The translations under genes were made by a program, and so were the position numbers. A stretch of 64,000 nucleotides of DNA from Nitrososphaera sp. Lineage in GTDB: Archaea > Thermoproteota > Nitrososphaeria > Nitrososphaerales > Nitrososphaeraceae. The DNA is taken from assembly GCA_039938515.1 (NCBI GenBank), contig JBDUUL010000009.1, positions 1 to 64,000 on the forward strand. Direction: 5' to 3'. Of this stretch, positions 1 through 64,000 are shown in pieces. The notes under the pieces were generated by a model. That model had not been told where the DNA came from and did not search any database. It saw only the letters and a program-made list of their open reading frames with translations. Numbering within the stretch: position 1 is the first letter of the stretch; every line of letters begins with the position of its first letter.

Positions 1-695
1 GCGCTGAACTGGCTGCTTACGTTCTGGCTGCTGCTGATGCCGTATGCATGAAGTACGTACAGCTCGGCAGAGCTTCCTGCAGCATAGCTGATGGTGCCGG
101 TATAGACAGAGTCGGTTGGTGCAAGGATGGTTGCAAAGCCGGTAGAGTTGCTTGCTATGGTGCCCTGCTGGACAATAGAGCTTCCAGATGCTGGAGCTGC
201 GGTTGTGGTCGAAGCAGTCGAAGTTGCGTTAGACTGGGTGTTGTTGCTGGCTGGCGCTGGCGTCATTACGTTGACTGATATTGTGTCGTTCGAGGTTTTG
301 CCTGATTTGTCCATTACTGTTGCAACGATGTTGTGCTTTCCATCTGCAATTACAGAAGCGGCAAATGTCCAGTTGTCGGTGCCCTTTGCAAGAGCGGCAG
401 CACCGCCGTCAACGCTAACGGTTACGTTGGCCAGTTCAGTACCGCTGGCTGTGCCGTTTACAGAGAATGAACGGCTGCTAACTGTTGAATCGTTCACCGG
501 ACTTGTAATTTTGATTGTAGGAGCAGTGTTTGTCGAGTTGCCTGAAGTTGATGTTTGGTTGCTTGTGGTGTTTGTCGAATTTCCTGCCGATTGCGCGCTT
601 GCATAGTGCGCAAGGGAGGCCGAGCCGATTGCCGCAAACGCTATTGTTGCTGCAACAGCGAGCGCAATGGCTACTGTAAAGTTCTGACTTTTCAT
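1..695 (-). CDS. Secreted Ig-like, Asn/Ser/Thr-rich surface protein (partial, C-terminus outside window)
   Basis: An open frame runs from an ATG at 693-695 to the window edge with no stop, so 231 codons of N-terminal part are seen. The first 35 residues form a signal peptide (basic start MKSQ, an Ala-rich hydrophobic stretch, then an AHYASAQS-like cleavage region). A low-complexity N/T/S linker follows, then one Ig-like/bacterial cadherin-like domain (about residues 50-135, with VTVSVDGG and HNIVATVMD), then a second N/S/T-rich linker. A TATA-like element (TATTAAAAT on the minus strand, about 727-738) lies before the start. It is probably an exported cell-surface or matrix protein. The same Ig style occurs in the protein at 52460. 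Function unknown. Confidence 0.75.
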   Translation of the reverse strand, partial: MKSQNFTVAIALAVAATIAFAAIGSASLAHYASAQSAGNSTNTTSNQTSTSGNSTNTAPTIKITSPVNDSTVSSRSFSVNGTASGTELANVTVSVDGGAAALAKGTDNWTFAASVIADGKHNIVATVMDKSGKTSNDTISVNVMTPAPASNNTQSNATSTASTTTAAPASGSSIVQQGTIASNSTGFATILAPTDSVYTGTISYAAGSSAELYVLHAYGISSSQNVSSQFS

Positions 696-996
696 GTCAT
701 TAACGAAGGGAAGCGAGTTTACACTTATCGATTTTAATAGAAGGTGACAGTATGCTCGATAAGATAAATGCCATTAGTATCAGCCACGCGTCGGCTTTTA
801 TTGTAAAAAGTATCAAGAAACATAAATTTGGAGTCTCAATTCTCGTCGAAAACCATCTGCCATTCTATTGGCTAGCTGGCGGCCCGCTTCAATTCTTATC
901 CCGTCTTCTTATGGATGGCGTGACGGGATTCGCGTGGGTGCGGCGGGCGAGCTATGTCAAAACCTTTAAATTCTGAACTAAGGATTGATGCTTTAA
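696..996. other. Intergenic region with divergent promoters
   Basis: About 300 bases without a convincing gene. The left end holds the promoter of the exported protein that reads leftward, and the right end (963-972, CCTTTAAATT) holds a TATA box about 25 nt before the ATG at 997. A 74-codon frame at 752-976 overlaps this TATA box, has no recognisable features and was not accepted. Confidence 0.5.
963..972 (+). promoter_or_regulatory. TATA box of the START-domain gene
   Basis: CCTTTAAATT lies 25-34 nt upstream of the ATG at 997. That is the spacing expected for a leaderless archaeal transcript. Confidence 0.5.
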
Positions 997-1587
997 ATGA
1001 CCGTTATAAACAAGACCATCGAAATTAACGCGCCAGTCTCCGAGGTGTTTACGTATTTTGCAAGGCCGGAACACATGGCGGATCAGTTCCCGGAGAACAT
1101 GGGCTTGAGCGTAATACCGGTCGAAGTTAAGAACGGTTTTGGCGTTGGAACGATTTTTAGGATTAGCGGCGATTTTGATGGCAAACGGCTTGAGTGGGAT
1201 TGCGAAACCAACGAGTACGTTCCACAGAGAAAGATCGTAGCCAAAATGATTGAAGGTCCTTTCAAGCAGTGGCAGATCACCGTAAGCTTTGAGGAGCTTG
1301 GCGAGAAAAAGACCAAGACTGGAATGGAAGTAGAGTACGACATGCCGATGGGACCGCTTGGCAACTTTATCGACAAGGTGAAGCTGAAAAAGATTGCAGA
1401 GCGCGGTATGGAAAACGGTCTGTTGCGGGTCAAGGCGTTGCTGGAAGGCACGGGCTCAATTCCGGTCTACATTACGCTTGATGCCTACAGGCACATCCTT
1501 CGAGAGAAGGAAAAGCTGAACTGCTCGGTGTCTGAAGCAATAGTAAAGATAATCGAACAAAAGCAGCAGACGGCCAAAGTTTCTTAG
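997..1587 (+). CDS. SRPBCC (START/polyketide cyclase-like) protein with C-terminal RHH-like segment
   Basis: 196 residues. Residues 1-150 show the SRPBCC fold signature: an N-terminal strand (KTIEINAPVSEVF), a helix (YFARPEHMADQFP) and a final long helix (MENGLLRVKALLEG). Such proteins bind hydrophobic ligands or act as cyclases; the ligand is unknown here. The last 40 residues (about 155-192) do not belong to that fold. They have the strand-helix-helix pattern of a ribbon-helix-helix DNA-binding or antitoxin-like segment (VYITLDAYRHIL, then SVSEAIVKII). The ATG is well placed after a TATA box. The domain assignment for the first part is fairly sure; the RHH reading of the tail is inference. 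Confidence 0.75.
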   Translation: MTVINKTIEINAPVSEVFTYFARPEHMADQFPENMGLSVIPVEVKNGFGVGTIFRISGDFDGKRLEWDCETNEYVPQRKIVAKMIEGPFKQWQITVSFEELGEKKTKTGMEVEYDMPMGPLGNFIDKVKLKKIAERGMENGLLRVKALLEGTGSIPVYITLDAYRHILREKEKLNCSVSEAIVKIIEQKQQTAKVS

Positions 1588-1593
1588 GCGCCT

Positions 1594-1619
1594 GCTTTTA
1601 CGCCTTTATTCTCTTTTCC
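1594..1619 (+). terminator. T-rich terminator after START-domain gene
   Basis: A run of pyrimidine-rich sequence (CTTTTACGCCTTTATTCTCTTTT) follows the stop codon closely, as in archaeal oligo-T termination. No strong hairpin is needed or seen. Confidence 0.4.
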
Positions 1620-1659
1620 GCTAATCCGAAAATATTTTTGGCAATGCTGGTTCTAGTTT

Positions 1660-1669
1660 GATTTAAATT
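1660..1669 (+). promoter_or_regulatory. TATA box of tRNA-Lys
   Basis: GATTTAAATT sits about 27-36 nt before the first base of the tRNA acceptor stem at 1696. Confidence 0.45.
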
Positions 1670-1695
1670 GAACTTTATCCACGAAAATTTCTGCA

Positions 1696-1796
1696 GGGTT
1701 CGTAGCTCAGCCAGGTAGAGCGTCTGGCTCTTAACCAGTCAGCAGTTTCGCAAATTCTGGGTTAAAATGTCGTGGGTCCGAATCCCACCGAACCCG
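1696..1796 (+). tRNA. tRNA-Lys(CTT) with a non-canonical intron
   Basis: Cloverleaf read by hand: acceptor GGGTTCG (1696-1702) pairs with CGAACCC (1789-1795), discriminator G1796; D stem GCTC/GAGC (1705-1708/1718-1721); anticodon stem TCTGG (1723-1727), loop CTCTTAA with anticodon CTT (1730-1732), then CCAG (1735-1738); T stem GTGGG/CCCAC (1772-1776/1784-1788) with loop TCCGAAT. The mature length should be 74, but the gene is 101 long, so about 27 nt (roughly 1739-1765) must be removed. The insertion lies after the 3' strand of the anticodon stem (around position 42/43), not at canonical 37/38. TTAACC of the anticodon loop/stem is complementary to GGTTAA near the intron end, which could form the splicing helix. 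No CCA is encoded. Confidence 0.9.
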
Positions 1797-1849
1797 CTTC
1801 TCTCAAGCACCTTAGATTAGACTCGACCTACATACCTGCAAACTGGAAC

Positions 1850-2011
1850 ATGAATGCAGCCCTGACCGAACCACTCGAGCATTTTCTAAACGCTGTAGGC
1901 AGTCAGGAGACCAAGCGGCAGTATCGGAAGAAGATAGAACTGTTCCTGTCGAGAGTCGAGATTGAAGGAACAGGAAATGAGAGCCAAGCAGCAAATCGAA
2001 ACTTGTCGTGA
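1850..2011 (+). pseudogene. N-terminal fragment of a tyrosine recombinase (integrase relic)
   Basis: A 53-codon frame from the ATG at 1850 reads LEHFLNAVGS, then ETKRQYRKKIELFLSRV. This is the helical SAM-like core-binding start of archaeal XerC/D-type integrases. The frame ends after about 53 residues, and no catalytic domain (R..HxxR..Y) follows in any frame before tspO. It begins 54 bases downstream of the tRNA-Lys, the usual landing place of integrative elements. It is best read as the broken remnant of an integrase. No second copy of the tRNA 3' end was found in the window, so element borders cannot be drawn. Confidence 0.55.
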
Positions 2012-2051
2012 TTCCAATCCTTGTTCCCTTGACGCTGATTTGCGGTGTTTA

Positions 2052-2576
2052 TTAGGGATTCAGAAGCCAAACCCCTAGGTTTAGGAGGGATGCGAATGCG
2101 ACCCATCCAACATATGGCAACAAAATGAATGATGCGGTTCTTGATATTTTATGAAAGATAATTACTGTCGCCGCGATGCTTGCCAGCAATATTACGATCT
2201 CTACAAATGCAAGTTGAGGAGACCTCAGACTAAAGAATAGAAATGACCAAAGCACATTCAGGCCTAGCTGGAGTCCGAACGCAGTAAATGCAGCAGGTCT
2301 TATACCAAGTTTGCTCCTGTCGATCACTGTTCTTCTCCAAACAAGGTACAAGGATACTCCCATCAGCACATATAGCACCGTCCATGCAGGACCAAAGACC
2401 CAATTTGGAGGAGTGAACCAGGGTTTTTCAATCAATTGATACCATGTTGCAATAGAACTGGCTGTTAGGGCAGCACCAATTGCTCCCGCGGATAAAGGGA
2501 TTGCAACTGAAATTGCCAGACGTATGAGAGCCCGATTGTTACCAAGAGCCTCCGAAAAGGACTTTTGCCCGACCAT
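2052..2576 (-). CDS. tspO: TspO/MBR family tryptophan-rich sensory membrane protein
   Basis: 174 residues with five hydrophobic helices. The TspO signature is clear: WYQLIEKPWFTPPNWVFGP, then AWTVLYVLMGVSLYLVW, and an N-rich helix (LQLGLNVLWSFLFF). The family binds porphyrins and lipophilic ligands in the membrane and has been linked to stress signalling and tetrapyrrole handling. A longer frame extends to 2660, but the ATG at 2576 is preferred: a TATA box (plus-strand 2593-2602) lies about 25 nt before it, and the extension is not conserved-looking. A tetrapyrrole operon lies 5 kb away. The exact ligand is unknown. Confidence 0.92.
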   Translation of the reverse strand: MVGQKSFSEALGNNRALIRLAISVAIPLSAGAIGAALTASSIATWYQLIEKPWFTPPNWVFGPAWTVLYVLMGVSLYLVWRRTVIDRSKLGIRPAAFTAFGLQLGLNVLWSFLFFSLRSPQLAFVEIVILLASIAATVIIFHKISRTASFILLPYVGWVAFASLLNLGVWLLNP

Positions 2577-2592
2577 ATGTGAGTGGTATTTT

Positions 2593-2602
2593 CTTTTTAT
2601 AA
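2593..2602 (-). promoter_or_regulatory. TATA box of tspO
   Basis: On the minus strand this reads TTATAAAAAG, a near-ideal archaeal TATA box, ending 17 nt before the ATG at 2576. It supports the short start and a leaderless mRNA. Confidence 0.55.
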
Positions 2603-2942
2603 TAATAGTAAGCATGCATTGCAATGCAGTGTATCTGGTTCCCAAGCACAGAATTATCACAGTGAATCTAGAACTTTACGTGACAAGCTTTGGTGCGAGC
2701 AACAACCGGATCGCCAAATGGTCATCGCGTTTTCGACCTAGAAGTCATTTAGCCAGTTCAGCGGTAAAATCCCATTTTTGACCAATTTTCCTTTAAGGTT
2801 GGCAAAACGATTGGTTGCAAGTACATAGGCTCCTCTATTAGAACTCCCAATGATGTAATTGGTGGCAGGCTATTCGAACCTTGGCAATATTGCAGGAATC
2901 TAAATCTCGTTATCGCAGACTCTGGCAAAGGAAATTTAATGA

Positions 2943-2951
2943 AAAATATAT
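2943..2951 (+). promoter_or_regulatory. TATA box of MDR oxidoreductase
   Basis: AAAATATAT lies about 30 nt upstream of the ATG at 2981. Confidence 0.45.
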
Positions 2952-2980
2952 GACCTCAATCGAATGAATCGAGAGCACAA

Positions 2981-4033
2981 ATGAAGGCAGCAGTTTACCG
3001 GGAGCATAGCAAGGATCCCAGGCAGGTTGTGAAAATTGAAGAAGTCGAGACGCCAAGGCCAAGACCAAACGAGGTGTTGGTGAAGGTCGAAGCGGCATCA
3101 TACAATTACAATGACCTGTGGGGAATATGGGGTCAGCCTATCAAGATTCCCATGCCTCACATTTCAGGGAGCGACATCGCAGGCACTGTAGCGGAGGTGG
3201 GCGAGAATGTGACCGGCAATATCAAGGCCGGAGACAGGGTTGTTTCATATCCGAACCTGACCTGCAGGGTCTGTTACGAATGCACGTCTGGCAGAGAATA
3301 CGACTGTTCTGACCGGAAGGTGTGGGGCTTTCAGACCGGACCGCTCTGGGGGGGTTTTGCCCAGTACACGCACCTGCCGGAAGTAAACGTCGTAAAGATA
3401 CCTGACGAGGTGTCGTTCAATGACGCGGCGGCCATCTCCATGGTCGGGATGACTGCGTGGCACATGCTTGTTACCCGTGCAAGGATAAAACCGGGCCAGA
3501 CCGTTCTAATTATGGGCGGGGGCAGTGGCATGGGAATAGCAGGGATTCAGATCGCAAAATTGTTCAATTGCGATGTAATCGCCACGGCGGGCAATAAGGA
3601 GAAAATGGACAAATGCCTTGAGCTTGGGGCCGATTTTGCTGTCAACCACAGGGAGCCGGGCTGGCACAAGGAGGTACGCAAGATTACGAACAAGCAGGGA
3701 GTGGACCTCGTCTTTGAACACATCGGCAAGTCCACTTTTCCGGAGGAGGTTGGCCTGCTGAAGATGGGAGGGACACTGGTGTCAACAGGCGCAACCACCG
3801 GCTATGATTCTCCTTTGGACCTCCGGTATCTGTTTTTCAAAGGTATCAACCTGCTTGGCGCCACACAGGGAACAAGGGCAGGCCTGGAGGAAGTCATAAG
3901 GTGGGTGAGCAGGGGCATGATAAAGCCCACGATCGACACGGTTTATCCCTTCAGCCAGATGGTCGAGGGCCATGTCAAGATGGCAGATTCACAGCTGTTC
4001 GGCAAACTGCTTACGACTCCGCAGAGAATATGA
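2981..4033 (+). CDS. Medium-chain (MDR) NAD(P)H oxidoreductase, quinone/enoyl reductase-like
   Basis: 350 residues with an N-terminal GroES-like domain (about 1-130) and a Rossmann domain with MGGGSGMGIAG (about 170-185). The structural-zinc lobe is present as four cysteines (CRVCYEC then DC, about residues 87-103). The catalytic-zinc ligands are not: the usual C-G-x-D is YNYND and the usual GHE is GSDIAG. The protein is therefore probably a zinc-catalysis-free reductase of the quinone oxidoreductase or acryloyl/crotonyl-CoA reductase type rather than a classical alcohol dehydrogenase. The substrate cannot be told. It stands alone behind its own TATA box and converges with the gene at 4141. 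Confidence 0.85.
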   Translation: MKAAVYREHSKDPRQVVKIEEVETPRPRPNEVLVKVEAASYNYNDLWGIWGQPIKIPMPHISGSDIAGTVAEVGENVTGNIKAGDRVVSYPNLTCRVCYECTSGREYDCSDRKVWGFQTGPLWGGFAQYTHLPEVNVVKIPDEVSFNDAAAISMVGMTAWHMLVTRARIKPGQTVLIMGGGSGMGIAGIQIAKLFNCDVIATAGNKEKMDKCLELGADFAVNHREPGWHKEVRKITNKQGVDLVFEHIGKSTFPEEVGLLKMGGTLVSTGATTGYDSPLDLRYLFFKGINLLGATQGTRAGLEEVIRWVSRGMIKPTIDTVYPFSQMVEGHVKMADSQLFGKLLTTPQRI

Positions 4034-4140
4034 GCAGATAAAGACAAGGCTCCAGTCTGGGCCTCCGGTGGCAAGGACGCCGGCGCGGTTACTTTTTTTG
4101 TTTGATTTGACCCCGAGACTGGATATCCTCCAGTCCTCAC

Positions 4141-4617
4141 TCATGCGGCCTGGTTATCGCTTTTCCTGTCAATCTTTATGTCCGGGCGAGTTGGCCTTTT
4201 CCCTTCGGCTGCGTCCAGCCCCCTTTGACCTGCGGATCGAAGCTTTTCCTCATCCTTTAGCTCCCGATTGAGCAGGAAACTCAAGACTGCCCGGATGCCG
4301 ACTATTATTGCAACTACTTCAAGCGATTGCAGGGTGGGATTAAGAATAGTCTTTAGGACATCGCCTGCGATAAAGAACTCAAGCCCAGTAAGTATCCTCG
4401 TAGTAAACTGTTGTTTGATCGAGTGCTGATTGAGCCCAGCCTGCTTTACGTCGCGCGCTTCGACCTGTATCAGAAAAATCAGGGTCACGATCGCCCCGTA
4501 GGCTATTATGCCGACTCCTATTAGGTCCAAGCCGAGTGAAATTGGCTGAATGATCCGGGCAACAGGTAGCCCGTCTGCCACCGTCTGCTTGATTAGCGGA
4601 CCAAAGAAAAGTTGCAC
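4141..4617 (-). CDS. DUF1622 family membrane protein
   Basis: About 158 residues. Three hydrophobic helices and the family pattern LTGLEFFIAGDVLKTI, then a second block (VAIIVGIRAVLSFLLNREL) match DUF1622, a small membrane family of unknown function. A charged tail of about 35 residues (RRP/DIKIDRK) follows. The open frame allows a TTG at 4650, but a TATA-like GATTTATCC on the minus strand near 4654-4667 would start transcription around 4635, so the GTG at 4617 is chosen. Start uncertain. Confidence 0.7.
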   Translation of the reverse strand: MQLFFGPLIKQTVADGLPVARIIQPISLGLDLIGVGIIAYGAIVTLIFLIQVEARDVKQAGLNQHSIKQQFTTRILTGLEFFIAGDVLKTILNPTLQSLEVVAIIVGIRAVLSFLLNRELKDEEKLRSAGQRGLDAAEGKRPTRPDIKIDRKSDNQAA

Positions 4618-4759
4618 TGCTAGGTACTTTCCCCTGCATTTCTGGCTCAAAATAGGATAAATCGGTTAACCGTTGTCTGTGGGCTGGCTGTTCAATGCGG
4701 CCCGTAGATAATTTGTTCACCGTCTTTATATGCAAGAGATATCCCGCATGTAGTTATAT

Positions 4760-4840
4760 AAGGCGCTGGCCGCCGGACCGGATTGGTGTGTGAGGGATCA
4801 TCCTTTCGGATGAAGATCAGGCCCGGGCCAGCACCATATT
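4760..4840 (+). ncRNA. Putative structured RNA (H/ACA-like hairpin?)
   Basis: In a gene-free stretch, GGCGCTGGCC (4762-4771) is complementary to GGCCAGCACC (4826-4835) with a single mismatch. Inside lies a second hairpin: GATC-ATCC, loop TTTC, GGAT-GAA-GATC (4796-4818), with an asymmetric GAA bulge. A TATA box (CTTTATATGC, about 4724-4733) sits 27-35 nt before the stem, the right distance for a short RNA transcript. The long stem, internal loop and bulged upper hairpin resemble an archaeal H/ACA guide RNA, but the box after the stem is ACC rather than ACA. A class cannot be assigned. Confidence 0.4.
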
Positions 4841-5063
4841 ATAGCGCGCCATGACTATAATTGTTCATTGGTCTGCAGCATGTTCTGTTCTGGACACTGC
4901 CTTCATTGTATGTCGCCCTTGGGGTTTGAGTCGGCAAACGTGGTATAATCTTCTGAAGCCACGGCATCCCGCTTTCGTGCTCTGACGAACTTTAATTATC
5001 AAAAGATATTTTTCTGTACTTTTTGTCTCAAAGCGCTTTAACCCTTATCGGGCATGCTTGACC
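4841..5063. other. Gene-free region
   Basis: No frame with coding features. A TATA-like CGCTTTAACC (about 5033-5042) lies near the 5' end of the following 40-residue gene. Together with the putative RNA this makes a 440-base interval without an ordinary protein gene. Confidence 0.4.
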
Positions 5064-5186
5064 GTGACAGAAAGAGAATACAAAGAGAAAATCAAGAACG
5101 ATGCCGACGAGCAGAAAGTAGAACGCGAATTCAAGGATGAATTCGGAAACAAGGTAAAAGAAAAGCACGAAGTAAAGTACGATTAG
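5064..5186 (+). CDS. Small highly charged protein (40 aa)
   Basis: GTG start at 5064 (an in-frame TTG lies at 5058), stop TAG at 5184-5186. The product has 40 residues, more than half Lys, Glu, Asp or Arg, with helical charge patterning (REYKEKIKND, then EQKVEREFKDEF and NKVKEKHEVKYD). No membrane segment or cysteine. It is preceded by a promoter-like TTTAACC and followed by a perfect 7-bp hairpin and a T-rich run, so it looks like an independent transcription unit. Function unknown. Confidence 0.55.
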   Translation: MTEREYKEKIKNDADEQKVEREFKDEFGNKVKEKHEVKYD

Positions 5187-5196
5187 GACTCGCCAC

Positions 5197-5232
5197 GACT
5201 GTCAAAGGACAGTCAATGCCTTCTTTTTGTTA
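5197..5232 (+). terminator. Hairpin plus T-run terminator
   Basis: GACTGTC (5197-5203), loop AAAG, GACAGTC (5208-5214), then CTTCTTTTTGTTATTT. It lies between the small charged-protein gene and the convergent response regulator and could serve the plus-strand transcript. Confidence 0.5.
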
Positions 5233-5257
5233 TTTCCTTTCGAGTATGCAGACGGCC

Positions 5258-5692
5258 CTACTTGTGGCCCGAAGCCAGATCTAGCAGCTTTTGGATCAAG
5301 TCGCTGACCGTGATTGGCTTTTTCAAAAAGCACCTTACCTCGTCAAGGAACGGGAACGCCTTGCTGAATTCCGGCCGGTAGGTTTCAAACGCGGTAAGGA
5401 AACAAACTTTGACGGTGGTGTCGACGTTGCGGATCTTTTGGTACAGCTCAAAGCCGTTAAGGCCCGGCATTCGTATGTCAAGCATCAGGAGGTCAAACAT
5501 CCCCGGTTTGAACGCCGCAAGGGCCTTGAGCGGGTCGTTAAAGGTAGTAACGATAAACTCGTTACGCTCGAGGCCAATCTTGAAAATGCTGGTGATGTCC
5601 TCTTCATCGTCCACAATCATGACTCGGTATTTTTTCGTCTGAGTCGCCTGCACAGCGTTATCCTTCCTCGTGCCGCCAATTGGGCCATCCAA
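5258..5692 (-). CDS. Stand-alone response regulator receiver (CheY-like)
   Basis: 144 residues forming one receiver domain after a 20-residue leader: acidic pair D28-D29 (IVDDEED), phospho-acceptor D72 (LMLDIRMPG), T100 (FLTA) and K124/K125 (FLKKP). There is no output domain, so it probably acts by binding a partner such as a kinase or transcription factor. No kinase gene is adjacent, but a MEDS-type sensor protein lies 0.5 kb upstream. Nitrososphaerales are known to carry many such orphan regulators. All catalytic residues are present, so it should be phosphorylatable. Confidence 0.93.
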   Translation of the reverse strand: MDGPIGGTRKDNAVQATQTKKYRVMIVDDEEDITSIFKIGLERNEFIVTTFNDPLKALAAFKPGMFDLLMLDIRMPGLNGFELYQKIRNVDTTVKVCFLTAFETYRPEFSKAFPFLDEVRCFLKKPITVSDLIQKLLDLASGHK

Positions 5693-5831
5693 TATAGAGT
5701 CTACTACAAGCTAAGTCGACAAGCACTTAAGGCGGCTGAAAAAAAAGAAGAGAAAAAAATATTATGTCAGACTGCCCGCTTCGCGGCTGCATTAAAGCGC
5801 GCCGGCGTCAACCAATGGGCACTTAATGGCG

Positions 5832-6065
5832 CTATAATTCCGAATCCTCTGTTCCCCGTCCGTTGTTCATGAAAAGGGCCAGCAGAGTGAATGGAACGGC
5901 AGCGAGGCTCAATATCATAACCGTGACTCTGATTGATGTGGGATCGTACGGCGCATTGAACAGAGGAAGGAAGGGAATGGGAAAGAGGACGGCTATCCAA
6001 GAGGCCGCGACGACGGTCAGGATTTTCCACCGTTTCCTGATCCTCTGCTTCAGGAAAGCCGTCAT
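5832..6065 (-). CDS. Small two-helix membrane protein
   Basis: 77 residues from the ATG at 6065. The product has a basic start (KQRIRKRWK), a first hydrophobic helix (ILTVVAASWIAVLFPIPFL), a short loop (NAPYDPTS) and a second helix (VTVMILSLAAVPFTLLALF), ending in a polar tail. A TTG at 6077 is in frame. A TATA box (GGTTTATACC on the minus strand, about 6104-6115) suits either start. Function unknown. Confidence 0.55.
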   Translation of the reverse strand: MTAFLKQRIRKRWKILTVVAASWIAVLFPIPFLPLFNAPYDPTSIRVTVMILSLAAVPFTLLALFMNNGRGTEDSEL

Positions 6066-6176
6066 GCTAGATTCCAAATAGCATGACTGTTTGAGCGGAT
6101 CGGGGGTATAAACCCTACTCTGAAGACACTCGCGGCAGATCTCGTGAAGGACCGCAAGCTAGAGAAGCAGATTGCG

Positions 6177-6764
6177 TCAGGGCGGCAAACTGTTCAGTTG
6201 GATTTCACGATAATGGCACCGGCAGATGAGCTCCTTGTGCTCCTTGCTCAGCCTTTCAAAGTCCTTGCTATGATAGACGCACAGCAGGCTGGACTTGACG
6301 TCCTGTCGTTTGGGAGGTATTGCAACCTCGTAACTTATCATCTCGTCGAGCTTGCCAAGGTGATAGAATGAGCCCATGTCCGCGATAATGCAGATGCCGG
6401 ACTTGCCAGTTGCCCGTGCGCGGTTCTCAAGGCCCATCAGATAATCCCTAAAGTCGTCTGTCGTTGGATTGAACATCGTTGTAATAGCATCCATGATAAC
6501 AAGCGTGTTATCCTGCTCGTGCTTTGCAACGTCGATGTCGAGCTCCCGCAGGGCTTCGCGGACGGAGTTTATGGTTTCATAATGTGGCAGCAGGAGTACT
6601 ATCTCATTTCCCTCCTTCAGCCGTATCCTGCAATGCTGCGAATAGAGGTCCCGGAGGGTCTCATAGTCGGGGTAAACGAGGATGTTATGCTCGCCAAACT
6701 CAAACCTGTGCAGCTGCCCAATGATCGCGTGGATGTCGCCCCTGATGAGTCTCTCCTTTACCAA
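6177..6764 (-). CDS. MEDS/DcmR-like sensory domain protein
   Basis: 195 residues. It matches the MEDS (methanogen/methylotroph DcmR sensory) pattern common in soil thaumarchaea: an N-terminal HNILVYPDYET segment, a central EIVLLLPHYETINSVREAL, a Walker-B-like TLVIMDAITTMF, and a C-terminal ISYEVAIPPKRQDVKSSLLCVYHSKDFERL. The fold is RecA-like, but no P-loop is seen. A TTG start is used because an in-frame stop lies upstream and a TATA-like TCTTAAAATA (6805-6815) sits about 40 nt before it. It probably senses a signal and passes it to kinases or regulators; the ligand is unknown. Confidence 0.72.
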   Translation of the reverse strand: MVKERLIRGDIHAIIGQLHRFEFGEHNILVYPDYETLRDLYSQHCRIRLKEGNEIVLLLPHYETINSVREALRELDIDVAKHEQDNTLVIMDAITTMFNPTTDDFRDYLMGLENRARATGKSGICIIADMGSFYHLGKLDEMISYEVAIPPKRQDVKSSLLCVYHSKDFERLSKEHKELICRCHYREIQLNSLPP

Positions 6765-6928
6765 ATTGCGTACTGGGTTCCTCGCACACTGTGGTTCCGT
6801 GCTCTATTTTAAGACTATCGAAAATTTCTCTAAATACCGTACGTGCAGTCACTTAGGCGTCTAGCGGGGTCAGGAGTGTAACAGTAAGTATCTCTGTCAG
6901 ATTGCAAAATGACCCGTCGGATCTTATT

Positions 6929-7207
6929 CTAGTCGGAAGGCGACCCGTGGAACTCTATTGCTGTGCCGCTCTTCCTCTCTCCATCAATTGTCGAAACAGT
7001 CCGGGTAGACTTGACTCCGTCGAGTTTTCGCACCGCATCAATTACCGGCCCAATGGTGTTGCCGACCGGCACCTCCACCCGCGCGATAAGGTCAAAGTCT
7101 CCGTAAACCCCTTCAACGGAAATTACCCCCGGGATCTCGGCGATGGCGTCCACAAGGGTCTTTTCCATGCCGGGGAGCGCGTTTATCAGCAGGTAGGCGC
7201 CGGGCAT
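6929..7207 (-). CDS. Stand-alone Lrp/AsnC ligand-binding (RAM) domain protein
   Basis: 92 residues, ATG at 7207. One RAM domain: AYLLINALPG strand, then the helix EKTLVDAIAEIPGV, VEGVYGDFDLIARVEV, and a second helix before VKSTRTVSTID. No helix-turn-helix is present. Such single-domain proteins assemble into rings and bind amino acids, often modulating full-length Lrp regulators. It lies downstream of the heme operon but is separated from it by 268 bases, so it is probably transcribed on its own. Confidence 0.88.
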   Translation of the reverse strand: MPGAYLLINALPGMEKTLVDAIAEIPGVISVEGVYGDFDLIARVEVPVGNTIGPVIDAVRKLDGVKSTRTVSTIDGERKSGTAIEFHGSPSD

Positions 7208-7475
7208 GAGCTTAGTATCAATCCATCAATATTAAAACGGTAGTGTTTTCGCCGGGAATGACGCTCATTTCATTTCCTTTCCGCGAAATAACCCGAGAGG
7301 AGTTTGCAATTTGTGGCTATCGTTCTGTTCCTGCGCGAAGGTCCCTGATCAGCCCTTCATTCAGCGTCGCAGGGTGCTTCTGCTCGTCCGCCCTTATTTT
7401 ACGCCCAATTCATCCAACTGCGGCTTGCCCTGTATTCCATGTTAGTTCCATCATGACCAAAAGAATCGAGAAGGA

Positions 7476-8276
7476 TCATACCAGTACCTTCTTTGCGAGT
7501 TCCGCGACGCCCTTTATCGTATGTTCTGAGGACTCTACGAATCTTACGCCCTTTCTCTGAAGCTCGGTGCTTGTCTGCGGGCCGATGGATATCGCCTTAA
7601 TGTTCCGCTTTATCTCATCAACGCCGAGGCCATGCCTCGAACTGCTTGAAAGGGCAGAATCCAGGATGTCGAAAAAATTCCTCACGTTTGACGCGCTTGT
7701 AAAAACGACTGCATCGATTTTCCGGCTTGACAGCTCGGTGGCAAATTCAATCAGCTCTTGCGATGGCTTTGTTGCTTCGACGGAATATGTCTTGATTTCA
7801 TCAACCAGCATGCCTAATTCGGTCAAGGCATCTGCAAGCTGCCTGTCAGCTTGCATGCTGCGCGGGACGATTATCCTTTTTCCGGCGGGGTTCTTGGACG
7901 AGAACAAATCGATCAGGCCTGCCGTCGAAAAGTTTGCTGGCATTTCGGCCTTGTCTATCCCAAATTCCATGAGGGCCTCGCGAGTTTTCGGGCCCACCGC
8001 GATCACACTTCTACTCTTGAGTTCAGAGACAAGACTCTCGCGGTTTGCAATTTCAAAAAGCACGCGAACCGACTGAGGGCTCAGAAATGCGCAGTAGTCG
8101 TGGTCCTTTTCCCGGAGGAGTTTTAGGAATGCATCCCCGGCTGCTTTTCCTGCAGGTCTAACCGACATTGTTCTGACCGGGATGACCCTGACTCCCTCCG
8201 GCGCCATCAGGGAAACGAATTCTCGGGCAGTTAACGCATCCCTGGTTATTGCAACAGTCTTGCCCTTAAGGCTCAA
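7476..8276 (-). CDS. hemD: Uroporphyrinogen-III synthase
   Basis: 266 residues with the two-lobed HemD pattern: VAITRD near the start, SPQSVRVLF, VIAVGPKTREAL, GKRIIVPRS, and VVFTSASNVRNFFDIL before a final KAISIGPQTSTEL. It cyclises hydroxymethylbilane to uroporphyrinogen III. The TTG at 8276 immediately follows the cobA stop (TAA at 8277-8279), so the two are translationally linked. It is the last gene of hemL-hemC-cobA-hemD. Identification is supported strongly by operon context, since HemD sequences are divergent. Confidence 0.9.
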   Translation of the reverse strand: MSLKGKTVAITRDALTAREFVSLMAPEGVRVIPVRTMSVRPAGKAAGDAFLKLLREKDHDYCAFLSPQSVRVLFEIANRESLVSELKSRSVIAVGPKTREALMEFGIDKAEMPANFSTAGLIDLFSSKNPAGKRIIVPRSMQADRQLADALTELGMLVDEIKTYSVEATKPSQELIEFATELSSRKIDAVVFTSASNVRNFFDILDSALSSSSRHGLGVDEIKRNIKAISIGPQTSTELQRKGVRFVESSEHTIKGVAELAKKVLV

Positions 8277-9050
8277 TTAGGCGCCGTCGACCTTTTCCCT
8301 GAACCAGCCGCCAATCCGGCCCCGGACAGACACGACGTCGCCTATCACAATTATAGCAGGCGGCTTTACGCCGGAGCGCGCTGCCACCGATGCGATATTC
8401 TCAAGCGTACCCGTGACAGTCCGCTGCGACGGCGTAGTGCCGTTTTCCACAATCGCAACGGGAGTTGACGCTTTGCGTCCCGAGGATACCAGCTCGCGTG
8501 AAATCTGCTCGAGCTGGCCAATGCCCATCAAGACGACGATGGTGTCCGTAGCCTTGGCAAGCATGGACCAGTTCACCGACGAGGCCGAATCCTTCTTGCC
8601 TTCCTCCTCATGCCCCGTCACGATGCTCACCGAAGAGGCGTAGGAGCGGTGTGTAAGCGGTATTCCTGCATAGGTCGCCGAGCCGACCGCCGACGAGATG
8701 CCCGGGACAATTTCAAATTCTATCCCGTTCTCTACAAGATATTCGGCTTCCTCCGCGCCGCGGCCAAAGATGAACGGATCGCCGCCTTTTAGTCGCAGGA
8801 CGCTGAGGCCCTGTTTTGCGTATTCGACCATCTTGCGGTTTGTCTCTTCCTGGTGCGTGGTCGGATCGCCCACCGCTCTTCCAACGTAAATCTTGAGCGC
8901 GCCCGGCGAAACCTGCGAGATTATGTCAGTCGAGACCAGCCTGTCATAGAGTACTACACCGCACGTCTTGAGCAGCCCTGCGGCCTTTACCGTCAGGAGG
9001 CCGGGGTCGCCGGGGCCAGCGCCACAGATGTATACCTTGCCGTAAGCCAA
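8277..9050 (-). CDS. cobA: Uroporphyrinogen-III C-methyltransferase (SUMT)
   Basis: 257 residues of the tetrapyrrole methylase family: N-terminal CGAGPGDPGLLT (SAM/substrate loop), VLYDRLVS, LRLKGGDPFIFGRG, VPGISSA, and a C-terminal PPAIIVIGDVV. The enzyme methylates uroporphyrinogen III twice to precorrin-2, the branch to siroheme, heme by the alternative route, and cobalamin. Start is a TTG directly after the hemC stop. Length is normal for a stand-alone SUMT without a fused CysG oxidase/ferrochelatase domain. Thaumarchaea are known cobalamin producers, so both sinks are plausible. Confidence 0.95.
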   Translation of the reverse strand: MAYGKVYICGAGPGDPGLLTVKAAGLLKTCGVVLYDRLVSTDIISQVSPGALKIYVGRAVGDPTTHQEETNRKMVEYAKQGLSVLRLKGGDPFIFGRGAEEAEYLVENGIEFEIVPGISSAVGSATYAGIPLTHRSYASSVSIVTGHEEEGKKDSASSVNWSMLAKATDTIVVLMGIGQLEQISRELVSSGRKASTPVAIVENGTTPSQRTVTGTLENIASVAARSGVKPPAIIVIGDVVSVRGRIGGWFREKVDGA

Positions 9051-10049
9051 CTAGACTTCGGTCCCTCCCTTGCCGTTCCATTCTTCGACTGCGCGCCTCC
9101 ACCCCTGCGCCAGCTCCAGTGCTCCTGCAGCGACTAGCTTTTTTGCGACGCTCTTGCCGAGCTGTTCCGCATAACGGGCTTCTCCTGATTCCCTAAGCGT
9201 GATGTTCTGGCTGCCGTCGGCTGAAAAAATGCTGGTGTGCAGGGTCATCCTGCCGGGTTTTGAAGTCGCAACCGCGCCGAGTGGGAACCTGCAGCCGCCT
9301 TCAAGCAGTTCCACCACGGACCTTTCGGCAACCACCTCGGCTCTTGACTTGGAGTCCTCAATCTGCTGAAGCATCCGCCGGATCTTTTGGTCTTTTTTCC
9401 TGCAGACGATTGCTATCGCGCCCTGCCCCGGAGCCGGCACAAAGTCGCGCAGAGAAAATGTTTCCGAGATTACGTGGCGCATCTGAAGCCTGGATAGACC
9501 CGCATAGGCAAGCATAATTGCGTCAAACTCTCCGGATTCGGCCTTTCTTACGCGCGATTCGATGTTCCCGCGCACCGGACTCACGGCCAAATCCTGCCGG
9601 AATCGCAGGAGCTGGACTGCCCTGCGCAGGCTGCTGGTCCCGACTCGCGCTCGCGGTCTGAGCTGCTCAAGTTTCCGGCCGCCCATGCCAACGAGCACGT
9701 CGTTTGGCCTGGCACGCTTTGGAACGCAACCGATCACAAGTTCACTGCTAAGATCCGAGGGGACGTCCTTCAAGCTGTGAACGGCAAAGTCCGCCCGTCC
9801 CTCGAGAACGGCTTCGTTTACCTGCTTTTCAAAGATGCCTTTCTGATCCATTCTAAACAGAGGCCGTCTCCTGTCCAGATCGCCGGTCGTTTTCACCTCG
9901 ACGACCTCAAAGTCCCCGCGAAAGCCCGACCTCCGGAGTAGCCGGAGCACGATTGCCGTCTGGGCCAGCGCCAGCTTGCTCCCTCGTGTCGCTACGCCGA
10001 TTGAACCGCTGCCTTTTGGTTTTGCGATCATTTTGTTTTCCAAGTTCAC
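9051..10049 (-). CDS. hemC: Hydroxymethylbilane synthase (porphobilinogen deaminase)
   Basis: 332 residues. Motifs: GVATRGSKLALAQT near the start, the KGIFEKQVNEAVLEG helix, FAVHSLKDVP with the catalytic Asp of the family, VGTSSLRR, and LLEGGCRFPLGAV where C253 should carry the dipyrromethane cofactor. It polymerises four porphobilinogens to hydroxymethylbilane in the cytosol. The first bases overlap the hemL stop by 4 nt (10046-10049), showing translational coupling. The first 12 residues look non-conserved, so the true start could be the internal ATG at codon 7. Confidence 0.95.
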   Translation of the reverse strand: MNLENKMIAKPKGSGSIGVATRGSKLALAQTAIVLRLLRRSGFRGDFEVVEVKTTGDLDRRRPLFRMDQKGIFEKQVNEAVLEGRADFAVHSLKDVPSDLSSELVIGCVPKRARPNDVLVGMGGRKLEQLRPRARVGTSSLRRAVQLLRFRQDLAVSPVRGNIESRVRKAESGEFDAIMLAYAGLSRLQMRHVISETFSLRDFVPAPGQGAIAIVCRKKDQKIRRMLQQIEDSKSRAEVVAERSVVELLEGGCRFPLGAVATSKPGRMTLHTSIFSADGSQNITLRESGEARYAEQLGKSVAKKLVAAGALELAQGWRRAVEEWNGKGGTEV

Positions 10050-11362
10050 GGTGCCGTACTCTGCTTTTCCTTGATTTTCCTGAAAGCATCCCCGTATGCT
10101 TCGATCGTCCTGTCCCCGTCATCCTCGGTGTGGGCATATGAAACAAAACAGGTCTCGAATTGTGATGGCGGGATAAAGATATCTTTCTTTAGCAGCTCGT
10201 CAAAGAGCCGGCGAAACGATCCGAGGTCGGACTTTCTTGCGCTTGAATCGTCCCTGACGCGCTCGCGGGTAAAGAAGATCTGAAACATCGAACCGATAGA
10301 ATTTATCGTGTAATCAAGAGTCCCAGACAGCCTGTCTTCCATCTCCTGCCTGATGCCTTCCACTATCCTGTCGCAGCGTCTGGCAATTGAAGGATAGATG
10401 GAATTCTTGCCCGCAGACAGCACCTCGAGAGTGGCAATTGCCGCGGTGACGGAGACAGGGTTGCCCGCAAACGTACTGGCCTGGTAGACCCTGCCCGAAG
10501 GGGCGAGCTGCTCCATTATCTCACGCCTGCCGGAAATGGCGGCGATTGGGAAACCGTTTCCAAGCGCCTTTGCAAAAGTGGCAAGGTCGGGCTTGACTCC
10601 CAGAAATTCACTTACGCCGCCAAGGGCAAGCCTAAAGCCTGTAACGACTTCATCGAAAACAAGTACAATCCCGTGCTTTTCGGTAATTGACCTCACTTCA
10701 TTAAGGTAGTTCTTGTCTGGCAAAACAAGCCCAATGTTTGCCAGGACAGGTTCCATCAGCAGACATGCACAGTCGGCATTCTTCTTTACAGCATCCTCAA
10801 GGGCGGCTGTGTCGTTGTATGGTATGACGATTGTGCTTGCGGCGGCCTCCTGCAGGACACCTTCAGAAGCCGGAAGGCCTGCCGCGCCCGAACCGGCCTT
10901 TGCGAGTACATAGTCATGTGCGCCATGGTATCCCCCTTCTAGTTTTATCACCTTCTTCCTTTTCGTAAACGCACGGGAGAGGCGTATAGCATGCATCGTC
11001 GCTTCAGACCCGGTATTTACAAGCCTCGACATTTCCGCACATGGGACTGTCTTTGAGATAAGTTCCGCCAGCCGGATTTCTTTTTCGGTCGGCGTACAGA
11101 AGAGCGTGCCATTGTCAAGTTGAGCCTTGACTGCGTCGATTACTGCAGGGTAGGAATGACCCAGAAGGACTCCTCCATAACCCATGCAATAGTCCGTGAG
11201 CGTTTTATGATCTGCAGTCACGAGCTTGCTCCCGCGGGCAGAGACTGCAAAGAACGGATATGGTTCGTAAAACCTCACCGGGCTATTGACCCCGCCAGGA
11301 ATAGTCTTTCTGGCCCGGGCATATAGCTGTGCAGATTTGGTGCTAGTCGATGCCGGCGGCAA
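10046..11362 (-). CDS. hemL: Glutamate-1-semialdehyde 2,1-aminomutase
   Basis: 438 residues of class-III aminotransferase fold: IPGGVNSPVR at the start, LVNTGSEATMHAIRLSRAFT, GGYHGAHD, LVFDEVVTGFR, and the PLP lysine K265 in FAKALGNGFPIAA. It converts glutamate-1-semialdehyde to 5-aminolevulinate (C5 pathway). TTG start at 11362, supported by a TATA box at 11381-11395 giving a near-leaderless mRNA. First gene of the hemL-hemC-cobA-hemD operon; hemA and hemB are not in the window. Confidence 0.96.
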   Translation of the reverse strand: MPPASTSTKSAQLYARARKTIPGGVNSPVRFYEPYPFFAVSARGSKLVTADHKTLTDYCMGYGGVLLGHSYPAVIDAVKAQLDNGTLFCTPTEKEIRLAELISKTVPCAEMSRLVNTGSEATMHAIRLSRAFTKRKKVIKLEGGYHGAHDYVLAKAGSGAAGLPASEGVLQEAAASTIVIPYNDTAALEDAVKKNADCACLLMEPVLANIGLVLPDKNYLNEVRSITEKHGIVLVFDEVVTGFRLALGGVSEFLGVKPDLATFAKALGNGFPIAAISGRREIMEQLAPSGRVYQASTFAGNPVSVTAAIATLEVLSAGKNSIYPSIARRCDRIVEGIRQEMEDRLSGTLDYTINSIGSMFQIFFTRERVRDDSSARKSDLGSFRRLFDELLKKDIFIPPSQFETCFVSYAHTEDDGDRTIEAYGDAFRKIKEKQSTAP

Positions 11363-11380
11363 GCAGCGATTAGGATGTTT

Positions 11381-11395
11381 CTAAGCATATAAAAG
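11381..11395 (-). promoter_or_regulatory. TATA box of the heme operon
   Basis: On the minus strand CTTTTATATGCTTAG, about 20-33 nt before the hemL TTG. Confidence 0.5.
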
Positions 11396-11429
11396 TCATC
11401 AATTTGCATGATAAGGAACAGCCGGACCC

Positions 11430-11912
11430 ATGCAAGAACTCACTCGCCTCCTCACTGAACTTCGCGCAAACGTTGAATCAAACAGAGCTTCCATAGAGGT
11501 GTCGCTCTCAAAAAGTCCGAACATGGCATACCGTCAGGTCAATGAACTTGCCAAGTTCGTCGGCTTGAGGCACTCGCTCGACCTGCAGCTCCACTTTCCA
11601 AATCCGGCAAGCATTACGGATGTCTCTTCGTACGGCTCGGAGAACGTCGGGATTGTTTTTGATAAATTCAAAAGAAACTTTCCGATACCTCGTGATGTAA
11701 TCAAGCAAAAAGCCGCAGAGGTACTTGGCAGCGAGATCAAAGCCCAAGACGCCTACATGTACGAAGGCAAGGAGGGTGTCAGAGTAATAATCAAAGTCGG
11801 TCAAAGAATCGAAATACTTCCCGGTTCAGTTCACTTTTGGTGCAAGATTGATTCTCAGGTTCGCGATTTTGGAGATTGGTTGCTTGAGAACGTCTACGCC
11901 GTCAGAAAATAA
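11430..11912 (+). CDS. Conserved-looking hypothetical cytosolic protein
   Basis: 160 residues from an ATG, transcribed divergently from hemL. It has an N-terminal amphipathic helix (ELTRLLTELRANVESN), a middle part with FVGLRHSLDLQLHF, and a C-terminal beta-rich section (GVRVIIKVGQRIEILPGSVHFWCKI). There is no signal peptide, metal motif or recognised domain. Reading-frame quality and the promoter-like divergent arrangement support a real gene. Not recognised. Confidence 0.6.
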   Translation: MQELTRLLTELRANVESNRASIEVSLSKSPNMAYRQVNELAKFVGLRHSLDLQLHFPNPASITDVSSYGSENVGIVFDKFKRNFPIPRDVIKQKAAEVLGSEIKAQDAYMYEGKEGVRVIIKVGQRIEILPGSVHFWCKIDSQVRDFGDWLLENVYAVRK

Positions 11913-11927
11913 GTTACATCAAAGCCT

Positions 11928-12629
11928 TCAACTCTCGGTCTTGTTTGAGAGCAGCTGGTAGCTGTAAAGGGGTTGATCCTGCTGGTCAAATACCTGCGCT
12001 TTCACAGGGAAAGGAGCATCGTGCGGGAACCAGATCTTGCTGGTCTGGTTTTGAAGCTGATATGACAGCACGAAAGCGTTAAATGTTCCGGCGGGAGTGG
12101 TTACGTCCTCTTTTCCGGTAACCCTTATGGTTGTATAAGAGGAGCCATAAATTAGCGTGTCCCATGGCGCGCCGATTACAAAGTATTTTGGCTGGCCGCC
12201 GTTAAAGCTCATGTCCAGGACGTTTAGAATAGATGACTTGACCGGTTCGTAGTAAGGCCTGAAATCCTTTGGCACCTCACCCTCAATCGTAAGCTGCCGG
12301 GAAAAATTCAGGGTTTCCTGCTTTGTAGGCGAACTTGCGTTCGTCACGCTGACTGCAGTTCTCCAGTCCTTTCCTGTATCATGAAAGACCATGGAAACCT
12401 TCGCTGACTTTAGCGAACTGTTAGGTCCGACCGAGTCCAAGTTGTAAGTCAGAGCAGTCCCGTTGTGGATCCCCTGCCCTACGTGATAAACGTCCTTGTC
12501 CGTAGGGGGGTTGAAGATACTCGCGCCGCTTCCAAAGCCGCCGCCGGATGCGATAATTCCGAGGCTGACGCTCACGCCCAGCGCTGCGAAAATAAGAGAA
12601 GTGAGCAGGACGCGGCGTTTCGGAGACAC
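11928..12629 (-). CDS. Membrane-anchored extracytoplasmic protein, unknown
   Basis: 233 residues with a GTG start. A basic N-terminus (SPKRR) and a hydrophobic helix (VLLTSLIFAALGVSVSLGIIAS) form a signal anchor. The rest is beta-strand rich (GTALTYNLDSVG, SAKVSMVFHDTGKDWRTAVSV, YTTIRVTGKEDVTTPAGTFNAFVLSYQL, SKIWFPHDAPFPVKAQVF), resembling lipoprotein-like folds that monitor or carry hydrophobic material. The TPAGTFNAFVL motif is typical of this type of exported protein. Function unknown. Confidence 0.65.
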   Translation of the reverse strand: MSPKRRVLLTSLIFAALGVSVSLGIIASGGGFGSGASIFNPPTDKDVYHVGQGIHNGTALTYNLDSVGPNSSLKSAKVSMVFHDTGKDWRTAVSVTNASSPTKQETLNFSRQLTIEGEVPKDFRPYYEPVKSSILNVLDMSFNGGQPKYFVIGAPWDTLIYGSSYTTIRVTGKEDVTTPAGTFNAFVLSYQLQNQTSKIWFPHDAPFPVKAQVFDQQDQPLYSYQLLSNKTES

Positions 12630-12708
12630 ACGCGTATTGACCTGCTGCGATTAATTATATCTTGTCTCACAACGACGCGTTGGCGCCCCGCCGGGGCTTT
12701 TTTTGACG

Positions 12709-12969
12709 CTACTTTTCTATCGCGTCTGGTGCGACAAATTCTCCTATCTGGTTGTAGATCTTTAGGAAACGGTTGCCTTTGTCGGTGGTCCGGTATACTT
12801 GCTCGCCCTCGACATACTCTAGGAGATCATTTTCCACTAGCACGCTGAGGTACTCTTTCAGCTGTGCATATGATAAGAAAGCACGGTACATGATCTTTGT
12901 CTTCGTGACGCCGCCATTCGCAGCTTCTAGAATCTGTGCAGTTATGTCCGTTCTGCTTCTATATTTCAT
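12709..12969 (-). CDS. Winged helix-turn-helix transcription regulator (single domain)
   Basis: 86 residues, ATG at 12969. It is the short archaeal wHTH type: helix ITAQILEAANGG, the turn with VTKTKIMYRAFLSYAQLKEYLSVLVENDLL (recognition helix), then the wing EYVEGEQVYRTTDKGNRFLKIYNQIGE. This architecture (HTH_45-like) is abundant in thaumarchaea. It may regulate the adjacent exported protein gene or the 151-residue helical protein upstream. Targets unknown. Confidence 0.88.
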   Translation of the reverse strand: MKYRSRTDITAQILEAANGGVTKTKIMYRAFLSYAQLKEYLSVLVENDLLEYVEGEQVYRTTDKGNRFLKIYNQIGEFVAPDAIEK

Positions 12970-13055
12970 GGCAGCAATAGATACCGACGTTGATAAAAGG
13001 ATCTCGAAGCATTTTGCAGGTAGATTATTCTGCGCTCGGACTGTACGTTCAGGTT

Positions 13056-13511
13056 CTATCTCGCTCTTATCTCACGTAGTAGCATTGCGAGTTCGCCCAT
13101 AATTGCAGCAATGGCTCTGACTACGTCTGTCGCCGCTAAACAAATTGATTCACCTACCTCTCGTTCGCCGACGCTGGGATTAGTGATGCTGCAATCAATG
13201 AAAACAGAGGCCGACTCTAAATGCCCTGCAGCCGAGGCCAGTTTCCCGTCCCGCTTGAGCCTGCTAACCGTCATGTCCAGATCCCTGCTTGCGTTTGCTA
13301 TCGATTCACTGGCAGCGGACAGTTTTTGCAGCTTCTTTACAGTCTCCGTTTCACTTAGCGTATGGATAACCTTGAGGGCAGAGACGGCTCCTTCGTGTAC
13401 CCTTGAGAGCGTTACCTTGAACTCGGGGGATGAGAGCATTTTCAAAACCGAGGAAGGATCGAAGTCAAGTCCAGAGTCTGCGGAATTCCCCTGATGCGAC
13501 TTTCCGGCCAT
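13056..13511 (-). CDS. Helical hypothetical protein
   Basis: 151 residues, ATG at 13511. Almost entirely alpha-helical: VLKMLSSPEFKVTLSRVHEGAV, ALKVIHTLSETETVKKLQKL, ASRDLDMTVSRLKRDG and a C-terminal VVRAIAAIMGELAMLLREIRAR. The first part faintly resembles DUF1641-type repeats, but this is not secure. No membrane helix. It sits between the wHTH gene and the EVE-domain gene on the same strand with gaps of 86 and 51 bases. Confidence 0.55.
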   Translation of the reverse strand: MAGKSHQGNSADSGLDFDPSSVLKMLSSPEFKVTLSRVHEGAVSALKVIHTLSETETVKKLQKLSAASESIANASRDLDMTVSRLKRDGKLASAAGHLESASVFIDCSITNPSVGEREVGESICLAATDVVRAIAAIMGELAMLLREIRAR

Positions 13512-13562
13512 GGCTCCCAGTTACCATGAATCATTCAGGATTAATTACTGAAAGGTAGATGG

Positions 13563-13991
13563 TTACAGAAGCTGGACCGCCTTGTCCGAGGATCTCAGAC
13601 CTGCCAACTCTGCAATTCGCGCCCATACATGAGGCGGGACCGGCATCACCGACAGCCTTGAAATTCGCACAAGCTCCCATTGCGCTAAGGCCTGGTCGCT
13701 CTTTATTTGTGACAGCTGCACCGGCTTTGGGAACCTCATGACGGGAGCCACTTCAACAAGCGTTGTTCCTCCCTCTACCGTGGTGACCTTGACTGCCTTC
13801 ATTATTCCGACGATTTGCTTTTCTTTCCCAGTATGGTAAAAGAGGATCGTGTCGCCCGAACAAACGGTCCGGAGGTGCTTTAGAGCCAGATTGTTTGAGA
13901 CCCCGTCCCAGACAGTCTTGCCTTCCTTTTCAAGTGCAGGGTATGAGTATGCTGACGGTTCCTGCTTGAAGAGCCACCGCTGCAATTCCAT
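13563..13991 (-). CDS. EVE domain protein (PUA-like, modified-base reader)
   Basis: 142 residues from the ATG at 13991 (a TTG lies at 13994). Signature of the EVE/thymocyte nuclear protein 1 family: RWLFKQEPSAYSY at the start, KTVWDGVSNNLALKHLRTV, GDTILFYHTGKEKQIVGIMKAV, and FPKPVQLSQIKSD. EVE domains bind modified nucleobases in DNA or RNA. No methylase or restriction gene is adjacent, so an RNA-related or housekeeping role is as likely as defence. Normal length for a stand-alone EVE protein. Confidence 0.9.
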   Translation of the reverse strand: MELQRWLFKQEPSAYSYPALEKEGKTVWDGVSNNLALKHLRTVCSGDTILFYHTGKEKQIVGIMKAVKVTTVEGGTTLVEVAPVMRFPKPVQLSQIKSDQALAQWELVRISRLSVMPVPPHVWARIAELAGLRSSDKAVQLL

Positions 13992-14003
13992 CAAACCGGG
14001 AAT

Positions 14004-14987
14004 TCATTGATTTAATAGTCTTGCTCCCGGTTTTGCAAAAGTTGGTTTGCGGGACTTTGTAAACCTGATTCCTTCCCGAAGCATTTTTTCATAGATCGAG
14101 ATGGCGGCCAAAGCCCCGGCCGCTACTGCCAGGACCACGTAGTGCCGGTCGCTGTCGACGTCGCCGGCTGCAAATACATTGGGAACGGAGGTTTCCTGTT
14201 TTATGTCAACTGCAACGTAGCCCTCGTCGAGCTTGCAACCAAGGCTCTCTGCGATTTCCACCTGAGGCAGGTAGCCCAGGTGGTAAAAGAGGACGTCTGC
14301 TCTGTATTTCTTGCCGCTTGAAGCAAGCAGTATTTTCGGTTTAGTGCCCTGTCCGCCGCTTATCTCCACAATGGTTTCGCCAGTGACAACTTTGATTCCA
14401 AGCGATGAAGCGTCTTGCTGGTCCTGCTCAGAAACCTCGCCTGGCGGCTTGATGAATACTCGAATGTTATTTGTCCATCCCAGAAACTCTTTTGCATATG
14501 CTACCGCGGCACTTCCACCCGATGCGATAATTGCAAGTCGTCTGCCTGCACTTTCAAGGCCGTCACAGTGCGGGCAGTGCCATGCACCATTTCCATCAAA
14601 CCTGTGAAAGTTTCTCACATCGGGTTTTACGTCACGAACGCCGGTGGCCAGAACCACGCTCCATACATCCAGAGTACGCTGCGCTCCATAGTAGACCCTG
14701 AAAAGGCCGTTTCGCAATTTCTTTACCCTCTTGACCCGTCCGGATATCCTGCTAACACTACGGTATCTGGCAATATCTTTTTGCGCGCACCTGATCAGCG
14801 TGGCGGGGGGTGACCCTTCAAATCCGAGATAGCCGTGAACAGCCTTCGACATCGCATTCCTCGTCCTCCGGCCGTCGTCGAAAAGAAACGTCGGAATAAG
14901 GTACCTGCCGAGCAAGAGGGCCGCAGAGTGCCCTGCGAAGCCACCCCCGATAACAGCGACCCTGAAAGCACGTTTTGATTCTGACAC
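14004..14987 (-). CDS. FAD-dependent thioredoxin reductase-like oxidoreductase
   Basis: About 327 residues from a GTG at 14987. FAD-binding VIGGGFAGHSAALLL at the N-terminus, a redox Cys pair in HCPHCDG (about C138/C141), a second nucleotide motif around IIASGGSAAVAYA, and the closing VFAAGDVDSDRH. Thioredoxin reductases normally have CxxC-D as here, so disulfide reduction is likely, with NAD(P)H as donor. The second motif is GSGG-like rather than a clean GGGDSA. The open frame continues to a TTG at 15044, but a TATA-like stretch at 15040-15055 makes an internal GTG (15017 or 14987) more likely. Confidence 0.85.
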   Translation of the reverse strand: MSESKRAFRVAVIGGGFAGHSAALLLGRYLIPTFLFDDGRRTRNAMSKAVHGYLGFEGSPPATLIRCAQKDIARYRSVSRISGRVKRVKKLRNGLFRVYYGAQRTLDVWSVVLATGVRDVKPDVRNFHRFDGNGAWHCPHCDGLESAGRRLAIIASGGSAAVAYAKEFLGWTNNIRVFIKPPGEVSEQDQQDASSLGIKVVTGETIVEISGGQGTKPKILLASSGKKYRADVLFYHLGYLPQVEIAESLGCKLDEGYVAVDIKQETSVPNVFAAGDVDSDRHYVVLAVAAGALAAISIYEKMLREGIRFTKSRKPTFAKPGARLLNQ

Positions 14988-15079
14988 ACTTACCCCGCGC
15001 CGGGTTGACCTAGGCACCTTGGGAGGACATATGACAAAAAACAATAAAACAAGTACACTTGGCCTGCACGCTCAACATA

Positions 15080-15090
15080 GTTATTTATTG
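15080..15090 (+). promoter_or_regulatory. TATA box of eL13
   Basis: GTTATTTATTG, 23-33 nt before the ATG at 15113. Confidence 0.5.
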
Positions 15091-15112
15091 AAGCGGTTGT
15101 GGTACATTTAAC

Positions 15113-15460
15113 ATGACCGATTCGGATTCAGCAGTTGTAATGCGAGATTTTGGCAATGTTGTAAGGGAGGGTCGCGGCTTTTCTCTTCCAGAGCTTGCCA
15201 GCGCAGGAATTAACCCGCACCACGCGAGGAGAGCCGGACTGAAAGTAGACGTGCTTCGAAAATCAGTGCACCAGGAAAACGTCGACAAGTTAGCGCCTCA
15301 CGCAAAGCGCATCAAGGAAGATCTGCTGGCAAAAAAGAACAGGCCGGCCAAACAGGCGCCTGCCAAGAAGGGAGCGTCCCAACCGGAGCCTCAAAAGGAG
15401 GAAGTAAAGGCCAAAGGAAGAAAGACTATTGGCCTAAGGCGGGCAAAGAAAAAAGACTGA
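15113..15460 (+). CDS. rpl13e: 50S ribosomal protein L13e (eL13)
   Basis: 115 residues. The eL13 core is read in REGRGFSLPELASAGINPHHARRAGLKVDVLRKS, a motif shared by eukaryotes and some archaea. The last 45 residues are Lys/Ala/Gln-rich with repeated AKK and end in RRAKKKD, as expected for an rRNA-binding extension. eL13 occurs in thaumarchaea and crenarchaea but not in most euryarchaea, which supports the organism assignment. Own promoter, followed by truD. Confidence 0.88.
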   Translation: MTDSDSAVVMRDFGNVVREGRGFSLPELASAGINPHHARRAGLKVDVLRKSVHQENVDKLAPHAKRIKEDLLAKKNRPAKQAPAKKGASQPEPQKEEVKAKGRKTIGLRRAKKKD

Positions 15461-15572
15461 TGGCAAGACGAAAAGCCTATCGGGCGCAGGTTCGGTCATC
15501 AACTTTAGCTGGATATGATTCCCTGCGCCGCTTCCAGGCCAAAGGGCGGCGAAATCTTGTCGGTGTTGCTTA

Positions 15573-16829
15573 ATGGACGTGCCTGAGATTGAAAGGATGG
15601 CGGGAATTGAATGCTACTGCACATCTTTTGCAGGAACCGGCGGCGCCATAAAGCAGAACAGCAGCCAGTTCCAAGTTTCTGAACTGGTCGATGCAGGACT
15701 ATTGTCCGACGTTTCATCCACTTTTGACGAGAGACACCGTTTTCCGCTCTATCTGCTGGAAAAGTCAGGGATAGATTCCAACCACGCGGTCTTGGAGATT
15801 GCTCGACGCTTCAATCTAAAGCTGCGAGTTATGGGAATCAAGGATGCCAAGGCCGTGACAAGGCAGTACGCCGGTTGCGAACGACAGATGCGAACCCCTC
15901 CCGCAGCCCTGACCACCGGCAAGGTCTCGATCGTCCTCCAAGGCTTCACCGCAACGCCGATAGGAAAGCGGATGCTGGCTGGAAACCGATTTAGGATAAC
16001 TATTGAGGGCCCGCGGCGCCAGGACATTGACGAGTTCTTGCCGGAGGTGTGCAGGATCGGAAATTTTTACGGGCTGCAGAGGTTCGGTGGCGCCAGGCTC
16101 GTCACCCATCTTGTCGGACGCGAAATAGTCCGCAAGGACTTCAAAGCCGCTGTAGAGTTACTCCTCTGCTTTACCACGGAATACGACTCGCCTTTTAGCC
16201 GGGAAATAAGGGAAGAAATGCGCGACCCCGTCAAGTTCGGAAGCATCATGAATCGGCTGCCGCGCGGAATGGATATCGAGCGGCAGGTCATAGGGGCTCT
16301 TATGCAGGGCAGGACTTACATCCAGTGTCTTCGCACAATCCCACTTCAGATAAGGCGGCTATTCGTCCAGTCGTATCAGTCGTATTTGTTCAACAGGTGT
16401 CTCAGCACGCTGATCAAATCAGGCGAGGATATTACCGCCCCAGCGCAGGGGGATCTCTGCTTCGAGATGGAGGCTCCTCATGTTTTTGGCAGGGTTATCA
16501 AGTTCACAGGACAGGGTCATTCCGAGCGGCCGCTTGTCCCCGCGGTCCATTTGGCTGGTACCACCTTGCAGGGAGGAAAGGGCAGGTTTGAGAGTGCAAC
16601 CTGGAAGATACTAAGAGATGAGGAGGTCTCGCCGCGTGATTTTTACATCAAGGAGATGGATGAACTCAGCCAGCAGGGCGGATTCAGACAGGCACCCCTG
16701 CATAGCTATGATTTTTCATACACCAGGCAGCCTCTTGCGGTTTCATTCAGCCTTCCAAAAGGGTCGTATGCTACGATCCTTTTGAGAGAAATAATAAAAC
16801 CAGGCCAGCCCATCAAGAGCGGCTTTTGA
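15573..16829 (+). CDS. truD: tRNA pseudouridine(13) synthase TruD
   Basis: 418 residues. It has the TruD-specific signature KQNSSQFQVSEL near residue 27-38 and the catalytic aspartate D91 in GIKDAKAVTRQ. A second family block FYGLQRFGGARLVTHLVGREIV follows. The long insertion typical of archaeal and eukaryotic TruD/Pus7 separates the two halves of the fold. It isomerises U13 in tRNA. ATG at 15573 gives an N-terminus of normal length. Confidence 0.95.
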   Translation: MDVPEIERMAGIECYCTSFAGTGGAIKQNSSQFQVSELVDAGLLSDVSSTFDERHRFPLYLLEKSGIDSNHAVLEIARRFNLKLRVMGIKDAKAVTRQYAGCERQMRTPPAALTTGKVSIVLQGFTATPIGKRMLAGNRFRITIEGPRRQDIDEFLPEVCRIGNFYGLQRFGGARLVTHLVGREIVRKDFKAAVELLLCFTTEYDSPFSREIREEMRDPVKFGSIMNRLPRGMDIERQVIGALMQGRTYIQCLRTIPLQIRRLFVQSYQSYLFNRCLSTLIKSGEDITAPAQGDLCFEMEAPHVFGRVIKFTGQGHSERPLVPAVHLAGTTLQGGKGRFESATWKILRDEEVSPRDFYIKEMDELSQQGGFRQAPLHSYDFSYTRQPLAVSFSLPKGSYATILLREIIKPGQPIKSGF

Positions 16830-16862
16830 AAGCCCTCGACGCCTGTTGCAGTTTAAGCGCAC

Positions 16863-16873
16863 AATAATATATG
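16863..16873 (+). promoter_or_regulatory. TATA box of Cas4-like gene
   Basis: AATAATATATG, 23-33 nt before the ATG at 16896. Confidence 0.5.
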
Positions 16874-16895
16874 CCGCGCCCGGATTAGCCGTCAG

Positions 16896-17549
16896 ATGCT
16901 CGGAGGCAGGAACCTCAAGGCCATTATAGAGAAGGCAATCGATGGCAAGTATGAGGAGCTGAGTACCAAGATTGACAAGGCAAACTCGGACAAGATTCAT
17001 GCCGCTGAGGCGGTAAACTGCACCAGGCTTGCTTATTACGAGCGAAGAGACCCCCTTCCCTCGGACACCTCGGGCAAGGTTTCCATTTTTCTGGACCAGG
17101 GAATGAGAAAGTCGCTCGGCAACATCAGGGCTGAATACAAGGTAGATTCCTTCTCACTCGTCGTCGACGCGGATATGGTAATCGGGGACGAATTTGTTGC
17201 CCGCTTTATCGTATCGCCTTCCCTTCCAGATGTGCCAAATCCGAGGGACATGCTTTACCTAAACGCGTGTCTGTTTGCTCTTGGCAAGGAGGAGGGTTTT
17301 CTGATCTATATCACAGCTGCAGGCGAGACTACCGAGTTCTCTATAAGCAAAAACAATAGGATGTTTGAGGAAGCCATGAGAAGGGCAAGGGTACTGAGTG
17401 CGCTTTTGAAGGATGGCAAGGTCCCAATCGTGGAGCCCTCAGAGTACTGCACGACGTGCAAGTATTTCGAAAGGTGCTACATGCGCGAAAAAATCAAAGA
17501 ATCGGGCTCGTCGTTTCTTGAGGATATATTTGGTAAAGGGTCGAAATAA
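16896..17549 (+). CDS. Cas4/Dna2-like Fe-S protein, stand-alone
   Basis: 217 residues. The layout follows Cas4: an early cysteine in VNCTRLAYYERRDPLP (about C48), a central beta core, the helix DMLYLNACLFALGKE, and a C-terminal cysteine set CTTCKYFERC (about C187, C190, C196) for a 4Fe-4S cluster. The nuclease core usually has D and then E-x-K; here the strands read VDADMVIGDEF and VARFIVSPSL, so the E-x-K pair is not visible and the nuclease may be weak or lost. No CRISPR array or other cas gene is present, so a role in DNA repair or an unknown Fe-S function is more likely. Confidence 0.6.
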   Translation: MLGGRNLKAIIEKAIDGKYEELSTKIDKANSDKIHAAEAVNCTRLAYYERRDPLPSDTSGKVSIFLDQGMRKSLGNIRAEYKVDSFSLVVDADMVIGDEFVARFIVSPSLPDVPNPRDMLYLNACLFALGKEEGFLIYITAAGETTEFSISKNNRMFEEAMRRARVLSALLKDGKVPIVEPSEYCTTCKYFERCYMREKIKESGSSFLEDIFGKGSK

Positions 17550-17556
17550 TTAGGAA

Positions 17557-17697
17557 TTAGCCCGTGTGGGGCTCTGCATGGCCTTCAGCAGGAGTATAAC
17601 CGGCGCGGTACCTTTTGGCCCTTGAGGCAAACAGTATGGCTGTCAGGAACGCGAATATCCCCGCGGTGATTGCATACGTTACCATGAGATCTGACAT
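17557..17697 (-). CDS. Small single-helix membrane protein (46 aa)
   Basis: ATG at 17695-17697, stop TAA at 17557-17559. The product begins MSDLMVTYAI, continues with a hydrophobic helix (TAGIFAFLTAILFAS), a basic stretch (RAKRYRAGY) and a His-containing tail. One transmembrane helix with the positive charges after it suggests an outside-in start and a cytosolic tail. The layout is like CcmD-type accessory peptides, but that similarity is only architectural. It converges with the Cas4-like gene and overlaps nothing. Confidence 0.55.
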   Translation of the reverse strand: MSDLMVTYAITAGIFAFLTAILFASRAKRYRAGYTPAEGHAEPHTG

Positions 17698-17778
17698 TTT
17701 CTAAGCGGAAAAAGCATTGGATGCTTATTATCCTTATCGCACTCACACGTTCGCGGGCTGTGATAATATCAAGAAAAT

Positions 17779-18357
17779 CTAATGGTATGTCAGGCTAAAG
17801 TTGCGTTCCTGGTAGCTGGTCTGGAGGCTCGAGGTCGCACGGTTTGCGACATATCCGTCCACATTGTAAGTCGCGTTCCCGTTAACCATGCTGTCCCATG
17901 CCGCGGCTGTAATGTTGTTTCGGACCGCGGTTTCGGTGTCTCCCACCGTCACATTGCCGCCTGCGACGATAAGCGTGCTAGATGCCTGCGAAGCAAGGAA
18001 CCCCTCAAGCGGTTCGCCGGTGTCTCCTAGCGTCATCTGGTGGTTATCGACCTTTACCGTGTAGTGGACAGTTTCGATAAGGACGGGCAAGTTATTTGGA
18101 TTGTGAAGTGCAAACTCTACCTTGACATTCGCGTTGCGGGCGTCGACTCGCGTGGTATTAACAGACTTCAAGGCAATCTGGATGTCTTTTATCTGCGGCG
18201 AACCCGAGGTTGAGTTTACAGTGCCGCCCGTCTGGCCGTTTCCCGACTGGCTAGTTCCCGGAAGGATATTGCCCATGACAGGGCCGGACACGAATAATAG
18301 CGCAATCGCGGCCGCTGCAATAACTCCCGCCGCAATGAAAACGGTTTTTGAATTCAC
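17779..18357 (-). CDS. LEA14-like (LEA_2/WHy) domain exported protein
   Basis: 192 residues, GTG start. Signal anchor (TVFIAAGVIAAAAIALLFVSG), an N/G/T-rich linker, then a beta-sandwich with IQIALKSVNTTRV, VKVEFALHNPNNLPVLIETVHYTVKVD and LEGFLASQASSTLIV. This is the pattern of the water-stress/hypersensitive-response LEA_2 domain. It is probably held on the outer face of the membrane. The NPNNLPV motif is the hallmark of the family. Function in archaea unknown; a desiccation role is speculation. Confidence 0.72.
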   Translation of the reverse strand: MNSKTVFIAAGVIAAAAIALLFVSGPVMGNILPGTSQSGNGQTGGTVNSTSGSPQIKDIQIALKSVNTTRVDARNANVKVEFALHNPNNLPVLIETVHYTVKVDNHQMTLGDTGEPLEGFLASQASSTLIVAGGNVTVGDTETAVRNNITAAAWDSMVNGNATYNVDGYVANRATSSLQTSYQERNFSLTYH

Positions 18358-18428
18358 GCTTGGAGTCGGGCTTGGCAGCCGTTTAAAGGTATTGACATTG
18401 AAGATAGTGTGTTCTTTGATCGAGCAAA

Positions 18429-18860
18429 TTATGCATTTGAGCGTTTAAGATATTCTGACGCAGCCTCCAGGACGTTTTTCGCGTTTTTGTAAGTCAGTTT
18501 AATCATGGCCTCGTCGTAATCCTTCCATGCGTATCCCTGGTGCTCATGAGATATCACAACCTTGGGAGTCCTTGTGCTGCAAAGGAATAAGACCACTTCT
18601 TTTTGTACAAGTTTGCCGGCGTGTTTGTATCGGTATTCAATCGTCTTTCGGAACCCTTCAATAAATTGCTCGTCGGTGATTCCGGTCTCCTCCCTGATTT
18701 CCCGAATAGCTGCATCCATTTCCGACTCTCCCTTCTCGATGTTCCCTTTGGCAAAGTCCCAGTGGCCCGCGGTGTAATGCAAGAGCAGGTATTTGGGAGC
18801 GGACGCGGCTTCAGGAAGATAAAAGATCACGGCTCCAGCAGATTTTTCGTTTGCGGGCAC
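18429..18860 (-). CDS. NUDIX hydrolase, diadenosine tetraphosphatase type
   Basis: 143 residues, GTG start. Complete Nudix box at about residues 39-61 (GNIEKGESEMDAAIREIREETG) with all Glu ligands. The flanks AGAVIFY, YLLLHYTAGHWDFAKGN and YAWKDYDEA are typical of the Ap4A hydrolase subgroup. It would cleave Ap4A or similar nucleotides. The ribosome- or stress-related role is only inferred from family. Confidence 0.92.
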   Translation of the reverse strand: MPANEKSAGAVIFYLPEAASAPKYLLLHYTAGHWDFAKGNIEKGESEMDAAIREIREETGITDEQFIEGFRKTIEYRYKHAGKLVQKEVVLFLCSTRTPKVVISHEHQGYAWKDYDEAMIKLTYKNAKNVLEAASEYLKRSNA

Positions 18861-18967
18861 TTGGTCAGCATTGCCCGTCCTTATTTGTAAGTCTTGTTAT
18901 CCCAGACTTCCTGAAAGCATTTCATGGTATGTCAGAAAGCGGACCTGAATCGACTAATGAGGTCATG

Positions 18968-19144
18968 CTACTCTTCCCCGGTATCTTCATCGATTTCTCC
19001 TGCCTCCTCGGAGTCTGCGGGCCCCGCCTCTTCCGACGGTATGGGTGGCGAATAATTGTGTATCGACTCCCACTCGTCTTGACCCATCCAGTAACCACAA
19101 AACCAGTCCTTGCCGTCCGGTGAGCGCGAACCGTGCTCGGTCAT
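18968..19144 (-). CDS. Small acidic protein (58 aa)
   Basis: ATG at 19142-19144, TAG at 18968-18970. The N-terminal half is aromatic and polar (SRSPDGKDWFCGYWMGQDEWESIHNY), and the C-terminal half is almost all Glu/Asp/Gly/Ala/Ser/Pro. The W-F-C-G-Y-W cluster looks like a conserved recognition module. The frame lies exactly between the NUDIX gene and the DUF373 gene on the same strand, and the coding bias supports it. Function unknown. Confidence 0.55.
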   Translation of the reverse strand: MTEHGSRSPDGKDWFCGYWMGQDEWESIHNYSPPIPSEEAGPADSEEAGEIDEDTGEE

Positions 19145-19172
19145 GAGTGCGAATTACCCCTGCTTGGCATAG

Positions 19173-20345
19173 TCAGTGCTTTAATACCTCTCCGCCCTTT
19201 TTGCTCCTGAAATACTGGAACAAGAAGGTTGCGGCTACCAGTGTAACGGCAAGGCCGATTAGCAGCGAGGATATCAAAGTGAATGGGCTTGTGCCTTCTG
19301 TAAGCACCGATGTGAACTGCTGTACCGGTATGAACAGCAGCGCGAGCACGGCGAGCCGAAGGGTATCTGACATGGCTCTGGGGCTTCCCTTAAACCAGTT
19401 GCTGAGCAGGATTCCTCCAAGGATGGTCGCGATTCCAATCCACAAGAGGGTTATGGTACCTCGGGCAAAGTCGCCTACTATGACCCGGTTCCCAATGATG
19501 TCAAGCGCGCTGAGCCCCGGCTTGAGTGTGCCCGGGGGAATGCTCGAAACACCGTTTGCTATCGAAGCTAGAATAATCAGGACTCCTCCGATTATAGAAA
19601 ATATCCGGATAAACGAAGTGGGCGTAAGCCTTCCAAGGGAACCCAGTGCCTTGTCCACGTCGAAGGCTCTGATTAGAAACGCGCTCCCCAGTATTCCGAG
19701 CATGATTACCGTAATTTCCTTTGTCGCGTCAAATGCCACCGCTATTCCTGCCGCGACAAGAAGTATTCCGGGAACGCCAAGAAAGAACTTGGAATACTGA
19801 GAATCGTACACCAGGAGCTTCAGGTATTTTCCCAAAACGGCATACGAGTACTCTACCGTGCGGCTGTGACGAATGATAACGCGCTGTACGGAAATTACGG
19901 GAAGCCTTGATTGAATTACAGGAAGTATGGTTTCATCGTCCTCGCCGTCGGACACGATAACAGCGCCGTCGGCGTGATAGCTTTCAAGTATGCTCTTTAT
20001 TTCGAGGCTAATTTTTTCATCGGCCTCTACCCCGCGGTTGAATCTTCCTGCGACCACGGCAACTTCAGCCGTGTAGCCCTTGCTTACAAGTTCCTCGTAT
20101 GTTTTTACTGCGCCAAAAATCGCATTCGAGTCAGCGTCCTCGGGGTCCTCCAGCGCAAGTCGCGTGCCCGCGTTGATGCACGAGTCGCGTCCAACGATGG
20201 GAGTCTCGATTCCACCCTTTGTCCCGATGTCATCGTCCCTGTCTATGCAAAGTACCAGAACCCTGCTGTGAACAGACTGCTTTAGGGTCGCATCTGATCC
20301 GCTCATAGACTGATCCTTTGCGTACTTTACGGGCTTTTGGGACAC
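19173..20345 (-). CDS. DUF373 family archaeal membrane protein
   Basis: 390 residues. The N-terminal soluble half carries the family hallmark VLVLCIDRDDDIGTK, then TPIVGRDSC, PEDADSNAIFGAVKTY and VVAGRFNRGVEADEKI. The C-terminal half has about six hydrophobic helices (FFLGVPGILLVAAGIAV, ILGSAFLIRAF, ISFIRIFSIIGGVLIIL-like and others). DUF373 is archaea-specific and of unknown function. GTG at 20345 or the ATG 13 codons later can serve as start. Confidence 0.9.
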   Translation of the reverse strand: MSQKPVKYAKDQSMSGSDATLKQSVHSRVLVLCIDRDDDIGTKGGIETPIVGRDSCINAGTRLALEDPEDADSNAIFGAVKTYEELVSKGYTAEVAVVAGRFNRGVEADEKISLEIKSILESYHADGAVIVSDGEDDETILPVIQSRLPVISVQRVIIRHSRTVEYSYAVLGKYLKLLVYDSQYSKFFLGVPGILLVAAGIAVAFDATKEITVIMLGILGSAFLIRAFDVDKALGSLGRLTPTSFIRIFSIIGGVLIILASIANGVSSIPPGTLKPGLSALDIIGNRVIVGDFARGTITLLWIGIATILGGILLSNWFKGSPRAMSDTLRLAVLALLFIPVQQFTSVLTEGTSPFTLISSLLIGLAVTLVAATFLFQYFRSKKGGEVLKH

Positions 20346-20543
20346 GTCAGGTGCGTAAACCAGAAGATTCTACCCACTAATTAATTTGATCCACCTTTTC
20401 AGAGGAGTAGTCAATGGTGTTTTTTTGAAAAATCTGAGGCAAGTCGGAGATGCCCGTATAGAAACATCATCTTAATCACGAAATATTTACAAGACCTATA
20501 CTATACGTCATTTTTCCTAATTTTCCTTCAGTTTTGACTGCCG

Positions 20544-21134
20544 TTACTTTCGGCCAAGGCACACTAGGTAGAGTTCGCTGCTTTCCTGCCTGCTTGCGGT
20601 CGGCTTGCTTAGTATTAATTTATCAAAACTGCCTTTCATTTCTGCCCTCAATTCCGCAAGCGACTCGCCTTCAAAGACCTTAAAAACTGCGTTTCCGCCG
20701 ATTCTTAGAACCTGCTTGGAGATTTCATATGCCTTTCTTGTCAGGCTGATCTGGCGATGATGGTCGATATCCCAGACACCACTGACGTTTGGGGCGAGGT
20801 CTGAAAGGACGAGGTCGGCAGGCCCGCCCAGACCGGCAAGTATCTTCTCGGTAGTCTGGGGGTCTTCTATATTTCCCGTAATGATTACTGCGCCGGGAAT
20901 CGGGTCCACGGGCTTGAGGTCTATGCCCAAAACCGTGCCAGAATCACCCAGCTCTCTCTTTGCCACCTGAATCCAGCCACCTGGCGCGCATCCGATGTCC
21001 AGAATGCGATTGCCCCTCCTGAGCAAGTGGTATGAGTTGTTTAGCTGAATGAGCTTGTATGCGGACCTGCTACGGAAACCCTGATCTTTTGCCAGCTTGC
21101 GATAATGATCCTTTCTGGCGTCGGCAAGTCTCAT
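20544..21134 (-). CDS. rlmE: 23S rRNA (uridine-2'-O-)methyltransferase, FtsJ/RrmJ type
   Basis: 196 residues. FtsJ features: DHYRKLAKDQGFRSRSAYKL, SAM motif ILDIGCAPGGWIQVA, LVLSDLAPNVSG and VFKVFEGES, supplying the K-D-K-E catalytic tetrad. It methylates 2'-O of a uridine in rRNA; a tRNA target is possible in archaea. The start ATG overlaps the preceding TFE-beta-like gene by 4 nt (21131-21134). Confidence 0.95.
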   Translation of the reverse strand: MRLADARKDHYRKLAKDQGFRSRSAYKLIQLNNSYHLLRRGNRILDIGCAPGGWIQVAKRELGDSGTVLGIDLKPVDPIPGAVIITGNIEDPQTTEKILAGLGGPADLVLSDLAPNVSGVWDIDHHRQISLTRKAYEISKQVLRIGGNAVFKVFEGESLAELRAEMKGSFDKLILSKPTASRQESSELYLVCLGRK

Positions 21135-21553
21135 TTCGAAGCGTTGCTTTCGTCCCCATCCTTCTCAGCGCCGGGGCTCTTTTTCCCTGCGGACTCGAAC
21201 GATGTTACTAACCAATCCTCTATCAGGTTGCAGCTGACAGGGCTGTAAGACCCTTCCAGTGAGCACATGTGCTCAACAGGGCACGTAAGGCAGGGCGCTC
21301 CTTCTATGCTTTCGGTATCCACAGGCAGCTTTACCGCAAAAAGTTTGTACGTCCATCTTCCGTTTTCAAGCATCTTCTCCCTCCGGATGAGCGAGCGCTT
21401 TTCGAGTCTGATTGCGACTCGTGAGCCGTCGCGGCTGGTCAGGTCGAGCTCTTTCCAGAGCTCAGACTGCAGAATGCCTGCCCGGCCATTTCCAATAATC
21501 GTGCGGAAAACCTTGCCCGTAAGATCCTCAATTTGTTCGTCGTTTAGCTTCAT
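21131..21553 (-). CDS. TFE-beta (RPC34/RPC39-like) transcription factor
   Basis: 140 residues, ATG at 21553. An N-terminal winged helix (GRAGILQSELWKELDLTSRDGSRVAIRLEKRSLIRREKM) is followed by a cysteine cluster CLTCPVEHMCSLEGSYSPVSC that can hold a 4Fe-4S cluster, then a charged tail. This is the archaeal relative of the RNA polymerase III subunit RPC39, described as TFE-beta, the partner of TFE-alpha in promoter opening. It is co-transcribed with the FtsJ methyltransferase, with a 4-nt overlap. Confidence 0.82.
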   Translation of the reverse strand: MKLNDEQIEDLTGKVFRTIIGNGRAGILQSELWKELDLTSRDGSRVAIRLEKRSLIRREKMLENGRWTYKLFAVKLPVDTESIEGAPCLTCPVEHMCSLEGSYSPVSCNLIEDWLVTSFESAGKKSPGAEKDGDESNASK

Positions 21554-21669
21554 CGGACATTACTCCGTAAATGGAATATTTTCATCACACCGATAATTAA
21601 CCCTTTTTGAAGAAGGGGGGGAGACGCTGCGGGTCTGCCTGTTAAGGAGAGTGACCTTAAAAAACTCGC

Positions 21670-23187
21670 CTACTTTTTGGGCTTCTTGCTTCCGAATATC
21701 TTGTCGAAATATTCGGAGGGTTCCTGGGAAAGGTCGGTTGCTTCCCCTTCGTGGACATCGGCAAGGTCCTTTGCCAAGCGCTTCTTGTACTCGAGCTGGC
21801 TCTGGCGTGCTATCTGTATTCTTTGCGCCTGCGGAGAGCCTGCCCCGTGCATCGACTCGGTAAGGTATCCCACTGCATTTCTGCCAAGCGTCATATTCTC
21901 GATAAGCCTGAGAATTCGCATCCTGTTTTCAGTCGATATGCCCTTACGTCCTTTGAGGTATTTTTCGAGGATAGGTCCCGTAAGCGGGCTACGGAACTCC
22001 TGCTCTGACGGCATAGTCACCATCAAGCCCCCCGCAATGTCCTGCGCCAGTCTGCCTATCTCGTACGGAAAGCGGGTTACGTTGTGCTTGCATACGTTTG
22101 CTAGCATGTCATCGTTCTGCCAGTTGCCCGACGCAGTCTTATGAGCAGAGAATGAAGATGCTACCCCGGTGCCGTAAATGGTCTCGTTAAGGTGGGTCAT
22201 TTCAACCAGTTTGTCCTTGATGTGCGATGCATTTGAGACTCCGTTGTAGTCAGCCGCCGTCGCAGCGGCGCCTATCAGGACATCGCCAAGACCGGTCTTG
22301 CATACGTAGCTCCTTCGATGGTAGCAGGTAAATCGCTCAACGAGCATGGAAGCGAATTCGTACTCGCCGTCCATGAAGATCAGTTCGTTTGGAATGAAAA
22401 CATTATCCAGGATTATCATGGCTTCCTGTCCAGAAAACTTGGAGTTCCCTGCATCGATGGTTCCATCCTCCATGCTGCGGGTGTCGCAAGACTGCCTGCC
22501 GTAAATGTATTTTATGCCCGGAGCGTCGACTGGTATCGCGCCTACGACTGCGTAGTCGCGGTCCTCCTTTTTGAGGCGCATGGTCGGCATGACGATTATC
22601 CAGTGCGAGTTGATGCAGCCGGTCTGGTGAGCCTTGGCTCCCGTGACATAGATCCCCTTCTCATCCCTCTTTACAATGTGAACAAACATGTCAGGGTCGT
22701 CTTGCTGTGACGGGGAAAGGCTCCTGTCTCCCTTGACATCCGTCATTGCCCCACCAATTACCAGATTCTCCGCTTGGACCATTTTTATGAATTCAATAAG
22801 CCTTTTGTGATAGCCTGTGTTGTGGTTCTTGTCAATTTCAAAAGTCGTGGAGTAGAGAGAATTCAACGCGTCCATTCCGACGCATCGCTGGAAGCACGTC
22901 CCCGTGATCTGGCCGAGCCTCCTCTGCATCCTGTTTTGATTCACCAGATCCGACGCGCTCTCTGCTATGTGCAAGAACCGGTTTACCTGCAATCCTGTGA
23001 GCGAAGAATGCGCGGAGCCAATTTCGGGTTCCTCGACGGCAATGTCATAAGTCTCGGCAACCGCGTTGATAGAGGGTCGTATCATCGGGTGTTCGACGGG
23101 GTCGTCAACTTGCTTTCCAAAAAGATATACTTCGAGTTTTCGACCTCGAAGGCTGTTAATATAATCTGAACCGGTCTTAATTGGCAT
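21670..23187 (-). CDS. abfD: 4-hydroxybutyryl-CoA dehydratase
   Basis: 505 residues of the HpaB/acyl-CoA dehydrogenase fold. The four cluster ligands of the radical dehydratase are visible: C98 and C102 in TCFQRC, H290 in CYHRRS and C296 in YVCK. FAD-site residues lie in the SLSPSQQDDPD and TGAKAHQTGCINSHW blocks. It converts 4-hydroxybutyryl-CoA to crotonyl-CoA, a key step of the thaumarchaeal 3-hydroxypropionate/4-hydroxybutyrate CO2-fixation cycle. The spacing H-x5-C is one residue shorter than in the clostridial enzyme as I recall it. A strong TATA box precedes the ATG. Confidence 0.97.
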   Translation of the reverse strand: MPIKTGSDYINSLRGRKLEVYLFGKQVDDPVEHPMIRPSINAVAETYDIAVEEPEIGSAHSSLTGLQVNRFLHIAESASDLVNQNRMQRRLGQITGTCFQRCVGMDALNSLYSTTFEIDKNHNTGYHKRLIEFIKMVQAENLVIGGAMTDVKGDRSLSPSQQDDPDMFVHIVKRDEKGIYVTGAKAHQTGCINSHWIIVMPTMRLKKEDRDYAVVGAIPVDAPGIKYIYGRQSCDTRSMEDGTIDAGNSKFSGQEAMIILDNVFIPNELIFMDGEYEFASMLVERFTCYHRRSYVCKTGLGDVLIGAAATAADYNGVSNASHIKDKLVEMTHLNETIYGTGVASSFSAHKTASGNWQNDDMLANVCKHNVTRFPYEIGRLAQDIAGGLMVTMPSEQEFRSPLTGPILEKYLKGRKGISTENRMRILRLIENMTLGRNAVGYLTESMHGAGSPQAQRIQIARQSQLEYKKRLAKDLADVHEGEATDLSQEPSEYFDKIFGSKKPKK

Positions 23188-23209
23188 CGGAAAAGACTGC
23201 CCCTCCTAC

Positions 23210-23222
23210 TTATTTATATTTT
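23210..23222 (-). promoter_or_regulatory. TATA box of 4-hydroxybutyryl-CoA dehydratase
   Basis: On the minus strand AAATATAAATA, 23-35 nt before the ATG at 23187. Confidence 0.6.
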
Positions 23223-23393
23223 CTTTATGCCTCATTGTTCCGAAAAATGGAAAATCGAATTATTGATAATCGAGAATGGAACGCATAAATTGCAAAAATT
23301 TATCGGAGGTTGGTTTGCTATAGGCCACAATCGACGCTTACACATGGGTTACGCTCGCAAGCTTTTTTAGAGTCAGACAATGCGTCTAGGATT

Positions 23394-23933
23394 GTGGTCG
23401 CAAAGGCCGAAGCGCTGGACCTTCGACAGCTGATTTCAGATTACCATGATTTTCCAAAGCCAGGGATCTTATTCCGCGACATCAATCCCGTTTTCAGGAA
23501 CAACGAGGCTCTGAATTTTATCGTTAACGAATTTGCAAGACGATTTGGAAAGGCAAAGATTGATGCGGTTGCAGGTATAGAATCAAGAGGCTTTGTCATC
23601 GCTACCGCCCTTGCTCTGAAGTTCGGAACAGGCGTAATTATGATTCGAAAGGCGGGGAAACTGCCTGGAACCACAATAAGCAGATCGTACGAGATAGAGT
23701 ACGGGTCCGCCACAATGGAAGTTCAGCGCGACGCTATTCGCGAAGGCAACAGCATACTAATTGCGGATGATTTGATAGCCACCGGCGGCACCGCAGTCGC
23801 CGCTTCTGAGCTTATCGAGGACCTAGGAGGAAAAGTGGCAGGTTTTGCCTTTGTTATCGAGCTGGCGTCTCTTGAAGGATCAGCCCGCCTTCGAGAAATG
23901 GGATATCAGGTCCATTCGCTGGTGACATACTGA
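23394..23933 (+). CDS. apt: Adenine phosphoribosyltransferase
   Basis: About 179 residues from a GTG at 23394. LRQLISDYHDFPKPGILFRDINP, DAVAGIESRGFVIATALA, RKAGKLPG and the PRPP loop ILIADDLIATGGTAVAA are the Apt signature. It makes AMP from adenine and PRPP. The open frame begins at 23310, but the extra 28 residues are not Apt-like, and a TATA-like GCTTTTTTAG at 23361-23370 lies about 25 nt before the GTG. It is directly followed by mtnP, which releases adenine. Confidence 0.94.
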   Translation: MVAKAEALDLRQLISDYHDFPKPGILFRDINPVFRNNEALNFIVNEFARRFGKAKIDAVAGIESRGFVIATALALKFGTGVIMIRKAGKLPGTTISRSYEIEYGSATMEVQRDAIREGNSILIADDLIATGGTAVAASELIEDLGGKVAGFAFVIELASLEGSARLREMGYQVHSLVTY

Positions 23934-24728
23934 TTGACCGACAGTGCCGAGATTGCAGTCATTGGCGGCACCGGAGTTTACGACCCGGGATGGTTTTCAA
24001 GCAAAAGAGAGATCAAGGTTCACACGCCGTACGGCGAACCCTCTGACTACATCACGATAGGCGAGTTCTCAGGGACAAAGATGGCGTTCCTGCCAAGGCA
24101 TGGAAGGGGCCATCGCCTTCCGCCGCACAGGATAAACAGCAGGGCAAACATTTGGGCTCTGAAGCAGCTTGGAGTAAAGAGAATTATTGCTCCCTCTGCA
24201 GTTGGGAGCCTGCAGCCCGAGTTCAGGCCGGGCGACATTGCATTGCCAGACCAGTTTGTAGATTTTACAAAGGGGAGGAATTACACATTCTATGACGGAG
24301 GCCAGGTTTGTCACATATCAATGGCCGATCCCTTTTGCCCCGAGATGAGGCAGGTAGCAGCAACCGTCTTGTCGGAGTTACAGTTAGCCGCGCATAATCA
24401 CGCCACCTATGTTTGCGTCGAAGGTCCCCGGTTTTCCACAAGGGCGGAGTCGAGATTTTACAGGGAGGTTCTCAAGGCGCACATCATAGGAATGACGCTG
24501 GTGCCAGAATGTGTGCTGGCAAGGGAGGCCGAAATGTGCTACCTCCCGATATCCACTATCACGGACTACGACGTCTGGCACGAGACTCCAGTCACCTCGG
24601 ATCAGGTGATCGAAACGCTGAGCAAGAATGTCGACAAGACAAAGAAAGTGATAGCAAAGCTGGCTCCGGGCCTGCCAAAGACGGCTGCTTGCTCGTGTCA
24701 GAGGGCCCTTGCTGGTTCTATGCTTTAA
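23934..24728 (+). CDS. mtnP: S-methyl-5'-thioadenosine phosphorylase
   Basis: 264 residues. EIAVIGGTGVYDP, FLPRHGRGHRLPPHRINSRANIWAL, the phosphate/adenine loop APSAVGSL, LPDQFVDFTKGR and YVCVEGPRFSTRAESRFYR are diagnostic. It splits methylthioadenosine to adenine and methylthioribose-1-phosphate; the adenine feeds the upstream apt. TTG start follows the apt TGA with no gap, so the two are translated together. C-terminal Cys pair (CSC) as in hyperthermophile-type enzymes. Confidence 0.95.
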   Translation: MTDSAEIAVIGGTGVYDPGWFSSKREIKVHTPYGEPSDYITIGEFSGTKMAFLPRHGRGHRLPPHRINSRANIWALKQLGVKRIIAPSAVGSLQPEFRPGDIALPDQFVDFTKGRNYTFYDGGQVCHISMADPFCPEMRQVAATVLSELQLAAHNHATYVCVEGPRFSTRAESRFYREVLKAHIIGMTLVPECVLAREAEMCYLPISTITDYDVWHETPVTSDQVIETLSKNVDKTKKVIAKLAPGLPKTAACSCQRALAGSML

Positions 24729-24744
24729 TTGTGTAAAGGCAGGG

Positions 24745-25122
24745 TCATTCGGGGGGCCGCAGCCCGTCTGGAAGAATAACGTCGCCTTCAATCAGTTTTC
24801 TCTGAATCAGGAGGTAGATGTCATCCACGTCCAGGCCCATTTTCTTGATTTCCTCAGTGGTTTTCTTTGATAGGGTCACGCTCGCATTGTGTCCACCAAT
24901 TCTTCCAAACGCGATTGCCTTGAACCTGAATTCAACGCCCCGAAGAACAAAGTAGCCGGACAGCTTGCTCGCGATTTCACTCCCCTCGGCACTCTTTACG
25001 AACACTGTCAGCGACGGGTCAGGGTTCTTGAAAGGATCGGTCGACCTCAGCCCCGCGGGGCTCGATGTTTTTCCATTTTCTTTTGCGTCTCGCGGCGTGT
25101 CGGACCCTTTGCGAGAGGTCAT
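24745..25122 (-). CDS. Hypothetical protein, last gene of a TrmB-led cluster
   Basis: 125 residues. A Pro/Ser/Lys-rich disordered N-terminus (about 40 residues) is followed by a small mixed alpha/beta domain (SLTVFVKSAEGSEIASKLSGYFVLRG, FRFKAIAFGRIGG, KTTEEIKKMGLDVDDIYLLIQRKLIEGD). The ATG overlaps the stop of the next upstream gene by 4 nt. No recognised family. Confidence 0.6.
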   Translation of the reverse strand: MTSRKGSDTPRDAKENGKTSSPAGLRSTDPFKNPDPSLTVFVKSAEGSEIASKLSGYFVLRGVEFRFKAIAFGRIGGHNASVTLSKKTTEEIKKMGLDVDDIYLLIQRKLIEGDVILPDGLRPPE

Positions 25123-25535
25123 GCTCGCATCTCTTCCGCGACTTCAATATTGCGATTTACGTTCTGCTCAACAAGAAAACTCCACCACTCAGGATCGGAA
25201 ATCTGGAAATCCTTAGCCATTACTCGACTTTCCTTGTCGTCCGCGTCAGAGAACGCAAAACTCCCATCTTTGACAAGTTTCACCAGCCTCCAGCGCAGGT
25301 GTCCTTTCCGCTTGCGGCTCACCGCCACTGCCCACCTTTTGTCAGGCTCTATGCGCGGCATCCCTATGTAATCGACTATTTCGGTAATACCCAAGCGCTT
25401 TTCTTCGCAGAATAGTTCTTTTGTAATGAGGCTTCTCCAGATATCAACAGAACCGACAGTTCTGCCGTTCTCGTTAATGTTAATCACGCCAAAATAGACG
25501 ACCTTATCCTCTGAACCTGTCCCCGAAGCCGACAT
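25119..25535 (-). CDS. Hypothetical protein, middle gene of a TrmB-led cluster
   Basis: 138 residues. VVYFGVININENGRTVGSVDIWRSLITKELFCEEKRLGI, then IVDYIGMPRIEPDKRWAVAVSRKRKG, rich in basic and aromatic residues. It looks like a compact soluble domain; no catalytic motif is evident. Coupled to the following gene by a 4-nt ATGA overlap and preceded by the wHTH gene at a 30-base distance, so the three are likely one operon. Confidence 0.6.
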   Translation of the reverse strand: MSASGTGSEDKVVYFGVININENGRTVGSVDIWRSLITKELFCEEKRLGITEIVDYIGMPRIEPDKRWAVAVSRKRKGHLRWRLVKLVKDGSFAFSDADDKESRVMAKDFQISDPEWWSFLVEQNVNRNIEVAEEMRA

Positions 25536-25565
25536 AGATTAACAGCCAGCGCGTAAGGGTAGCGC

Positions 25566-25913
25566 CTATTTAGTTCTTGCATCGTCGTATGGTTTTTCAA
25601 GAACGATGCCGATATTGTCCACTCTTAGATTCTTTTTGAATTGAAGGTTTTCTTCTTGGCAGCGCCTCCTGTACCTGTTCGTAATCGCAAAACGCGGATG
25701 AAGTGATTCGTACTTTGATGGAGCGAGCTCAATCACCATTCCAAGCGATACAAGCGACTTTGCAACGCTTTCTGCGTGCTCTGGTGTCCAGCGGAGCAGT
25801 TCGGCCAGCCTTTGAGCAGTCATGCTTCCTGTCATTACTATTAGCAGGAATGCTCTTGCCTCTTCAGCGCTTATCCGAAGCTCCGACACCATCGCCTCTT
25901 CAACATTGGACAA
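25566..25913 (-). CDS. TrmB-like winged-helix regulator
   Basis: 115 residues, ATG at 25913. The TrmB-family N-terminal wHTH is clear: ISAEEARAFLLIVMTGSMTAQRLAELLRWTPEHAESVAKSLVSLGMVIEL, and then the short basic part NRYRRRCQEENLQFKKN and a tail. It lacks the sugar-binding domain of full TrmB proteins. It likely controls its own operon with the two downstream hypothetical genes. Confidence 0.78.
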   Translation of the reverse strand: MSNVEEAMVSELRISAEEARAFLLIVMTGSMTAQRLAELLRWTPEHAESVAKSLVSLGMVIELAPSKYESLHPRFAITNRYRRRCQEENLQFKKNLRVDNIGIVLEKPYDDARTK

Positions 25914-26059
25914 GTTTACCGACAGTTCACAGCAGCTCTCAAGTGCTCAGAGGCGCAGGGCAGATTTAGCCTTTCTGTAGATCCATAAAAGGTCTCTTGA
26001 GGCGGCGGGTATTCAATTTGCATTAATCTGTCCGCGGCTGGATTCAAGGAGTTTGGGGC

Positions 26060-26962
26060 TCAGAACTGGACCAGCTTTCTGTAATGGTCGTATCGCAGAG
26101 CAACATCTCTTTCAGTGATAGATAGCAGTTTACCGACGCCAAAATCCTCCACCGCAAAGGAGCCCAACACGTTGCCGTATACCACTGCTTCCTTCATGGT
26201 TGCAAAGTCCAACTTGCCCTTACGCGCGAGGTGACCGATAAAACCCCCCGCAAAGGCGTCCCCTGCTCCGGTCGGATCGACGATTTCATCGAGAAAGTAA
26301 GCGGCGGCCGGGAATACTTGGCCCGAACTCTCAAACAGTATCGCGCCATGTTCGCCTTTCTTTATGACTGCAAAGCTGGGTCCCAAGGACAGGAGTTTCT
26401 TGGCGCATGTCGAAAGGTTTGCGCTTTTGAACAGCAGGCGGGCCTCACTGTCGTTTATTACAACCCCGTCGCAGCTGGATATCATCTTGATGACGTCTTC
26501 GCGGCTTCCATGGATCCAGAACTCTATCGTGTCGCATACCACCAACTTTGGAGAAGTGAAGAGTTTCAATATCTTCACATTCTGCTTCGGGTCGTTATTT
26601 GCCAGATACACGTATTCGGACCCTGCGTACTCGACCGGAATTACCGGTTCAAAATCGGCAATTACGTTGAGCTCCGTGCGCAAAGTCGTGCGGACCGAGA
26701 GGTCATAGTCAAAGGAAGAATCGTAGTGGAACGTTTTCCCGTCCCCCTTTATCACTATGCCTTTTGTGTCTATTCCCTTTGATAGGAGAGAGGCGACGTA
26801 TTCCTGAGGCATGTCGCCTCCGGCGACCGCAACGATGCCGGTCTTCGTAAAAAGGCTGGCCGCAACCGAGGCAAACGTCGCAGCCCCTCCCAAGATGCGG
26901 AATTCAGTCCTAAATGGAGTTCTTGTGGTGTCAAGGGCCATGGTCCCAAATACGCTTAGCAT
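26060..26962 (-). CDS. PfkB-family sugar/nucleoside kinase
   Basis: 300 residues from the ATG at 26962. It has the ribokinase fold: MLSVFGTMALDTTRTPF, the GGAATFASVAASLF substrate loop, VINDSEARLLF, VIKKGEHGAILF and the catalytic DPTGAGDAFAGGFIGHL. The upstream extension to 27070 is not kinase-like and is omitted. The substrate cannot be told from sequence; adenosine/inosine, ribose and 5-dehydro-2-deoxygluconate kinases share this outline. It diverges from ubiX. Confidence 0.9.
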   Translation of the reverse strand: MLSVFGTMALDTTRTPFRTEFRILGGAATFASVAASLFTKTGIVAVAGGDMPQEYVASLLSKGIDTKGIVIKGDGKTFHYDSSFDYDLSVRTTLRTELNVIADFEPVIPVEYAGSEYVYLANNDPKQNVKILKLFTSPKLVVCDTIEFWIHGSREDVIKMISSCDGVVINDSEARLLFKSANLSTCAKKLLSLGPSFAVIKKGEHGAILFESSGQVFPAAAYFLDEIVDPTGAGDAFAGGFIGHLARKGKLDFATMKEAVVYGNVLGSFAVEDFGVGKLLSITERDVALRYDHYRKLVQF

Positions 26963-27090
26963 TGTGCAGTTTAGGCGGCAAATCTTTGGATGAGAATAAA
27001 AAGTATCTGATAGGCACGGGCAGTCAGGTGAAAGCGAACCCCGGGCAGAGTCCATAGGTAAAAATAGCATCTGTCTGCTACGGTTACCGA

Positions 27091-27654
27091 GTGAAAATCG
27101 TCGTCGCCCTGACTGGGGCGTCCGGTGTCATTTACGGGATACGACTCCTCGAGGAGCTTGGCAGACTTGGTTTAGAAACTCATCTGATAATGAGTGAATG
27201 GGCCATGAAGAACATAAAAATTGAAACCGACAGGAGCCCCGAATCTGTGATAGCACTTGCTAGTAGACATTACGACGATTCTAACCTTGCCGCTCCGGTC
27301 TCGAGTGGCTCTTTTAAGACAAATGGAATGATAGTCATCCCGTGCAGCATGAAGACGGTGTCGAGCATCGCCAACGGCTTTGACGACACTTTAATTTCAA
27401 GGGCTGCCGGAGTCTGCATCAAGGAATCTAGAAAACTAGTAGTCGTTCCAAGGGAGACGCCGCTGTCAAGGATTCATCTTGTTAACATGCTGAAGCTGAC
27501 TGAGTCGGGTGTGACAATCCTGCCTGCAATGCCCGGCTTTTATCACAAGCCTAAGACCCTGGACGACATAATCGATCACCTGGTCGGAAAGGTTCTAGAC
27601 CAGTTTAACATCGAGCACAGCCTCTTTAGGCGATGGGGGGGCGCGGAAAAATGA
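27091..27654 (+). CDS. ubiX: Flavin prenyltransferase UbiX
   Basis: 187 residues with a GTG start. VVALTGASGVIYGIRLLEEL (FMN loop), HLIMSEWAMKNI, GMIVIPCSMKTVSSIANGF and VVVPRETPLSRIHLVNMLKL match UbiX/Pad1. It attaches a prenyl group to FMN to make the cofactor of UbiD-type decarboxylases. No ubiD gene is in the window. Family identity is sure. Confidence 0.95.
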   Translation: MKIVVALTGASGVIYGIRLLEELGRLGLETHLIMSEWAMKNIKIETDRSPESVIALASRHYDDSNLAAPVSSGSFKTNGMIVIPCSMKTVSSIANGFDDTLISRAAGVCIKESRKLVVVPRETPLSRIHLVNMLKLTESGVTILPAMPGFYHKPKTLDDIIDHLVGKVLDQFNIEHSLFRRWGGAEK

Positions 27655-27766
27655 TGCTCTTGCAAGTCTTATTCTACTCGTGCCCGTCTGGCCCATCTGT
27701 CTTGAATAAGGTTTTATAGTATAGAACTGGTACTTCTAACGCCGAGCGCGCAATGGATGAGATGGT

Positions 27767-28222
27767 GTGACGAGGTACAAAAAGCGGTACTCTGCAAGCA
27801 ATTCGATTGATTTCGTTATCCCACTCCTCGCATTATTGCTCATTGGAATCATGTACTTGTTTACTGCTCGCTCGCAAAATAGCATCGGGTTCATCCTGGC
27901 CGGCGGGGTGGCGCTCCTGGCTATTTACTGGGTGCGCGAGCTGAGAAAAATGACCCGACCTGAAGAACAGAGGGCTCGAAAAGAGGCGGACCAGCGGGAC
28001 TGGTTCTACGACCTTATCAGAAACGACGGCGAAATGATCTTTGTTGCCGAGGTTCCGGGCCCCGAAGACCAGATCAACGTTCGGCTTTCAAGCGGCATGC
28101 TGCGGATTAAAGGCGGGCAAAACTTTGCCAAGGACGTTCCCCTCGAGGCGAACTCCGAAACAAGCATCGCGGATTACAAGTATAGAAATGGCGTGCTTAC
28201 AATCAGAATTACACAGACCTGA
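27767..28222 (+). CDS. Membrane-anchored Hsp20/alpha-crystallin-like protein
   Basis: 151 residues, GTG start. Two N-terminal membrane helices (SIDFVIPLLALLLIGIMYLF and SIGFILAGGVALLAIYWV) are followed by a basic/acidic linker and a compact domain (about 88-151) with the strand order of an alpha-crystallin/CS domain: EMIFVAEVPGPEDQINVRLS, MLRIKGGQNFAKDVPL, YRNGVLTIRI. The GVLTIRI end is the sHSP A-x-x-x-(n)-GxLxhxh hallmark. It would place a small chaperone-like domain at the membrane. Confidence 0.7.
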   Translation: MTRYKKRYSASNSIDFVIPLLALLLIGIMYLFTARSQNSIGFILAGGVALLAIYWVRELRKMTRPEEQRARKEADQRDWFYDLIRNDGEMIFVAEVPGPEDQINVRLSSGMLRIKGGQNFAKDVPLEANSETSIADYKYRNGVLTIRITQT

Positions 28223-28231
28223 TCTTCCGTT

Positions 28232-28816
28232 TCAGGTATACGAGTCTTCCCAGAGGCGCATCCGGTCCAGTTTTTCCTTCCTTCGAGCTTCCTGCAGCAG
28301 GTTGTACACGTTCTTGTGCATGCTGCCTTTTGCGAGCATGCTTACCGCCTCCGAGGCGAGTTTTGCTTCTCGCAGGGTACCGATAATCCCCACTGAATGT
28401 CCGTATACCGAAATGTAAGCGCCACTGAGTTCCTCTAGCGTCCTACGCGACTTGCCACCCTGGCCTATTATTCTTCCCCGAATCCGATCAAGAGCGTTTG
28501 GCGACTTGCCTGCGTATTCACGCAGGTCCATCAATTGATAGATTATTGCATCCGTCTCCTCTGCGGGCTGCTCGAATAGCCGCGAAGCGCGCTGCGGAGA
28601 AAAGCCGCGGGCAATTGCAGTCACAATCTCAACAGCTCGAAAGAGTTCCATCCTGTCCAAAGATCCGTTTCCGGAAATCACGGCATCGCCGGTGTCGCTG
28701 TCAATTTCTATTTTTACACCACACTTTTGTTCGATTTCCTGCTTTACTTTTCCACGCTTGCCTATAAGGGCCCCGATTCTTTCGCGTGGAATTTTTACTA
28801 CGTGTTGGAAACTCAT
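28232..28816 (-). CDS. KH-domain rRNA processing protein (Pno1/Dim2-like)
   Basis: 194 residues. Two KH motifs: IPRERIGALIGKRGKVKQEI with KIEIDSDTG in the first half, and GRIIGQGGKSRRTLEELSGAYISVYG in the second. This is the archaeal relative of Pno1/Dim2/Krr1, which binds the 3' end of small-subunit rRNA during maturation. It overlaps the Rio-kinase gene by 4 nt (28813-28816), a conserved functional pairing in archaeal genomes. Confidence 0.93.
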   Translation of the reverse strand: MSFQHVVKIPRERIGALIGKRGKVKQEIEQKCGVKIEIDSDTGDAVISGNGSLDRMELFRAVEIVTAIARGFSPQRASRLFEQPAEETDAIIYQLMDLREYAGKSPNALDRIRGRIIGQGGKSRRTLEELSGAYISVYGHSVGIIGTLREAKLASEAVSMLAKGSMHKNVYNLLQEARRKEKLDRMRLWEDSYT

Positions 28817-29667
28817 TCTTGGTTAGCACCGGTGATTCTTGTTACGAGAGTCGATTCATCGAGTATCGAGACATTTCTCTTTTCGAAAAATCTATTTACA
28901 TTCATCACATCCCTCACTAAAAACTGTTTTGACAGAGGATGCTGAATTGAAACTGCTGAACCAAAATCAAACAGCACTGTTTTGCCCTTTCTGGGCCTGA
29001 AAACGTTATACTCTGAGAGGTCGGCATGGACAAGTTCCGCCTTGCGGTAAAGTATTGTCATTTGCCGTACGAGTGCGTCGTAATCAGACAGAGTGACTTC
29101 GGCGTCCGCAAGCCGGGGAGATGCGTTTCCACCTGAGTCGCCCACGAACCTCATGGCAAGTACGTTGTGTTTCACCGCAATAGGTTCGGGCACCGAGACT
29201 CCAGCATCCACTGCCGCTTTCATATTGTGAAATTCCTTTCTTGCCCAGACTGAGATCATGTTTCTGGTGGACCCTTTCTTGACGTGCTGAAAACGGGGGT
29301 CGCCGGCAATGTACTGCATTCGCCGCTTGAATTCAGCGCTCACTGTGAGATAGACCTTCAGAGCAACCCAGGAATTGTCCGCTGAGCTCGCAAGGTAGAC
29401 CTTTGACTCCTTGCCGGATGCGAAGTGGCTGTTCACAGTAGTTATGATTCCGTCATCAATCATGTCGTTAATTGTCATCAGCGTAGGAGTGTCGAAAACC
29501 CCGTCCATAACCTGGTAGTCTTCCGATCTTTTTACCAAAAACCGGCTCTCGCGTTCGCGCCGGGAATGGCGTCTGTCTGCACTAGCGATTGCTTTTGAAC
29601 TACCCGGCGTGGCGCTATCTAATAGGTGCTGGCTTTCACTTCCCTTTTCGTTCTCTTCACCGTGCAA
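28813..29667 (-). CDS. rio1: RIO1-type serine/threonine protein kinase
   Basis: 284 residues. Features: FASGKESKVYLASSA in place of the glycine-rich loop, WVALKVY with the ATP-binding Lys, catalytic LVHADLSEYNVF, and the metal-binding LFDFGSAV (Asp-Phe-Gly-like). About 45 charged residues precede the RIO domain. Rio1 acts late in small-subunit ribosome assembly, consistent with its operon partner, the KH protein. A TTG start at 29667 is used because no earlier ATG precedes the conserved part. Confidence 0.93.
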   Translation of the reverse strand: MHGEENEKGSESQHLLDSATPGSSKAIASADRRHSRRERESRFLVKRSEDYQVMDGVFDTPTLMTINDMIDDGIITTVNSHFASGKESKVYLASSADNSWVALKVYLTVSAEFKRRMQYIAGDPRFQHVKKGSTRNMISVWARKEFHNMKAAVDAGVSVPEPIAVKHNVLAMRFVGDSGGNASPRLADAEVTLSDYDALVRQMTILYRKAELVHADLSEYNVFRPRKGKTVLFDFGSAVSIQHPLSKQFLVRDVMNVNRFFEKRNVSILDESTLVTRITGANQE

Positions 29668-29705
29668 TCAGGATTAGAACAGTTTGTCCAGATCAACTAT
29701 TTATC

Positions 29706-30008
29706 TCATTTGTGCTGGAACTTGAATATCATGAGAAACGGCACGCCGGAGATCCTCTTAACGCTCACCTCTTTAGCCAGTTTCATTTCGATTGCTAATC
29801 CAACGATCGAATTGCCGACAAGGTTGGCAATATCACATTTTCGAAGCAGCTGAGCAGCGTTTTGGTGATCAATTGTTTGCTGCATGAAATACTCTTTTGA
29901 AAGGTTGACCACGAGGCCGTCCTGCTCCAGTTTGGAGCCCACCAGATCCATATCGCAAACATCTATCATTACCGAACCTTGGTAGTGAGACGTCCTGGCT
30001 GCAAACAT
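29706..30008 (-). CDS. DUF424 family protein
   Basis: 100 residues from the ATG at 30008; the frame opens 11 codons earlier, but that part is not conserved-looking. DUF424 pattern: MIDVCDMDLVGSKLEQDGLVVNLSKEYF, LLRKCDIANLVGNSIVGLAIEM and ISGVPFLMIFKF. It is an archaea-specific small protein of unknown function, often found among translation genes, which fits its place beside rio1. Confidence 0.85.
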   Translation of the reverse strand: MFAARTSHYQGSVMIDVCDMDLVGSKLEQDGLVVNLSKEYFMQQTIDHQNAAQLLRKCDIANLVGNSIVGLAIEMKLAKEVSVKRISGVPFLMIFKFQHK

Positions 30009-30156
30009 CTGGGATTGCACTATCGTCCAATAATATTGCATTCTTGTGCTTTTGAGCGTTTTGTTGTGTGCCTCTCGCTATCGCAACGCTCGTGGACACT
30101 TTCGAATAGGATACCTGTCATGCTTTTTATAATGCCATCCTGGACGTTCAATTGTC

Positions 30157-30666
30157 GTGGCTTCAAAAAAGGGGATAGCCATAACCGCGGCAATAGCCGC
30201 AGGGATCATCGCGGCAAGCTCGCTGATATGGTTTATTCCACAGTCAAATAATGGGTTGGGCTCAAATCCCCGGTCTGTACAGGACACGTTTTCGTCTGCA
30301 TACGCTCAGAGTAACGACATGGCAATCAATGCCAACGCCACCTATTCGCAATGGCTTCAAGGACGCGTCTCCTCCCAGGCTTTGTTGTCAAATATATCCC
30401 AGATTCAAAACGACGCTGCCAGCATCAAGGACAATCTGGTAAAGGCCAATCCCCCGTCAGATTATCAGAAAAGCTTCTCGACTTACGAGTCTGCACTTGA
30501 CTCGCTCGACACTTACCTTGCAAAAATAAAGGCCCATGTCAGTCAAAGCGCCGATTCCCAGAATGCGACGGCGACCAGAGAGCCAAGTCCAGATGTGGTT
30601 TCAGCATGGCGGACCTGGCAGAGTAACGTAAACGAATCCGTCGGGGAACTGCCTGTCGGATCCTAG
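30157..30666 (+). CDS. Exported helical protein, unknown
   Basis: 169 residues, GTG start. Signal anchor IAITAAIAAGIIAASSLIWF, then a mostly helical, Ala/Ser/Gln-rich domain (SSQALLSNISQIQNDAASIKDNLVKANPPSDYQKSFSTYESALDSLDTYLAKI) reminiscent of four-helix sensor domains. No catalytic motif. A short N/T-rich region and a Trp-rich end close it. It converges with trm1. Confidence 0.6.
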   Translation: MASKKGIAITAAIAAGIIAASSLIWFIPQSNNGLGSNPRSVQDTFSSAYAQSNDMAINANATYSQWLQGRVSSQALLSNISQIQNDAASIKDNLVKANPPSDYQKSFSTYESALDSLDTYLAKIKAHVSQSADSQNATATREPSPDVVSAWRTWQSNVNESVGELPVGS

Positions 30667-30670
30667 CAAT

Positions 30671-31825
30671 TCACCTTAACAATCTGAGAATCTCCCCGAG
30701 GCCAGCATTCGTCTTGAACCCAGCGCTGTTTAGCGGGGTTACGCTTGCCTGAAACCCGACAGCTCTTAGCACCTCAACCGTTTGTAGGACGGAGTGCGGG
30801 TTTCGCTTGAGCATTTTTGCTACCTCGTCAACGGTAAAGTAGTAAGGAATCTCTGACAGGTCTTGCGCGGCTGCGGTGATAATTCGCCGGCAATACCTGT
30901 CAGTCGCTTGATCGGACATGGAAGATACGAAGTCCTTGGAGCTGATTTCGCCCGTCCAAAGCTGGCCGCCGATTGCCATCCTACCTCCGCACAGTTCGCA
31001 ACTCGATGTGCAAGGTTCCCCGGCCTGGACTCGATTGCCGCAGCCGAAGCAGTGCTTTACATACCCAATGTTTTGAAAAACGTTGTTAGCCTCGCTGCTG
31101 CTGACTGACACCTTGGCATATACACGCAGATAATGCATGTCTGAATGGGAAAAAAGGGGCTCTATGGAAAGCTCCAGACGCGACGCAGTCATTGCAATCA
31201 GGGAAATCAATAGTCGGAGCGCAATTTCGTTTCCATATTCACAGTTGAGCGGTTTGCCGTAATACCGGCGCATGCATACTTCGGGATAGATTCCGCATAA
31301 AACTGCCGTATCCGTGGCAGTGATGGAAATCATTCCCCCGTCAATAACCGAGCGCAGCACGCAGTCGATGTGCCTGGCAGGCGTCCCGAAGGGATCCAGA
31401 TCGACTATTGCAAAGCGTTCCCACTCGTCGTCCGCAGAGCCCTTTGGCCGCGATCCTCCAAGAAGGAATCTGCATACCTCGTTTTCCGAGAAAACGCATT
31501 TGTCAGACACCGAGTTAAGCTGTGCCGCCTGCTTCGCTGTATCGATTGCGATTGGATTGATATCGTTTATGTACACCTGATCTAGCGACTTTACTTCCAC
31601 GGCGGCTCTGAGCGCGCGTGAACCCACGCCGGCAAAGGCGTCTGCAAAGTTCCTCACCTTGAGCTTCTGCAAATCGCCTGAAAATGCGTTGTATGCGACT
31701 ATCGATAGGTTTCTGCTCTGGCGCGCGGCAGGGTTGAAGAACACTGGCACTTTTGGAGGCACCTGCTCCGTCAGCGACCTTGCAGGAACTATTAGCCGGG
31801 TCGATCCTTCGACTATCTCCGTCAT
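30671..31825 (-). CDS. trm1: tRNA (guanine26-N2)-dimethyltransferase Trm1
   Basis: 384 residues from the ATG at 31825. Start region VEGSTRLIVPAR with PKVPVFFNPAARQSRNLSI, SAM motif FADAFAGVGSRALRAAVE, VDLDPFGTP (catalytic Asp), and a C-terminal zinc finger CFGCGNRVQAGEPC with CELCGG. The enzyme dimethylates G26 of tRNAs. The open frame continues upstream for 127 codons, but that part is antisense to RNase HII and has no homology-like features, so it is excluded. Confidence 0.95.
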   Translation of the reverse strand: MTEIVEGSTRLIVPARSLTEQVPPKVPVFFNPAARQSRNLSIVAYNAFSGDLQKLKVRNFADAFAGVGSRALRAAVEVKSLDQVYINDINPIAIDTAKQAAQLNSVSDKCVFSENEVCRFLLGGSRPKGSADDEWERFAIVDLDPFGTPARHIDCVLRSVIDGGMISITATDTAVLCGIYPEVCMRRYYGKPLNCEYGNEIALRLLISLIAMTASRLELSIEPLFSHSDMHYLRVYAKVSVSSSEANNVFQNIGYVKHCFGCGNRVQAGEPCTSSCELCGGRMAIGGQLWTGEISSKDFVSSMSDQATDRYCRRIITAAAQDLSEIPYYFTVDEVAKMLKRNPHSVLQTVEVLRAVGFQASVTPLNSAGFKTNAGLGEILRLLR

Positions 31826-31934
31826 TTCTGAATTTGACTGCAACGCGCTAGTCTGGTCTCCTGCTGCGCATAATAGAAAGAACTGTGCCGTTTTTACCAT
31901 CGCAAGCGATAATAAACCCTGCGAAGGAGCAAGC

Positions 31935-32678
31935 GTGTCGTCACTTTTGGATTTTGTAATTGATGGATTGAGGGTTGCTGGAGTCGATGAGGCTGGAAGG
32001 GGTTCGATTATAGGCCCTCTTGTGGTAGCCGGCCTGAGCATCCGGGAATCTCGGATGGCGACCCTAAAGGAGATGGGCGTCAGGGACTCAAAGACCCTTA
32101 CACCAAAAGCGCGCGCTCGACTATTCGGCAAGATTGTTAATGTCGCCGAAACGATTTCAATCTTGAAGATTCCACCCCAGAGCATAGACGAAAGCGTCAG
32201 CGTCAAGGGGTTGAACAGGCTCGAGGCAAAAACTATGGCCCAGGTAGTAAATGACCTTAACGCGGATGAGGTTTACGTCGATTGCTGCGATACGAACACA
32301 GACAGATACAAGCAATGCATTTCACAGTACCTCACCTGCGAGCCGGTGCTCCACTCGATGCACCACGCAGACAGCCTGAACGTTGTCGTTTCGGCCGCTT
32401 CTATAATAGCAAAGATTACACGGGATCAGGAGCTGAGAGAAATCCGGAAAAAGCACCGCAACATAGGAAGCGGATATCCGGCGGATGAAAGGACCATGAG
32501 TTTTATCCGAAGGTGGGTTGACAGAAACGGCTGCGCCCCCGAGTTTGCCAGGAAATCATGGAAGCCCCTCAAGGCGCTGCTTGCAAAGGAAGGCCAAAAG
32601 ACGCTCCGGTATTCGGCCCAGGCGCGTGTCCGTCCAGCTCGGACAAAGGTCCAGCACGGATCCTACTTTACGCAATAG
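31935..32678 (+). CDS. rnhB: Ribonuclease HII
   Basis: About 247 residues from a GTG at 31935 (a TTG at 31968 is the alternative). Active-site motif VAGVDEAGRGSIIGPLVVAG supplies D and E; VYVDCCDTN and HHADSLNVVVSAASIIAKITRD supply the other acidic and basic residues. It removes RNA from RNA-DNA hybrids. A TATA-like GATAATAAA (31906-31914) lies just before the GTG. The 3' end overlaps the convergent fibrillarin gene by 16 nt, and it diverges from trm1. Confidence 0.94.
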   Translation: MSSLLDFVIDGLRVAGVDEAGRGSIIGPLVVAGLSIRESRMATLKEMGVRDSKTLTPKARARLFGKIVNVAETISILKIPPQSIDESVSVKGLNRLEAKTMAQVVNDLNADEVYVDCCDTNTDRYKQCISQYLTCEPVLHSMHHADSLNVVVSAASIIAKITRDQELREIRKKHRNIGSGYPADERTMSFIRRWVDRNGCAPEFARKSWKPLKALLAKEGQKTLRYSAQARVRPARTKVQHGSYFTQ

Positions 32679-33328
32679 ATCATTGCGTGGTCCTTATCAA
32701 ACGGTTCGAGATTTAGAATCTGTTCTATTCGAAAGCCGGCCTTTTCCAGTTTTTTTGCTTCTTGGCTCACTACGGCGCTCGGGTCCCGAGTCACGTCGAT
32801 ACTTTGGGTCTTGACCACAAGCAGCATTATTCCGCCCTCCTTCAGGTACTTGTCGCAATTAAGCATTGCAATTTCAGTCTGGTCTGGCTGCGCTATGTCG
32901 CAGTAGACCACGTCAACCTTGCCAAAAACTGAGAAGTAGGTCTGCGGACGGCGGGCGTCTTCGTTTATCGGTACCACGTTTCGCCGCTTTGAGGCGACGT
33001 TTTCTATGAGTTCCCTGACCACCCGCGCAGACGGCTCCACTGCAAAAACTATGCCTGTATTTCCAACTATGTCAGATACATGGCTTACGGTGGTTCCTGT
33101 GGACGCTCCAAGGTAGAGGACTTTGGTGCCTTCCCTTATCGGCATTTTCTTCAAGCCCTTCTTGAGGGACCCGGCTAGCTTGCTTCTGAAAGGGTCCCAC
33201 AGCCTGTACTCGTCCCCGTCCTGATAGACTAGCTTTTCGCCATAGACGCTGTCCCCTTTTACCAAGTTCAGAGTTGCAACGTTCTTCTGGCCTCCGACAG
33301 TAAGCCATCTAATGCCTTCGTTTTCCAA
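32663..33328 (-). CDS. flpA: Fibrillarin-like rRNA/tRNA 2'-O-methyltransferase
   Basis: 221 residues from a TTG at 33328. VYGEKLV, YRLWDPFRSKLAGSL, the SAM motif VLYLGASTGTTVSHVSDI, VFAVEPSARVVRELI, VDVVYCDIAQPDQTEI and LLVVKTQSIDVTRD are fibrillarin blocks. It is the catalytic subunit of box C/D RNPs. The reading frame runs on upstream, but that stretch overlaps nop5 antisense-free coding, so the short start is chosen: the gene then overlaps the nop5 3' end by 20 nt on the same strand, a coupled operon. Confidence 0.94.
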   Translation of the reverse strand: MENEGIRWLTVGGQKNVATLNLVKGDSVYGEKLVYQDGDEYRLWDPFRSKLAGSLKKGLKKMPIREGTKVLYLGASTGTTVSHVSDIVGNTGIVFAVEPSARVVRELIENVASKRRNVVPINEDARRPQTYFSVFGKVDVVYCDIAQPDQTEIAMLNCDKYLKEGGIMLLVVKTQSIDVTRDPSAVVSQEAKKLEKAGFRIEQILNLEPFDKDHAMIYCVK

Positions 33329-34628
33329 AGCGCTTTCTTCCCTTCTTCTTGTCGCGTCGGAATCTGTTCTCCGATCCCCTATCCTGGCCGGGTCTCCCAA
33401 ACGACCCCTGCCTCTGTGCATGCTCGCGATATTTCCGATCGCGCTCCTTCTCTGGGACAGGCTCCTTGTACTTCTCCCGGATTTCAGCAAGCCTTGAATT
33501 GAGTTTTTCCGAGATGCTCGCATCAGTGCCATTATGACGGTAGTAGTCTATCCTCGCCGCAATCGCGACTTTGGACGCCACGGCGCGGGCTATCTTGCCT
33601 CGCTGCCACTTTGGCGCGGAATGAATAAGCGGATGCTGGAACAGCAATCCGTGCTTTGGAGGGCGAGAGCCAGTCTTGAGGGCGCGAAATAGGGCCTTCT
33701 CCGCGCCCAGTACCTGGATTGTGCTAGCAGGAAGGACCGCCAGCCTAGTAAGACTTCCAGCCTTGGCGATAAGCCGGGCGCCAACCGCTGCGGTAAGCAG
33801 TTCCTTAACGTTGGGAGCAACAGATTCCATGGTGGTCTCTATGTGATCGGAGAGAATCCTGCGCAGGTCGGACTGCGCAATGACCTGATCGGCCAGCCTT
33901 TGAATAATTGCAAGGTTCTCCGGCGTGATGTCTCCTCCCTTGCTTCGCCTTGCTGCGTCCAGAATGACATCGCTCTTCTTGTCCTGCATGCCAGCTGCCT
34001 CCAGAGTCTCCTTTGTTATGTTTTGACGCATTCCGCTCCTGCTTACAATTTCCGCATATGCAACCAGGCTTTGGACAAGGTTGTCAAGCTCTGGAAAATG
34101 AAGCCCGTACCATTCTCGCATCCTTGTTCCAACGGTATTGATAATTTTATCAAGCTCGTCAAGCGCGTTGATTGACTTCGTAATGTGCAGATCGAGCCTT
34201 TCAGAGGCCTCCTTTACCCTGGAAGACGAGAGCTCGATTGCAAAGTCTCGGAGAGCCAGCATTGCTTCCTGCTCGTTTTTTGCAAAGCCTGCTTTGACTA
34301 TCTGCGACGGCTTTGTGTCTTGTATTGACTTTTGCTGCTCTTCGCTCATCAGTGAAATAGTAATGCCGCTGTTTCGAAGTACGGCCGCCAAGCTGGCATC
34401 GTTTACCTTGACAATACCAAGCGGGCGCAACCTTTCTACGAACGGCCGAATATCCTCTGACATCGCGCCGCTCTTGACAAGCCTGTAGCTTTGAATAGGC
34501 TTGTCAAATTTTTTCGAAGCAATAAGACCGTCGTCCTGACCAAACGACGCGACTCCAAGTTCGAGCAAGATCACCGATATACCCTTGCTCCTTGAAGCAA
34601 TTTCGTCGCCAGTGTTCGCTGCTGCCAT
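33309..34628 (-). CDS. nop5: Nop5 (Nop56/58) C/D RNP core protein
   Basis: 439 residues, ATG at 34628. The coiled-coil and NOP domain are clear: GTRMREWYGLHFPELDNLV, then AYAEIVSRSGMR, SVAPNVKELLTAAVGARLIAKAGSLTRLAVLPASTIQVLGAEKALFRAL, and GLLFQHPLIHSAPKWQRGKIAR. It bridges guide RNA-L7Ae and fibrillarin in box C/D complexes. The last 50 residues are a Lys/Arg/Gly-rich RNA-binding tail. Operon nop5-flpA. Confidence 0.96.
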   Translation of the reverse strand: MAAANTGDEIASRSKGISVILLELGVASFGQDDGLIASKKFDKPIQSYRLVKSGAMSEDIRPFVERLRPLGIVKVNDASLAAVLRNSGITISLMSEEQQKSIQDTKPSQIVKAGFAKNEQEAMLALRDFAIELSSSRVKEASERLDLHITKSINALDELDKIINTVGTRMREWYGLHFPELDNLVQSLVAYAEIVSRSGMRQNITKETLEAAGMQDKKSDVILDAARRSKGGDITPENLAIIQRLADQVIAQSDLRRILSDHIETTMESVAPNVKELLTAAVGARLIAKAGSLTRLAVLPASTIQVLGAEKALFRALKTGSRPPKHGLLFQHPLIHSAPKWQRGKIARAVASKVAIAARIDYYRHNGTDASISEKLNSRLAEIREKYKEPVPEKERDRKYREHAQRQGSFGRPGQDRGSENRFRRDKKKGRKRFGKRRH

Positions 34629-34842
34629 CCAAAATTGTGCTGGTGCAGAGCCATTAAAAAAGATAGCATTTCTGTACGCACGTCCCTAAACCTATTGATG
34701 GCACTCGCAAACGGCGGGATATTCGGTCGAATGCGGATCAATGACAAACCGGCGGCAAAGAAATCAGCCCGGGCGTTCGCCTCGACACCCGAGAACTGGA
34801 CAAACGTTTATCTAACGAAATTCAGAATTATTCGAACGGTAC

Positions 34843-35475
34843 TTGCTTGACAAGAAGGAGCAGAAACTTCCCGTTGCGGTTAAAGATCTGATAATTGTCG
34901 CAATCGGAGTTCTTGTTGTTATTGGAGCAATGAGGGTCGCGTTTGACACCTTCAACCCCTTCTACGTTGTTTCAAGCGGAAGTATGGTCCCGACACTCTT
35001 GGTAAACGATGTCCTGGTGGTCCGCGACGGCGGTTCATTCGGCTCTTTGAAGGTCGGCGACATTATTGTTTTTAACCGACCCGACGGCGGGGATAGAGTT
35101 ATCGTCCATAGAATCGCAGAGATTTACCCCGATCCCAATACGGGTGAGAGGACTCTGAGGACAAAGGGCGACGCCAATCCAGCATCTATTCCGGGGACCG
35201 ATTACCCGATACACAAAAGCGACTATATCGGCAAGGTCATCTTTGTTCTTCCGGGGGTCGGCAACGTAACCAAGGTTCTCAGCCCACCCACTAATTACAT
35301 AATTATTGCCGTCATACTCGGCTTGCTGTTCCTCACAAGGCGCAGCAAATCAAAGGAGAGTCAGGCGGGCGCAAGTACCCCGGACGGACGCGGCGGAAGT
35401 GGCCCTGCATCTGGCGGGGAGCCAGGGACTGGGACGGACGCATCACCAACAGATTCTTCGGGACCCGGCACGTAA
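34843..35475 (+). CDS. Signal peptidase I, archaeal/ER type
   Basis: 210 residues, TTG start. N-terminal membrane helix (DLIIVAIGVLVVIGAM), catalytic S47 in SSGSMVPTL, and H89 in VIVHRI in place of the bacterial Lys, as in Sec11-type peptidases, then DYPIHKSDYIGKVIFVLPGVGNV and a second membrane helix (IIIAVILGLLFL). A Gly/Ser/Thr/Pro-rich tail of about 40 residues follows. It would process the exported proteins that are numerous here. A TATA-like CGTTTATCT (34805-34813) supports the start. Confidence 0.93.
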   Translation: MLDKKEQKLPVAVKDLIIVAIGVLVVIGAMRVAFDTFNPFYVVSSGSMVPTLLVNDVLVVRDGGSFGSLKVGDIIVFNRPDGGDRVIVHRIAEIYPDPNTGERTLRTKGDANPASIPGTDYPIHKSDYIGKVIFVLPGVGNVTKVLSPPTNYIIIAVILGLLFLTRRSKSKESQAGASTPDGRGGSGPASGGEPGTGTDASPTDSSGPGT

Positions 35476-35524
35476 GCGCTGATCGATTGCTAATGGCGAG
35501 GCCGTACACGGCCGCGGGAAACAG

Positions 35525-35556
35525 GTATATATAGGGCCTTTATATACCCGTATTTA
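35525..35556 (+). promoter_or_regulatory. Triple TATA-like promoter of TBP gene
   Basis: GTATATATAG (35525-35534), CTTTATATA (about 35539-35547) and GTATTTATA (about 35550-35558) lie in tandem before the TBP ATG at 35558. The first is at the right distance for a leaderless start. The others overlap the expected initiation site and could let TBP bind there and block its own transcription. Confidence 0.5.
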
Positions 35557-35557
35557 T

Positions 35558-36121
35558 ATGCCGCAGACCAAGCCAATTGTGAGCATTGAGAATGTGGTCG
35601 CGTCTGCTACGGTAAACCAGACGGTGAACCTGAATCTAATCACCCAGATATTTCCGGACGTAGAATATCACCCAGATCAGTTCCCGGGGTTGGTATTTAG
35701 GCTTCGGTCGCCCAAGACTGCAACTCTTATCTTCAGCTCGGGCAAGATGGTTTGTACCGGCGCAAAATCAGAAAAGATGGCCATCCAGGCCGTAAAGAAC
35801 GTGGTTCTCAAGTTGAAGAAAGGCGGAATCCCGCTTGAGCATGAGCCCCAGATAGAGATTCAGAATATAGTGGCGTCGGCAAGCCTTGGCGGCAAGATTC
35901 ACTTGGAACTTGCGGCGAGGGTGCTTCCGCGCAGCATGTACGAGCCTGAGCAGTTTCCGGGTTTGATCCACAGGATGCTGGATCCAAAGACCGTGATTCT
36001 GCTGTTTGCAAGTGGCAAGCTCGTCTGCACAGGAGCAAAGAAGGAGAGCGAGGTGTACCGGGCCGTTTCAAACCTCCACACTCTGCTTGAAGAAAAGAAT
36101 CTCATGATCTACGAAGGTTAG
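35558..36121 (+). CDS. tbp: TATA-box-binding protein
   Basis: 187 residues as two direct repeats of about 88 (8-95 and 97-185). Each has the saddle motifs: IENVVASATV / IQNIVASASL, YHPDQFPGLVFRL / YEPEQFPGLIHRM, TATLIFSSGKMVCTGAKS / TVILLFASGKLVCTGAKK. It recognises TATA boxes and recruits TFB. The intercalating Phe and Leu positions are present, and the lengths are typical. ATG start within a row of TATA-like sequences. Confidence 0.98.
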   Translation: MPQTKPIVSIENVVASATVNQTVNLNLITQIFPDVEYHPDQFPGLVFRLRSPKTATLIFSSGKMVCTGAKSEKMAIQAVKNVVLKLKKGGIPLEHEPQIEIQNIVASASLGGKIHLELAARVLPRSMYEPEQFPGLIHRMLDPKTVILLFASGKLVCTGAKKESEVYRAVSNLHTLLEEKNLMIYEG

Positions 36122-36203
36122 AACTGCCGCGTATTCACTACATGCGCGGTCCCTGCTTGCGCGTGATATATTTATCCGAACCCAAGGTTATCCTTAGCAG
36201 CAT

Positions 36204-37382
36204 ATGCCAGAGATCTGGCTTGGGTACGGGTCGACCGACGTCGTACTTGACATCAAGTTTGAAAACCTAGCAAACGAGCTCACCCCGGCCTTCAAGGCGT
36301 TGGATGAGACTGAAGTAAAATCAATTCTTGAAACAGTTCAGCTGAAGGAGGGTCAGCTGATTCTCGTGTTGTCCGCCGGAAAAGCTGTTGCGAGAATACT
36401 CTACGAGCTCGTAAAGTCGGGTCGCATGCAAGGCGTTTCTAATCTCTCTATTGACGTCCCTTCACCTGTGACGAGCATCCTTCGTTCTAACCTCGCAGGA
36501 ATAGCCGAGGCAAACTCGCAGGATTCAATCTCGGTCAACCGTATTGATCCAGGTTCATATTCAATCGCCGAGCGCCTCGAAAGATTCGCATCAGCCGTTG
36601 TCATTTCAAATACAAGCGTCGATCCACTTTTTGGGTTCGGCGGAGTCCCGACTTCGTTGCTAAGGTACTTTATGGCCAGTGACATGGCCGCTGCGTTTTC
36701 CTCAAGGCGTGACAATATACCGGCTCCCGGTGTCTCTGAAAAACCGCTGGAGGTGGCTGTTGATGCCATGGCGAAAGTCAATATATTGCAGTCTGTCGAG
36801 GTAATTGCCGGCGGTCGGAGGCCAGACGAAATTTCGGGCCTGCATGCCGGTCCTGTTGCTGAGGCATTTTACAAGTCCGTTTCACAACTAAAGGCCAATT
36901 GCGAATATCATCAGCCAAAATCAAAGGCGGTCATTGCGAGCGCCGGAGAGGCCGCCGACTCCCATTCAACGCTGAACAATTCTCTCAATTCGTTGTGGAA
37001 CACCATTCCGTACCTGGACGATGGCGGTACGGCGGTGTTGCTTGCCGAATGTAGGAACGGAATAGGCGGCGGCGCGCTGCAAATGTGCATAGAAGGCAAA
37101 ATAAAGCCAGAACAGTTTGACACAACGCTTGCACCCATTCCATACACCAGTGGGATTGAGCATTTGATGTACATCAAAGAACTTGGCAAGAAGTTTGACC
37201 TGGGAATAGTGACGTCGCTCCCCAAGTACTACGCCGGAAGTCAGCTGGGCTTCTCGGTATACAGGGGGGCCAAGGAGGCGCTTGAGAATACCCTTCAAAA
37301 GCGTGGCAAAAATTCCAAAATCCTTGTTGTCCCGGATGGAGACCTTCTGATGCCTGCGCTTGCAATCGAATCTAAAAGCTAA
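36204..37382 (+). CDS. LarA/DUF2088-like protein, hypothetical
   Basis: 392 residues. WLGYGSTDVVLDIKFENL near the start, EGQLILVLSAGKAVARILYELVKSG, AECRNGIGGGALQMCIEGKI and PYTSGIEHLMYIKELGKKFDLGIVTSLP. The overall layout and the C-terminal block VLLAECRNGIGGG resemble the lactate racemase LarA/DUF2088 group, but the nickel-pincer lysine and HxxxH pattern are not evident. It could be a non-racemase member. It has its own promoter region downstream of TBP. Confidence 0.5.
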   Translation: MPEIWLGYGSTDVVLDIKFENLANELTPAFKALDETEVKSILETVQLKEGQLILVLSAGKAVARILYELVKSGRMQGVSNLSIDVPSPVTSILRSNLAGIAEANSQDSISVNRIDPGSYSIAERLERFASAVVISNTSVDPLFGFGGVPTSLLRYFMASDMAAAFSSRRDNIPAPGVSEKPLEVAVDAMAKVNILQSVEVIAGGRRPDEISGLHAGPVAEAFYKSVSQLKANCEYHQPKSKAVIASAGEAADSHSTLNNSLNSLWNTIPYLDDGGTAVLLAECRNGIGGGALQMCIEGKIKPEQFDTTLAPIPYTSGIEHLMYIKELGKKFDLGIVTSLPKYYAGSQLGFSVYRGAKEALENTLQKRGKNSKILVVPDGDLLMPALAIESKS

Positions 37383-37417
37383 CGACTGGAGCGTCGGCAG
37401 ACCTCGCAGTCTCAGGC

Positions 37418-37431
37418 GCGGCTTTTTTTAT
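37418..37431 (+). terminator. Oligo-T terminator after LarA-like gene
   Basis: CGGCTTTTTTTATTT, 36-50 nt after the stop codon; typical archaeal oligo-T. Confidence 0.45.
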
Positions 37432-37618
37432 TTGCGGCCCATGTCGAAGTGGGCGGCCAAGTTTAGCGCGGGATTCTGTAAAAGTGAAGCGAGGGCAGGC
37501 ACCGCTTCGCTCCTAAAACAAGGCACAGAACCAATAATAGAGTAAATTTACGAATAGATGTCGTCTGCCGTTAAATTGTGAAATCTTAAATAGTGTGTTT
37601 CTTGCTTAGAATTGCAGT

Positions 37619-38119
37619 TTGCAGACTGCTCCGCTTAGAAGGGTCGGCGATTACATCATCCGCCGCTGTGAAGAGCGCGACCTCCGGGCAGTCATTGAAA
37701 TAAACATGGCAGCGTTGCCTGAGCATTATTCTGATTATTTCTTCGAGTCCATCCTGAAGGAACTGCCCGAGGCTTTTGTCGTGGCGGAGCTCGGCGAAAA
37801 GATTGTGGGATATATAATGTGCAAAATTGAGTTTGGATTTTCCAACTTTAGGAAGCTTGGGTTCGTGAAAAAAGGTCATGTCGTCTCGGTTGCCGTGCTT
37901 GAGGAGCATCGAGGGAAGGGTATTGGCCGCGCCCTCGTCCTTGAGGGGATCAACGGTTCGTCGCTTAGAAAAAGCGACGAAATCTACCTGGAGGTGCGCG
38001 TGAGCAACAAGGGAGCCATCAAGCTGTACAATGATCTGGGGTTTGAGACAAAATCCCGGCTACGGTCGTATTACCGAGACGGCGAGGACGCTTTTTTGAT
38101 GGCACTGGAAATTGGCTAG
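37619..38119 (+). CDS. GNAT N-alpha-acetyltransferase (RimI/Ard1-like)
   Basis: 166 residues, TTG start. GNAT motifs: YIIRRCEERDLRAVIEIN, FVVAELGEKIVGYIMCKIE, HVVSVAVLEEHRGKGIGRALV (acetyl-CoA loop R-x-x-G-x-G/A), and YLEVRVSNKGAIKLYNDLGFE. Similar archaeal enzymes acetylate protein N-termini co-translationally. A TATA-like TCTTAAATA at about 37584-37592 precedes it by about 27 nt. Confidence 0.92.
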   Translation: MQTAPLRRVGDYIIRRCEERDLRAVIEINMAALPEHYSDYFFESILKELPEAFVVAELGEKIVGYIMCKIEFGFSNFRKLGFVKKGHVVSVAVLEEHRGKGIGRALVLEGINGSSLRKSDEIYLEVRVSNKGAIKLYNDLGFETKSRLRSYYRDGEDAFLMALEIG

Positions 38120-38166
38120 CCATGTCTTAAAAAGATTGATAAGATCGGTTTCGAGCCTGAAATACA

Positions 38167-38394
38167 ATGGAACTTGGGAAGAGGCAGATGAGGAATCGGG
38201 GAGCAGGGCTTGCCCTCATCGTTGTTGCCGTCCTGGTTTTCATTGTCTATGTATACCTACTTTTCTTTAGCAGCTGGAGCATGGTGGTCGTACAGGCAAC
38301 AATTCTAGGAGCGATCGGGATTCTCCTTCTGGTGCTTGGGTGGATTGGTTACACTATGCTAACGGCGCCAAAGGCCCCGGAAGCGACAAAATAG
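38167..38394 (+). CDS. Small two-helix membrane protein
   Basis: 75 residues, ATG. A basic start (GKRQMRNRG) and two membrane helices (GLALIVVAVLVFIVYVYLLFF and VVVQATILGAIGILLLVLGWIGY) with a short loop FSSWSM, then TAPKAPEATK. Helix lengths and positive-inside charges are consistent. Function unknown. Confidence 0.65.
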   Translation: MELGKRQMRNRGAGLALIVVAVLVFIVYVYLLFFSSWSMVVVQATILGAIGILLLVLGWIGYTMLTAPKAPEATK

Positions 38395-38419
38395 CTTGCT
38401 AATTTGAAAGCTGAAAGGC

Positions 38420-39280
38420 TCAGATTCGTTCAGATTTTCCGCCAACCCAGGTATCCGCCACGACCTGGTATATCCGTGGACCGACTTCCCTGACAATCTT
38501 GATCCCTTTTATCACAACGTCATGTCCTGCGAAGGCCCTGTCCACTTCGGAAATTGCCGCATCACCCGCCGCTGCCTTGTTATCGGCCTTGAGATGGCAA
38601 AAGTAGTGGATCATCCCTCCTTCGGCCTTGAGTGCGGCAATTGCACTCTCCATGTAGCTGGAAGCTCGTTCAGGCAGTGGCATTAGCACCCGGTCAGCAA
38701 TCCCAGTAAGAGTCCTGCGGATCGCAGCGTCAGCATCATCGTGGATTGACACTACGCGCTCGTTAACCTTGTTTAGCACCGAGTTGATTCTGCACAGTTC
38801 AGCCGCAGCTTCGTTTGAATCAATGTTGTACACGAGGCATTTCTTGTGCTTTCTTGCGATTACGATCGAGTAGGTGCCGACGCCCCCGAACATATTGACG
38901 ATCACCTCCCCGTCTGCGACTAGGCTTGCAATCCGTTCTCGTTCTGTGGATAGTCGTGGAGAAAAGTACGTTTTGGCCACATCGACCCGGAAGCGGCAGC
39001 CGTGCTCCCGGTATTCTGTCAGGGTTTTGTTTACTCCAGACACGAATTCCAGATCCCTGATCCTGTAGTCTCCTCTAACCGCAGATGACTGCATAAAGAC
39101 CGATTTGGCAGTCTTGACGTTCTGAAGAATTGCGCCCCCTATCAAAGTTTTTTTTTCGATCAGAGTGTCAGGGATTTTGATTATTACAATGTCGCCTATC
39201 ATATCAAACGCCGAGTAGAGCTGTGAAACCTCTTCGGGCGGCAGGACAGTTGAGAGCGCTTCCTTGAGCATGTGAGGCAT
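38420..39280 (-). CDS. trm5: tRNA (guanine37-N1)-methyltransferase Trm5
   Basis: 286 residues, ATG. GDIVIIKIPDTL at the N-terminus, RVDVAKTYFSPRLSTERERIASLV, the SAM motif VIVNMFGGVGTYSIVIA, YNIDSNEAA, and VLMPLPERA (the NPP/NLP-like catalytic motif). It methylates N1 of G37, guarding the reading frame. Trm5 and the wybutosine enzyme Taw2 are hard to separate by eye, so the wider Trm5/Tyw2 call is certain and the exact role is probable. Confidence 0.9.
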   Translation of the reverse strand: MPHMLKEALSTVLPPEEVSQLYSAFDMIGDIVIIKIPDTLIEKKTLIGGAILQNVKTAKSVFMQSSAVRGDYRIRDLEFVSGVNKTLTEYREHGCRFRVDVAKTYFSPRLSTERERIASLVADGEVIVNMFGGVGTYSIVIARKHKKCLVYNIDSNEAAAELCRINSVLNKVNERVVSIHDDADAAIRRTLTGIADRVLMPLPERASSYMESAIAALKAEGGMIHYFCHLKADNKAAAGDAAISEVDRAFAGHDVVIKGIKIVREVGPRIYQVVADTWVGGKSERI

Positions 39281-39289
39281 TAGTTCGCC

Positions 39290-41101
39290 CTATTGATTCT
39301 TGGTATAGTAATAGTTGCCTAATTGCTTTTGTTCTCTATCTAGCCGACTGCCTTCTTTGTTCACACGGGGCCTGCCGCTGGTTTCATCGCGCCTGTATGA
39401 GACACCAAGCGACTTTAGGAATCTATTCATTCCTTCCTCCTTGCGAAGAGGCGACGTGGCGGAACCTTCAACTCCGGGCTTGCCTTCAAAAAGAATGAGC
39501 GTGTCTGAGACCAAGTCCATAAGCTGGAGGTCATGGTCGATTACCACAGCGGACTTGCCTCGTGCGCGAACAAACCTTTGCAGAAACTTGGCAACAGCTA
39601 TTCTGTCTTCGGCATCCAAGAATGCAGAGGGCTCATCCAAAGCGTAAATGTCGGCAGAACGCAGGAGGCTCGCAGAAACCGCTGCTTTTTGCAGCTCGCC
39701 TCCGCTCAGGTTTTTGACAGACTTGTCATAGAGTTTTTTTACTCCCATTGGGATGAGGATCTGATCTTCAACCGCCGAACCTTCTATCGGACTCTCATAT
39801 GCCGCGTACATCAGCGACCGAACATCCCCGTCATACTCCTGGCTCAGATATTGTGGCTTGTACGAAATCTTTGCCGATGTGCGGATTTCACCACTATCAG
39901 GCTTATCAACACCGGCAAGCATTTTCATGAATGTTGTCTTACCAAGGCCGTTTGCTCCGACTATTCCCACGATTTCCCCCTGCCTGATTCTTCCCGCTGC
40001 GACGCCCAGCGTGAAAGAAGGGTATCTCTTCTCAATCCCCGTGAATTCTGCCACCGAAACATCAAGAATGGAATCGTCGATGGAGCTTGCAATGTCGAAC
40101 TTGAACGCCTTGTCGCGGAAGCGCACATTCTCAGCAGGGATGAATCCTTCGAGAAAATTGTTAATGCCGATCTTGGTACTCTGCAATCCCGCTACAATGC
40201 CATAAGCCCCCGGCTCGCCATACAGGATGTTGACATAGTCCGACAAGTAGTCCAGAAGCGAGAGGTCGTGCTCAACTACCATCACGCTTTTGCCCTCGTC
40301 TGCAAGTTGCCTTATCACTTTTGCGACTGCCAAACGCTGGTAGACGTCATTGTACGACGAAGGCTCGTCGAAGAAGTAATACTCGGCGTCCTTTGCGGCC
40401 GCAGTCGCCACAGCCAGCCTCTGCAACTCGCCGCCACTGAGGTCAGAGATGTTGCGGTCTAGAACGCTTTCCAGTTGCAGCTGTTGCACAAGCCGATCCG
40501 CGACCTTGCGCTCGTCAAACTTGGCAAGCAGCTCTCGGGGAGTGCCCTTGAACGCCTTTGGGATAAGGTAAACAAGCTGGGGTTTTATTGATGCCCGCAG
40601 TTGCCCGCTGGCTATCTTTTCAAAATGCGACTTTAATTCAGTCCCCTGAAATCTTTTCAGAACCTGGTCCCAAGTGGTGCCGGCGTCGAAGTTGCCAAGA
40701 TTCGGTCTCATGTTTCCAGACAAGACATTGACAACAGTGGACTTGCCCATTCCGTTTCTGCCTACTAGCCCCAAAACCGATCCTTTCTTCGGAGTTGGCA
40801 GGCGGTAAAATCTAAACGAGTTTATCCCATACTGATGTATTTTTTCCTCTGTCAGCTCCCGTGCAAGGTTTACAATAACTATGGCGTCAAACGGACATTT
40901 CTTAATGCAGATGCCGCAGCCAGTACAGAGATCCTCAGCAATAACGGCCTTTCCGTCCTCCGGCCTCTGGATTATGCACTCGCCTCCAGTTTTGTTTACT
41001 GGACAGTATGTTATGCACTCAAGGCCGCATTTTCTTGGCTGGCAGAGTTCCTCGTCAAGAACTGCCACTCTGTGTGTGGACTTTGGATCGGCGTTTCCCA
41101 T
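39290..41101 (-). CDS. abce1: ABCE1/Rli1 ribosome-recycling ATPase
   Basis: 603 residues. The N-terminal Fe-S domain has two cysteine sets (CQPRKCGLECITYCP, and CTGCGICIKKCP), followed by two ABC domains. Walker A motifs are GRNGMGKST and GANGLGKTT, signatures LSGGELQR and LSGGELQK, and Walker B motifs YYFFDEPSS and YALDEPSA. It splits 70S ribosomes after termination. ATG at 41101 with a TATA box (41129-41140 on the minus strand). Confidence 0.98.
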   Translation of the reverse strand: MGNADPKSTHRVAVLDEELCQPRKCGLECITYCPVNKTGGECIIQRPEDGKAVIAEDLCTGCGICIKKCPFDAIVIVNLARELTEEKIHQYGINSFRFYRLPTPKKGSVLGLVGRNGMGKSTVVNVLSGNMRPNLGNFDAGTTWDQVLKRFQGTELKSHFEKIASGQLRASIKPQLVYLIPKAFKGTPRELLAKFDERKVADRLVQQLQLESVLDRNISDLSGGELQRLAVATAAAKDAEYYFFDEPSSYNDVYQRLAVAKVIRQLADEGKSVMVVEHDLSLLDYLSDYVNILYGEPGAYGIVAGLQSTKIGINNFLEGFIPAENVRFRDKAFKFDIASSIDDSILDVSVAEFTGIEKRYPSFTLGVAAGRIRQGEIVGIVGANGLGKTTFMKMLAGVDKPDSGEIRTSAKISYKPQYLSQEYDGDVRSLMYAAYESPIEGSAVEDQILIPMGVKKLYDKSVKNLSGGELQKAAVSASLLRSADIYALDEPSAFLDAEDRIAVAKFLQRFVRARGKSAVVIDHDLQLMDLVSDTLILFEGKPGVEGSATSPLRKEEGMNRFLKSLGVSYRRDETSGRPRVNKEGSRLDREQKQLGNYYYTKNQ

Positions 41102-41128
41102 CGAATAATCTAGCGAATAAAATTCGCA

Positions 41129-41140
41129 CTGATGCGTTAT
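41129..41140 (-). promoter_or_regulatory. TATA box of ABCE1 gene
   Basis: On the minus strand GCTATATAACGC, about 28-39 nt before the ATG. Confidence 0.5.
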
Positions 41141-41248
41141 ATAGCTACCTCTGCGTGTCCCTACTACTTGCTCCTAGACACTCCGTAGATTGTAATTGAG
41201 ATTCGCATACCAAGATCGGCATTTCCGTGATAGCATCCTTCGCAGGAA

Positions 41249-41259
41249 CATTAATTTAG
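41249..41259 (+). promoter_or_regulatory. TATA box of 5S rRNA
   Basis: CATTAATTTAG, 24-34 nt before the 5S stem. Confidence 0.5.
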
Positions 41260-41282
41260 CCCTCAGACGATGACACCGGTAA

Positions 41283-41395
41283 GCCGGTCATAGCGGCAGG
41301 GTGCGACCCGGTCCCATTCCGAACCCGGAAGTCAAACCTGCTGTCGCTGCTGTGTTACTGACCTGCGTGAGCGGTTGGGAAGCAGCAGTGCTGGC
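41283..41395 (+). rRNA. rrf: 5S ribosomal RNA, unlinked from 16S/23S
   Basis: The universal 5S core is read directly: GGTCCCATTCCGAACCCGGAAG, then TCAAACC, and later GCGGTTGGGAAGCAGCAG. The ends GCCGGT (41283-41288) and GCTGGC (41390-41395) pair as helix I. Length is about 113 nt, normal for 5S, with possibly 1-3 more bases at either end. No 16S or 23S gene is near, so the 5S gene stands alone between ABCE1 and an unknown gene, as in other thaumarchaea. Confidence 0.95.
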
Positions 41396-41418
41396 ATTCT
41401 TCAATCATATTCTGGATC

Positions 41419-41994
41419 TCAGCGTGCCAAGTCTTCGCCAAGGTGGACTATTTTAATTAGCTTGCGGACGTGCATGGCCATCCTATCTACTATTCCGAAA
41501 ATTGACGCGGTTCCCATTGGGTCCCACGCCCTTGACTCAATCACGCAGCAATAATCTGAAACGTGTACTGATAGCTTGCGAACCTCTTCCTTCATTATGT
41601 TTTGAGAATATTCCCGAGTTATTTGCTCATCTTTTGAAAGAAGGTCAGCAAGCACTCCGCCGCTCCATCCCATTGTGGTGATTTTACCGCTTTCCAGGTT
41701 GAAGTACGGCCACGCGTCCAGCAGGCGGTGGGCATTGTCGTCATTGTTTGCTACCGATCTGTTTTCCACGAGGAAATAGACGTTAAAGAATGGCCCCATG
41801 CGGACGACTTCTTCTACCCCCACAAAGTCGACGTTGCCGCTTGACATTCTCAGAAACCCGTCTCTATGGGCAAGCCATTTCTCAAAGTAGGGCCTATTCA
41901 TCGGATGAACATCAAGCTCCATCATGCCAGCCCTGCATGCGAAACCCTTCTGCTCAAGCAAAGAGGCAAGCTGGGAAAGCTGAAACACCGGCAA
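41419..41994 (-). CDS. Conserved-looking hypothetical protein
   Basis: 191 residues, TTG start. FQLSQLASLLEQKGFACRAGMMELDVHP, FFNVYFLVENRSVANNDDNAHRLLDAWPYFNLESG and VSDYCCVIESRAWDPMGTASIFGIVDRMAMHVRKLIKIVHLG. It looks like a soluble mixed alpha/beta protein. It follows the M17 aminopeptidase gene with a 6-base gap and is probably co-transcribed with it. No known family recognised. Confidence 0.55.
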   Translation of the reverse strand: MPVFQLSQLASLLEQKGFACRAGMMELDVHPMNRPYFEKWLAHRDGFLRMSSGNVDFVGVEEVVRMGPFFNVYFLVENRSVANNDDNAHRLLDAWPYFNLESGKITTMGWSGGVLADLLSKDEQITREYSQNIMKEEVRKLSVHVSDYCCVIESRAWDPMGTASIFGIVDRMAMHVRKLIKIVHLGEDLAR

Positions 41995-42000
41995 TGCACA

Positions 42001-43527
42001 TCACTGCGGGGTCTGCTTCTCGTCCTCGGCGAGCAGTTTGATTATGGTCCGCACTCCAAAGCCGGTTGCGCCCTTGGGATTGTAAGCCCGTTCGAAGGTG
42101 CCATCCTGCGTCCAGGCAGTACCAGCGATGTCCAGATGGACCCAGGGAGTGTTTGAGACAAAGTTTGACAAAAATGCGGCGGCCGTTATGGCACCGCCAG
42201 GTCTTCCTCCGACATTCTTGATATCCGCAAACGTGCTCTTTATCTGATCGTGGAACTCGTCGTAGAGCGGAAGCTCCCATACCTTCTCGCCGGTCTTTTC
42301 AGCGCACTTTTTCAACCTGTCGAGCAGTGGCTTGTTGTTCCCGATCATGGCCGCAACGTTTGATCCCAGGGCAATTATTGCGGCGCCCGTGAGGGTTGCA
42401 AAGTCAATAACAGCCCTAGGGTTGTAGGTTGCGATTCCGTATGCAATTGCGTCACCGAGGATCATCCGGCCTTCGGCATCCGTGTTTAGCACCTCGACCG
42501 TCTTGCCGTTATACATGCGCACGATGTCGCCCGGCCTGTATGCGGAGCCAGAAGGCATGTTTTCGACTGCGGCAACTATTCCAACGACATTTATCGGCAG
42601 TTTCATCGAGGCAATTGCCCGCATTATCGCAAGGACAGTTGACCCTCCGCACTTGTCAAATTTCATTTCATCCATTTTATCACCCGGCTTGATTGAAATT
42701 CCCCCGGTGTCAAATGTAACCGCCTTGCCCACAAGAAGGTAGGGCTTGAGACTTGTACTCCCGCTGTATTCCATGATTATCAGTTTTGGGGCATTGTCGC
42801 TGCCTTTGCCAACGGCGATGATACCCCCCATCCCCATGCTTTCCATTTCATAGCGCTCAATAATCCGGGTTTTCATGCCGCATTCCGCCGCAGTCGAAAT
42901 AGCGGTACTGGCAAGGTATGCTGGCGGACAATCATTGGGTGGCATATTGCCCAGATCCCTCGAATAATTTACCGCATCGCTTACAAGGGAAGCCCGGTCT
43001 GCCACCGACTGGGATCGAGGTGATTCAGAATTAACAAGTATTGTTGCCTCTTCGACTTTTTGTTTTTGCTGACCGTTTGCTCCCACAGACGCGTCCTCGC
43101 CTTTTGCTTTGTACCTGTCGAAGCTGTACTGGGACAGGCAGATGCCCTCGGTCATGGCCTCGATCAATCCCTCATCAAGGTTTGAAAACTGTAGGATGGA
43201 GAATTCTCGTAGACCAAGCTCCTTTGCCTTGGCAGCGACTTTAGCAGCTGAAACCCGGGCAACCTCGTCGGAAAATTTTTCTCGCTTACCTAGACCAATT
43301 AATAATATTTTGCTCATGGGCCCCTTGCCCAGAGTGGGAAAGAGCATGCTAGTACCGGCCTTCCCTTGAAACTCTTTAGCCTCAAGGGATTGCTTGATGT
43401 GGGAGACCAGTGTTGGGTCGAGTTCTTTTGACTGCGCAAAGTCATGTTCGCCTTCATAGACGCCTATGCCAAGCATCGGAGTCTGCCGCTGATCTATTTT
43501 TGACTTCTCGACTCTAATCTGCACCAT
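42001..43527 (-). CDS. pepA: Leucyl/cytosol aminopeptidase, family M17
   Basis: 508 residues, ATG. M17 signatures: VGKAVTFDTGGISIKPGDKMDEMKFDK (metal ligands K and D) and VLNTDAEGRMILGDAIAYG (metal ligands D and E), with an N-terminal macro-like domain and VNYSRDLGNMPPNDCPPAYLA linking. It removes N-terminal residues from peptides in the cytosol as a hexamer. Length is normal. The TATA-like TAACATAAAG on the minus strand (43558-43567) is about 30 nt before the ATG. Confidence 0.96.
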   Translation of the reverse strand: MVQIRVEKSKIDQRQTPMLGIGVYEGEHDFAQSKELDPTLVSHIKQSLEAKEFQGKAGTSMLFPTLGKGPMSKILLIGLGKREKFSDEVARVSAAKVAAKAKELGLREFSILQFSNLDEGLIEAMTEGICLSQYSFDRYKAKGEDASVGANGQQKQKVEEATILVNSESPRSQSVADRASLVSDAVNYSRDLGNMPPNDCPPAYLASTAISTAAECGMKTRIIERYEMESMGMGGIIAVGKGSDNAPKLIIMEYSGSTSLKPYLLVGKAVTFDTGGISIKPGDKMDEMKFDKCGGSTVLAIMRAIASMKLPINVVGIVAAVENMPSGSAYRPGDIVRMYNGKTVEVLNTDAEGRMILGDAIAYGIATYNPRAVIDFATLTGAAIIALGSNVAAMIGNNKPLLDRLKKCAEKTGEKVWELPLYDEFHDQIKSTFADIKNVGGRPGGAITAAAFLSNFVSNTPWVHLDIAGTAWTQDGTFERAYNPKGATGFGVRTIIKLLAEDEKQTPQ

Positions 43528-43725
43528 TGCCTCAGTGTCGCAGAAAGCATTTGGCAGTACTTTATGTTAACGGATCGGCGGGAGCGACCAGATTTGCATG
43601 AGACAATGAATGACCGAAACCCGCCAATATCTCAGGGCTAGCTTTTTATCTTGCTCTCCAAATCGGATTTGTACTCTTGGAATTGTCTAAGCGATCTGAT
43701 GAATCCATGAGTTGCGATTGCAGGG

Positions 43726-45375
43726 ATGGCAATAATGGGCTTTAGCATGCGCTATCTTGATTTGAAACGCAGAATCAGAGATATCCGGATGTGGGCGATT
43801 CAGGGCATAGCAGAGGCAGGTTCCGGACATCCGGGCGCGTCTTTTTCAGCGGCAGAAATTATGGGGACACTTTATCTTCGCAAAATGAAGCATGACCCGT
43901 CCCGACCTGACTGGCAGGACCGTGATTACTTTATCAATTCAAAGGCGCATTCGGCACCAGGCTTCTTTTCGACGCTTGCTGTTGCTGGGTACTTTCCTGT
44001 GGAAGAAATAAAGACTCTCCGCAAGCTGGGCTCGAGGCTACAGGGTCACCCCGTCAGGTATTCGGAGTTCCAGAAGAACCATAGCGTTCCCGGGGTGGAG
44101 TATTCCGGCGGTTCAGAAGGGATCGGCCTGTCGGTAGGTATTGGGATAGCGCTTGCAAAGAGACTCGACGATTCCAAGAACAGGATCTTTGTGCTAATAG
44201 GCGACGGTGAGTCAAACGAAGGTCAGATCTGGGAAGCCTCAATGGCAGCAGGCAAGTTCAAGCTTGATAACATTGTTGCCATACTGGACAGGAACAGAAT
44301 CCAGCAGGACGGATTTACCGAAGATATTATGCCACTTGACCCTGTGAAGGACAAGTGGACCGCGTTTAACTGGCAGGTTTTTGAAATTGACGGGCATAGG
44401 GTGGAGCAGTTGATAGACGTGCTGAACAAGGCTGTGCAGACAAAAGACAAGCCTGTGCTAATCGTTGCGAATACGATAAAAGGCAATGGAATCAGGCACA
44501 TGGCAAATAATCCCCAATGGCACGGAAAGGCTCCGCCGCGCAAGCACACGCCCGTACTACTTGAGGAGTTGAAAAGTGAGTACTTTATAGCTCCTTCCAT
44601 AATAGCTGGCGAGCGTGAGAATTACGAGGATAAGATAAAGAAGGTGGAGCGCGAGGGCGTCGAACTTATCCATCTCGACGTCATGGACGGGGTCTTTGTG
44701 CCGAACTCGACTTTTCTTGCTGACACGATAAAGAGGCTCAGGAGAATCACGAGCCTGCCGTTTGACGCCCACCTTATGATTGAAAAGCCGCTCCAGCATC
44801 TGCAGGATTACATCGACGCACGCTGCGACATTATTACAGTACACGCAGAGGCTTGCAGCCATTCCGAGTTCAGGCAGATACAGGAGAAACTGATATCAAA
44901 CGGAATAAGCCCCGGAATCGCCCTAAACCCAGAGACCGACGTGCCCGCGTGGCTTTATGATTGCCTTTCAGATCTTGACGTCGTAACCGTCATGTCCGTT
45001 CATCCGGGCTTTGCCGGCCAAAAGTTCATGCCAGAGGTCTTGCCCAAGATGGTCGCTATCGACATAAAGTTGCGCGAGGCAGGCTTTAGGGGTTATATCG
45101 AGGCTGACGGCGGTATCGATGCTACGACCCTGCAGCAGGTTTACGACGCCGGCGCGCGTATATTTGTGGCTGGAAGCGCGGTCTATGGCGGTTCTGATAT
45201 CCACGGTGCGATAATCCAGCTCAGGCACAAGGCTGCGGTAGCCCTGGAGAGAAAGCTCCTTGACCACGCGAGCAGGCTTAACATTAGAGCTGATTGGCTG
45301 AAAGCAAGGAAGCACGTCCTTATCCCGTACGCCAGCGAGCTGGCCATAGAGGAAGAGCTGCATGCTGTTAAGTAG
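43726..45375 (+). CDS. Fusion: transketolase N-terminal subunit + ribulose-phosphate 3-epimerase
   Basis: 549 residues, ATG. Residues about 1-280 are the thiamine-diphosphate half of transketolase: GSGHPG (H35), the GDGESNEGQIWE box (159-170), and VANTIKGNG. Residues about 286-500 are a complete ribulose-phosphate 3-epimerase with all four metal/catalytic ligands (H316 and D318 in HLDVMDG, H349 in DAHLM, D461 in EADGGID) and VMSVHPGFAGQKFMPEV. A tail of about 45 residues follows. The fusion joins two enzymes acting on xylulose-5-phosphate. It overlaps the separate transketolase C-terminal gene by 14 nt. No stop or frameshift lies between the halves. Confidence 0.93.
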   Translation: MAIMGFSMRYLDLKRRIRDIRMWAIQGIAEAGSGHPGASFSAAEIMGTLYLRKMKHDPSRPDWQDRDYFINSKAHSAPGFFSTLAVAGYFPVEEIKTLRKLGSRLQGHPVRYSEFQKNHSVPGVEYSGGSEGIGLSVGIGIALAKRLDDSKNRIFVLIGDGESNEGQIWEASMAAGKFKLDNIVAILDRNRIQQDGFTEDIMPLDPVKDKWTAFNWQVFEIDGHRVEQLIDVLNKAVQTKDKPVLIVANTIKGNGIRHMANNPQWHGKAPPRKHTPVLLEELKSEYFIAPSIIAGERENYEDKIKKVEREGVELIHLDVMDGVFVPNSTFLADTIKRLRRITSLPFDAHLMIEKPLQHLQDYIDARCDIITVHAEACSHSEFRQIQEKLISNGISPGIALNPETDVPAWLYDCLSDLDVVTVMSVHPGFAGQKFMPEVLPKMVAIDIKLREAGFRGYIEADGGIDATTLQQVYDAGARIFVAGSAVYGGSDIHGAIIQLRHKAAVALERKLLDHASRLNIRADWLKARKHVLIPYASELAIEEELHAVK

Positions 45376-46339
45376 CGAAAAAAGGATTGCCGACATGAGG
45401 TCGGCGTACGGCGACGCACTGGTGGAACTGGGAAGAGACGATCCTAGAATTGTTTGTGTTGGAGGGGACACTACCGAGTCGCTAAAGACGAAAAAGTTTG
45501 GCGACAAATTTCCGGACAGAATGTTCAACGTCGGAATTGCGGAAGCAAACCTTGTTTCGATCGCGGCAGGTCTCGCAATTGCAGGCAAGATTGCCTTTGC
45601 CAGCACTTACGCTGCCTTTATTCCCGGTAGGTGCGTGGACCAGATTCGAAACGCTGTATGCTATCCAAACCTGGATGTCAAGCTTGTGGTCTCTCATGGA
45701 GGACTGACGGTCGGCCCCGACGGTGCATCACACCAACAGATTGAAGACATCGCAGGAATGAGGGCTATTCCTAGGATGCGCGTGATCGTGCCAGCAGACG
45801 CTACTTCGGTGAAGCATCTTATCAGGGTTCTTGCTTATACCAGCGGCCCATTCTACATGAGGCTGGCACGGCCTTCAAACGAGGTGGTGTATTCCGAACA
45901 GAGCAACGGCGACTCTTTCAAAATTGGAAAAGGGATTGTTCTCTCTGAAGGTAGCGATGCCACAATAATCGCATGTGGTCTCTTGGTCGGAATGGCTATT
46001 GAGGCCGCAAAGGCTCTGAAGGAGCGGGGAATCTCGTGCCGAGTCGTCGACATGTTTTCCATAAAGCCACTTGACAAGGATCTGGTTTCAAAATGCGCCA
46101 AGGATACGGGAGTCATAGTGACGGCGGAGGAGCACAACATACTGGGGGGGCTGGGAAGCGCCGTGGCCGAGTCCGCCTCTGAAAGTTATCCTGTCCCCGT
46201 CCAGCGCGTCGGAGTCAGGGATACTTTTGGAGAATCAGCGAGGGACGAGGAAATTGATGATTTGCTGGCAAAGTATGGCCTGACATCAAGGGACATTGTA
46301 AACTCTGTTTTTGAAGCAAGGAGCAAGCTCAGGAAATGA
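45362..46339 (+). CDS. Transketolase C-terminal subunit
   Basis: 325 residues, ATG at 45362 overlapping the previous gene. Pyrimidine-binding domain: RIVCVGGDTTESLKTK, NVGIAEANLVSIAAGLA, FASTYAAFIPGRCVDQIRNAV, HGGLTVGPDGASHQQIEDIAGMR, and a C-terminal domain with DMFSIKPLD, TAEEHNILGGLGSAVAE. It pairs with the N-terminal half of the upstream fusion protein to form the split archaeal-type transketolase. Confidence 0.95.
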   Translation: MLLSSEKRIADMRSAYGDALVELGRDDPRIVCVGGDTTESLKTKKFGDKFPDRMFNVGIAEANLVSIAAGLAIAGKIAFASTYAAFIPGRCVDQIRNAVCYPNLDVKLVVSHGGLTVGPDGASHQQIEDIAGMRAIPRMRVIVPADATSVKHLIRVLAYTSGPFYMRLARPSNEVVYSEQSNGDSFKIGKGIVLSEGSDATIIACGLLVGMAIEAAKALKERGISCRVVDMFSIKPLDKDLVSKCAKDTGVIVTAEEHNILGGLGSAVAESASESYPVPVQRVGVRDTFGESARDEEIDDLLAKYGLTSRDIVNSVFEARSKLRK

Positions 46340-47001
46340 AGATTTTTTTAGATACCGCAAATTTGGATCAGATAAAGACCTACAATGATATGGGCCTTGT
46401 CGATGGAGTCACTACCAACCCGACACTCCTTTCAAAGGAAAAGGCAAGCCCGACGGAAATCATGCGGCAGATAGCAAAGATGGTAGATGGTCCGGTGAGC
46501 CTGGAGGTCGTATCCACAAGTTATGAGGGCATGCTAGAGGAGGCGCACAGGCTCAGAGAATACGGCCAGAACGTCGTAGTAAAGATACCGATGCTTCCAG
46601 ATGGCCTCAAGGCAGTCAAGCAACTAAAGAAAGAGGGCACCCAAACCAACGTCACGCTGATATTTTCTGCCAACCAAGCGGTTCTGGCAGCCAAGGCCGG
46701 CGCTTCATACGTGAGCCCGTTTATTGGAAGGCTTGACGACGCGGGGCACGACGGAATGGCGTTGATCGAAGACATTGTAAAGATCTTTAATAATTACCAT
46801 TTTGACACAAACGTCCTAGTTGCCAGCATACGCCATCCCCTGCATGTTGTCGAGGCTGCCAAGATTGGGGCCCACGTGGTGACATTGCCTCCAGACATCC
46901 TTGGCAAGATGATGGCTCACCCGCTGACGGACAAGGGCCTTGCCACTTTTCTCAGCGACTGGGAGAAGGTGCGCAAAGGAAACCCTAACCTAGAATTCTA
47001 A
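46336..47001 (+). CDS. tal: Transaldolase (TalC/F6P aldolase-like size)
   Basis: 221 residues, ATG with a 4-nt overlap with the transketolase gene. MKIFLDTANLDQIKTY, VDGVTTNPTLLSKE, VVKIPMLPDGLKAVKQL (Schiff-base lysine), VTLIFSANQAVLAAKAGASYVSPFIGRLDD, and a final helix. The short 221-residue form belongs to the TalC/MipB group that includes both transaldolases and fructose-6-phosphate aldolases; the operon context favours transaldolase. Its 3' end overlaps the convergent VWA gene by 4 nt. Confidence 0.94.
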   Translation: MKIFLDTANLDQIKTYNDMGLVDGVTTNPTLLSKEKASPTEIMRQIAKMVDGPVSLEVVSTSYEGMLEEAHRLREYGQNVVVKIPMLPDGLKAVKQLKKEGTQTNVTLIFSANQAVLAAKAGASYVSPFIGRLDDAGHDGMALIEDIVKIFNNYHFDTNVLVASIRHPLHVVEAAKIGAHVVTLPPDILGKMMAHPLTDKGLATFLSDWEKVRKGNPNLEF

Positions 47002-48581
47002 GCGGTGCGCAAGAGCCGTATTACCTTCTTGGGCATGTCCTGCAATCTGCTGACCGAGAGCGTCCTTTCGTACTTCAGGTACTTCAGGTTCTGCCCTATG
47101 CCCACCGCATCGTTTAGAGTTCTGCCAACTCCTATTGCTACCATCTGGACGCCAAGCTTTCGGTAGGAGAGCACCATCGAGCGCACTGCGTCAAAGTCTG
47201 ACGGTTCGCCGTCTGTGAGGGTAACAAAGACGTCGGGCTTGAAACTCTTCATTACGGGCTGGAGAAGCGCATACACCTCGGCCAGGGGTGTTCCGCCACT
47301 GGCGCGGATCTGCACCAACCTGCGGGCGCAAACGTTTGACCACTTGATGTTCGGAGGCTTTATCACCCAGCATTGAACCTGCCTCTGCTCTGTGCTAAAC
47401 GAGTAAACAGCAAACTTGACGCCTAGGTAGTTCAAGGCTTCGCACAGCGCGACCGTTGCCCGTTTGTACTCTATTTCGGCGTCGGCAATGCTGCTAGAGT
47501 GGTCTAGTAGTATGGCGACCTTGGTCTTTATCGAGAGCTTGAAATCGTTGATAAACGGCTTCGGCAGCGACTCCGCGTAGACTTCGACGTCAATTTCGTC
47601 GCCAGTATCATCATGCCTCTCAAGCCAGCCGGTTTTCCACTCTCGGAAAGCTCCTTTTGTCTTGAGTATCAGATCCTGATCGTAAATGACGGTCTCGTCC
47701 ACATCCATCCTGTCAGGCACCCGCAGACCAAGATTCTCAAGACTATCGTAACCTTTGTTTTCCGTCTTCTTGCTCTCCTTGACGAGAGTCTCAAACTCGT
47801 GCAGTACGTCGTTTCCCTCGTAAATTTCCCTTGTCTTTTCGTCAACGTTCTCCTTCTTTTGCTTGAGCCGTACGACTTTTTCAATTTGCTTTAGGACGTC
47901 ATTTTGAGTCAGGGACGCGCCAGCGCGCGTTCTCGGCGCAATAACTGGGATTGAAACCAGCGGGTCCAGCTCGAGCATCTTGATTATTTTGGAGACATGC
48001 TGCTCAACCCAGTCAGTCGAGTAGCCGGAATCAAGCGCCTCCTGAATTATCGAGTTCGCATAGTCGGCAGCCCTTTTGACCCTCTCGTTCTCGCCGCCAA
48101 ACAGCTCGCCCTTCAGATAGCCGGTGAGAAAATATTGAGAAAACGCCTCTGCAATCTTTGCCTTGCCATACATAGTATTTAGTAGCGCCCTCGAATGCCA
48201 GGAAATGCCCTCGTTGAATACAAGTTCGTCCTCCATTCCCTCCCAGGACCTAAGGCCCAGAATTTGCACGCGCTTTGCTTCGAGAGTATTGAGGATGAAT
48301 CCATAGGCATGCTCTGAACTTTGCACCTTAGAAGAGTGTCGAATCCGCATGGATTCGAGCCAGAGGGCGACCCTCCACTGCCTGTATTTCTGAAAGTCTG
48401 ACCCCTGATAGTAGTTCATTGACGGCAGGGTTATCTGATTTCTGTCGAGCTTTGCGGCAGGCGGCTTATCTGCAACAATGATAACGCTCAATCTTTGTTG
48501 TGAAGACCATCTCCGGGCAAGAAAGGTGGCTATGTCGAGAAGTACGTCATTTCGCATAGTGGCGCTTGCTATACCCATCAT
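46998..48581 (-). CDS. VWA-domain protein partner of MoxR ATPase
   Basis: 527 residues. The C-terminal VWA domain has a complete MIDAS: DHSSS, then GGTPLAE and VTLTDGEPSDFD. The N-terminal 330 residues are mostly charged helices (KQKKENVDEKTREIYEGNDVLHEFETLVKESK). It overlaps the MoxR gene by 4 nt. MoxR-VWA pairs act as protein chaperone or activator systems for metal or cofactor insertion, with CbbQ/CbbO and NorQ/NorD as known cases. The target here is unknown. Confidence 0.88.
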   Translation of the reverse strand: MMGIASATMRNDVLLDIATFLARRWSSQQRLSVIIVADKPPAAKLDRNQITLPSMNYYQGSDFQKYRQWRVALWLESMRIRHSSKVQSSEHAYGFILNTLEAKRVQILGLRSWEGMEDELVFNEGISWHSRALLNTMYGKAKIAEAFSQYFLTGYLKGELFGGENERVKRAADYANSIIQEALDSGYSTDWVEQHVSKIIKMLELDPLVSIPVIAPRTRAGASLTQNDVLKQIEKVVRLKQKKENVDEKTREIYEGNDVLHEFETLVKESKKTENKGYDSLENLGLRVPDRMDVDETVIYDQDLILKTKGAFREWKTGWLERHDDTGDEIDVEVYAESLPKPFINDFKLSIKTKVAILLDHSSSIADAEIEYKRATVALCEALNYLGVKFAVYSFSTEQRQVQCWVIKPPNIKWSNVCARRLVQIRASGGTPLAEVYALLQPVMKSFKPDVFVTLTDGEPSDFDAVRSMVLSYRKLGVQMVAIGVGRTLNDAVGIGQNLKYLKYERTLSVSRLQDMPKKVIRLLRTA

Positions 48582-49426
48582 TTTTCGCCGAAGATAGAGG
48601 TTATCATGTCCATAACCTTCTGAAACTCAACCTGGCCCCACTGGTCATACGCGTTTGCGTAGACAATCTCGGCGACGGTCCTGGCCGGAAGCCCCGTGTT
48701 TAGCATCTTGGCAAATGCAATGGTTTCCCTCAAACTGGGGCTGTAGTTCAGCTCTTCTACAGACGCCGCTTCCCTCAGGCTGTTGGCAAGGTGTATTGCC
48801 CGCTTGACTTCAGCAATCTTTGCACCGTCGATGGTTACGTGCCGCTTTACTATCTCAAGCTCAAGCTCTTCAGGAGGATAATCCAGCCGCATTCTGACTG
48901 GAAACCTGCTCAGCAGTTGCGGAGGAAGCTCCTTTGTTCCCACGTGGGAGAGAGGATTGATAGTTGCGATTACAAACCAGTCGTCTGATGCCCGCACAAT
49001 CTGGCCTTCGGCTTCCTTTAGCACTAGCTGGCGGCGGTCGTCCAGCGCCTCGTCGAGCCTCAAAAGGACGTCTGCCTCAGCGGCATTTAGCTCATCAAGA
49101 TAGAGCATGGTCCCCTCCCGCATGGACTTGACCAAGATTCCCTCGACAAAGCTGACGTCACCCTTTTCAAGTGACTTGGAACCGACGAGGTGTGATTCTC
49201 GTGTCCGGAGGCTAAAGTTTACAGAGAAAAGCTCCTTTTTCATCAGCGCAGCAAACTTTCGAACCAGGGTTGTTTTCCCCGTCCCTTTTGGTCCTATTAT
49301 CAGCACGAACAGGCCCGATTTGTACGCCTTTTCTATAATGTCCAGGGCATTATTCCAATCAAGATAGGTCACCTCGGTGTCCCCGCGGCCGATGCCGGAG
49401 GCAGTCGCAGCTCTCTGCGATTCCAT
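48578..49426 (-). CDS. MoxR-family AAA+ ATPase
   Basis: 282 residues, ATG. Walker A GPKGTGKTTL, SFREST-like segment SLRTRESHLVG, Walker B MLYLDELNAAE, DDRRQLVLKEAEGQIV (sensor/pore loop), and arginine-rich LSRFPVRMRLDYP (sensor and finger). It has the CbbQ/NirQ/MoxR layout, hexamer likely. It forms a coupled pair with the downstream VWA gene. Confidence 0.93.
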   Translation of the reverse strand: MESQRAATASGIGRGDTEVTYLDWNNALDIIEKAYKSGLFVLIIGPKGTGKTTLVRKFAALMKKELFSVNFSLRTRESHLVGSKSLEKGDVSFVEGILVKSMREGTMLYLDELNAAEADVLLRLDEALDDRRQLVLKEAEGQIVRASDDWFVIATINPLSHVGTKELPPQLLSRFPVRMRLDYPPEELELEIVKRHVTIDGAKIAEVKRAIHLANSLREAASVEELNYSPSLRETIAFAKMLNTGLPARTVAEIVYANAYDQWGQVEFQKVMDMITSIFGEK

Positions 49427-49520
49427 CTACATTATAGCAATATCTTTCAGTATTTGAGCGTTCAGCCAGGAGTTTGGCCCTCTGCGCCCACTAAGCACGA
49501 GGCGCTCGGGCGAGCCGAAC

Positions 49521-50198
49521 CTATTCGCCCGTTGGTAGATGAAAGGTCATCGATTGAATTCCAAGCCTGCCCGGCCCTGTAAACCTGTTTAGAAACACGC
49601 TGGTACCGCCAAACAGCCCCGTTTTTACTCCAAGTTTTATCGTGTCCATCTTGACGCTGGATTCTTTGTACAGGTAAGCCCCCGGTTCAATGTCAATCTG
49701 CTCTCCGGCGGCCAGTTGACGCTCAAGAACATTTCCGTATCCATGGAGAGCCAATACACCTGGCCCTCTGAAAGTGTCTATAAAAAAGCCGGTGCCTCCG
49801 AAAAGAAGATTTGATATTCCCTTCTGACGGTAAAACCCATACTCGATCCCATCAGTTGCGAAAAGGAACTGGTGCTCTCGGACGTCAATCTGGTCCCCAG
49901 TCCCGAGCTCGAGCATAACGAGCTGCCCGGGGGCGTCTCGTGAAAATGCGATTCTTCCTGCACCTTGGGCCTGAGTAACCACCACGGGAAGGCCGGCCAC
50001 CATCCTTCTTCCAACTCCCTTGAGCATGCGGGCGGATATATCCACAGTCGGATCCTTCCAGAGCAATATGTGGTGCTCAAAGAATACAGGTCGTGAACCG
50101 GAACCGAGCTCAAGCGTGGCTACGGGCACTAACTCTCCGTCTATCGTCATTTGAACGTCTTCAAATTTCATTTCATGCCTTGTTTCGAAAAGCTTCAT
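49521..50198 (-). CDS. AIM24/DUF124 family protein
   Basis: 225 residues from the ATG at 50198 (a further ATG at 50300 is in frame). AIM24-type beta-helical repeats: VPVATLELGSGSRPVFFEHHILLWKD, VVVTQAQGAGRIAFSRDAPGQLVMLELGTGDQIDVREHQFLFATDG, GTGFFIDTFRGPGVLALHGYG, and GTSVFLNRFTGPGRLGIQ. Function unknown; related proteins are membrane-associated in mitochondria and bacteria. A TATA-like ATCTTTATTT (minus, about 50231-50240) suits the 50198 start. Confidence 0.8.
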   Translation of the reverse strand: MKLFETRHEMKFEDVQMTIDGELVPVATLELGSGSRPVFFEHHILLWKDPTVDISARMLKGVGRRMVAGLPVVVTQAQGAGRIAFSRDAPGQLVMLELGTGDQIDVREHQFLFATDGIEYGFYRQKGISNLLFGGTGFFIDTFRGPGVLALHGYGNVLERQLAAGEQIDIEPGAYLYKESSVKMDTIKLGVKTGLFGGTSVFLNRFTGPGRLGIQSMTFHLPTGE

Positions 50199-50304
50199 TG
50201 CAAACTGACTTCTTAACACGGTTGAATCGTACAAATAAAGATTATCTCTCACGAGATGGCCGATAATTGTTAAAGACTTTGAGAATGTTTCTTGCTCCAT
50301 ACGA

Positions 50305-52254
50305 ATGGGTAGACAGGCATTCCTAGTGATTATTTTGGTTATTGCAATTGCAGTTGCTGCGATTATTCCGTTTGGGATCTCCCGAGGTGCAATATCGCAA
50401 AAAGTGGACCTGATTCCGACTGGTCCTGCACGTCCCTCTCCAGGCAACCATACTTCGCAGGAAACAACAGCAGCGTCGGTTTCCAATTCAAGTTATGCAG
50501 TAGTAAACAACAAGACGGCTATCTCGCAACTAAAGCTCGCGTCGCTTTTGCCGGCTCCTGTCGACCCCAGGGCAGGCAGGGCGGACAGAAACGTCACGGC
50601 AATCGCAGCGGCTGATAAGCTTTTTGATGTGACTTCTAATGGCTCGCACTTTGTCAGTGGAACAAGCGGCAATGCGCTGCAATTCCACGCATACTATGAG
50701 GACTACTTTTCTTATGAAAACTCGTCTTCATTATCGAGCCCTACGCTCACGGTCTCGTTTTGGATGATGAGAGATCCAAACGACCAGAATTACGGGCATT
50801 TTGTTTCATACTTTAACCCCACGTCACATTCGGGCTGGTACTTTGATACCGGCAACTCGACTGACCAATCCGCAAGGTTCACAGTAACAAACACAAATGG
50901 CACCCTGTTCCAGACACAGGATGTAAAACTGCAGATCGGTCATTGGGAGCAAATTGTGGGGGTTTTTGACGGCTCGACTGTGGCCATCTATGGCAACGGG
51001 TCGCTAGCCAGCTCGGTCAGGTTCTCCGGCACCTACAACCCGTCGCCTGCTGTGCCTTTGCGCATTGCAGAGGGCTCTTATTGCAATTCTTGTGTTCCAA
51101 CAGGCCTTACCATAGACGAGCTTCAGATTTACGGAAAGGGCGCCCCGGCATACCAAATAGCCGCGAGGTGGAATTCAAGCCAACCCCTGTTAAACCAGGT
51201 GCCGCTCACTGGCTACTGGAAGTTTGACAACAATCTGGTCAATCAAGTCAGAGGCGATAGCGGCAGCATAGCCACACTGGTAGGCGGTATGGCCGCCGCT
51301 CCTGACGGCCGCGTCTTCTTTACAGAAAAAAACACAGGAGAGATAAGGATTCTCCAGAACAACCGAGTTCTTGCAGACCCCTTTGCCACCATCAACGATG
51401 TCTTTCCGACAATAATGTACGGGCTGCTTGGAATTGCGGTCGATCCCGACTTTGAGTCAAATCACTTCGTTTATGCTTACTACACTTCATTCGATAACGA
51501 ATCGGGCTTGGCCTTGAGCAGGGTCGTTAGATTCACTGACCAGAACAACACTGGAAGCAGCGAGAAAATCATTTTCGACAAAATCCCCGCTTTTAACGGG
51601 ATGCACACTGGCGGTGGATTGGGTTTTGGTCCAGATGGCAAGCTGTACGTCACGGTCGGCGATGGCTACCTAGGGGCACCCGCCCAGAACGTTTCAAGCC
51701 TGTTGGGCAAAACCTTGCGCATCAATAAAGACGGCTCTATACCGGCGGATAACCCGTTTCCAAACTCCCCGGTGTTCAACTACGGACATCGAAACGTCTA
51801 CGGCATCGCTTTCGACAATCGGACGGGAACCATAATATCAACTGAAAATGGTGTTGATATTTACGACCAGGTGAATTTGGAAGTTAAAGCCGGGAACTAC
51901 GGCTGGCCTAACCTGAGGAGGGCAGACACTAACCCCGAGCTTTCAAACTCTACCATGGTGGATCCAATCCTGGTTTACTTTTACACTATTGCACCCACAC
52001 AGGCAGTATATTATGACAAGGCAAAGTTTCCGCAACTGACTGGCATGTTCCTCTTTGGCTCGTACAACCGCGGGGAAATATTTGGCTTCAAGATGGATCC
52101 TGATGGCAAGCATGTAGCGGAGCAAATCGAAATAAAGCTGCCACAAAACACGTTCACGGACCCGGTCACTTCCATCACTGTTGCGCAGGACGGTGGCATT
52201 TATTTTGGAGGCCACCATATATACAGACTATCAGACCTCTCCCTGCAACCCTAG
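50305..52254 (+). CDS. Exported LamG + PQQ-type sugar dehydrogenase
   Basis: 649 residues, ATG. Signal anchor FLVIILVIAIAVAAIIPFGIS; an Ala/Pro/Thr-rich linker; a LamG/concanavalin-like domain (about 95-290: LQFHAYYEDYFSYENSSSLS, TLTVSFWMMRDPN, IVGVFDGSTVAIYGNG); then a beta-propeller of the glucose/sorbosone dehydrogenase family (about 320-645) with FTEKNTGEIRIL, MHTGGGLGFGPDGKLYVTVGDG (catalytic His), GKTLRINKDGSIPADNPF and NYGHRNVYGIAFD. It would oxidise sugars or other aldoses outside the cell using PQQ. PQQ supply in AOA is uncertain. Confidence 0.9.
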   Translation: MGRQAFLVIILVIAIAVAAIIPFGISRGAISQKVDLIPTGPARPSPGNHTSQETTAASVSNSSYAVVNNKTAISQLKLASLLPAPVDPRAGRADRNVTAIAAADKLFDVTSNGSHFVSGTSGNALQFHAYYEDYFSYENSSSLSSPTLTVSFWMMRDPNDQNYGHFVSYFNPTSHSGWYFDTGNSTDQSARFTVTNTNGTLFQTQDVKLQIGHWEQIVGVFDGSTVAIYGNGSLASSVRFSGTYNPSPAVPLRIAEGSYCNSCVPTGLTIDELQIYGKGAPAYQIAARWNSSQPLLNQVPLTGYWKFDNNLVNQVRGDSGSIATLVGGMAAAPDGRVFFTEKNTGEIRILQNNRVLADPFATINDVFPTIMYGLLGIAVDPDFESNHFVYAYYTSFDNESGLALSRVVRFTDQNNTGSSEKIIFDKIPAFNGMHTGGGLGFGPDGKLYVTVGDGYLGAPAQNVSSLLGKTLRINKDGSIPADNPFPNSPVFNYGHRNVYGIAFDNRTGTIISTENGVDIYDQVNLEVKAGNYGWPNLRRADTNPELSNSTMVDPILVYFYTIAPTQAVYYDKAKFPQLTGMFLFGSYNRGEIFGFKMDPDGKHVAEQIEIKLPQNTFTDPVTSITVAQDGGIYFGGHHIYRLSDLSLQP

Positions 52255-52422
52255 CTACTCCGGCAGTGTCGACGTCGCTGTCCCAATGCGGTAGGCCTCA
52301 TTCGTGCGGAGACTGACTGCGAAATGGCCTCCCAGCCAGATAAAGTATAGGGAGCCTTCAGGATGCAGCAATTTACAAGAACCTTGGAAATTGCTGCTGT
52401 TATCGGCTTCACACTACATTGT

Positions 52423-52433
52423 GATATAATATA
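52423..52433 (+). promoter_or_regulatory. TATA box of discoidin-domain protein gene
   Basis: GATATAATATA, 27-37 nt before the TTG at 52460. Confidence 0.5.
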
Positions 52434-52459
52434 CTAATAGAACATAATTACCGAATTAA

Positions 52460-53908
52460 TTGCCCGTCAAACGTATCCACTTTCGAGGAAGGTTATCTCC
52501 TGCAGCTGCAATTCTTCTTGGAGTAATGCTTTTTGGCACAGCACTAAGTAACACCTCGTCAGTCGGTAACCGGTACTCTGCGTCTGCAGCAAGCACATGT
52601 GCGCCCGTGAAGATTTCCGGAATCAGCGCAAGTTCCAGTTATGCAGGGTTTGCGGCGTCCCACGCAATTGATGGCTCCCTTAGAACGAGATGGGCCGCGG
52701 CCCCGGGGTCATGGATTATGGCAAATCTCCAATCAAAGCAGATTATATGCAGTGTAAGCGTAGCATGGTTTAGGGGAGACTCGGTGAAATACAGCTTTGA
52801 AATCCAGCTATCAATCGACGGATCTTCTTGGAGTCAGGCGTATGCTGGAACAAGCAGCGGCAAGACAAAAGCGCTCGAATCTTATTCAATACCGTCTATG
52901 AGCGCCCAGGCAATCAAGATTCTTGTCTCCGGCAGTTCCACCAACAAGTCGGTTAGTATCACAGAACTTGCGGTTGGCAGCTACGCCTCAGTGTCAGCGA
53001 CGCCATCGATAGAGATAACATCACCGGCCCAGCTGTCCACGGTCAGTTCGCCAATCTTGAACGTCACGGGAAGCGCATCTGACGGCACTGGCGCCGGCAT
53101 AGAATCCGTTGAAGTCAGAGTGGATAACGGACCATTCGCTGCTGCCAGACAGCTAGGAAGCAATGGCTGGGGGTCATGGTCTGCTCCTACGAACTTGGGC
53201 GCAGCCGGGCCGCATAACGTCACAGCTATGGTAGTAGACCTGGCCGGTAACCAAGCCAGTAATACCGTCGCAGTTACCGTTCAATCGGGACTTTACGATG
53301 ACTTTTCCGGCGGAACATACACACTTGTCGACGGCCAGTCATCCCCGAATGGCAAGTGGCATGACCAGTTCAACGGATATGGTTCGGCGGGTGTCAGGGC
53401 CGACTCTAACGGCAACAACATTTTCTTTGAGCAGCCAGAGACTGCCACGGACGGAAGTACACACGCAGCGCTAGTGCTATCCACGAAAAACCTTGGTACT
53501 AGCTACAAACTTTCGCTAGACGTCAGAACAGACAGGCAGCTCAAGCCGAATCCCAACACATGGGAAACTGCCTGGATAATGTTCAATTACGTGGATAGCT
53601 GGCACCATTACTACTTTACCCTGAAGACTAATGGATATGAGCTTGGAAAGAAGGATAACAACCTCCAGCGGGATCAGCAGGTCTTTCTTGCAACTGGCGC
53701 GTCGCCGAGCGTGACCTTGGGCACTTGGCAGCACGTGGACATCCAGGTTCAGGGCAACCACATTATCGTATGGGTAAACTCGGCCAAGGTGGCAGACTAT
53801 TTTGACACAGGTATGAGCTCTGCATTCGCAAACGGAGGTGCCCTTGGGCTCTACACCGAGGACTCTGCAGTAAGCTTTGATAATATCTACACGAGTTCGC
53901 TCCAGTAG
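52460..53908 (+). CDS. Exported discoidin (F5/8 type C) + Ig + LamG-like protein
   Basis: 482 residues, TTG start behind a TATA box. Signal peptide (AAAILLGVMLFGTALSNTSS). Domains in order: a discoidin/CBM-like galactose-binding domain (about 50-175: ISGISASSSYAGFAASHAIDGSLRTRWAA, FEIQLSIDGSSWSQAYAGTSSG); an Ig-like domain (about 180-275: IEITSPAQLSTVSSPILNVTGSASDG, HNVTAMVVDLAGN); and a concanavalin/DUF1080-like domain (about 278-482: WETAWIMFNYVDSWHHYYFTLKTNGYELGKKD, WQHVDIQVQGNHIIVWVNSAKV). Probably a polysaccharide- or glycan-binding surface protein; no clear catalytic residues. N-linked sequons are frequent. Confidence 0.8.
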   Translation: MPVKRIHFRGRLSPAAAILLGVMLFGTALSNTSSVGNRYSASAASTCAPVKISGISASSSYAGFAASHAIDGSLRTRWAAAPGSWIMANLQSKQIICSVSVAWFRGDSVKYSFEIQLSIDGSSWSQAYAGTSSGKTKALESYSIPSMSAQAIKILVSGSSTNKSVSITELAVGSYASVSATPSIEITSPAQLSTVSSPILNVTGSASDGTGAGIESVEVRVDNGPFAAARQLGSNGWGSWSAPTNLGAAGPHNVTAMVVDLAGNQASNTVAVTVQSGLYDDFSGGTYTLVDGQSSPNGKWHDQFNGYGSAGVRADSNGNNIFFEQPETATDGSTHAALVLSTKNLGTSYKLSLDVRTDRQLKPNPNTWETAWIMFNYVDSWHHYYFTLKTNGYELGKKDNNLQRDQQVFLATGASPSVTLGTWQHVDIQVQGNHIIVWVNSAKVADYFDTGMSSAFANGGALGLYTEDSAVSFDNIYTSSLQ

Positions 53909-54056
53909 CAGCCAATGAAAGACAATCGACAGTCTACTTGAAGCGGCTAGACCCCCGTGAGCCGAAAGTTTAGGCTCTGGGTTGAGGAAATGTTTCCACA
54001 GCCTGCGTCAGCCCGCAGTTGAACTTGGTGATTTTCTCTAGTTTTTGAAGGCATCA

Positions 54057-54069
54057 AGCTTATATAGAA
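54057..54069 (+). promoter_or_regulatory. TATA box of G1 peptidase gene
   Basis: GCTTATATAGAAT, about 22-34 nt before the TTG at 54091. Confidence 0.5.
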
Positions 54070-54090
54070 TCCGAGGGCTACAAAATCCTC

Positions 54091-54906
54091 TTGAAGATTT
54101 TTCTGTATGGACGCACCAATAATGCCGAGTTCGCACTGGCAACCTTGGCCTTTTTTGCCATAGCAACCCTGCTGTTGCTTCCTATGGTTTCAGTAGTTTT
54201 GGCATCGCCGGCCGACAGGCCAATTCAGGCTCCCAGGTTGCACGTGAAGGATACCAGCTTTAGCTCAAACTGGAGCGGGTACGCAGTAGAATCGAACCTG
54301 AACAGTCCCGCGAGCAACTATATACGCAGTGCGTCAGGTTCATGGGTCATTCCAGCACTTTCCTGTACCCCGACTACCACTTACTCTTCGATCTGGGTAG
54401 GAATAGACGGCTACTCCAGCAATACTGTTGAGCAGCTCGGTACTGAGCAGGACTGCTCTGGTGGAGTTCAGAGAAACTATGCCTGGTTTGAAATGTATCC
54501 TTCAGCCTCAAGGCTAATTACGACTGTCTCGGTCAACGCCGGCGACAGAATAACTGCTTCAGTAGTTTATCTTGGGTCTAGCCAATTCAGGCTCAACCTG
54601 AGAGATCTAACTACAGGTCAGACCTTCAGCACGCTAGCCTCGGGCACCGCCCAGCTTTCCTCCGCAGAATGGGTCGTAGAAGCGCCTTCAGCCGCTTCCA
54701 TCCTGCCTCTGTCGAACTTTGGCACGGCGACAATAACAAATGCCAGGTACACAACGATAGCCTCGCCCTCTGTTACTGAAACAATTAGCGGCCTTGGTTC
54801 GAACACTTATACGGATATCGCGATGCACGACCCTGCAGGCGGTAACGCAACGCCCACTTCGCTTAACCCTACTGGCACTGCATTTCGCGACACGTACTCT
54901 AGCTGA
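54091..54906 (+). CDS. Glutamic endopeptidase, family G1 (eqolisin-like)
   Basis: 271 residues, TTG. Signal segment (FFAIATLLLLPMVSVVLASP). The G1 fold is read from NWSGYAVES (about 60-68), SGSWVIPALSC, SIWVGIDGYSSNTVEQLGTEQDC with the probable catalytic Gln Q115, YAWFEMYP, and SAEWVVEAPS with catalytic Glu E193 or E197. This family of acid endopeptidases was described in fungi and later in bacteria; the two core motifs are intact, so activity is likely, outside the cell. Confidence 0.85.
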   Translation: MKIFLYGRTNNAEFALATLAFFAIATLLLLPMVSVVLASPADRPIQAPRLHVKDTSFSSNWSGYAVESNLNSPASNYIRSASGSWVIPALSCTPTTTYSSIWVGIDGYSSNTVEQLGTEQDCSGGVQRNYAWFEMYPSASRLITTVSVNAGDRITASVVYLGSSQFRLNLRDLTTGQTFSTLASGTAQLSSAEWVVEAPSAASILPLSNFGTATITNARYTTIASPSVTETISGLGSNTYTDIAMHDPAGGNATPTSLNPTGTAFRDTYSS

Positions 54907-54958
54907 GCGCTGCGGGAGCATTCAGGCTCCGCGGCCACAAACCTATTTTGCAGTCGGA

Positions 54959-55207
54959 TCAGATGAGGTTCACGGAAAGGGCGCAGGTCACGTGATAAAG
55001 ATTCTGCCGGCGTTTGGCCCTGCTACTTACTACTGCTTCGCCGATGTTAATTTCCTTCAGACACCTTTTGCAATAAATTGTCTTTAACCTGCCGTGAATA
55101 AGGTATACCCGTCCAGCTATACGCTTTTGAATAGTCAAGGTACTTGCGTTGATTATCTTGTTCTTAATTTGATCCGTCAAAACGTAAATCCTCTTTCCTT
55201 TAGACAT
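54959..55207 (-). CDS. Small zinc-ribbon-like protein
   Basis: 82 residues from the ATG at 55207. A basic N-terminal half (SKGKRIYVLTDQIKNKIINASTLTIQKRI) precedes a possible Zn-binding site with CKRCLKEI and YHVTC (C-x2-C ... H-x2-C, spacing about 20). It could bind nucleic acid. Resembles small thaumarchaeal zinc-finger proteins; not otherwise recognised. Confidence 0.6.
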   Translation of the reverse strand: MSKGKRIYVLTDQIKNKIINASTLTIQKRIAGRVYLIHGRLKTIYCKRCLKEINIGEAVVSSRAKRRQNLYHVTCALSVNLI

Positions 55208-55279
55208 TGGCGGTAGACTCTTGAGCAAAGCTTTCTTTAATGATTGTGGAATTAGGTTCTAATACAATTCGCGAACGCG

Positions 55280-55435
55280 TCAACGCCTGCGGGTGTACCA
55301 CTTGTAAATGTAGTATGCTGCTGCAATTATGATAATTGCAATTATCAGCTGCCAGAAGAATATGATGATAAGCGCTGCGACGATTATCAGGATTGCGATA
55401 ATCACAAAGTCTAAAACTCCAAGAGGGCGATTCAT
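55280..55435 (-). CDS. Small hydrophobic membrane protein (51 aa)
   Basis: ATG at 55433-55435, stop TGA at 55280-55282. After NRPLGVLDF two hydrophobic helices follow almost without a break (VIIAILIIVAALIIIFFWQL and IIAIIIIAAAYYIYKW), ending YTRRR. About 80 percent of residues are Ile/Val/Leu/Ala/Phe. Very short, but the positive C-terminus and good frame make it believable. Confidence 0.5.
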   Translation of the reverse strand: MNRPLGVLDFVIIAILIIVAALIIIFFWQLIIAIIIIAAAYYIYKWYTRRR

Positions 55436-55475
55436 TGGCTGCCTGGTGAACTACGCATAAACGCCCTTCTAAATC

Positions 55476-55757
55476 TTGCCCGCTCCCTTTGAAAAATCGA
55501 AGGATTATAGAACAATTATACCCAGAAAGAGCTACACGAAGTGGGCATTAGGGCTCGAAAATCCTCAGGAAACCGCAGGTTGGTTTTTGACCGAACCGTT
55601 CTGGGGCGAGCTTGCGTCACCGGAGAATGCAAGTAACTGCGACAGATGCATATTACTTACATGTGCTCTGATTTGCAGATGCACAGTCTTCCCGACGCCG
55701 AAATGCAGACAAATATTGTCGAACTTATACTCACAGGCAAGACCGAAGAGTCTCTAG
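55476..55757 (+). CDS. Possible small CxxC protein or 5' part of a shifted gene
   Basis: 93 codons from a TTG. Its first 65 residues read protein-like (KSYTKWALGLENPQETAGWFLTEPFW, then NASNCDRCILLTC), but the last 30 overlap another frame that carries the HExxHH gene at 55646. Either it is a real small gene ending in the overlap or a single indel split a longer gene. Not resolvable from this sequence alone. Confidence 0.3.
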   Translation: MPAPFEKSKDYRTIIPRKSYTKWALGLENPQETAGWFLTEPFWGELASPENASNCDRCILLTCALICRCTVFPTPKCRQILSNLYSQARPKSL

Positions 55758-56092
55758 CTCTCCTTAGCAAATACTACAATATGCAGCCTCCCGGCATTTG
55801 CGTGGGCACGGTCAAGGGAAAAAGGAGGACCGCATACGCGGTCTATGTTGCACGGGAAAAGAGGATTTACGCCATGAATTCCGAGATCTTTTTTAACCCG
55901 TTTGTTATGCTGCATGAATTCTACCATCACCTGCGCTCGCGGTCGGGAGCGCATCGCGGGACCGAAAGGCATGCTAACCTTTTTGCCAAGGCATTCATAG
56001 AGTCTTACTTGAACGAAAAAGGCAAATCCGGCGCTAGAAGCCCGCCTAGCAGCCTCAAGATAGAACGCGAGCCGGCAAACGACGACCCTTGA
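55646..56092 (+). CDS. HExxHH putative metallopeptidase-like protein
   Basis: 148 residues from an ATG; other in-frame ATGs lie at 55661 and 55679. The motif MLHEFYHHLRSR (H-E-x-x-H-H) in an alpha-helix is the zinc signature of small gluzincin-like peptidases. It is preceded by IYAMNSEIFFNPFV and followed by HRGTERHANLFAKAFIESYL, whose His/Glu could give the third ligand. No signal peptide, so cytosolic or acting on imported peptides. Family uncertain. Confidence 0.6.
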   Translation: MHITYMCSDLQMHSLPDAEMQTNIVELILTGKTEESLALLSKYYNMQPPGICVGTVKGKRRTAYAVYVAREKRIYAMNSEIFFNPFVMLHEFYHHLRSRSGAHRGTERHANLFAKAFIESYLNEKGKSGARSPPSSLKIEREPANDDP

Positions 56093-56136
56093 GCGCGGCT
56101 TCACCTTAGCACGGAAATAGAAATGAGCCCTTTGCC

Positions 56137-56748
56137 CTAGAAAAGGGCCTTTATGCCTTGGACGATATATTGCACAGCAATGGCGGCGATGAAGACTGCG
56201 AAGACTCGGGATATGATCATGGCGCCCCTCTTACCGAGGACTAAGTAAATCTTGTCGGCGTTTTTCAAGATTACATAAGTGATTCCGATGACAGCAAGTA
56301 TGGAGAGGACAGTCAGCAAAAGTCCGCTGGACTCAAGCGTGATAATGACCGCGGTTATTGCACCGGGACCAGCGAGCAAGGGAAAAGCGAGGGGCACCAC
56401 GCCGGTGTCCCCTGCTTGGTCTCTTGCAATGAAGCTCCTTTCTCCCCCAGTGAGTAATTGTATCGCGACAATAAAGAGGAGAACCCCGCCGGCCACCATA
56501 AAGCCATAGAGAGTAATTCCAAAAATGGCAAAAATCTGAGTTCCCGCAATTGCGAAGGCAAAAAGCAAGCCGGCGGCCGTCAATGTTGCAGTCCTGGAAA
56601 TCTCGACGCGCTTCCTGCTCTCCATTTTTTCCGTCAAAGCGATATAGATGGGAACTATACCCAGAGGATCGAGCACTACCAGTAGCGCGATAATAGATCT
56701 GGCAAGAAGGGAAAAAGGATCATTTGGAATCGAAAATAAGTCCACCAA
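56137..56748 (-). CDS. MarC-family integral membrane protein
   Basis: 203 residues, TTG (or the next GTG). Six hydrophobic helices with MarC signatures: IALLVVLDPLGIVPIYIALTE, ISRTATLTAAGLLFAFAIAG, FPLLAGPGAITAVI, and ISRVFAVFIAAIAVQYIVQGI. A membrane protein family of unknown substrate, formerly linked to multiple antibiotic resistance. Convergent with the HExxHH gene. Confidence 0.93.
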   Translation of the reverse strand: MVDLFSIPNDPFSLLARSIIALLVVLDPLGIVPIYIALTEKMESRKRVEISRTATLTAAGLLFAFAIAGTQIFAIFGITLYGFMVAGGVLLFIVAIQLLTGGERSFIARDQAGDTGVVPLAFPLLAGPGAITAVIITLESSGLLLTVLSILAVIGITYVILKNADKIYLVLGKRGAMIISRVFAVFIAAIAVQYIVQGIKALF

Positions 56749-56991
56749 GCGCCTATTACAAGTAATCAGGACAAGAAAAAACCTTGCAGCTGCTCCCTCT
56801 CAATAGCAAATCGGGCGTATGGACCTTATCTAGCTACGAAGCGTGACATCATTGCCGGCTCAGATTGCGCTATTATCCCAGCGCGATATAGGTGAAACTT
56901 TGCTGCGGGAATAACAAAAAGAAAATTCCTTCTCCTAGACGTCCAGAGGTCGCTTTTATAATCGAGTGTGTAGCTTTTGTTAATTACATCG

Positions 56992-57390
56992 TTGGTTGAC
57001 GCCCTCACTGTCGGCACTTATGCAATTGTAGCGTTTGCCCTGTCCCCGGCCTTGATTTTCCTAGTTTATCAAGACAGTTTTGCGACTCAAAAGAGTGCAA
57101 TCGGGTCGAGCCAGCTAGTGACTCCAAACGCGATGGGAGCAGAATCACTCAGCGACCTAGGTGCGCATTCCAAAACCTCGATAGTTTCATCCCGCGATAA
57201 TCCAGAGATGGTTCTGGCTGAAACGTACAACGAGGCCGCGGCCTCTGAGATATCGCGATGCGCTCCTAGCAACTTTACCGCTCCTCTCTGCCAAACTACG
57301 ATGTCGCTTCTGGTTAACACTTGTGGAGAAAATCAGACCCGCGTGCCCGCCTGCCAAGACCCGAGAGTCGAATTGTTTCGGCCCGGTTGA
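56992..57390 (+). CDS. Membrane-anchored exported protein, Cys-containing tail
   Basis: 132 residues from a TTG at 56992. Hydrophobic anchor (TVGTYAIVAFALSPALIFLVY), then a polar region with SRCAPSNFTAPLCQTTMSLLVNTCGENQTRVPACQD: four cysteines and N-glycosylation sequons (NFT, NQT) suggest a disulfide-bonded exterior domain. TATA box CTTTTATAA at about 56954-56962 gives a start near 56988. Unknown function. Confidence 0.5.
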   Translation: MVDALTVGTYAIVAFALSPALIFLVYQDSFATQKSAIGSSQLVTPNAMGAESLSDLGAHSKTSIVSSRDNPEMVLAETYNEAAASEISRCAPSNFTAPLCQTTMSLLVNTCGENQTRVPACQDPRVELFRPG

Positions 57391-57421
57391 GCAGCCACTT
57401 TGCATTCGTCACATCTTAAAA

Positions 57422-57562
57422 TCAATGGGTGAGGTCAGCACCAATAAACCATATTTCATTGCCGAAAGACTTTAAACCGATAGAGGCAATTAGAAGTAAG
57501 CCGGTTGTCGGAATGGCGCACAGTGAAGCGATCATGACAATTCTGCAAACCTTCTCTGCCAT
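57422..57562 (-). CDS. Possible single-helix membrane protein (46 aa)
   Basis: ATG at 57560-57562. MAEKVCRIVM, a helix (IASLCAIPTTGLLLIASIGL), and a polar tail (KSFGNEIWFIGADLTH). A longer frame upstream is not coding-like. No clear TATA box was found for it, so this is tentative. Confidence 0.3.
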   Translation of the reverse strand: MAEKVCRIVMIASLCAIPTTGLLLIASIGLKSFGNEIWFIGADLTH

Positions 57563-57607
57563 CTTCAGGCAGCAGATAGTTCGGTCAAGTAATCGGTGCC
57601 AGGTTCT

Positions 57608-58081
57608 ATGATAGATGAGATCCTCTGCTTGGTAAATGGCAGAAGCGTGATAGTAGATGCATGCGTCTCGCGAGAAATTGTAAGAAAGCTCGCTGACAGA
57701 GGAATAAAGGCCCGCCACGTTACGGATATGGATCCGAAAATGACGGACGACGAAATTGCCCAAATAATGCTTCCTGACGATGTTCTAATTACGAAAGACG
57801 TGGACTTTGCCAGGACCTTGAGGGAGCGTGCTATCCTTCTCCCGCATATGCAGCAATCTGGCGTGAACGCTGCAGGTCTCGAGAAAAAGAAAAAGCTTCC
57901 AAAAATAAAGCTGTCCAAGGAGGTAAAGGCCGCAGCCAAAGACTCTATCGCGCGCGAAATGACACTGGGCATACTTCACCTCAAGATACTCTGCGGAGTC
58001 TTCATGGTATTTGATATGAGAGTTCTGTCCGTAGAAGAGGTCAAGGAGATATACCGCTTTGTCAGGATAGCTGCGACCTGA
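57608..58081 (+). CDS. PIN-like DUF5615 nuclease-type protein
   Basis: 157 residues from the ATG at 57608 (a GTG at 57596 is possible). SVIVDACVSREIVRKLADRGIKARHVTDMDPKMTDDEIAQ, then DDVLITKDVDFART: the acidic residues D, D and D/D of the PIN-like fold are placed as in DUF5615. A Lys-rich segment (KKKKLPKIKLSKEVKAAAK) and a final helix extend it. These proteins are often toxins or RNases; no antitoxin gene is adjacent. Confidence 0.6.
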   Translation: MIDEILCLVNGRSVIVDACVSREIVRKLADRGIKARHVTDMDPKMTDDEIAQIMLPDDVLITKDVDFARTLRERAILLPHMQQSGVNAAGLEKKKKLPKIKLSKEVKAAAKDSIAREMTLGILHLKILCGVFMVFDMRVLSVEEVKEIYRFVRIAAT

Positions 58082-58227
58082 GAGCAGGTTAAGCTTTTCA
58101 TTCACAGGATTCAGTCGGGCGACTTTGGACTTTTGTATCCGCTTTATGAAGTTTCCTTGCTTAGTCTCTTTAAAACGGTATTTCTGTGACTACTATCGAA
58201 ATTCGAATAGCAGATCTCTTCAGAATT

Positions 58228-58238
58228 CTTATATGTAT
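58228..58238 (+). promoter_or_regulatory. TATA box of the tyrosinase-like gene
   Basis: CTTATATGTAT, 21-31 nt before the ATG at 58259. Confidence 0.5.
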
Positions 58239-58258
58239 CTTATCTGAGAAAAAATTAC

Positions 58259-60835
58259 ATGTTTGCATATGACGGGAGAAAATTAGGTGTTAAAGTTTCT
58301 GCTTTGATTTTACTCGCACTCATCACATCAGTGGGAGTCACGTCTGCTTTCAGGGTTCAGGCAGCAGTTGCTCAGACTGTAACTTATCCGGTCACCCAAA
58401 TGTCCGACACAACCGGAACGGGACTCTTCGGAGTATCTGCACCTTCACCTTCCCAGACCGAGTATGCTTCTGCGTCTTCGCAGTTGGTCGGCAAGAGTAT
58501 AGACCAGATTACGATTAAGCTGAGGAAGGTAGGTGCGCCGCCAGGCAACTTCCAAGTAGGCATAATCAACGCCGATCTTTCCATTAAGAAGTTGTTTGGG
58601 ACAATGAGCGCCTCAAGTTTGAGTCCGACTGCAACTGATTACACTTTCTCGCTTTCAGGAGGCGGCCTATATACAATCCAAGCAGGCGACAGAATTGGAA
58701 TTGAATACTCGAGTGGAGACGCTCAGAATTTTGTTGCCATTCTTGTTGATCGAAATGTTGCTGACCCCTTTGATGGAAGCAACACATATCGACAGGCCTA
58801 CACGACCACTTGGACTAGCTTTACATCTGATGACCTTTACATGATCTTGGTTCAGACTCATGCAGCTGATACGACTCCCCCGACCGTAACGGCGAGCCCT
58901 CCTGGCGGCACTTTCACAACGGCCCAATCGGTAACATTGACACCTAGCGAGCCTGCGACCATATACTATACTACCAACGGCATAAACCCTACAACCTCTA
59001 GCAGCGTCTATTCATCCCCTATTTCGATATCATCTAACACTACGCTGAAATTCTTTGGAGTCGATACCTCAGGAAACGTTGGCACTGTTGTCACGCAGCA
59101 GTACAATTTCCACATTTCATCATGCAGTGTAAGCATCTCACCTTCGGGTTCGCTAATGAAAAATGTGGGCGAGTTTGCTCAGTTCAGCGCGACGGCCACT
59201 GGCACGAGCTCACCGAGCTACCATTGGACTGTTTCAGGAAGTATAATCAAAGACTATCAGGAACTCACCAACTTTGCGGCATTCACGTCTACTGGCAACT
59301 ATACAGGCTTGGCCACTACGCCAATGTCTACATCGGACTACAATTCACAGTCCATTGGTTTTTACTGGCTGCCTGACCCAAGCCAAGTCTACCCTAACAA
59401 TGCAAATGTCACAAGAACAGTTTCTGTCTCTGTAAACGGAGGCCTCTGTTCAACTTCGCAGACAGTTACGCTTATCCGGAGCACCAACGATCCCAACAGA
59501 CAGCCTGAAGACTATTACGCACGATTGAACCACCCTCTGACTTATAACGTCCCCATCGCAGGACAGCAGATCTTGTATAATGGAACAAGATTATTGCAGG
59601 AACACATGCTCTGGCACGAGACAAACAGGTTTGGCTCCAGCTCAGGCACTGGCCCTCAAAGTTACGATGGTAGCCTGTTCTTCTCCTTCCACAGGGCGCT
59701 GCTAGACAACTACAATGCATGGCGCACAATGTTTGGTTACCCACAAGTTGGAACATGGACTCCAGGCGGAAGAGTGTCTTCGATTCCTACCACCGAGAAT
59801 GGCCAGGACATCACAGACGCCCAGAGATTTGGCACCAGTGGCACTCCGGCTGTACCTTCATACTTTACAATTTCAGGCGGAACAACTCTGCGGCCATCAC
59901 TGAATCAATGCGACCGTAATATGCCGGCTGGTCAGCAAAAGCTCAGTGACTTCGGTAACTTGACTCAGCTGGGCTGCGCTGTAACTATCAACCTGCACAA
60001 TCCGGTTCACAACTCTATCGGCTCAAGCGCAGTCCAGGGCGCATGCACCAACCCCTCAATCTTCACGACACAATGCGGAGACATGACACTCATGATGACC
60101 TCAGAGAAAGACCCCATCTTCTGGAGGTTCCACAACTTTTTAGATCAGATACGACAGAATTATCTAATCGCAACAGGCGGGGCTGCTCACATACTCTACC
60201 AAAGCCCATTCCCGCTGTATCACTACCTGACCAATTTGCCGACTACAAACGTGCAGCTTGAAAACGGGACAAAAGCTGATGTGCCCGCGATGGCAGTCAA
60301 GTTCGACCAGCCTGTTTACGGCGTGCGGGCTAGCGACTTCACGGTCAACGGCTCACCGGCAACCTCGGTAACCGGTTCAGGAGCTGGCCCTTACATATTC
60401 ACAGGCTTTGACTATCCGGGCTTTGGCGACGTTAACGTCGCAATGTCGTCGGGACAGATAATCAACGGGTTCGACGAGCCCTTTGCAGGTGACTCTTGGA
60501 GTTTCAAGATGGTTGATCCAAACGGCAACATTAACCATGACGGAATTCCCGACGGGATCAAGGTAAACGTATTCTTCCTCAACCCTGAAGTAACTGACAC
60601 TGATGGCGACGGAATTCCCGACTCTGTAGAAATTCAATCGCACTGTCTGAACCCACTAGATTCACACGACGCCGACCAGCCATCAGGACTTAACGGATAC
60701 ACCTACCTCCAAGAGTTCAGACTGCTCGGAATCATTACATGCAATACGGCTTCCTCGACGCAATCGGTCCAAACTCCGGCCATTGTCCCCACACAGACGG
60801 AGCAAACTGCTGCCGTACCCGACCTAACAAATTAG
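58259..60835 (+). CDS. Exported type-3 copper (tyrosinase-like) multidomain protein
   Basis: 858 residues, ATG behind a TATA box. Signal peptide (about 12-35). Domains: a beta-sandwich (about 40-200), a chitobiase/CHB-HEX-like Ig domain (about 205-285; TIYYTTNGINPT, LKFFGVDTSGNVG), a second Ig-like domain (about 288-405), and a tyrosinase/hemocyanin-type copper domain (about 410-650). CuB is clear: H580-NPV-H584 and DPIFWRFHNFLDQ with H625. CuA is H449/H453 (EHMLWHE) and H478 (FFSFHRALLD); the usual third His about 9 before H478 is missing. The C-terminal 750-800 has two Ca-binding repeats (DPNGNINHDGIPDG, DTDGDGIPDSVE). Likely a cell-surface or secreted oxidase acting on phenols. Ends in a strong T-run terminator. 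Confidence 0.88.
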   Translation: MFAYDGRKLGVKVSALILLALITSVGVTSAFRVQAAVAQTVTYPVTQMSDTTGTGLFGVSAPSPSQTEYASASSQLVGKSIDQITIKLRKVGAPPGNFQVGIINADLSIKKLFGTMSASSLSPTATDYTFSLSGGGLYTIQAGDRIGIEYSSGDAQNFVAILVDRNVADPFDGSNTYRQAYTTTWTSFTSDDLYMILVQTHAADTTPPTVTASPPGGTFTTAQSVTLTPSEPATIYYTTNGINPTTSSSVYSSPISISSNTTLKFFGVDTSGNVGTVVTQQYNFHISSCSVSISPSGSLMKNVGEFAQFSATATGTSSPSYHWTVSGSIIKDYQELTNFAAFTSTGNYTGLATTPMSTSDYNSQSIGFYWLPDPSQVYPNNANVTRTVSVSVNGGLCSTSQTVTLIRSTNDPNRQPEDYYARLNHPLTYNVPIAGQQILYNGTRLLQEHMLWHETNRFGSSSGTGPQSYDGSLFFSFHRALLDNYNAWRTMFGYPQVGTWTPGGRVSSIPTTENGQDITDAQRFGTSGTPAVPSYFTISGGTTLRPSLNQCDRNMPAGQQKLSDFGNLTQLGCAVTINLHNPVHNSIGSSAVQGACTNPSIFTTQCGDMTLMMTSEKDPIFWRFHNFLDQIRQNYLIATGGAAHILYQSPFPLYHYLTNLPTTNVQLENGTKADVPAMAVKFDQPVYGVRASDFTVNGSPATSVTGSGAGPYIFTGFDYPGFGDVNVAMSSGQIINGFDEPFAGDSWSFKMVDPNGNINHDGIPDGIKVNVFFLNPEVTDTDGDGIPDSVEIQSHCLNPLDSHDADQPSGLNGYTYLQEFRLLGIITCNTASSTQSVQTPAIVPTQTEQTAAVPDLTN

Positions 60836-60844
60836 AGCACTCGC

Positions 60845-60860
60845 TCTTTTTCCTTTTTTT
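60845..60860 (+). terminator. Strong oligo-T terminator
   Basis: CTCTTTTTCCTTTTTTT about 10-25 nt after the tyrosinase-like gene stop; two T runs of five and seven. Confidence 0.6.
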
Positions 60861-61295
60861 AAGACGATGAGAACGACGGCGGGAGATCAACAGACCCTGT
60901 ATTTAGTTAGACAAACGCTATCAAAGATTGGCCAACCAGCCGTGGTTGTCTACCTCTTGAGTATTGCATCAGCTTAGACCCAGTGCCCCAGATTGGGCTA
61001 TTGACAAGATCATGCTCAGAATTACTATTCCCATTCCAGAAATTATTCGACCCCAAGTTTCCATATTTGTGTGGATGTTTTTGGTAGAAAACTATAACCG
61101 CATTGCGCTCAGCAAAGTTTGCCGCGTCGGTTACTTTAACCATTTCTCAAAATGCTAGCGGCATGTTGATGACTGTTTGATATCCGGGCTCATAAAGGGC
61201 AATAGTGCAAATTCTAACACTTATTAGCAGATACCTGATCCCAAGTCGGCTTAGCGACGAGCATAAATGACAGAGCCATAATCATTCCGGCGAAA
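60861..61295. other. Gene-poor, AT-rich interval
   Basis: About 430 bases with no convincing gene. Short frames exist on both strands (minus 60907-61143; plus 60964-61158) but lack start context, domains and codon bias. A TATA-like GCATAAATGA (61261-61270) lies before the small gene at 61296. Confidence 0.45.
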
Positions 61296-61571
61296 ATGCC
61301 AAGAGATCTATCCGCTCCCGATGCAATGGAGGCCCTAAAGCCAGTCTGTAGAGAACTATCGCATCTGCTCGACGAAGGCTTATTGAGTTTCGTATCTGCA
61401 AAAGAAAATGGGGATGGCAGTTTTGCAATCAATTTGAAGGCATCAAAGTTTCACTTTGCCTCCAGGGGGTTCAAGGATTCAATCGGCGACATAGAGTATG
61501 GCTCCGGAAGCCTGAAAATCGGATTGAGGTCAAGCGGCAGGCCTGGAATAGTTTACGTAGAACTGCTTTGA
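61296..61571 (+). CDS. Small hypothetical protein
   Basis: 91 residues, ATG. N-terminal helix (DAMEALKPVCRELSHLLDEGLL), then beta strands (GDGSFAINLKASKFHFAS, GSGSLKIGLRSSGRPGIVYVELL). No membrane part. A TATA-like element 26-35 nt upstream supports it. Not recognised. Confidence 0.5.
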   Translation: MPRDLSAPDAMEALKPVCRELSHLLDEGLLSFVSAKENGDGSFAINLKASKFHFASRGFKDSIGDIEYGSGSLKIGLRSSGRPGIVYVELL

Positions 61572-61607
61572 ATTTCTCGAATAAAAAAATGGGGGATTTG
61601 CGTCAAC

Positions 61608-62642
61608 TCAGCAGATCATCGGGCCGCCTGGCGGGTTGACGCAATCGGGGTTGTTAAGCGAGCGCATCATTCCTGTCGGGCCCGCACTTCCAGTCTGGTT
61701 CATGCCACCTGCGCTTGGGTCCGAGAAATAAAACACGACGCTTACGTTGGTTGTAATGTCCTGCTGCCCTGCCTGGATAGGCGTTGGCGTTGCAGCCAGA
61801 CCCGCGGCATGGTCGACTCTTGCGCTGTATATGGGAAAGTAAACATCATTGAGGTTTACCGATTGCACACCTGAAACCGCCATTCCCAGCGCTCCTGCAG
61901 CTATGTCAGCCCTGTGCCGGGCATTGGCGATAGCCTCCTGGGTCAGCGAATCTCTGATTGACTGTTGTTTTGCCTGCGACACAAAAAAGTCTACACCATA
62001 GACGTTGTTGGCGCCAGCTTGGACTGAGGTATCAATTACCTTCCCCGCGTCGATTGCACCGGCCGTATCAAGTGTCACCGTAACGCTGTTTGAGGCGGTA
62101 TACCCTGTTACCACTTGGGATGGAGGGCAATACGGCGCGCCGTACGATTGCGGACAGAACTTCGGGCTGTCGTAGCTGTAGTTTGGTGAAACGCTATAGT
62201 TGTTGGTTGTGATGTCGCCAGGAGAAATGCCGAGAGCCTTGAGCGCAGAAATTACGCTGGTCATCAGGTCCGAGTTTTTAGAGGCCGCCTCTGCTGCGGT
62301 AGTCCCGTTGGTTATCACCCCCACCGTGACAGAAAACCTATCAGGGTTAACTTTGGTGCTTGAGCTCCCCGTCGTAGATATGGTCGACGTCGGAGGCCAT
62401 GGGCTGCCATGGAAGTATGTCGGTGCCGATGTCGTCTTGTTTGCCGTCGGGGCAGACGGAGCGGTTCCCGTAGTGGCTGCATAAGTCTTTTGCGCTATGG
62501 TACTAAACGACTGGCTGGCAGCGAGTGCAATAACCAGCCCGAGGGCGAGCGTGACAATCATTAGCGTCGGCTTTGTTTTTCGTCGATTGCTTATTTTGTT
62601 TGGAGGTCTTTGCGAATTTGCGTCGTCTTTGTTTTCAAACAT
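61608..62642 (-). CDS. Exported SIMPL (DUF541) domain protein
   Basis: 344 residues, ATG. A charged N-terminus (DANSQRPPNKISNRRKTK) is followed by an anchor (PTLMIVTLALGLVIALAASQ), a Ser/Thr/Pro-rich linker and the SIMPL domain (about 85-315): STTGSSSTKVNPDRFSVTVGVITNGTTAAEAASKN, VISALKALGISPGDITTNNYSVSP, GYTASNSVTVTLDTAG, and RHRADIAAGALGMAV. A Pro/Gly-rich tail with two Cys ends it. SIMPL proteins form channels or shells at cell surfaces in some bacteria; role unknown here. Confidence 0.88.
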   Translation of the reverse strand: MFENKDDANSQRPPNKISNRRKTKPTLMIVTLALGLVIALAASQSFSTIAQKTYAATTGTAPSAPTANKTTSAPTYFHGSPWPPTSTISTTGSSSTKVNPDRFSVTVGVITNGTTAAEAASKNSDLMTSVISALKALGISPGDITTNNYSVSPNYSYDSPKFCPQSYGAPYCPPSQVVTGYTASNSVTVTLDTAGAIDAGKVIDTSVQAGANNVYGVDFFVSQAKQQSIRDSLTQEAIANARHRADIAAGALGMAVSGVQSVNLNDVYFPIYSARVDHAAGLAATPTPIQAGQQDITTNVSVVFYFSDPSAGGMNQTGSAGPTGMMRSLNNPDCVNPPGGPMIC

Positions 62643-63010
62643 TTGCTTACAGCGGACTGTTAGCCTGCGGGCTGATAATATTGCGTTTCAGAACAGGGCT
62701 CTGCCTGCGTTCTGCGTTTCAGAACGATCATTTGGCTAATCTAAACGGTCAACTGTCGAACTTACTAAAGTTGCAGTCGAGCACGCTGGAATCCCTAACC
62801 GTCCAAAATCCATTCGTGGCGAGCCGTTAGTGAATCAAACCCTAGAAAGTGTTCCAAATCAGCTATGTCATGCCCAAACGCCTTGGCTACGTATTCGTCA
62901 GACGGGTTGCCGCGAAGCTTCAATCATTTGCAATTTTCGCCCCCAGCTTATTTGCATCCGCGAGGAGAAGTTTCTACGCTCAGCCGGGCATCGACAGGCC
63001 TGCCAATCGG
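62643..63010. other. Intergenic region with a 13-bp direct repeat
   Basis: About 370 bases lacking a sound gene. TGCGTTTCAGAAC occurs at 62682-62694 and 62713-62725 (31 bp apart), with a partial CTGCGTT copy between. This sits just upstream of the SIMPL gene and its TATA-like AATATTATC (minus, about 62675-62683), so the repeat could be an operator. A 63-codon Arg-rich plus frame at 62870-63061 overlaps the next gene and was not accepted. Confidence 0.4.
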
Positions 63011-63952
63011 CTAGGAATTAGACTTGCGAAACGAAGAGCCTACTATCTGGCGGCGTCTTAAATGCGTCTCAAGTGCGGCCTTGGAGCGGAGTGCGCTGGC
63101 CCTGTTGCCATCCTCTATGACTATGAAATCAGTCAGGCGTCGAGCGAGTATTTGCAGGAGGATTTTGTCGATGTTAACCCTGCCGGTCCCCACGGTGCGA
63201 TGGTCGTCAAGAGTCCCGTTGGTGTCCACCGCGTGAAAATGGATTGGGCCGTCTAGGTGCGACAGGTCAGAATCCCTTCCAGTTCTGATATAGTGATGCG
63301 CGCTATCGATGCCGCGGATCACGTTCGCGAACTTGCCTTTACCGTAAGGCACCTCGTCGTAGTCCATGGCATCTGAATAGTGTTCCTCAAAAACGATCTG
63401 GATTGCTTCGCCGTTTACCCTTTTTTCCGACGCATGTGAGGCTATTTCTGACAGGGACAGCAAGAAATTCCGATGGAGTTTTTCGGCCCTCCATGTCCGG
63501 TATTTCTTGAGGACAGGTGCAAGAAGTCCGTAGGTTTTCACAGCATGACAGCCAACAAGATATGCAGGACCGTTTGCGCGTTCTCCTCTTAATCGAAAGA
63601 AAGCGGGCAGGTCCGAGAAACTGTGTAGGACAATCCGGGGGATTGCAGCCTGTTCCATAAAGTCCAGGGTCTTTAAGGTATATTCAACGGCCGATCTCCT
63701 TGCGGAGGAATTCTCCGAATCAAGACTCGGCAAATGCAATGTCCCATGGAGCGAATTAATCATGTCGTGATCCTGGGCAAACTGCCTCATAAGGTCCAAA
63801 CTCGATGGAAGCGCCGCAGCAAGACAATGAAGGTGATCCTCGTTCAACTCCACGCCGCTGAATCCGTCTTCGTGGGCCATTGCCAAGGCTTCCAGCGCAT
63901 TGGCGCGGGTGACGTACGGTGCTACTGATGTGACGATTCCGAGTAGGCCCAA
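63011..63952 (-). CDS. TIM-barrel protein, sugar isomerase/AP endonuclease family 2-like
   Basis: 313 residues. MGLLGIVTSVAPYVTRANALEALAMAHEDGFSGVELNEDHL, HDMINSLHGTLHLPSL, RIVLHSFSD, IVFEEHYS, and the metal-like FHAVDTNGTLDDH with VGTGRVN and FIVIEDGN at the end. It has the order of the AP_endonuc_2/xylose-isomerase-like family. Metal ligands His/Glu/Asp are plausible in LHS, FEEH and HAVDTNG. The substrate (sugar phosphate or nucleic acid) is unknown. Start codon read from the frame end at 63952; TTG or another. Confidence 0.7.
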   Translation of the reverse strand: MGLLGIVTSVAPYVTRANALEALAMAHEDGFSGVELNEDHLHCLAAALPSSLDLMRQFAQDHDMINSLHGTLHLPSLDSENSSARRSAVEYTLKTLDFMEQAAIPRIVLHSFSDLPAFFRLRGERANGPAYLVGCHAVKTYGLLAPVLKKYRTWRAEKLHRNFLLSLSEIASHASEKRVNGEAIQIVFEEHYSDAMDYDEVPYGKGKFANVIRGIDSAHHYIRTGRDSDLSHLDGPIHFHAVDTNGTLDDHRTVGTGRVNIDKILLQILARRLTDFIVIEDGNRASALRSKAALETHLRRRQIVGSSFRKSNS

Positions 63953-64000
63953 CTACGCACCTCCCAGGCGATCGCATGATGTGGTTACTGCATTCGCACT

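Follow-up and report, generated by a model that had tools for sequence, protein, structure and literature searches.

A predicted exported archaeal protein with a type-3 copper domain whose CuA site is beta-like by sequence

Gene, layout and surroundings

The window, by which is meant the whole analysed stretch of 64,000 nucleotides of a Nitrososphaera sp. contig, carries towards its end an uninterrupted open reading frame of 858 amino acids on the plus strand. Its features, with the evidence for each in brackets, are as follows.

58259..60835, plus strand: predicted exported protein with a type-3 copper domain, 858 aa (open frame, ATG start)
58259..58363, plus strand: signal peptide-like N-terminus, residues 1-35, hydrophobic core 9-31 (hydropathy only)
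58376..58858, plus strand: N-terminal beta-rich module, residues 40-200 (tblastn, own genome and G013-G015)
58898..59095, plus strand: CHB_HEX_C_1 / Fn3_assoc domain, residues 214-279 (Pfam, 3.4e-21)
59111..59473, plus strand: Ig-like region, residues 285-405 (weak Ig_3 match at residues 291-349, 4.6e-4, under cut-off)
59480..60193, plus strand: type-3 copper domain, residues 408-645 (PF00264 for the CuB half; alignments to arthropod phenoloxidases and archaeal L035)
59603..59617, plus strand: putative CuA ligands 1 and 2, H449-MLW-H453, HxxxH of beta type (aligned to HWHWH of Manduca PPO1)
59690..59692, plus strand: putative CuA ligand 3, H478 (Manduca PPO1 alignment)
59996..60010, plus strand: putative CuB ligands 1 and 2, H580-NPV-H584 (PF00264; conserved in L039)
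60131..60133, plus strand: putative CuB ligand 3, H625 in DPIFWRFHNFLD (PF00264; conserved in L039)
60221..60493, plus strand: Big_12-like bacterial Ig-like domain, residues 655-745 (conserved with L039, whose homologous stretch matches Big_12 weakly, 0.056)
60506..60667, plus strand: TSP3-like calcium-binding repeats, residues 750-803 (weak TSP3_bac match at 780-793; 2.9e-4 in the relative L039)

Hydropathy gives a hydrophobic stretch at residues 9-31 followed by small residues, a signal-like N-terminus, and no later hydrophobic segment. The original prediction, made from the DNA letters, had proposed an exported type-3 copper protein in an ammonia oxidiser, with the copper domain set after Ig-like beta domains and before calcium-binding repeats. 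The signal-like N-terminus, the PF00264 match and the archaeal amoA carried by the host genome agree with the first proposal, and the succession of CHB_HEX_C_1, weak Ig_3 match, copper domain and weak TSP3 match bears out the second. The N-terminal module (residues 40-200) matched no Pfam family; the corresponding stretch, 58376-58858, recurs in several large proteins of the same genome (C1, C24) and of G013-G015, often together with CHB_HEX, and would appear to be a genus-level module of large predicted surface proteins.

The GC content over the gene (46-52%) is like that of its surroundings, and composition therefore gives no sign for or against horizontal gain. Upstream, within 8 kb, are three genes whose products are predicted exported enzymes; the run at 50305-54906 encodes a glucose/sorbosone dehydrogenase with a laminin-G-like (lectin-like) domain, a protein combining F5/8C with a 3-keto-disaccharide hydrolase, and a peptidase A4.

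Six histidines and the plan of the copper sites

Residues 449, 453, 478, 580, 584 and 625 are all histidines, at the positions the original prediction had given for its candidate ligands, and when the same domain is shuffled, the double pattern HxxxH...H...HxxxH...H that they make up turns up 146 times in 200,000. A search with Pfam Tyrosinase (PF00264), proposed at the outset as a check, returns a type-3 copper match above cut-off at residues 554-632 (E 9.6e-9; 36.3 bits, the cut-off being 22.6, or 39.8 bits when the copper domain is cut out alone). The match spans profile positions 147-208 of 214 only and is thus confined to the CuB half, the CuA half being matched by no profile in this family search. 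CuB itself is recognised about equally by beta and alpha profiles (34.6 and 38.2 bits, respectively). As read from aligned sequences, its HisB2-HisB3 spacing of 41 is nearer to the beta value (about 36) than to that of Streptomyces-type tyrosinase (22), and it carries the motif RFH instead of LHH.

In alpha and gamma type-3 copper proteins CuA follows the scheme H(n)-H(8)-H, whereas the beta-subclass, which takes in arthropod phenoloxidases and hemocyanins, has its second histidine elsewhere (Aguilera et al. 2013, PMC3658974). In the structure of AgPPO8 the ligands are H223/H227/H252 and H379/H383/H419, with HxxxH in both sites and the third CuA histidine 25 residues on (PMC4700666). The window protein has H449-x3-H453 and then H478, likewise 25 residues on, its histidines in register with those of Manduca PPO1; no histidine lies between H453 and H478, which departs from the alpha scheme, and the displaced second histidine of the beta arrangement HxxxH...H is present. 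Given that H449/H453/H478 follows the AgPPO8-type plan, the CuA histidine that the original prediction had found missing is not missing. The accompanying view that the CuA geometry must differ was well founded, the order being, by alignment, that of arthropod phenoloxidases and hemocyanins, and the description of the protein as tyrosinase-like holds for CuB (PF00264) and fails for CuA, which is phenoloxidase/hemocyanin-like. H425, where MAFFT sets the alpha HisA1 in A5 and A7, was judged a less likely CuA ligand than H449/H453.

Several comparisons point the same way. A PDB profile search with the window protein and its relative gave thirteen top matches that all belong to the arthropod phenoloxidase/hemocyanin group (best 7.7e-5), with tyrosinases starting from 0.12. 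When the query was limited to the CuA stretch and excluded CuB, its sole match among 177,635 sequences was a solved protein, Manduca PPO1, at its CuA (E 0.051), a specific match though weak on its own. Six phenoloxidase-type sequences from insects and crustaceans, taken from search outputs, went into a beta CuA profile. With it the window protein scores 13.7 bits, a value reached by none of 7,000 shuffles (best 9.8), and a further 28 sequences that carry an FLxWHR-like motif (L035 and 27 alpha tyrosinases) score at most 7.4. Judged by its sequence, then, the CuA of this protein is beta-like. The Pfam profile Hemocyanin_M (PF00372) gives 12.6 bits, under its cut-off of 20.8.

Whether an alpha-type tyrosinase could have come to look like this bears directly on the assignment. 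Its CuA would have drifted or been rearranged, the HxxxH being convergent with that of arthropods and one ligand having moved a helical turn upstream of HisA1. The equal fit of CuB to alpha and beta would be in keeping with such a history, which is nonetheless somewhat unlikely: the likeness to phenoloxidase CuA exceeds the histidines, for around and after H478 the residues G, LF, YN, R, G and PQV are matched in register by Manduca PPO1, and an alpha CuA profile fails to recognise the window protein. The window protein scores 6.1 bits with it, a value that 5 of 2000 shuffles reach, as against 45-91 for alpha proteins, some of which also stood in the profile's building set; those left out of it (for example L062, L069, L081) still exceed 50 bits.

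Arthropod phenoloxidases (Manduca PPO1, 3hhs; AgPPO8, 4yzw) share with the window protein the HxxxH...H at CuA and CuB, GxLFxxxH and DPxFxR(W/F)HxFxD, and the longer HisB2-HisB3 loop. The similarity is confined to short stretches at the copper sites, and unlike these proteins the present one is archaeal, predicted to be exported and fused to beta modules, falls below the PF00372 cut-off and has no domain I or III found by profile search. Alpha tyrosinases (NkTYR of Nitrosopumilus koreensis, Streptomyces MelC2) resemble it in PF00264 at CuB, a secreted type, DPxFW...H...D and the Asn at HisB1+1; it differs from them in a much longer chain, in having neither the histidine eight residues ahead of HisA3 nor FLPWHR, and in a gene that adjoins no tyrosinase cofactor gene. 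A cytosolic form without a signal peptide is a criterion of the beta-subclass (PMC3658974), and the signal-like N-terminus indicated by hydropathy is instead an alpha-subclass trait.

Relatives, tree and models

No other PF00264 gene occurs in the host genome, and the copper domain is found in two of 70 family genomes, the host and G026, the Nitrososphaeraceae MAG Dino_bin45. Among 84,980 species, a scan with two tight patterns, which distant bacterial relatives could escape, picked out G026 alone. The G026 protein (L039, the same protein as L006) is about 41% identical to the window protein over the CuB half, the Big_12-like domain and the calcium repeats. It has neither the CuA half nor the N-terminal beta modules, and the rest of G026 gave no match to the CuA half. 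This sole relative with the copper domain, having no CuA, offers no comparison for the putative CuA ligands. The open frame in question (L039:5854-7545, equivalent to L006:877-2568) begins with a stretch (MAFVFISHSQSDTQIIDFF...) that by eye resembles TIR but has no Pfam hit, fused directly to the CuB half-domain. The G026 copy may be a decayed, fused or misassembled gene.

A second archaeal protein, L035 (G428, from a relative of the same order), aligns over the whole copper domain (194 residues, 27%) and likewise has HxxWH at CuA. It differs in an alpha-like second CuA helix, alpha CuB spacing, a short chain and another C-terminal tail. Its CuA scores 22.7 bits with the alpha profile and 0.0 with the beta profile, and the combination of HEAWH at the same place with alpha-like features elsewhere lends support to an alpha-type ancestry of the window protein with convergent HxxxH. 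To judge from its sequence, L035 could be an alpha/beta intermediate or a sign that HxxWH arises repeatedly. The coding stretch itself (L035:1198-2052) specifies a short tyrosinase-like protein whose CuA reads HEAWHQMH and whose CFIATAAYG tail recurs in the alpha tyrosinase of L032.

An unrooted tree from 69 columns around HisA3 and CuB, with the HxxxH columns left out, puts the window protein on the arthropod (beta) side of the alpha/beta split with support of 95/96, or 98/95 without G026, values that come with the small column number and a long-branch warning from the program. Since the tree is unrooted, the protein may be sister to beta or may branch off between alpha and beta. AU tests do not reject two alternative placements, one together with L035 (p 0.058) and one grouping it with part of alpha (p 0.096), a point in favour of the alpha-type reading.

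AlphaFold models of 528 aa from two alignment rows (pLDDT 32.6) and of 218 aa from ten rows including viral alpha tyrosinases (pLDDT 37.5) were both discarded. Both place helices over all six ligands at pLDDT below 40 and were not used as evidence, the low confidence being due to too few relatives; Foldseek with the 218-aa model (pLDDT 37.5) returned 0 matches.

Possible function and wider setting

The window protein is probably a secreted dicopper protein of several domains, phenol-oxidase-like and with a CuA of beta type. The predicted exported chain is modular, running from the N-terminal beta module through CHB_HEX, an Ig-like region, the copper domain and a further Ig-like domain to the calcium repeats. 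If the six histidines meet as their order suggests, CuA would be coordinated by H449, H453 and H478, following the arthropod phenoloxidase/hemocyanin order, and CuB by H580, H584 and H625; following the phenoloxidase mechanism, the reduced copper pair would bind O2 as peroxide and oxidise phenols or o-diphenols to quinones outside the cell, while the beta modules might anchor the enzyme to the surface or to polysaccharide, or keep it in position there. By analogy, extracellular phenol or o-diphenol oxidation is the most likely activity, and it is favoured by the six ligands, the Asn at HisB1+1, the signal-like N-terminus and the neighbouring genes for predicted exported enzymes. Other uses raised in the original prediction, namely humic-compound oxidation, defence and matrix cross-linking, would be candidate roles. 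That Asn (N581) is common to many tyrosinases, and the 'water keeper' Glu is almost universal (PMC11608171).

The Glu is absent from its usual alpha position in the window protein, and this is one of several observations that would suit a protein that is no oxidase, its beta-like fold serving another metal or reaction or forming a non-catalytic surface or adhesion module. AsqI, a fungal hemocyanin-like zinc cyclopenase, uses zinc at site A and no longer has site B (PMC6053404), the relative in G026 keeps CuB with CuA absent, and the gene is as rare as the count among family genomes implies. Such a role is nevertheless unlikely, given that the window protein keeps all six histidines, N581 and the DPIFWRFHNFLD motif. 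AsqI shares with it HxxxH...H at site A in a hemocyanin-type fold, and differs in its lost site B, its zinc and its place in a fungal alkaloid pathway. As to a water keeper, D564 (-16) is the sole acid within 16 residues ahead of HisB1 and is conserved in G026, which makes it a candidate only; an out-of-register phmmer alignment that would match Q570 with the catalytic Glu of AgPPO8 was discarded, since it displaces HisB1 too. An extracellular hemocyanin-like protein that binds O2 without oxidising would also fit the CuA arrangement, which arthropod hemocyanins share, and these are among the PDB profile matches. This is very improbable: hemocyanin domains I and III have no counterpart by profile search, and a single-copy surface protein would presumably be a poor O2 carrier.

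What is unusual here is a beta-type CuA in an archaeon, set within a long modular surface protein. Among the bacteria and archaea whose genomes it covered, a 2013 survey found the alpha-subclass alone; it recorded the beta-subclass from no groups but animals, fungi and amoebozoans, and placed its origin by inference on the unikont stem (PMC3658974). Within the literature library searched, no paper contradicts alpha-only in bacteria and archaea. If the phenol-oxidase-like protein proposed above is an archaeal secreted member of the beta-subclass, which we regard as a tentative possibility, the beta-type CuA would extend outside eukaryotes, through an older origin or through transfer. A microbial protein with an arthropod-type CuA is a place in which to seek the origin of the phenoloxidase/hemocyanin CuA, and the arrangement seen in L035 may be an intermediate one. 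The protein further suggests a predicted extracellular O2-using copper enzyme in a soil ammonia oxidiser, encoded beside genes for other predicted exported enzymes. Tyrosinases of ammonia-oxidising archaea are already known (Nitrosopumilus enzymes), and two have been expressed (NkTYR and NsTYR); ordinary alpha tyrosinases also occur in other archaeal genomes (G036, G277, G431). Plasmid, phage and viral collections contained no relative of the copper domain. A separate scan of viruses for alpha tyrosinases turned up 22 IMG/VR contigs (L067-L088) that encode them (polyphenol oxidase-like), and these are of alpha type wherever CuA was read.
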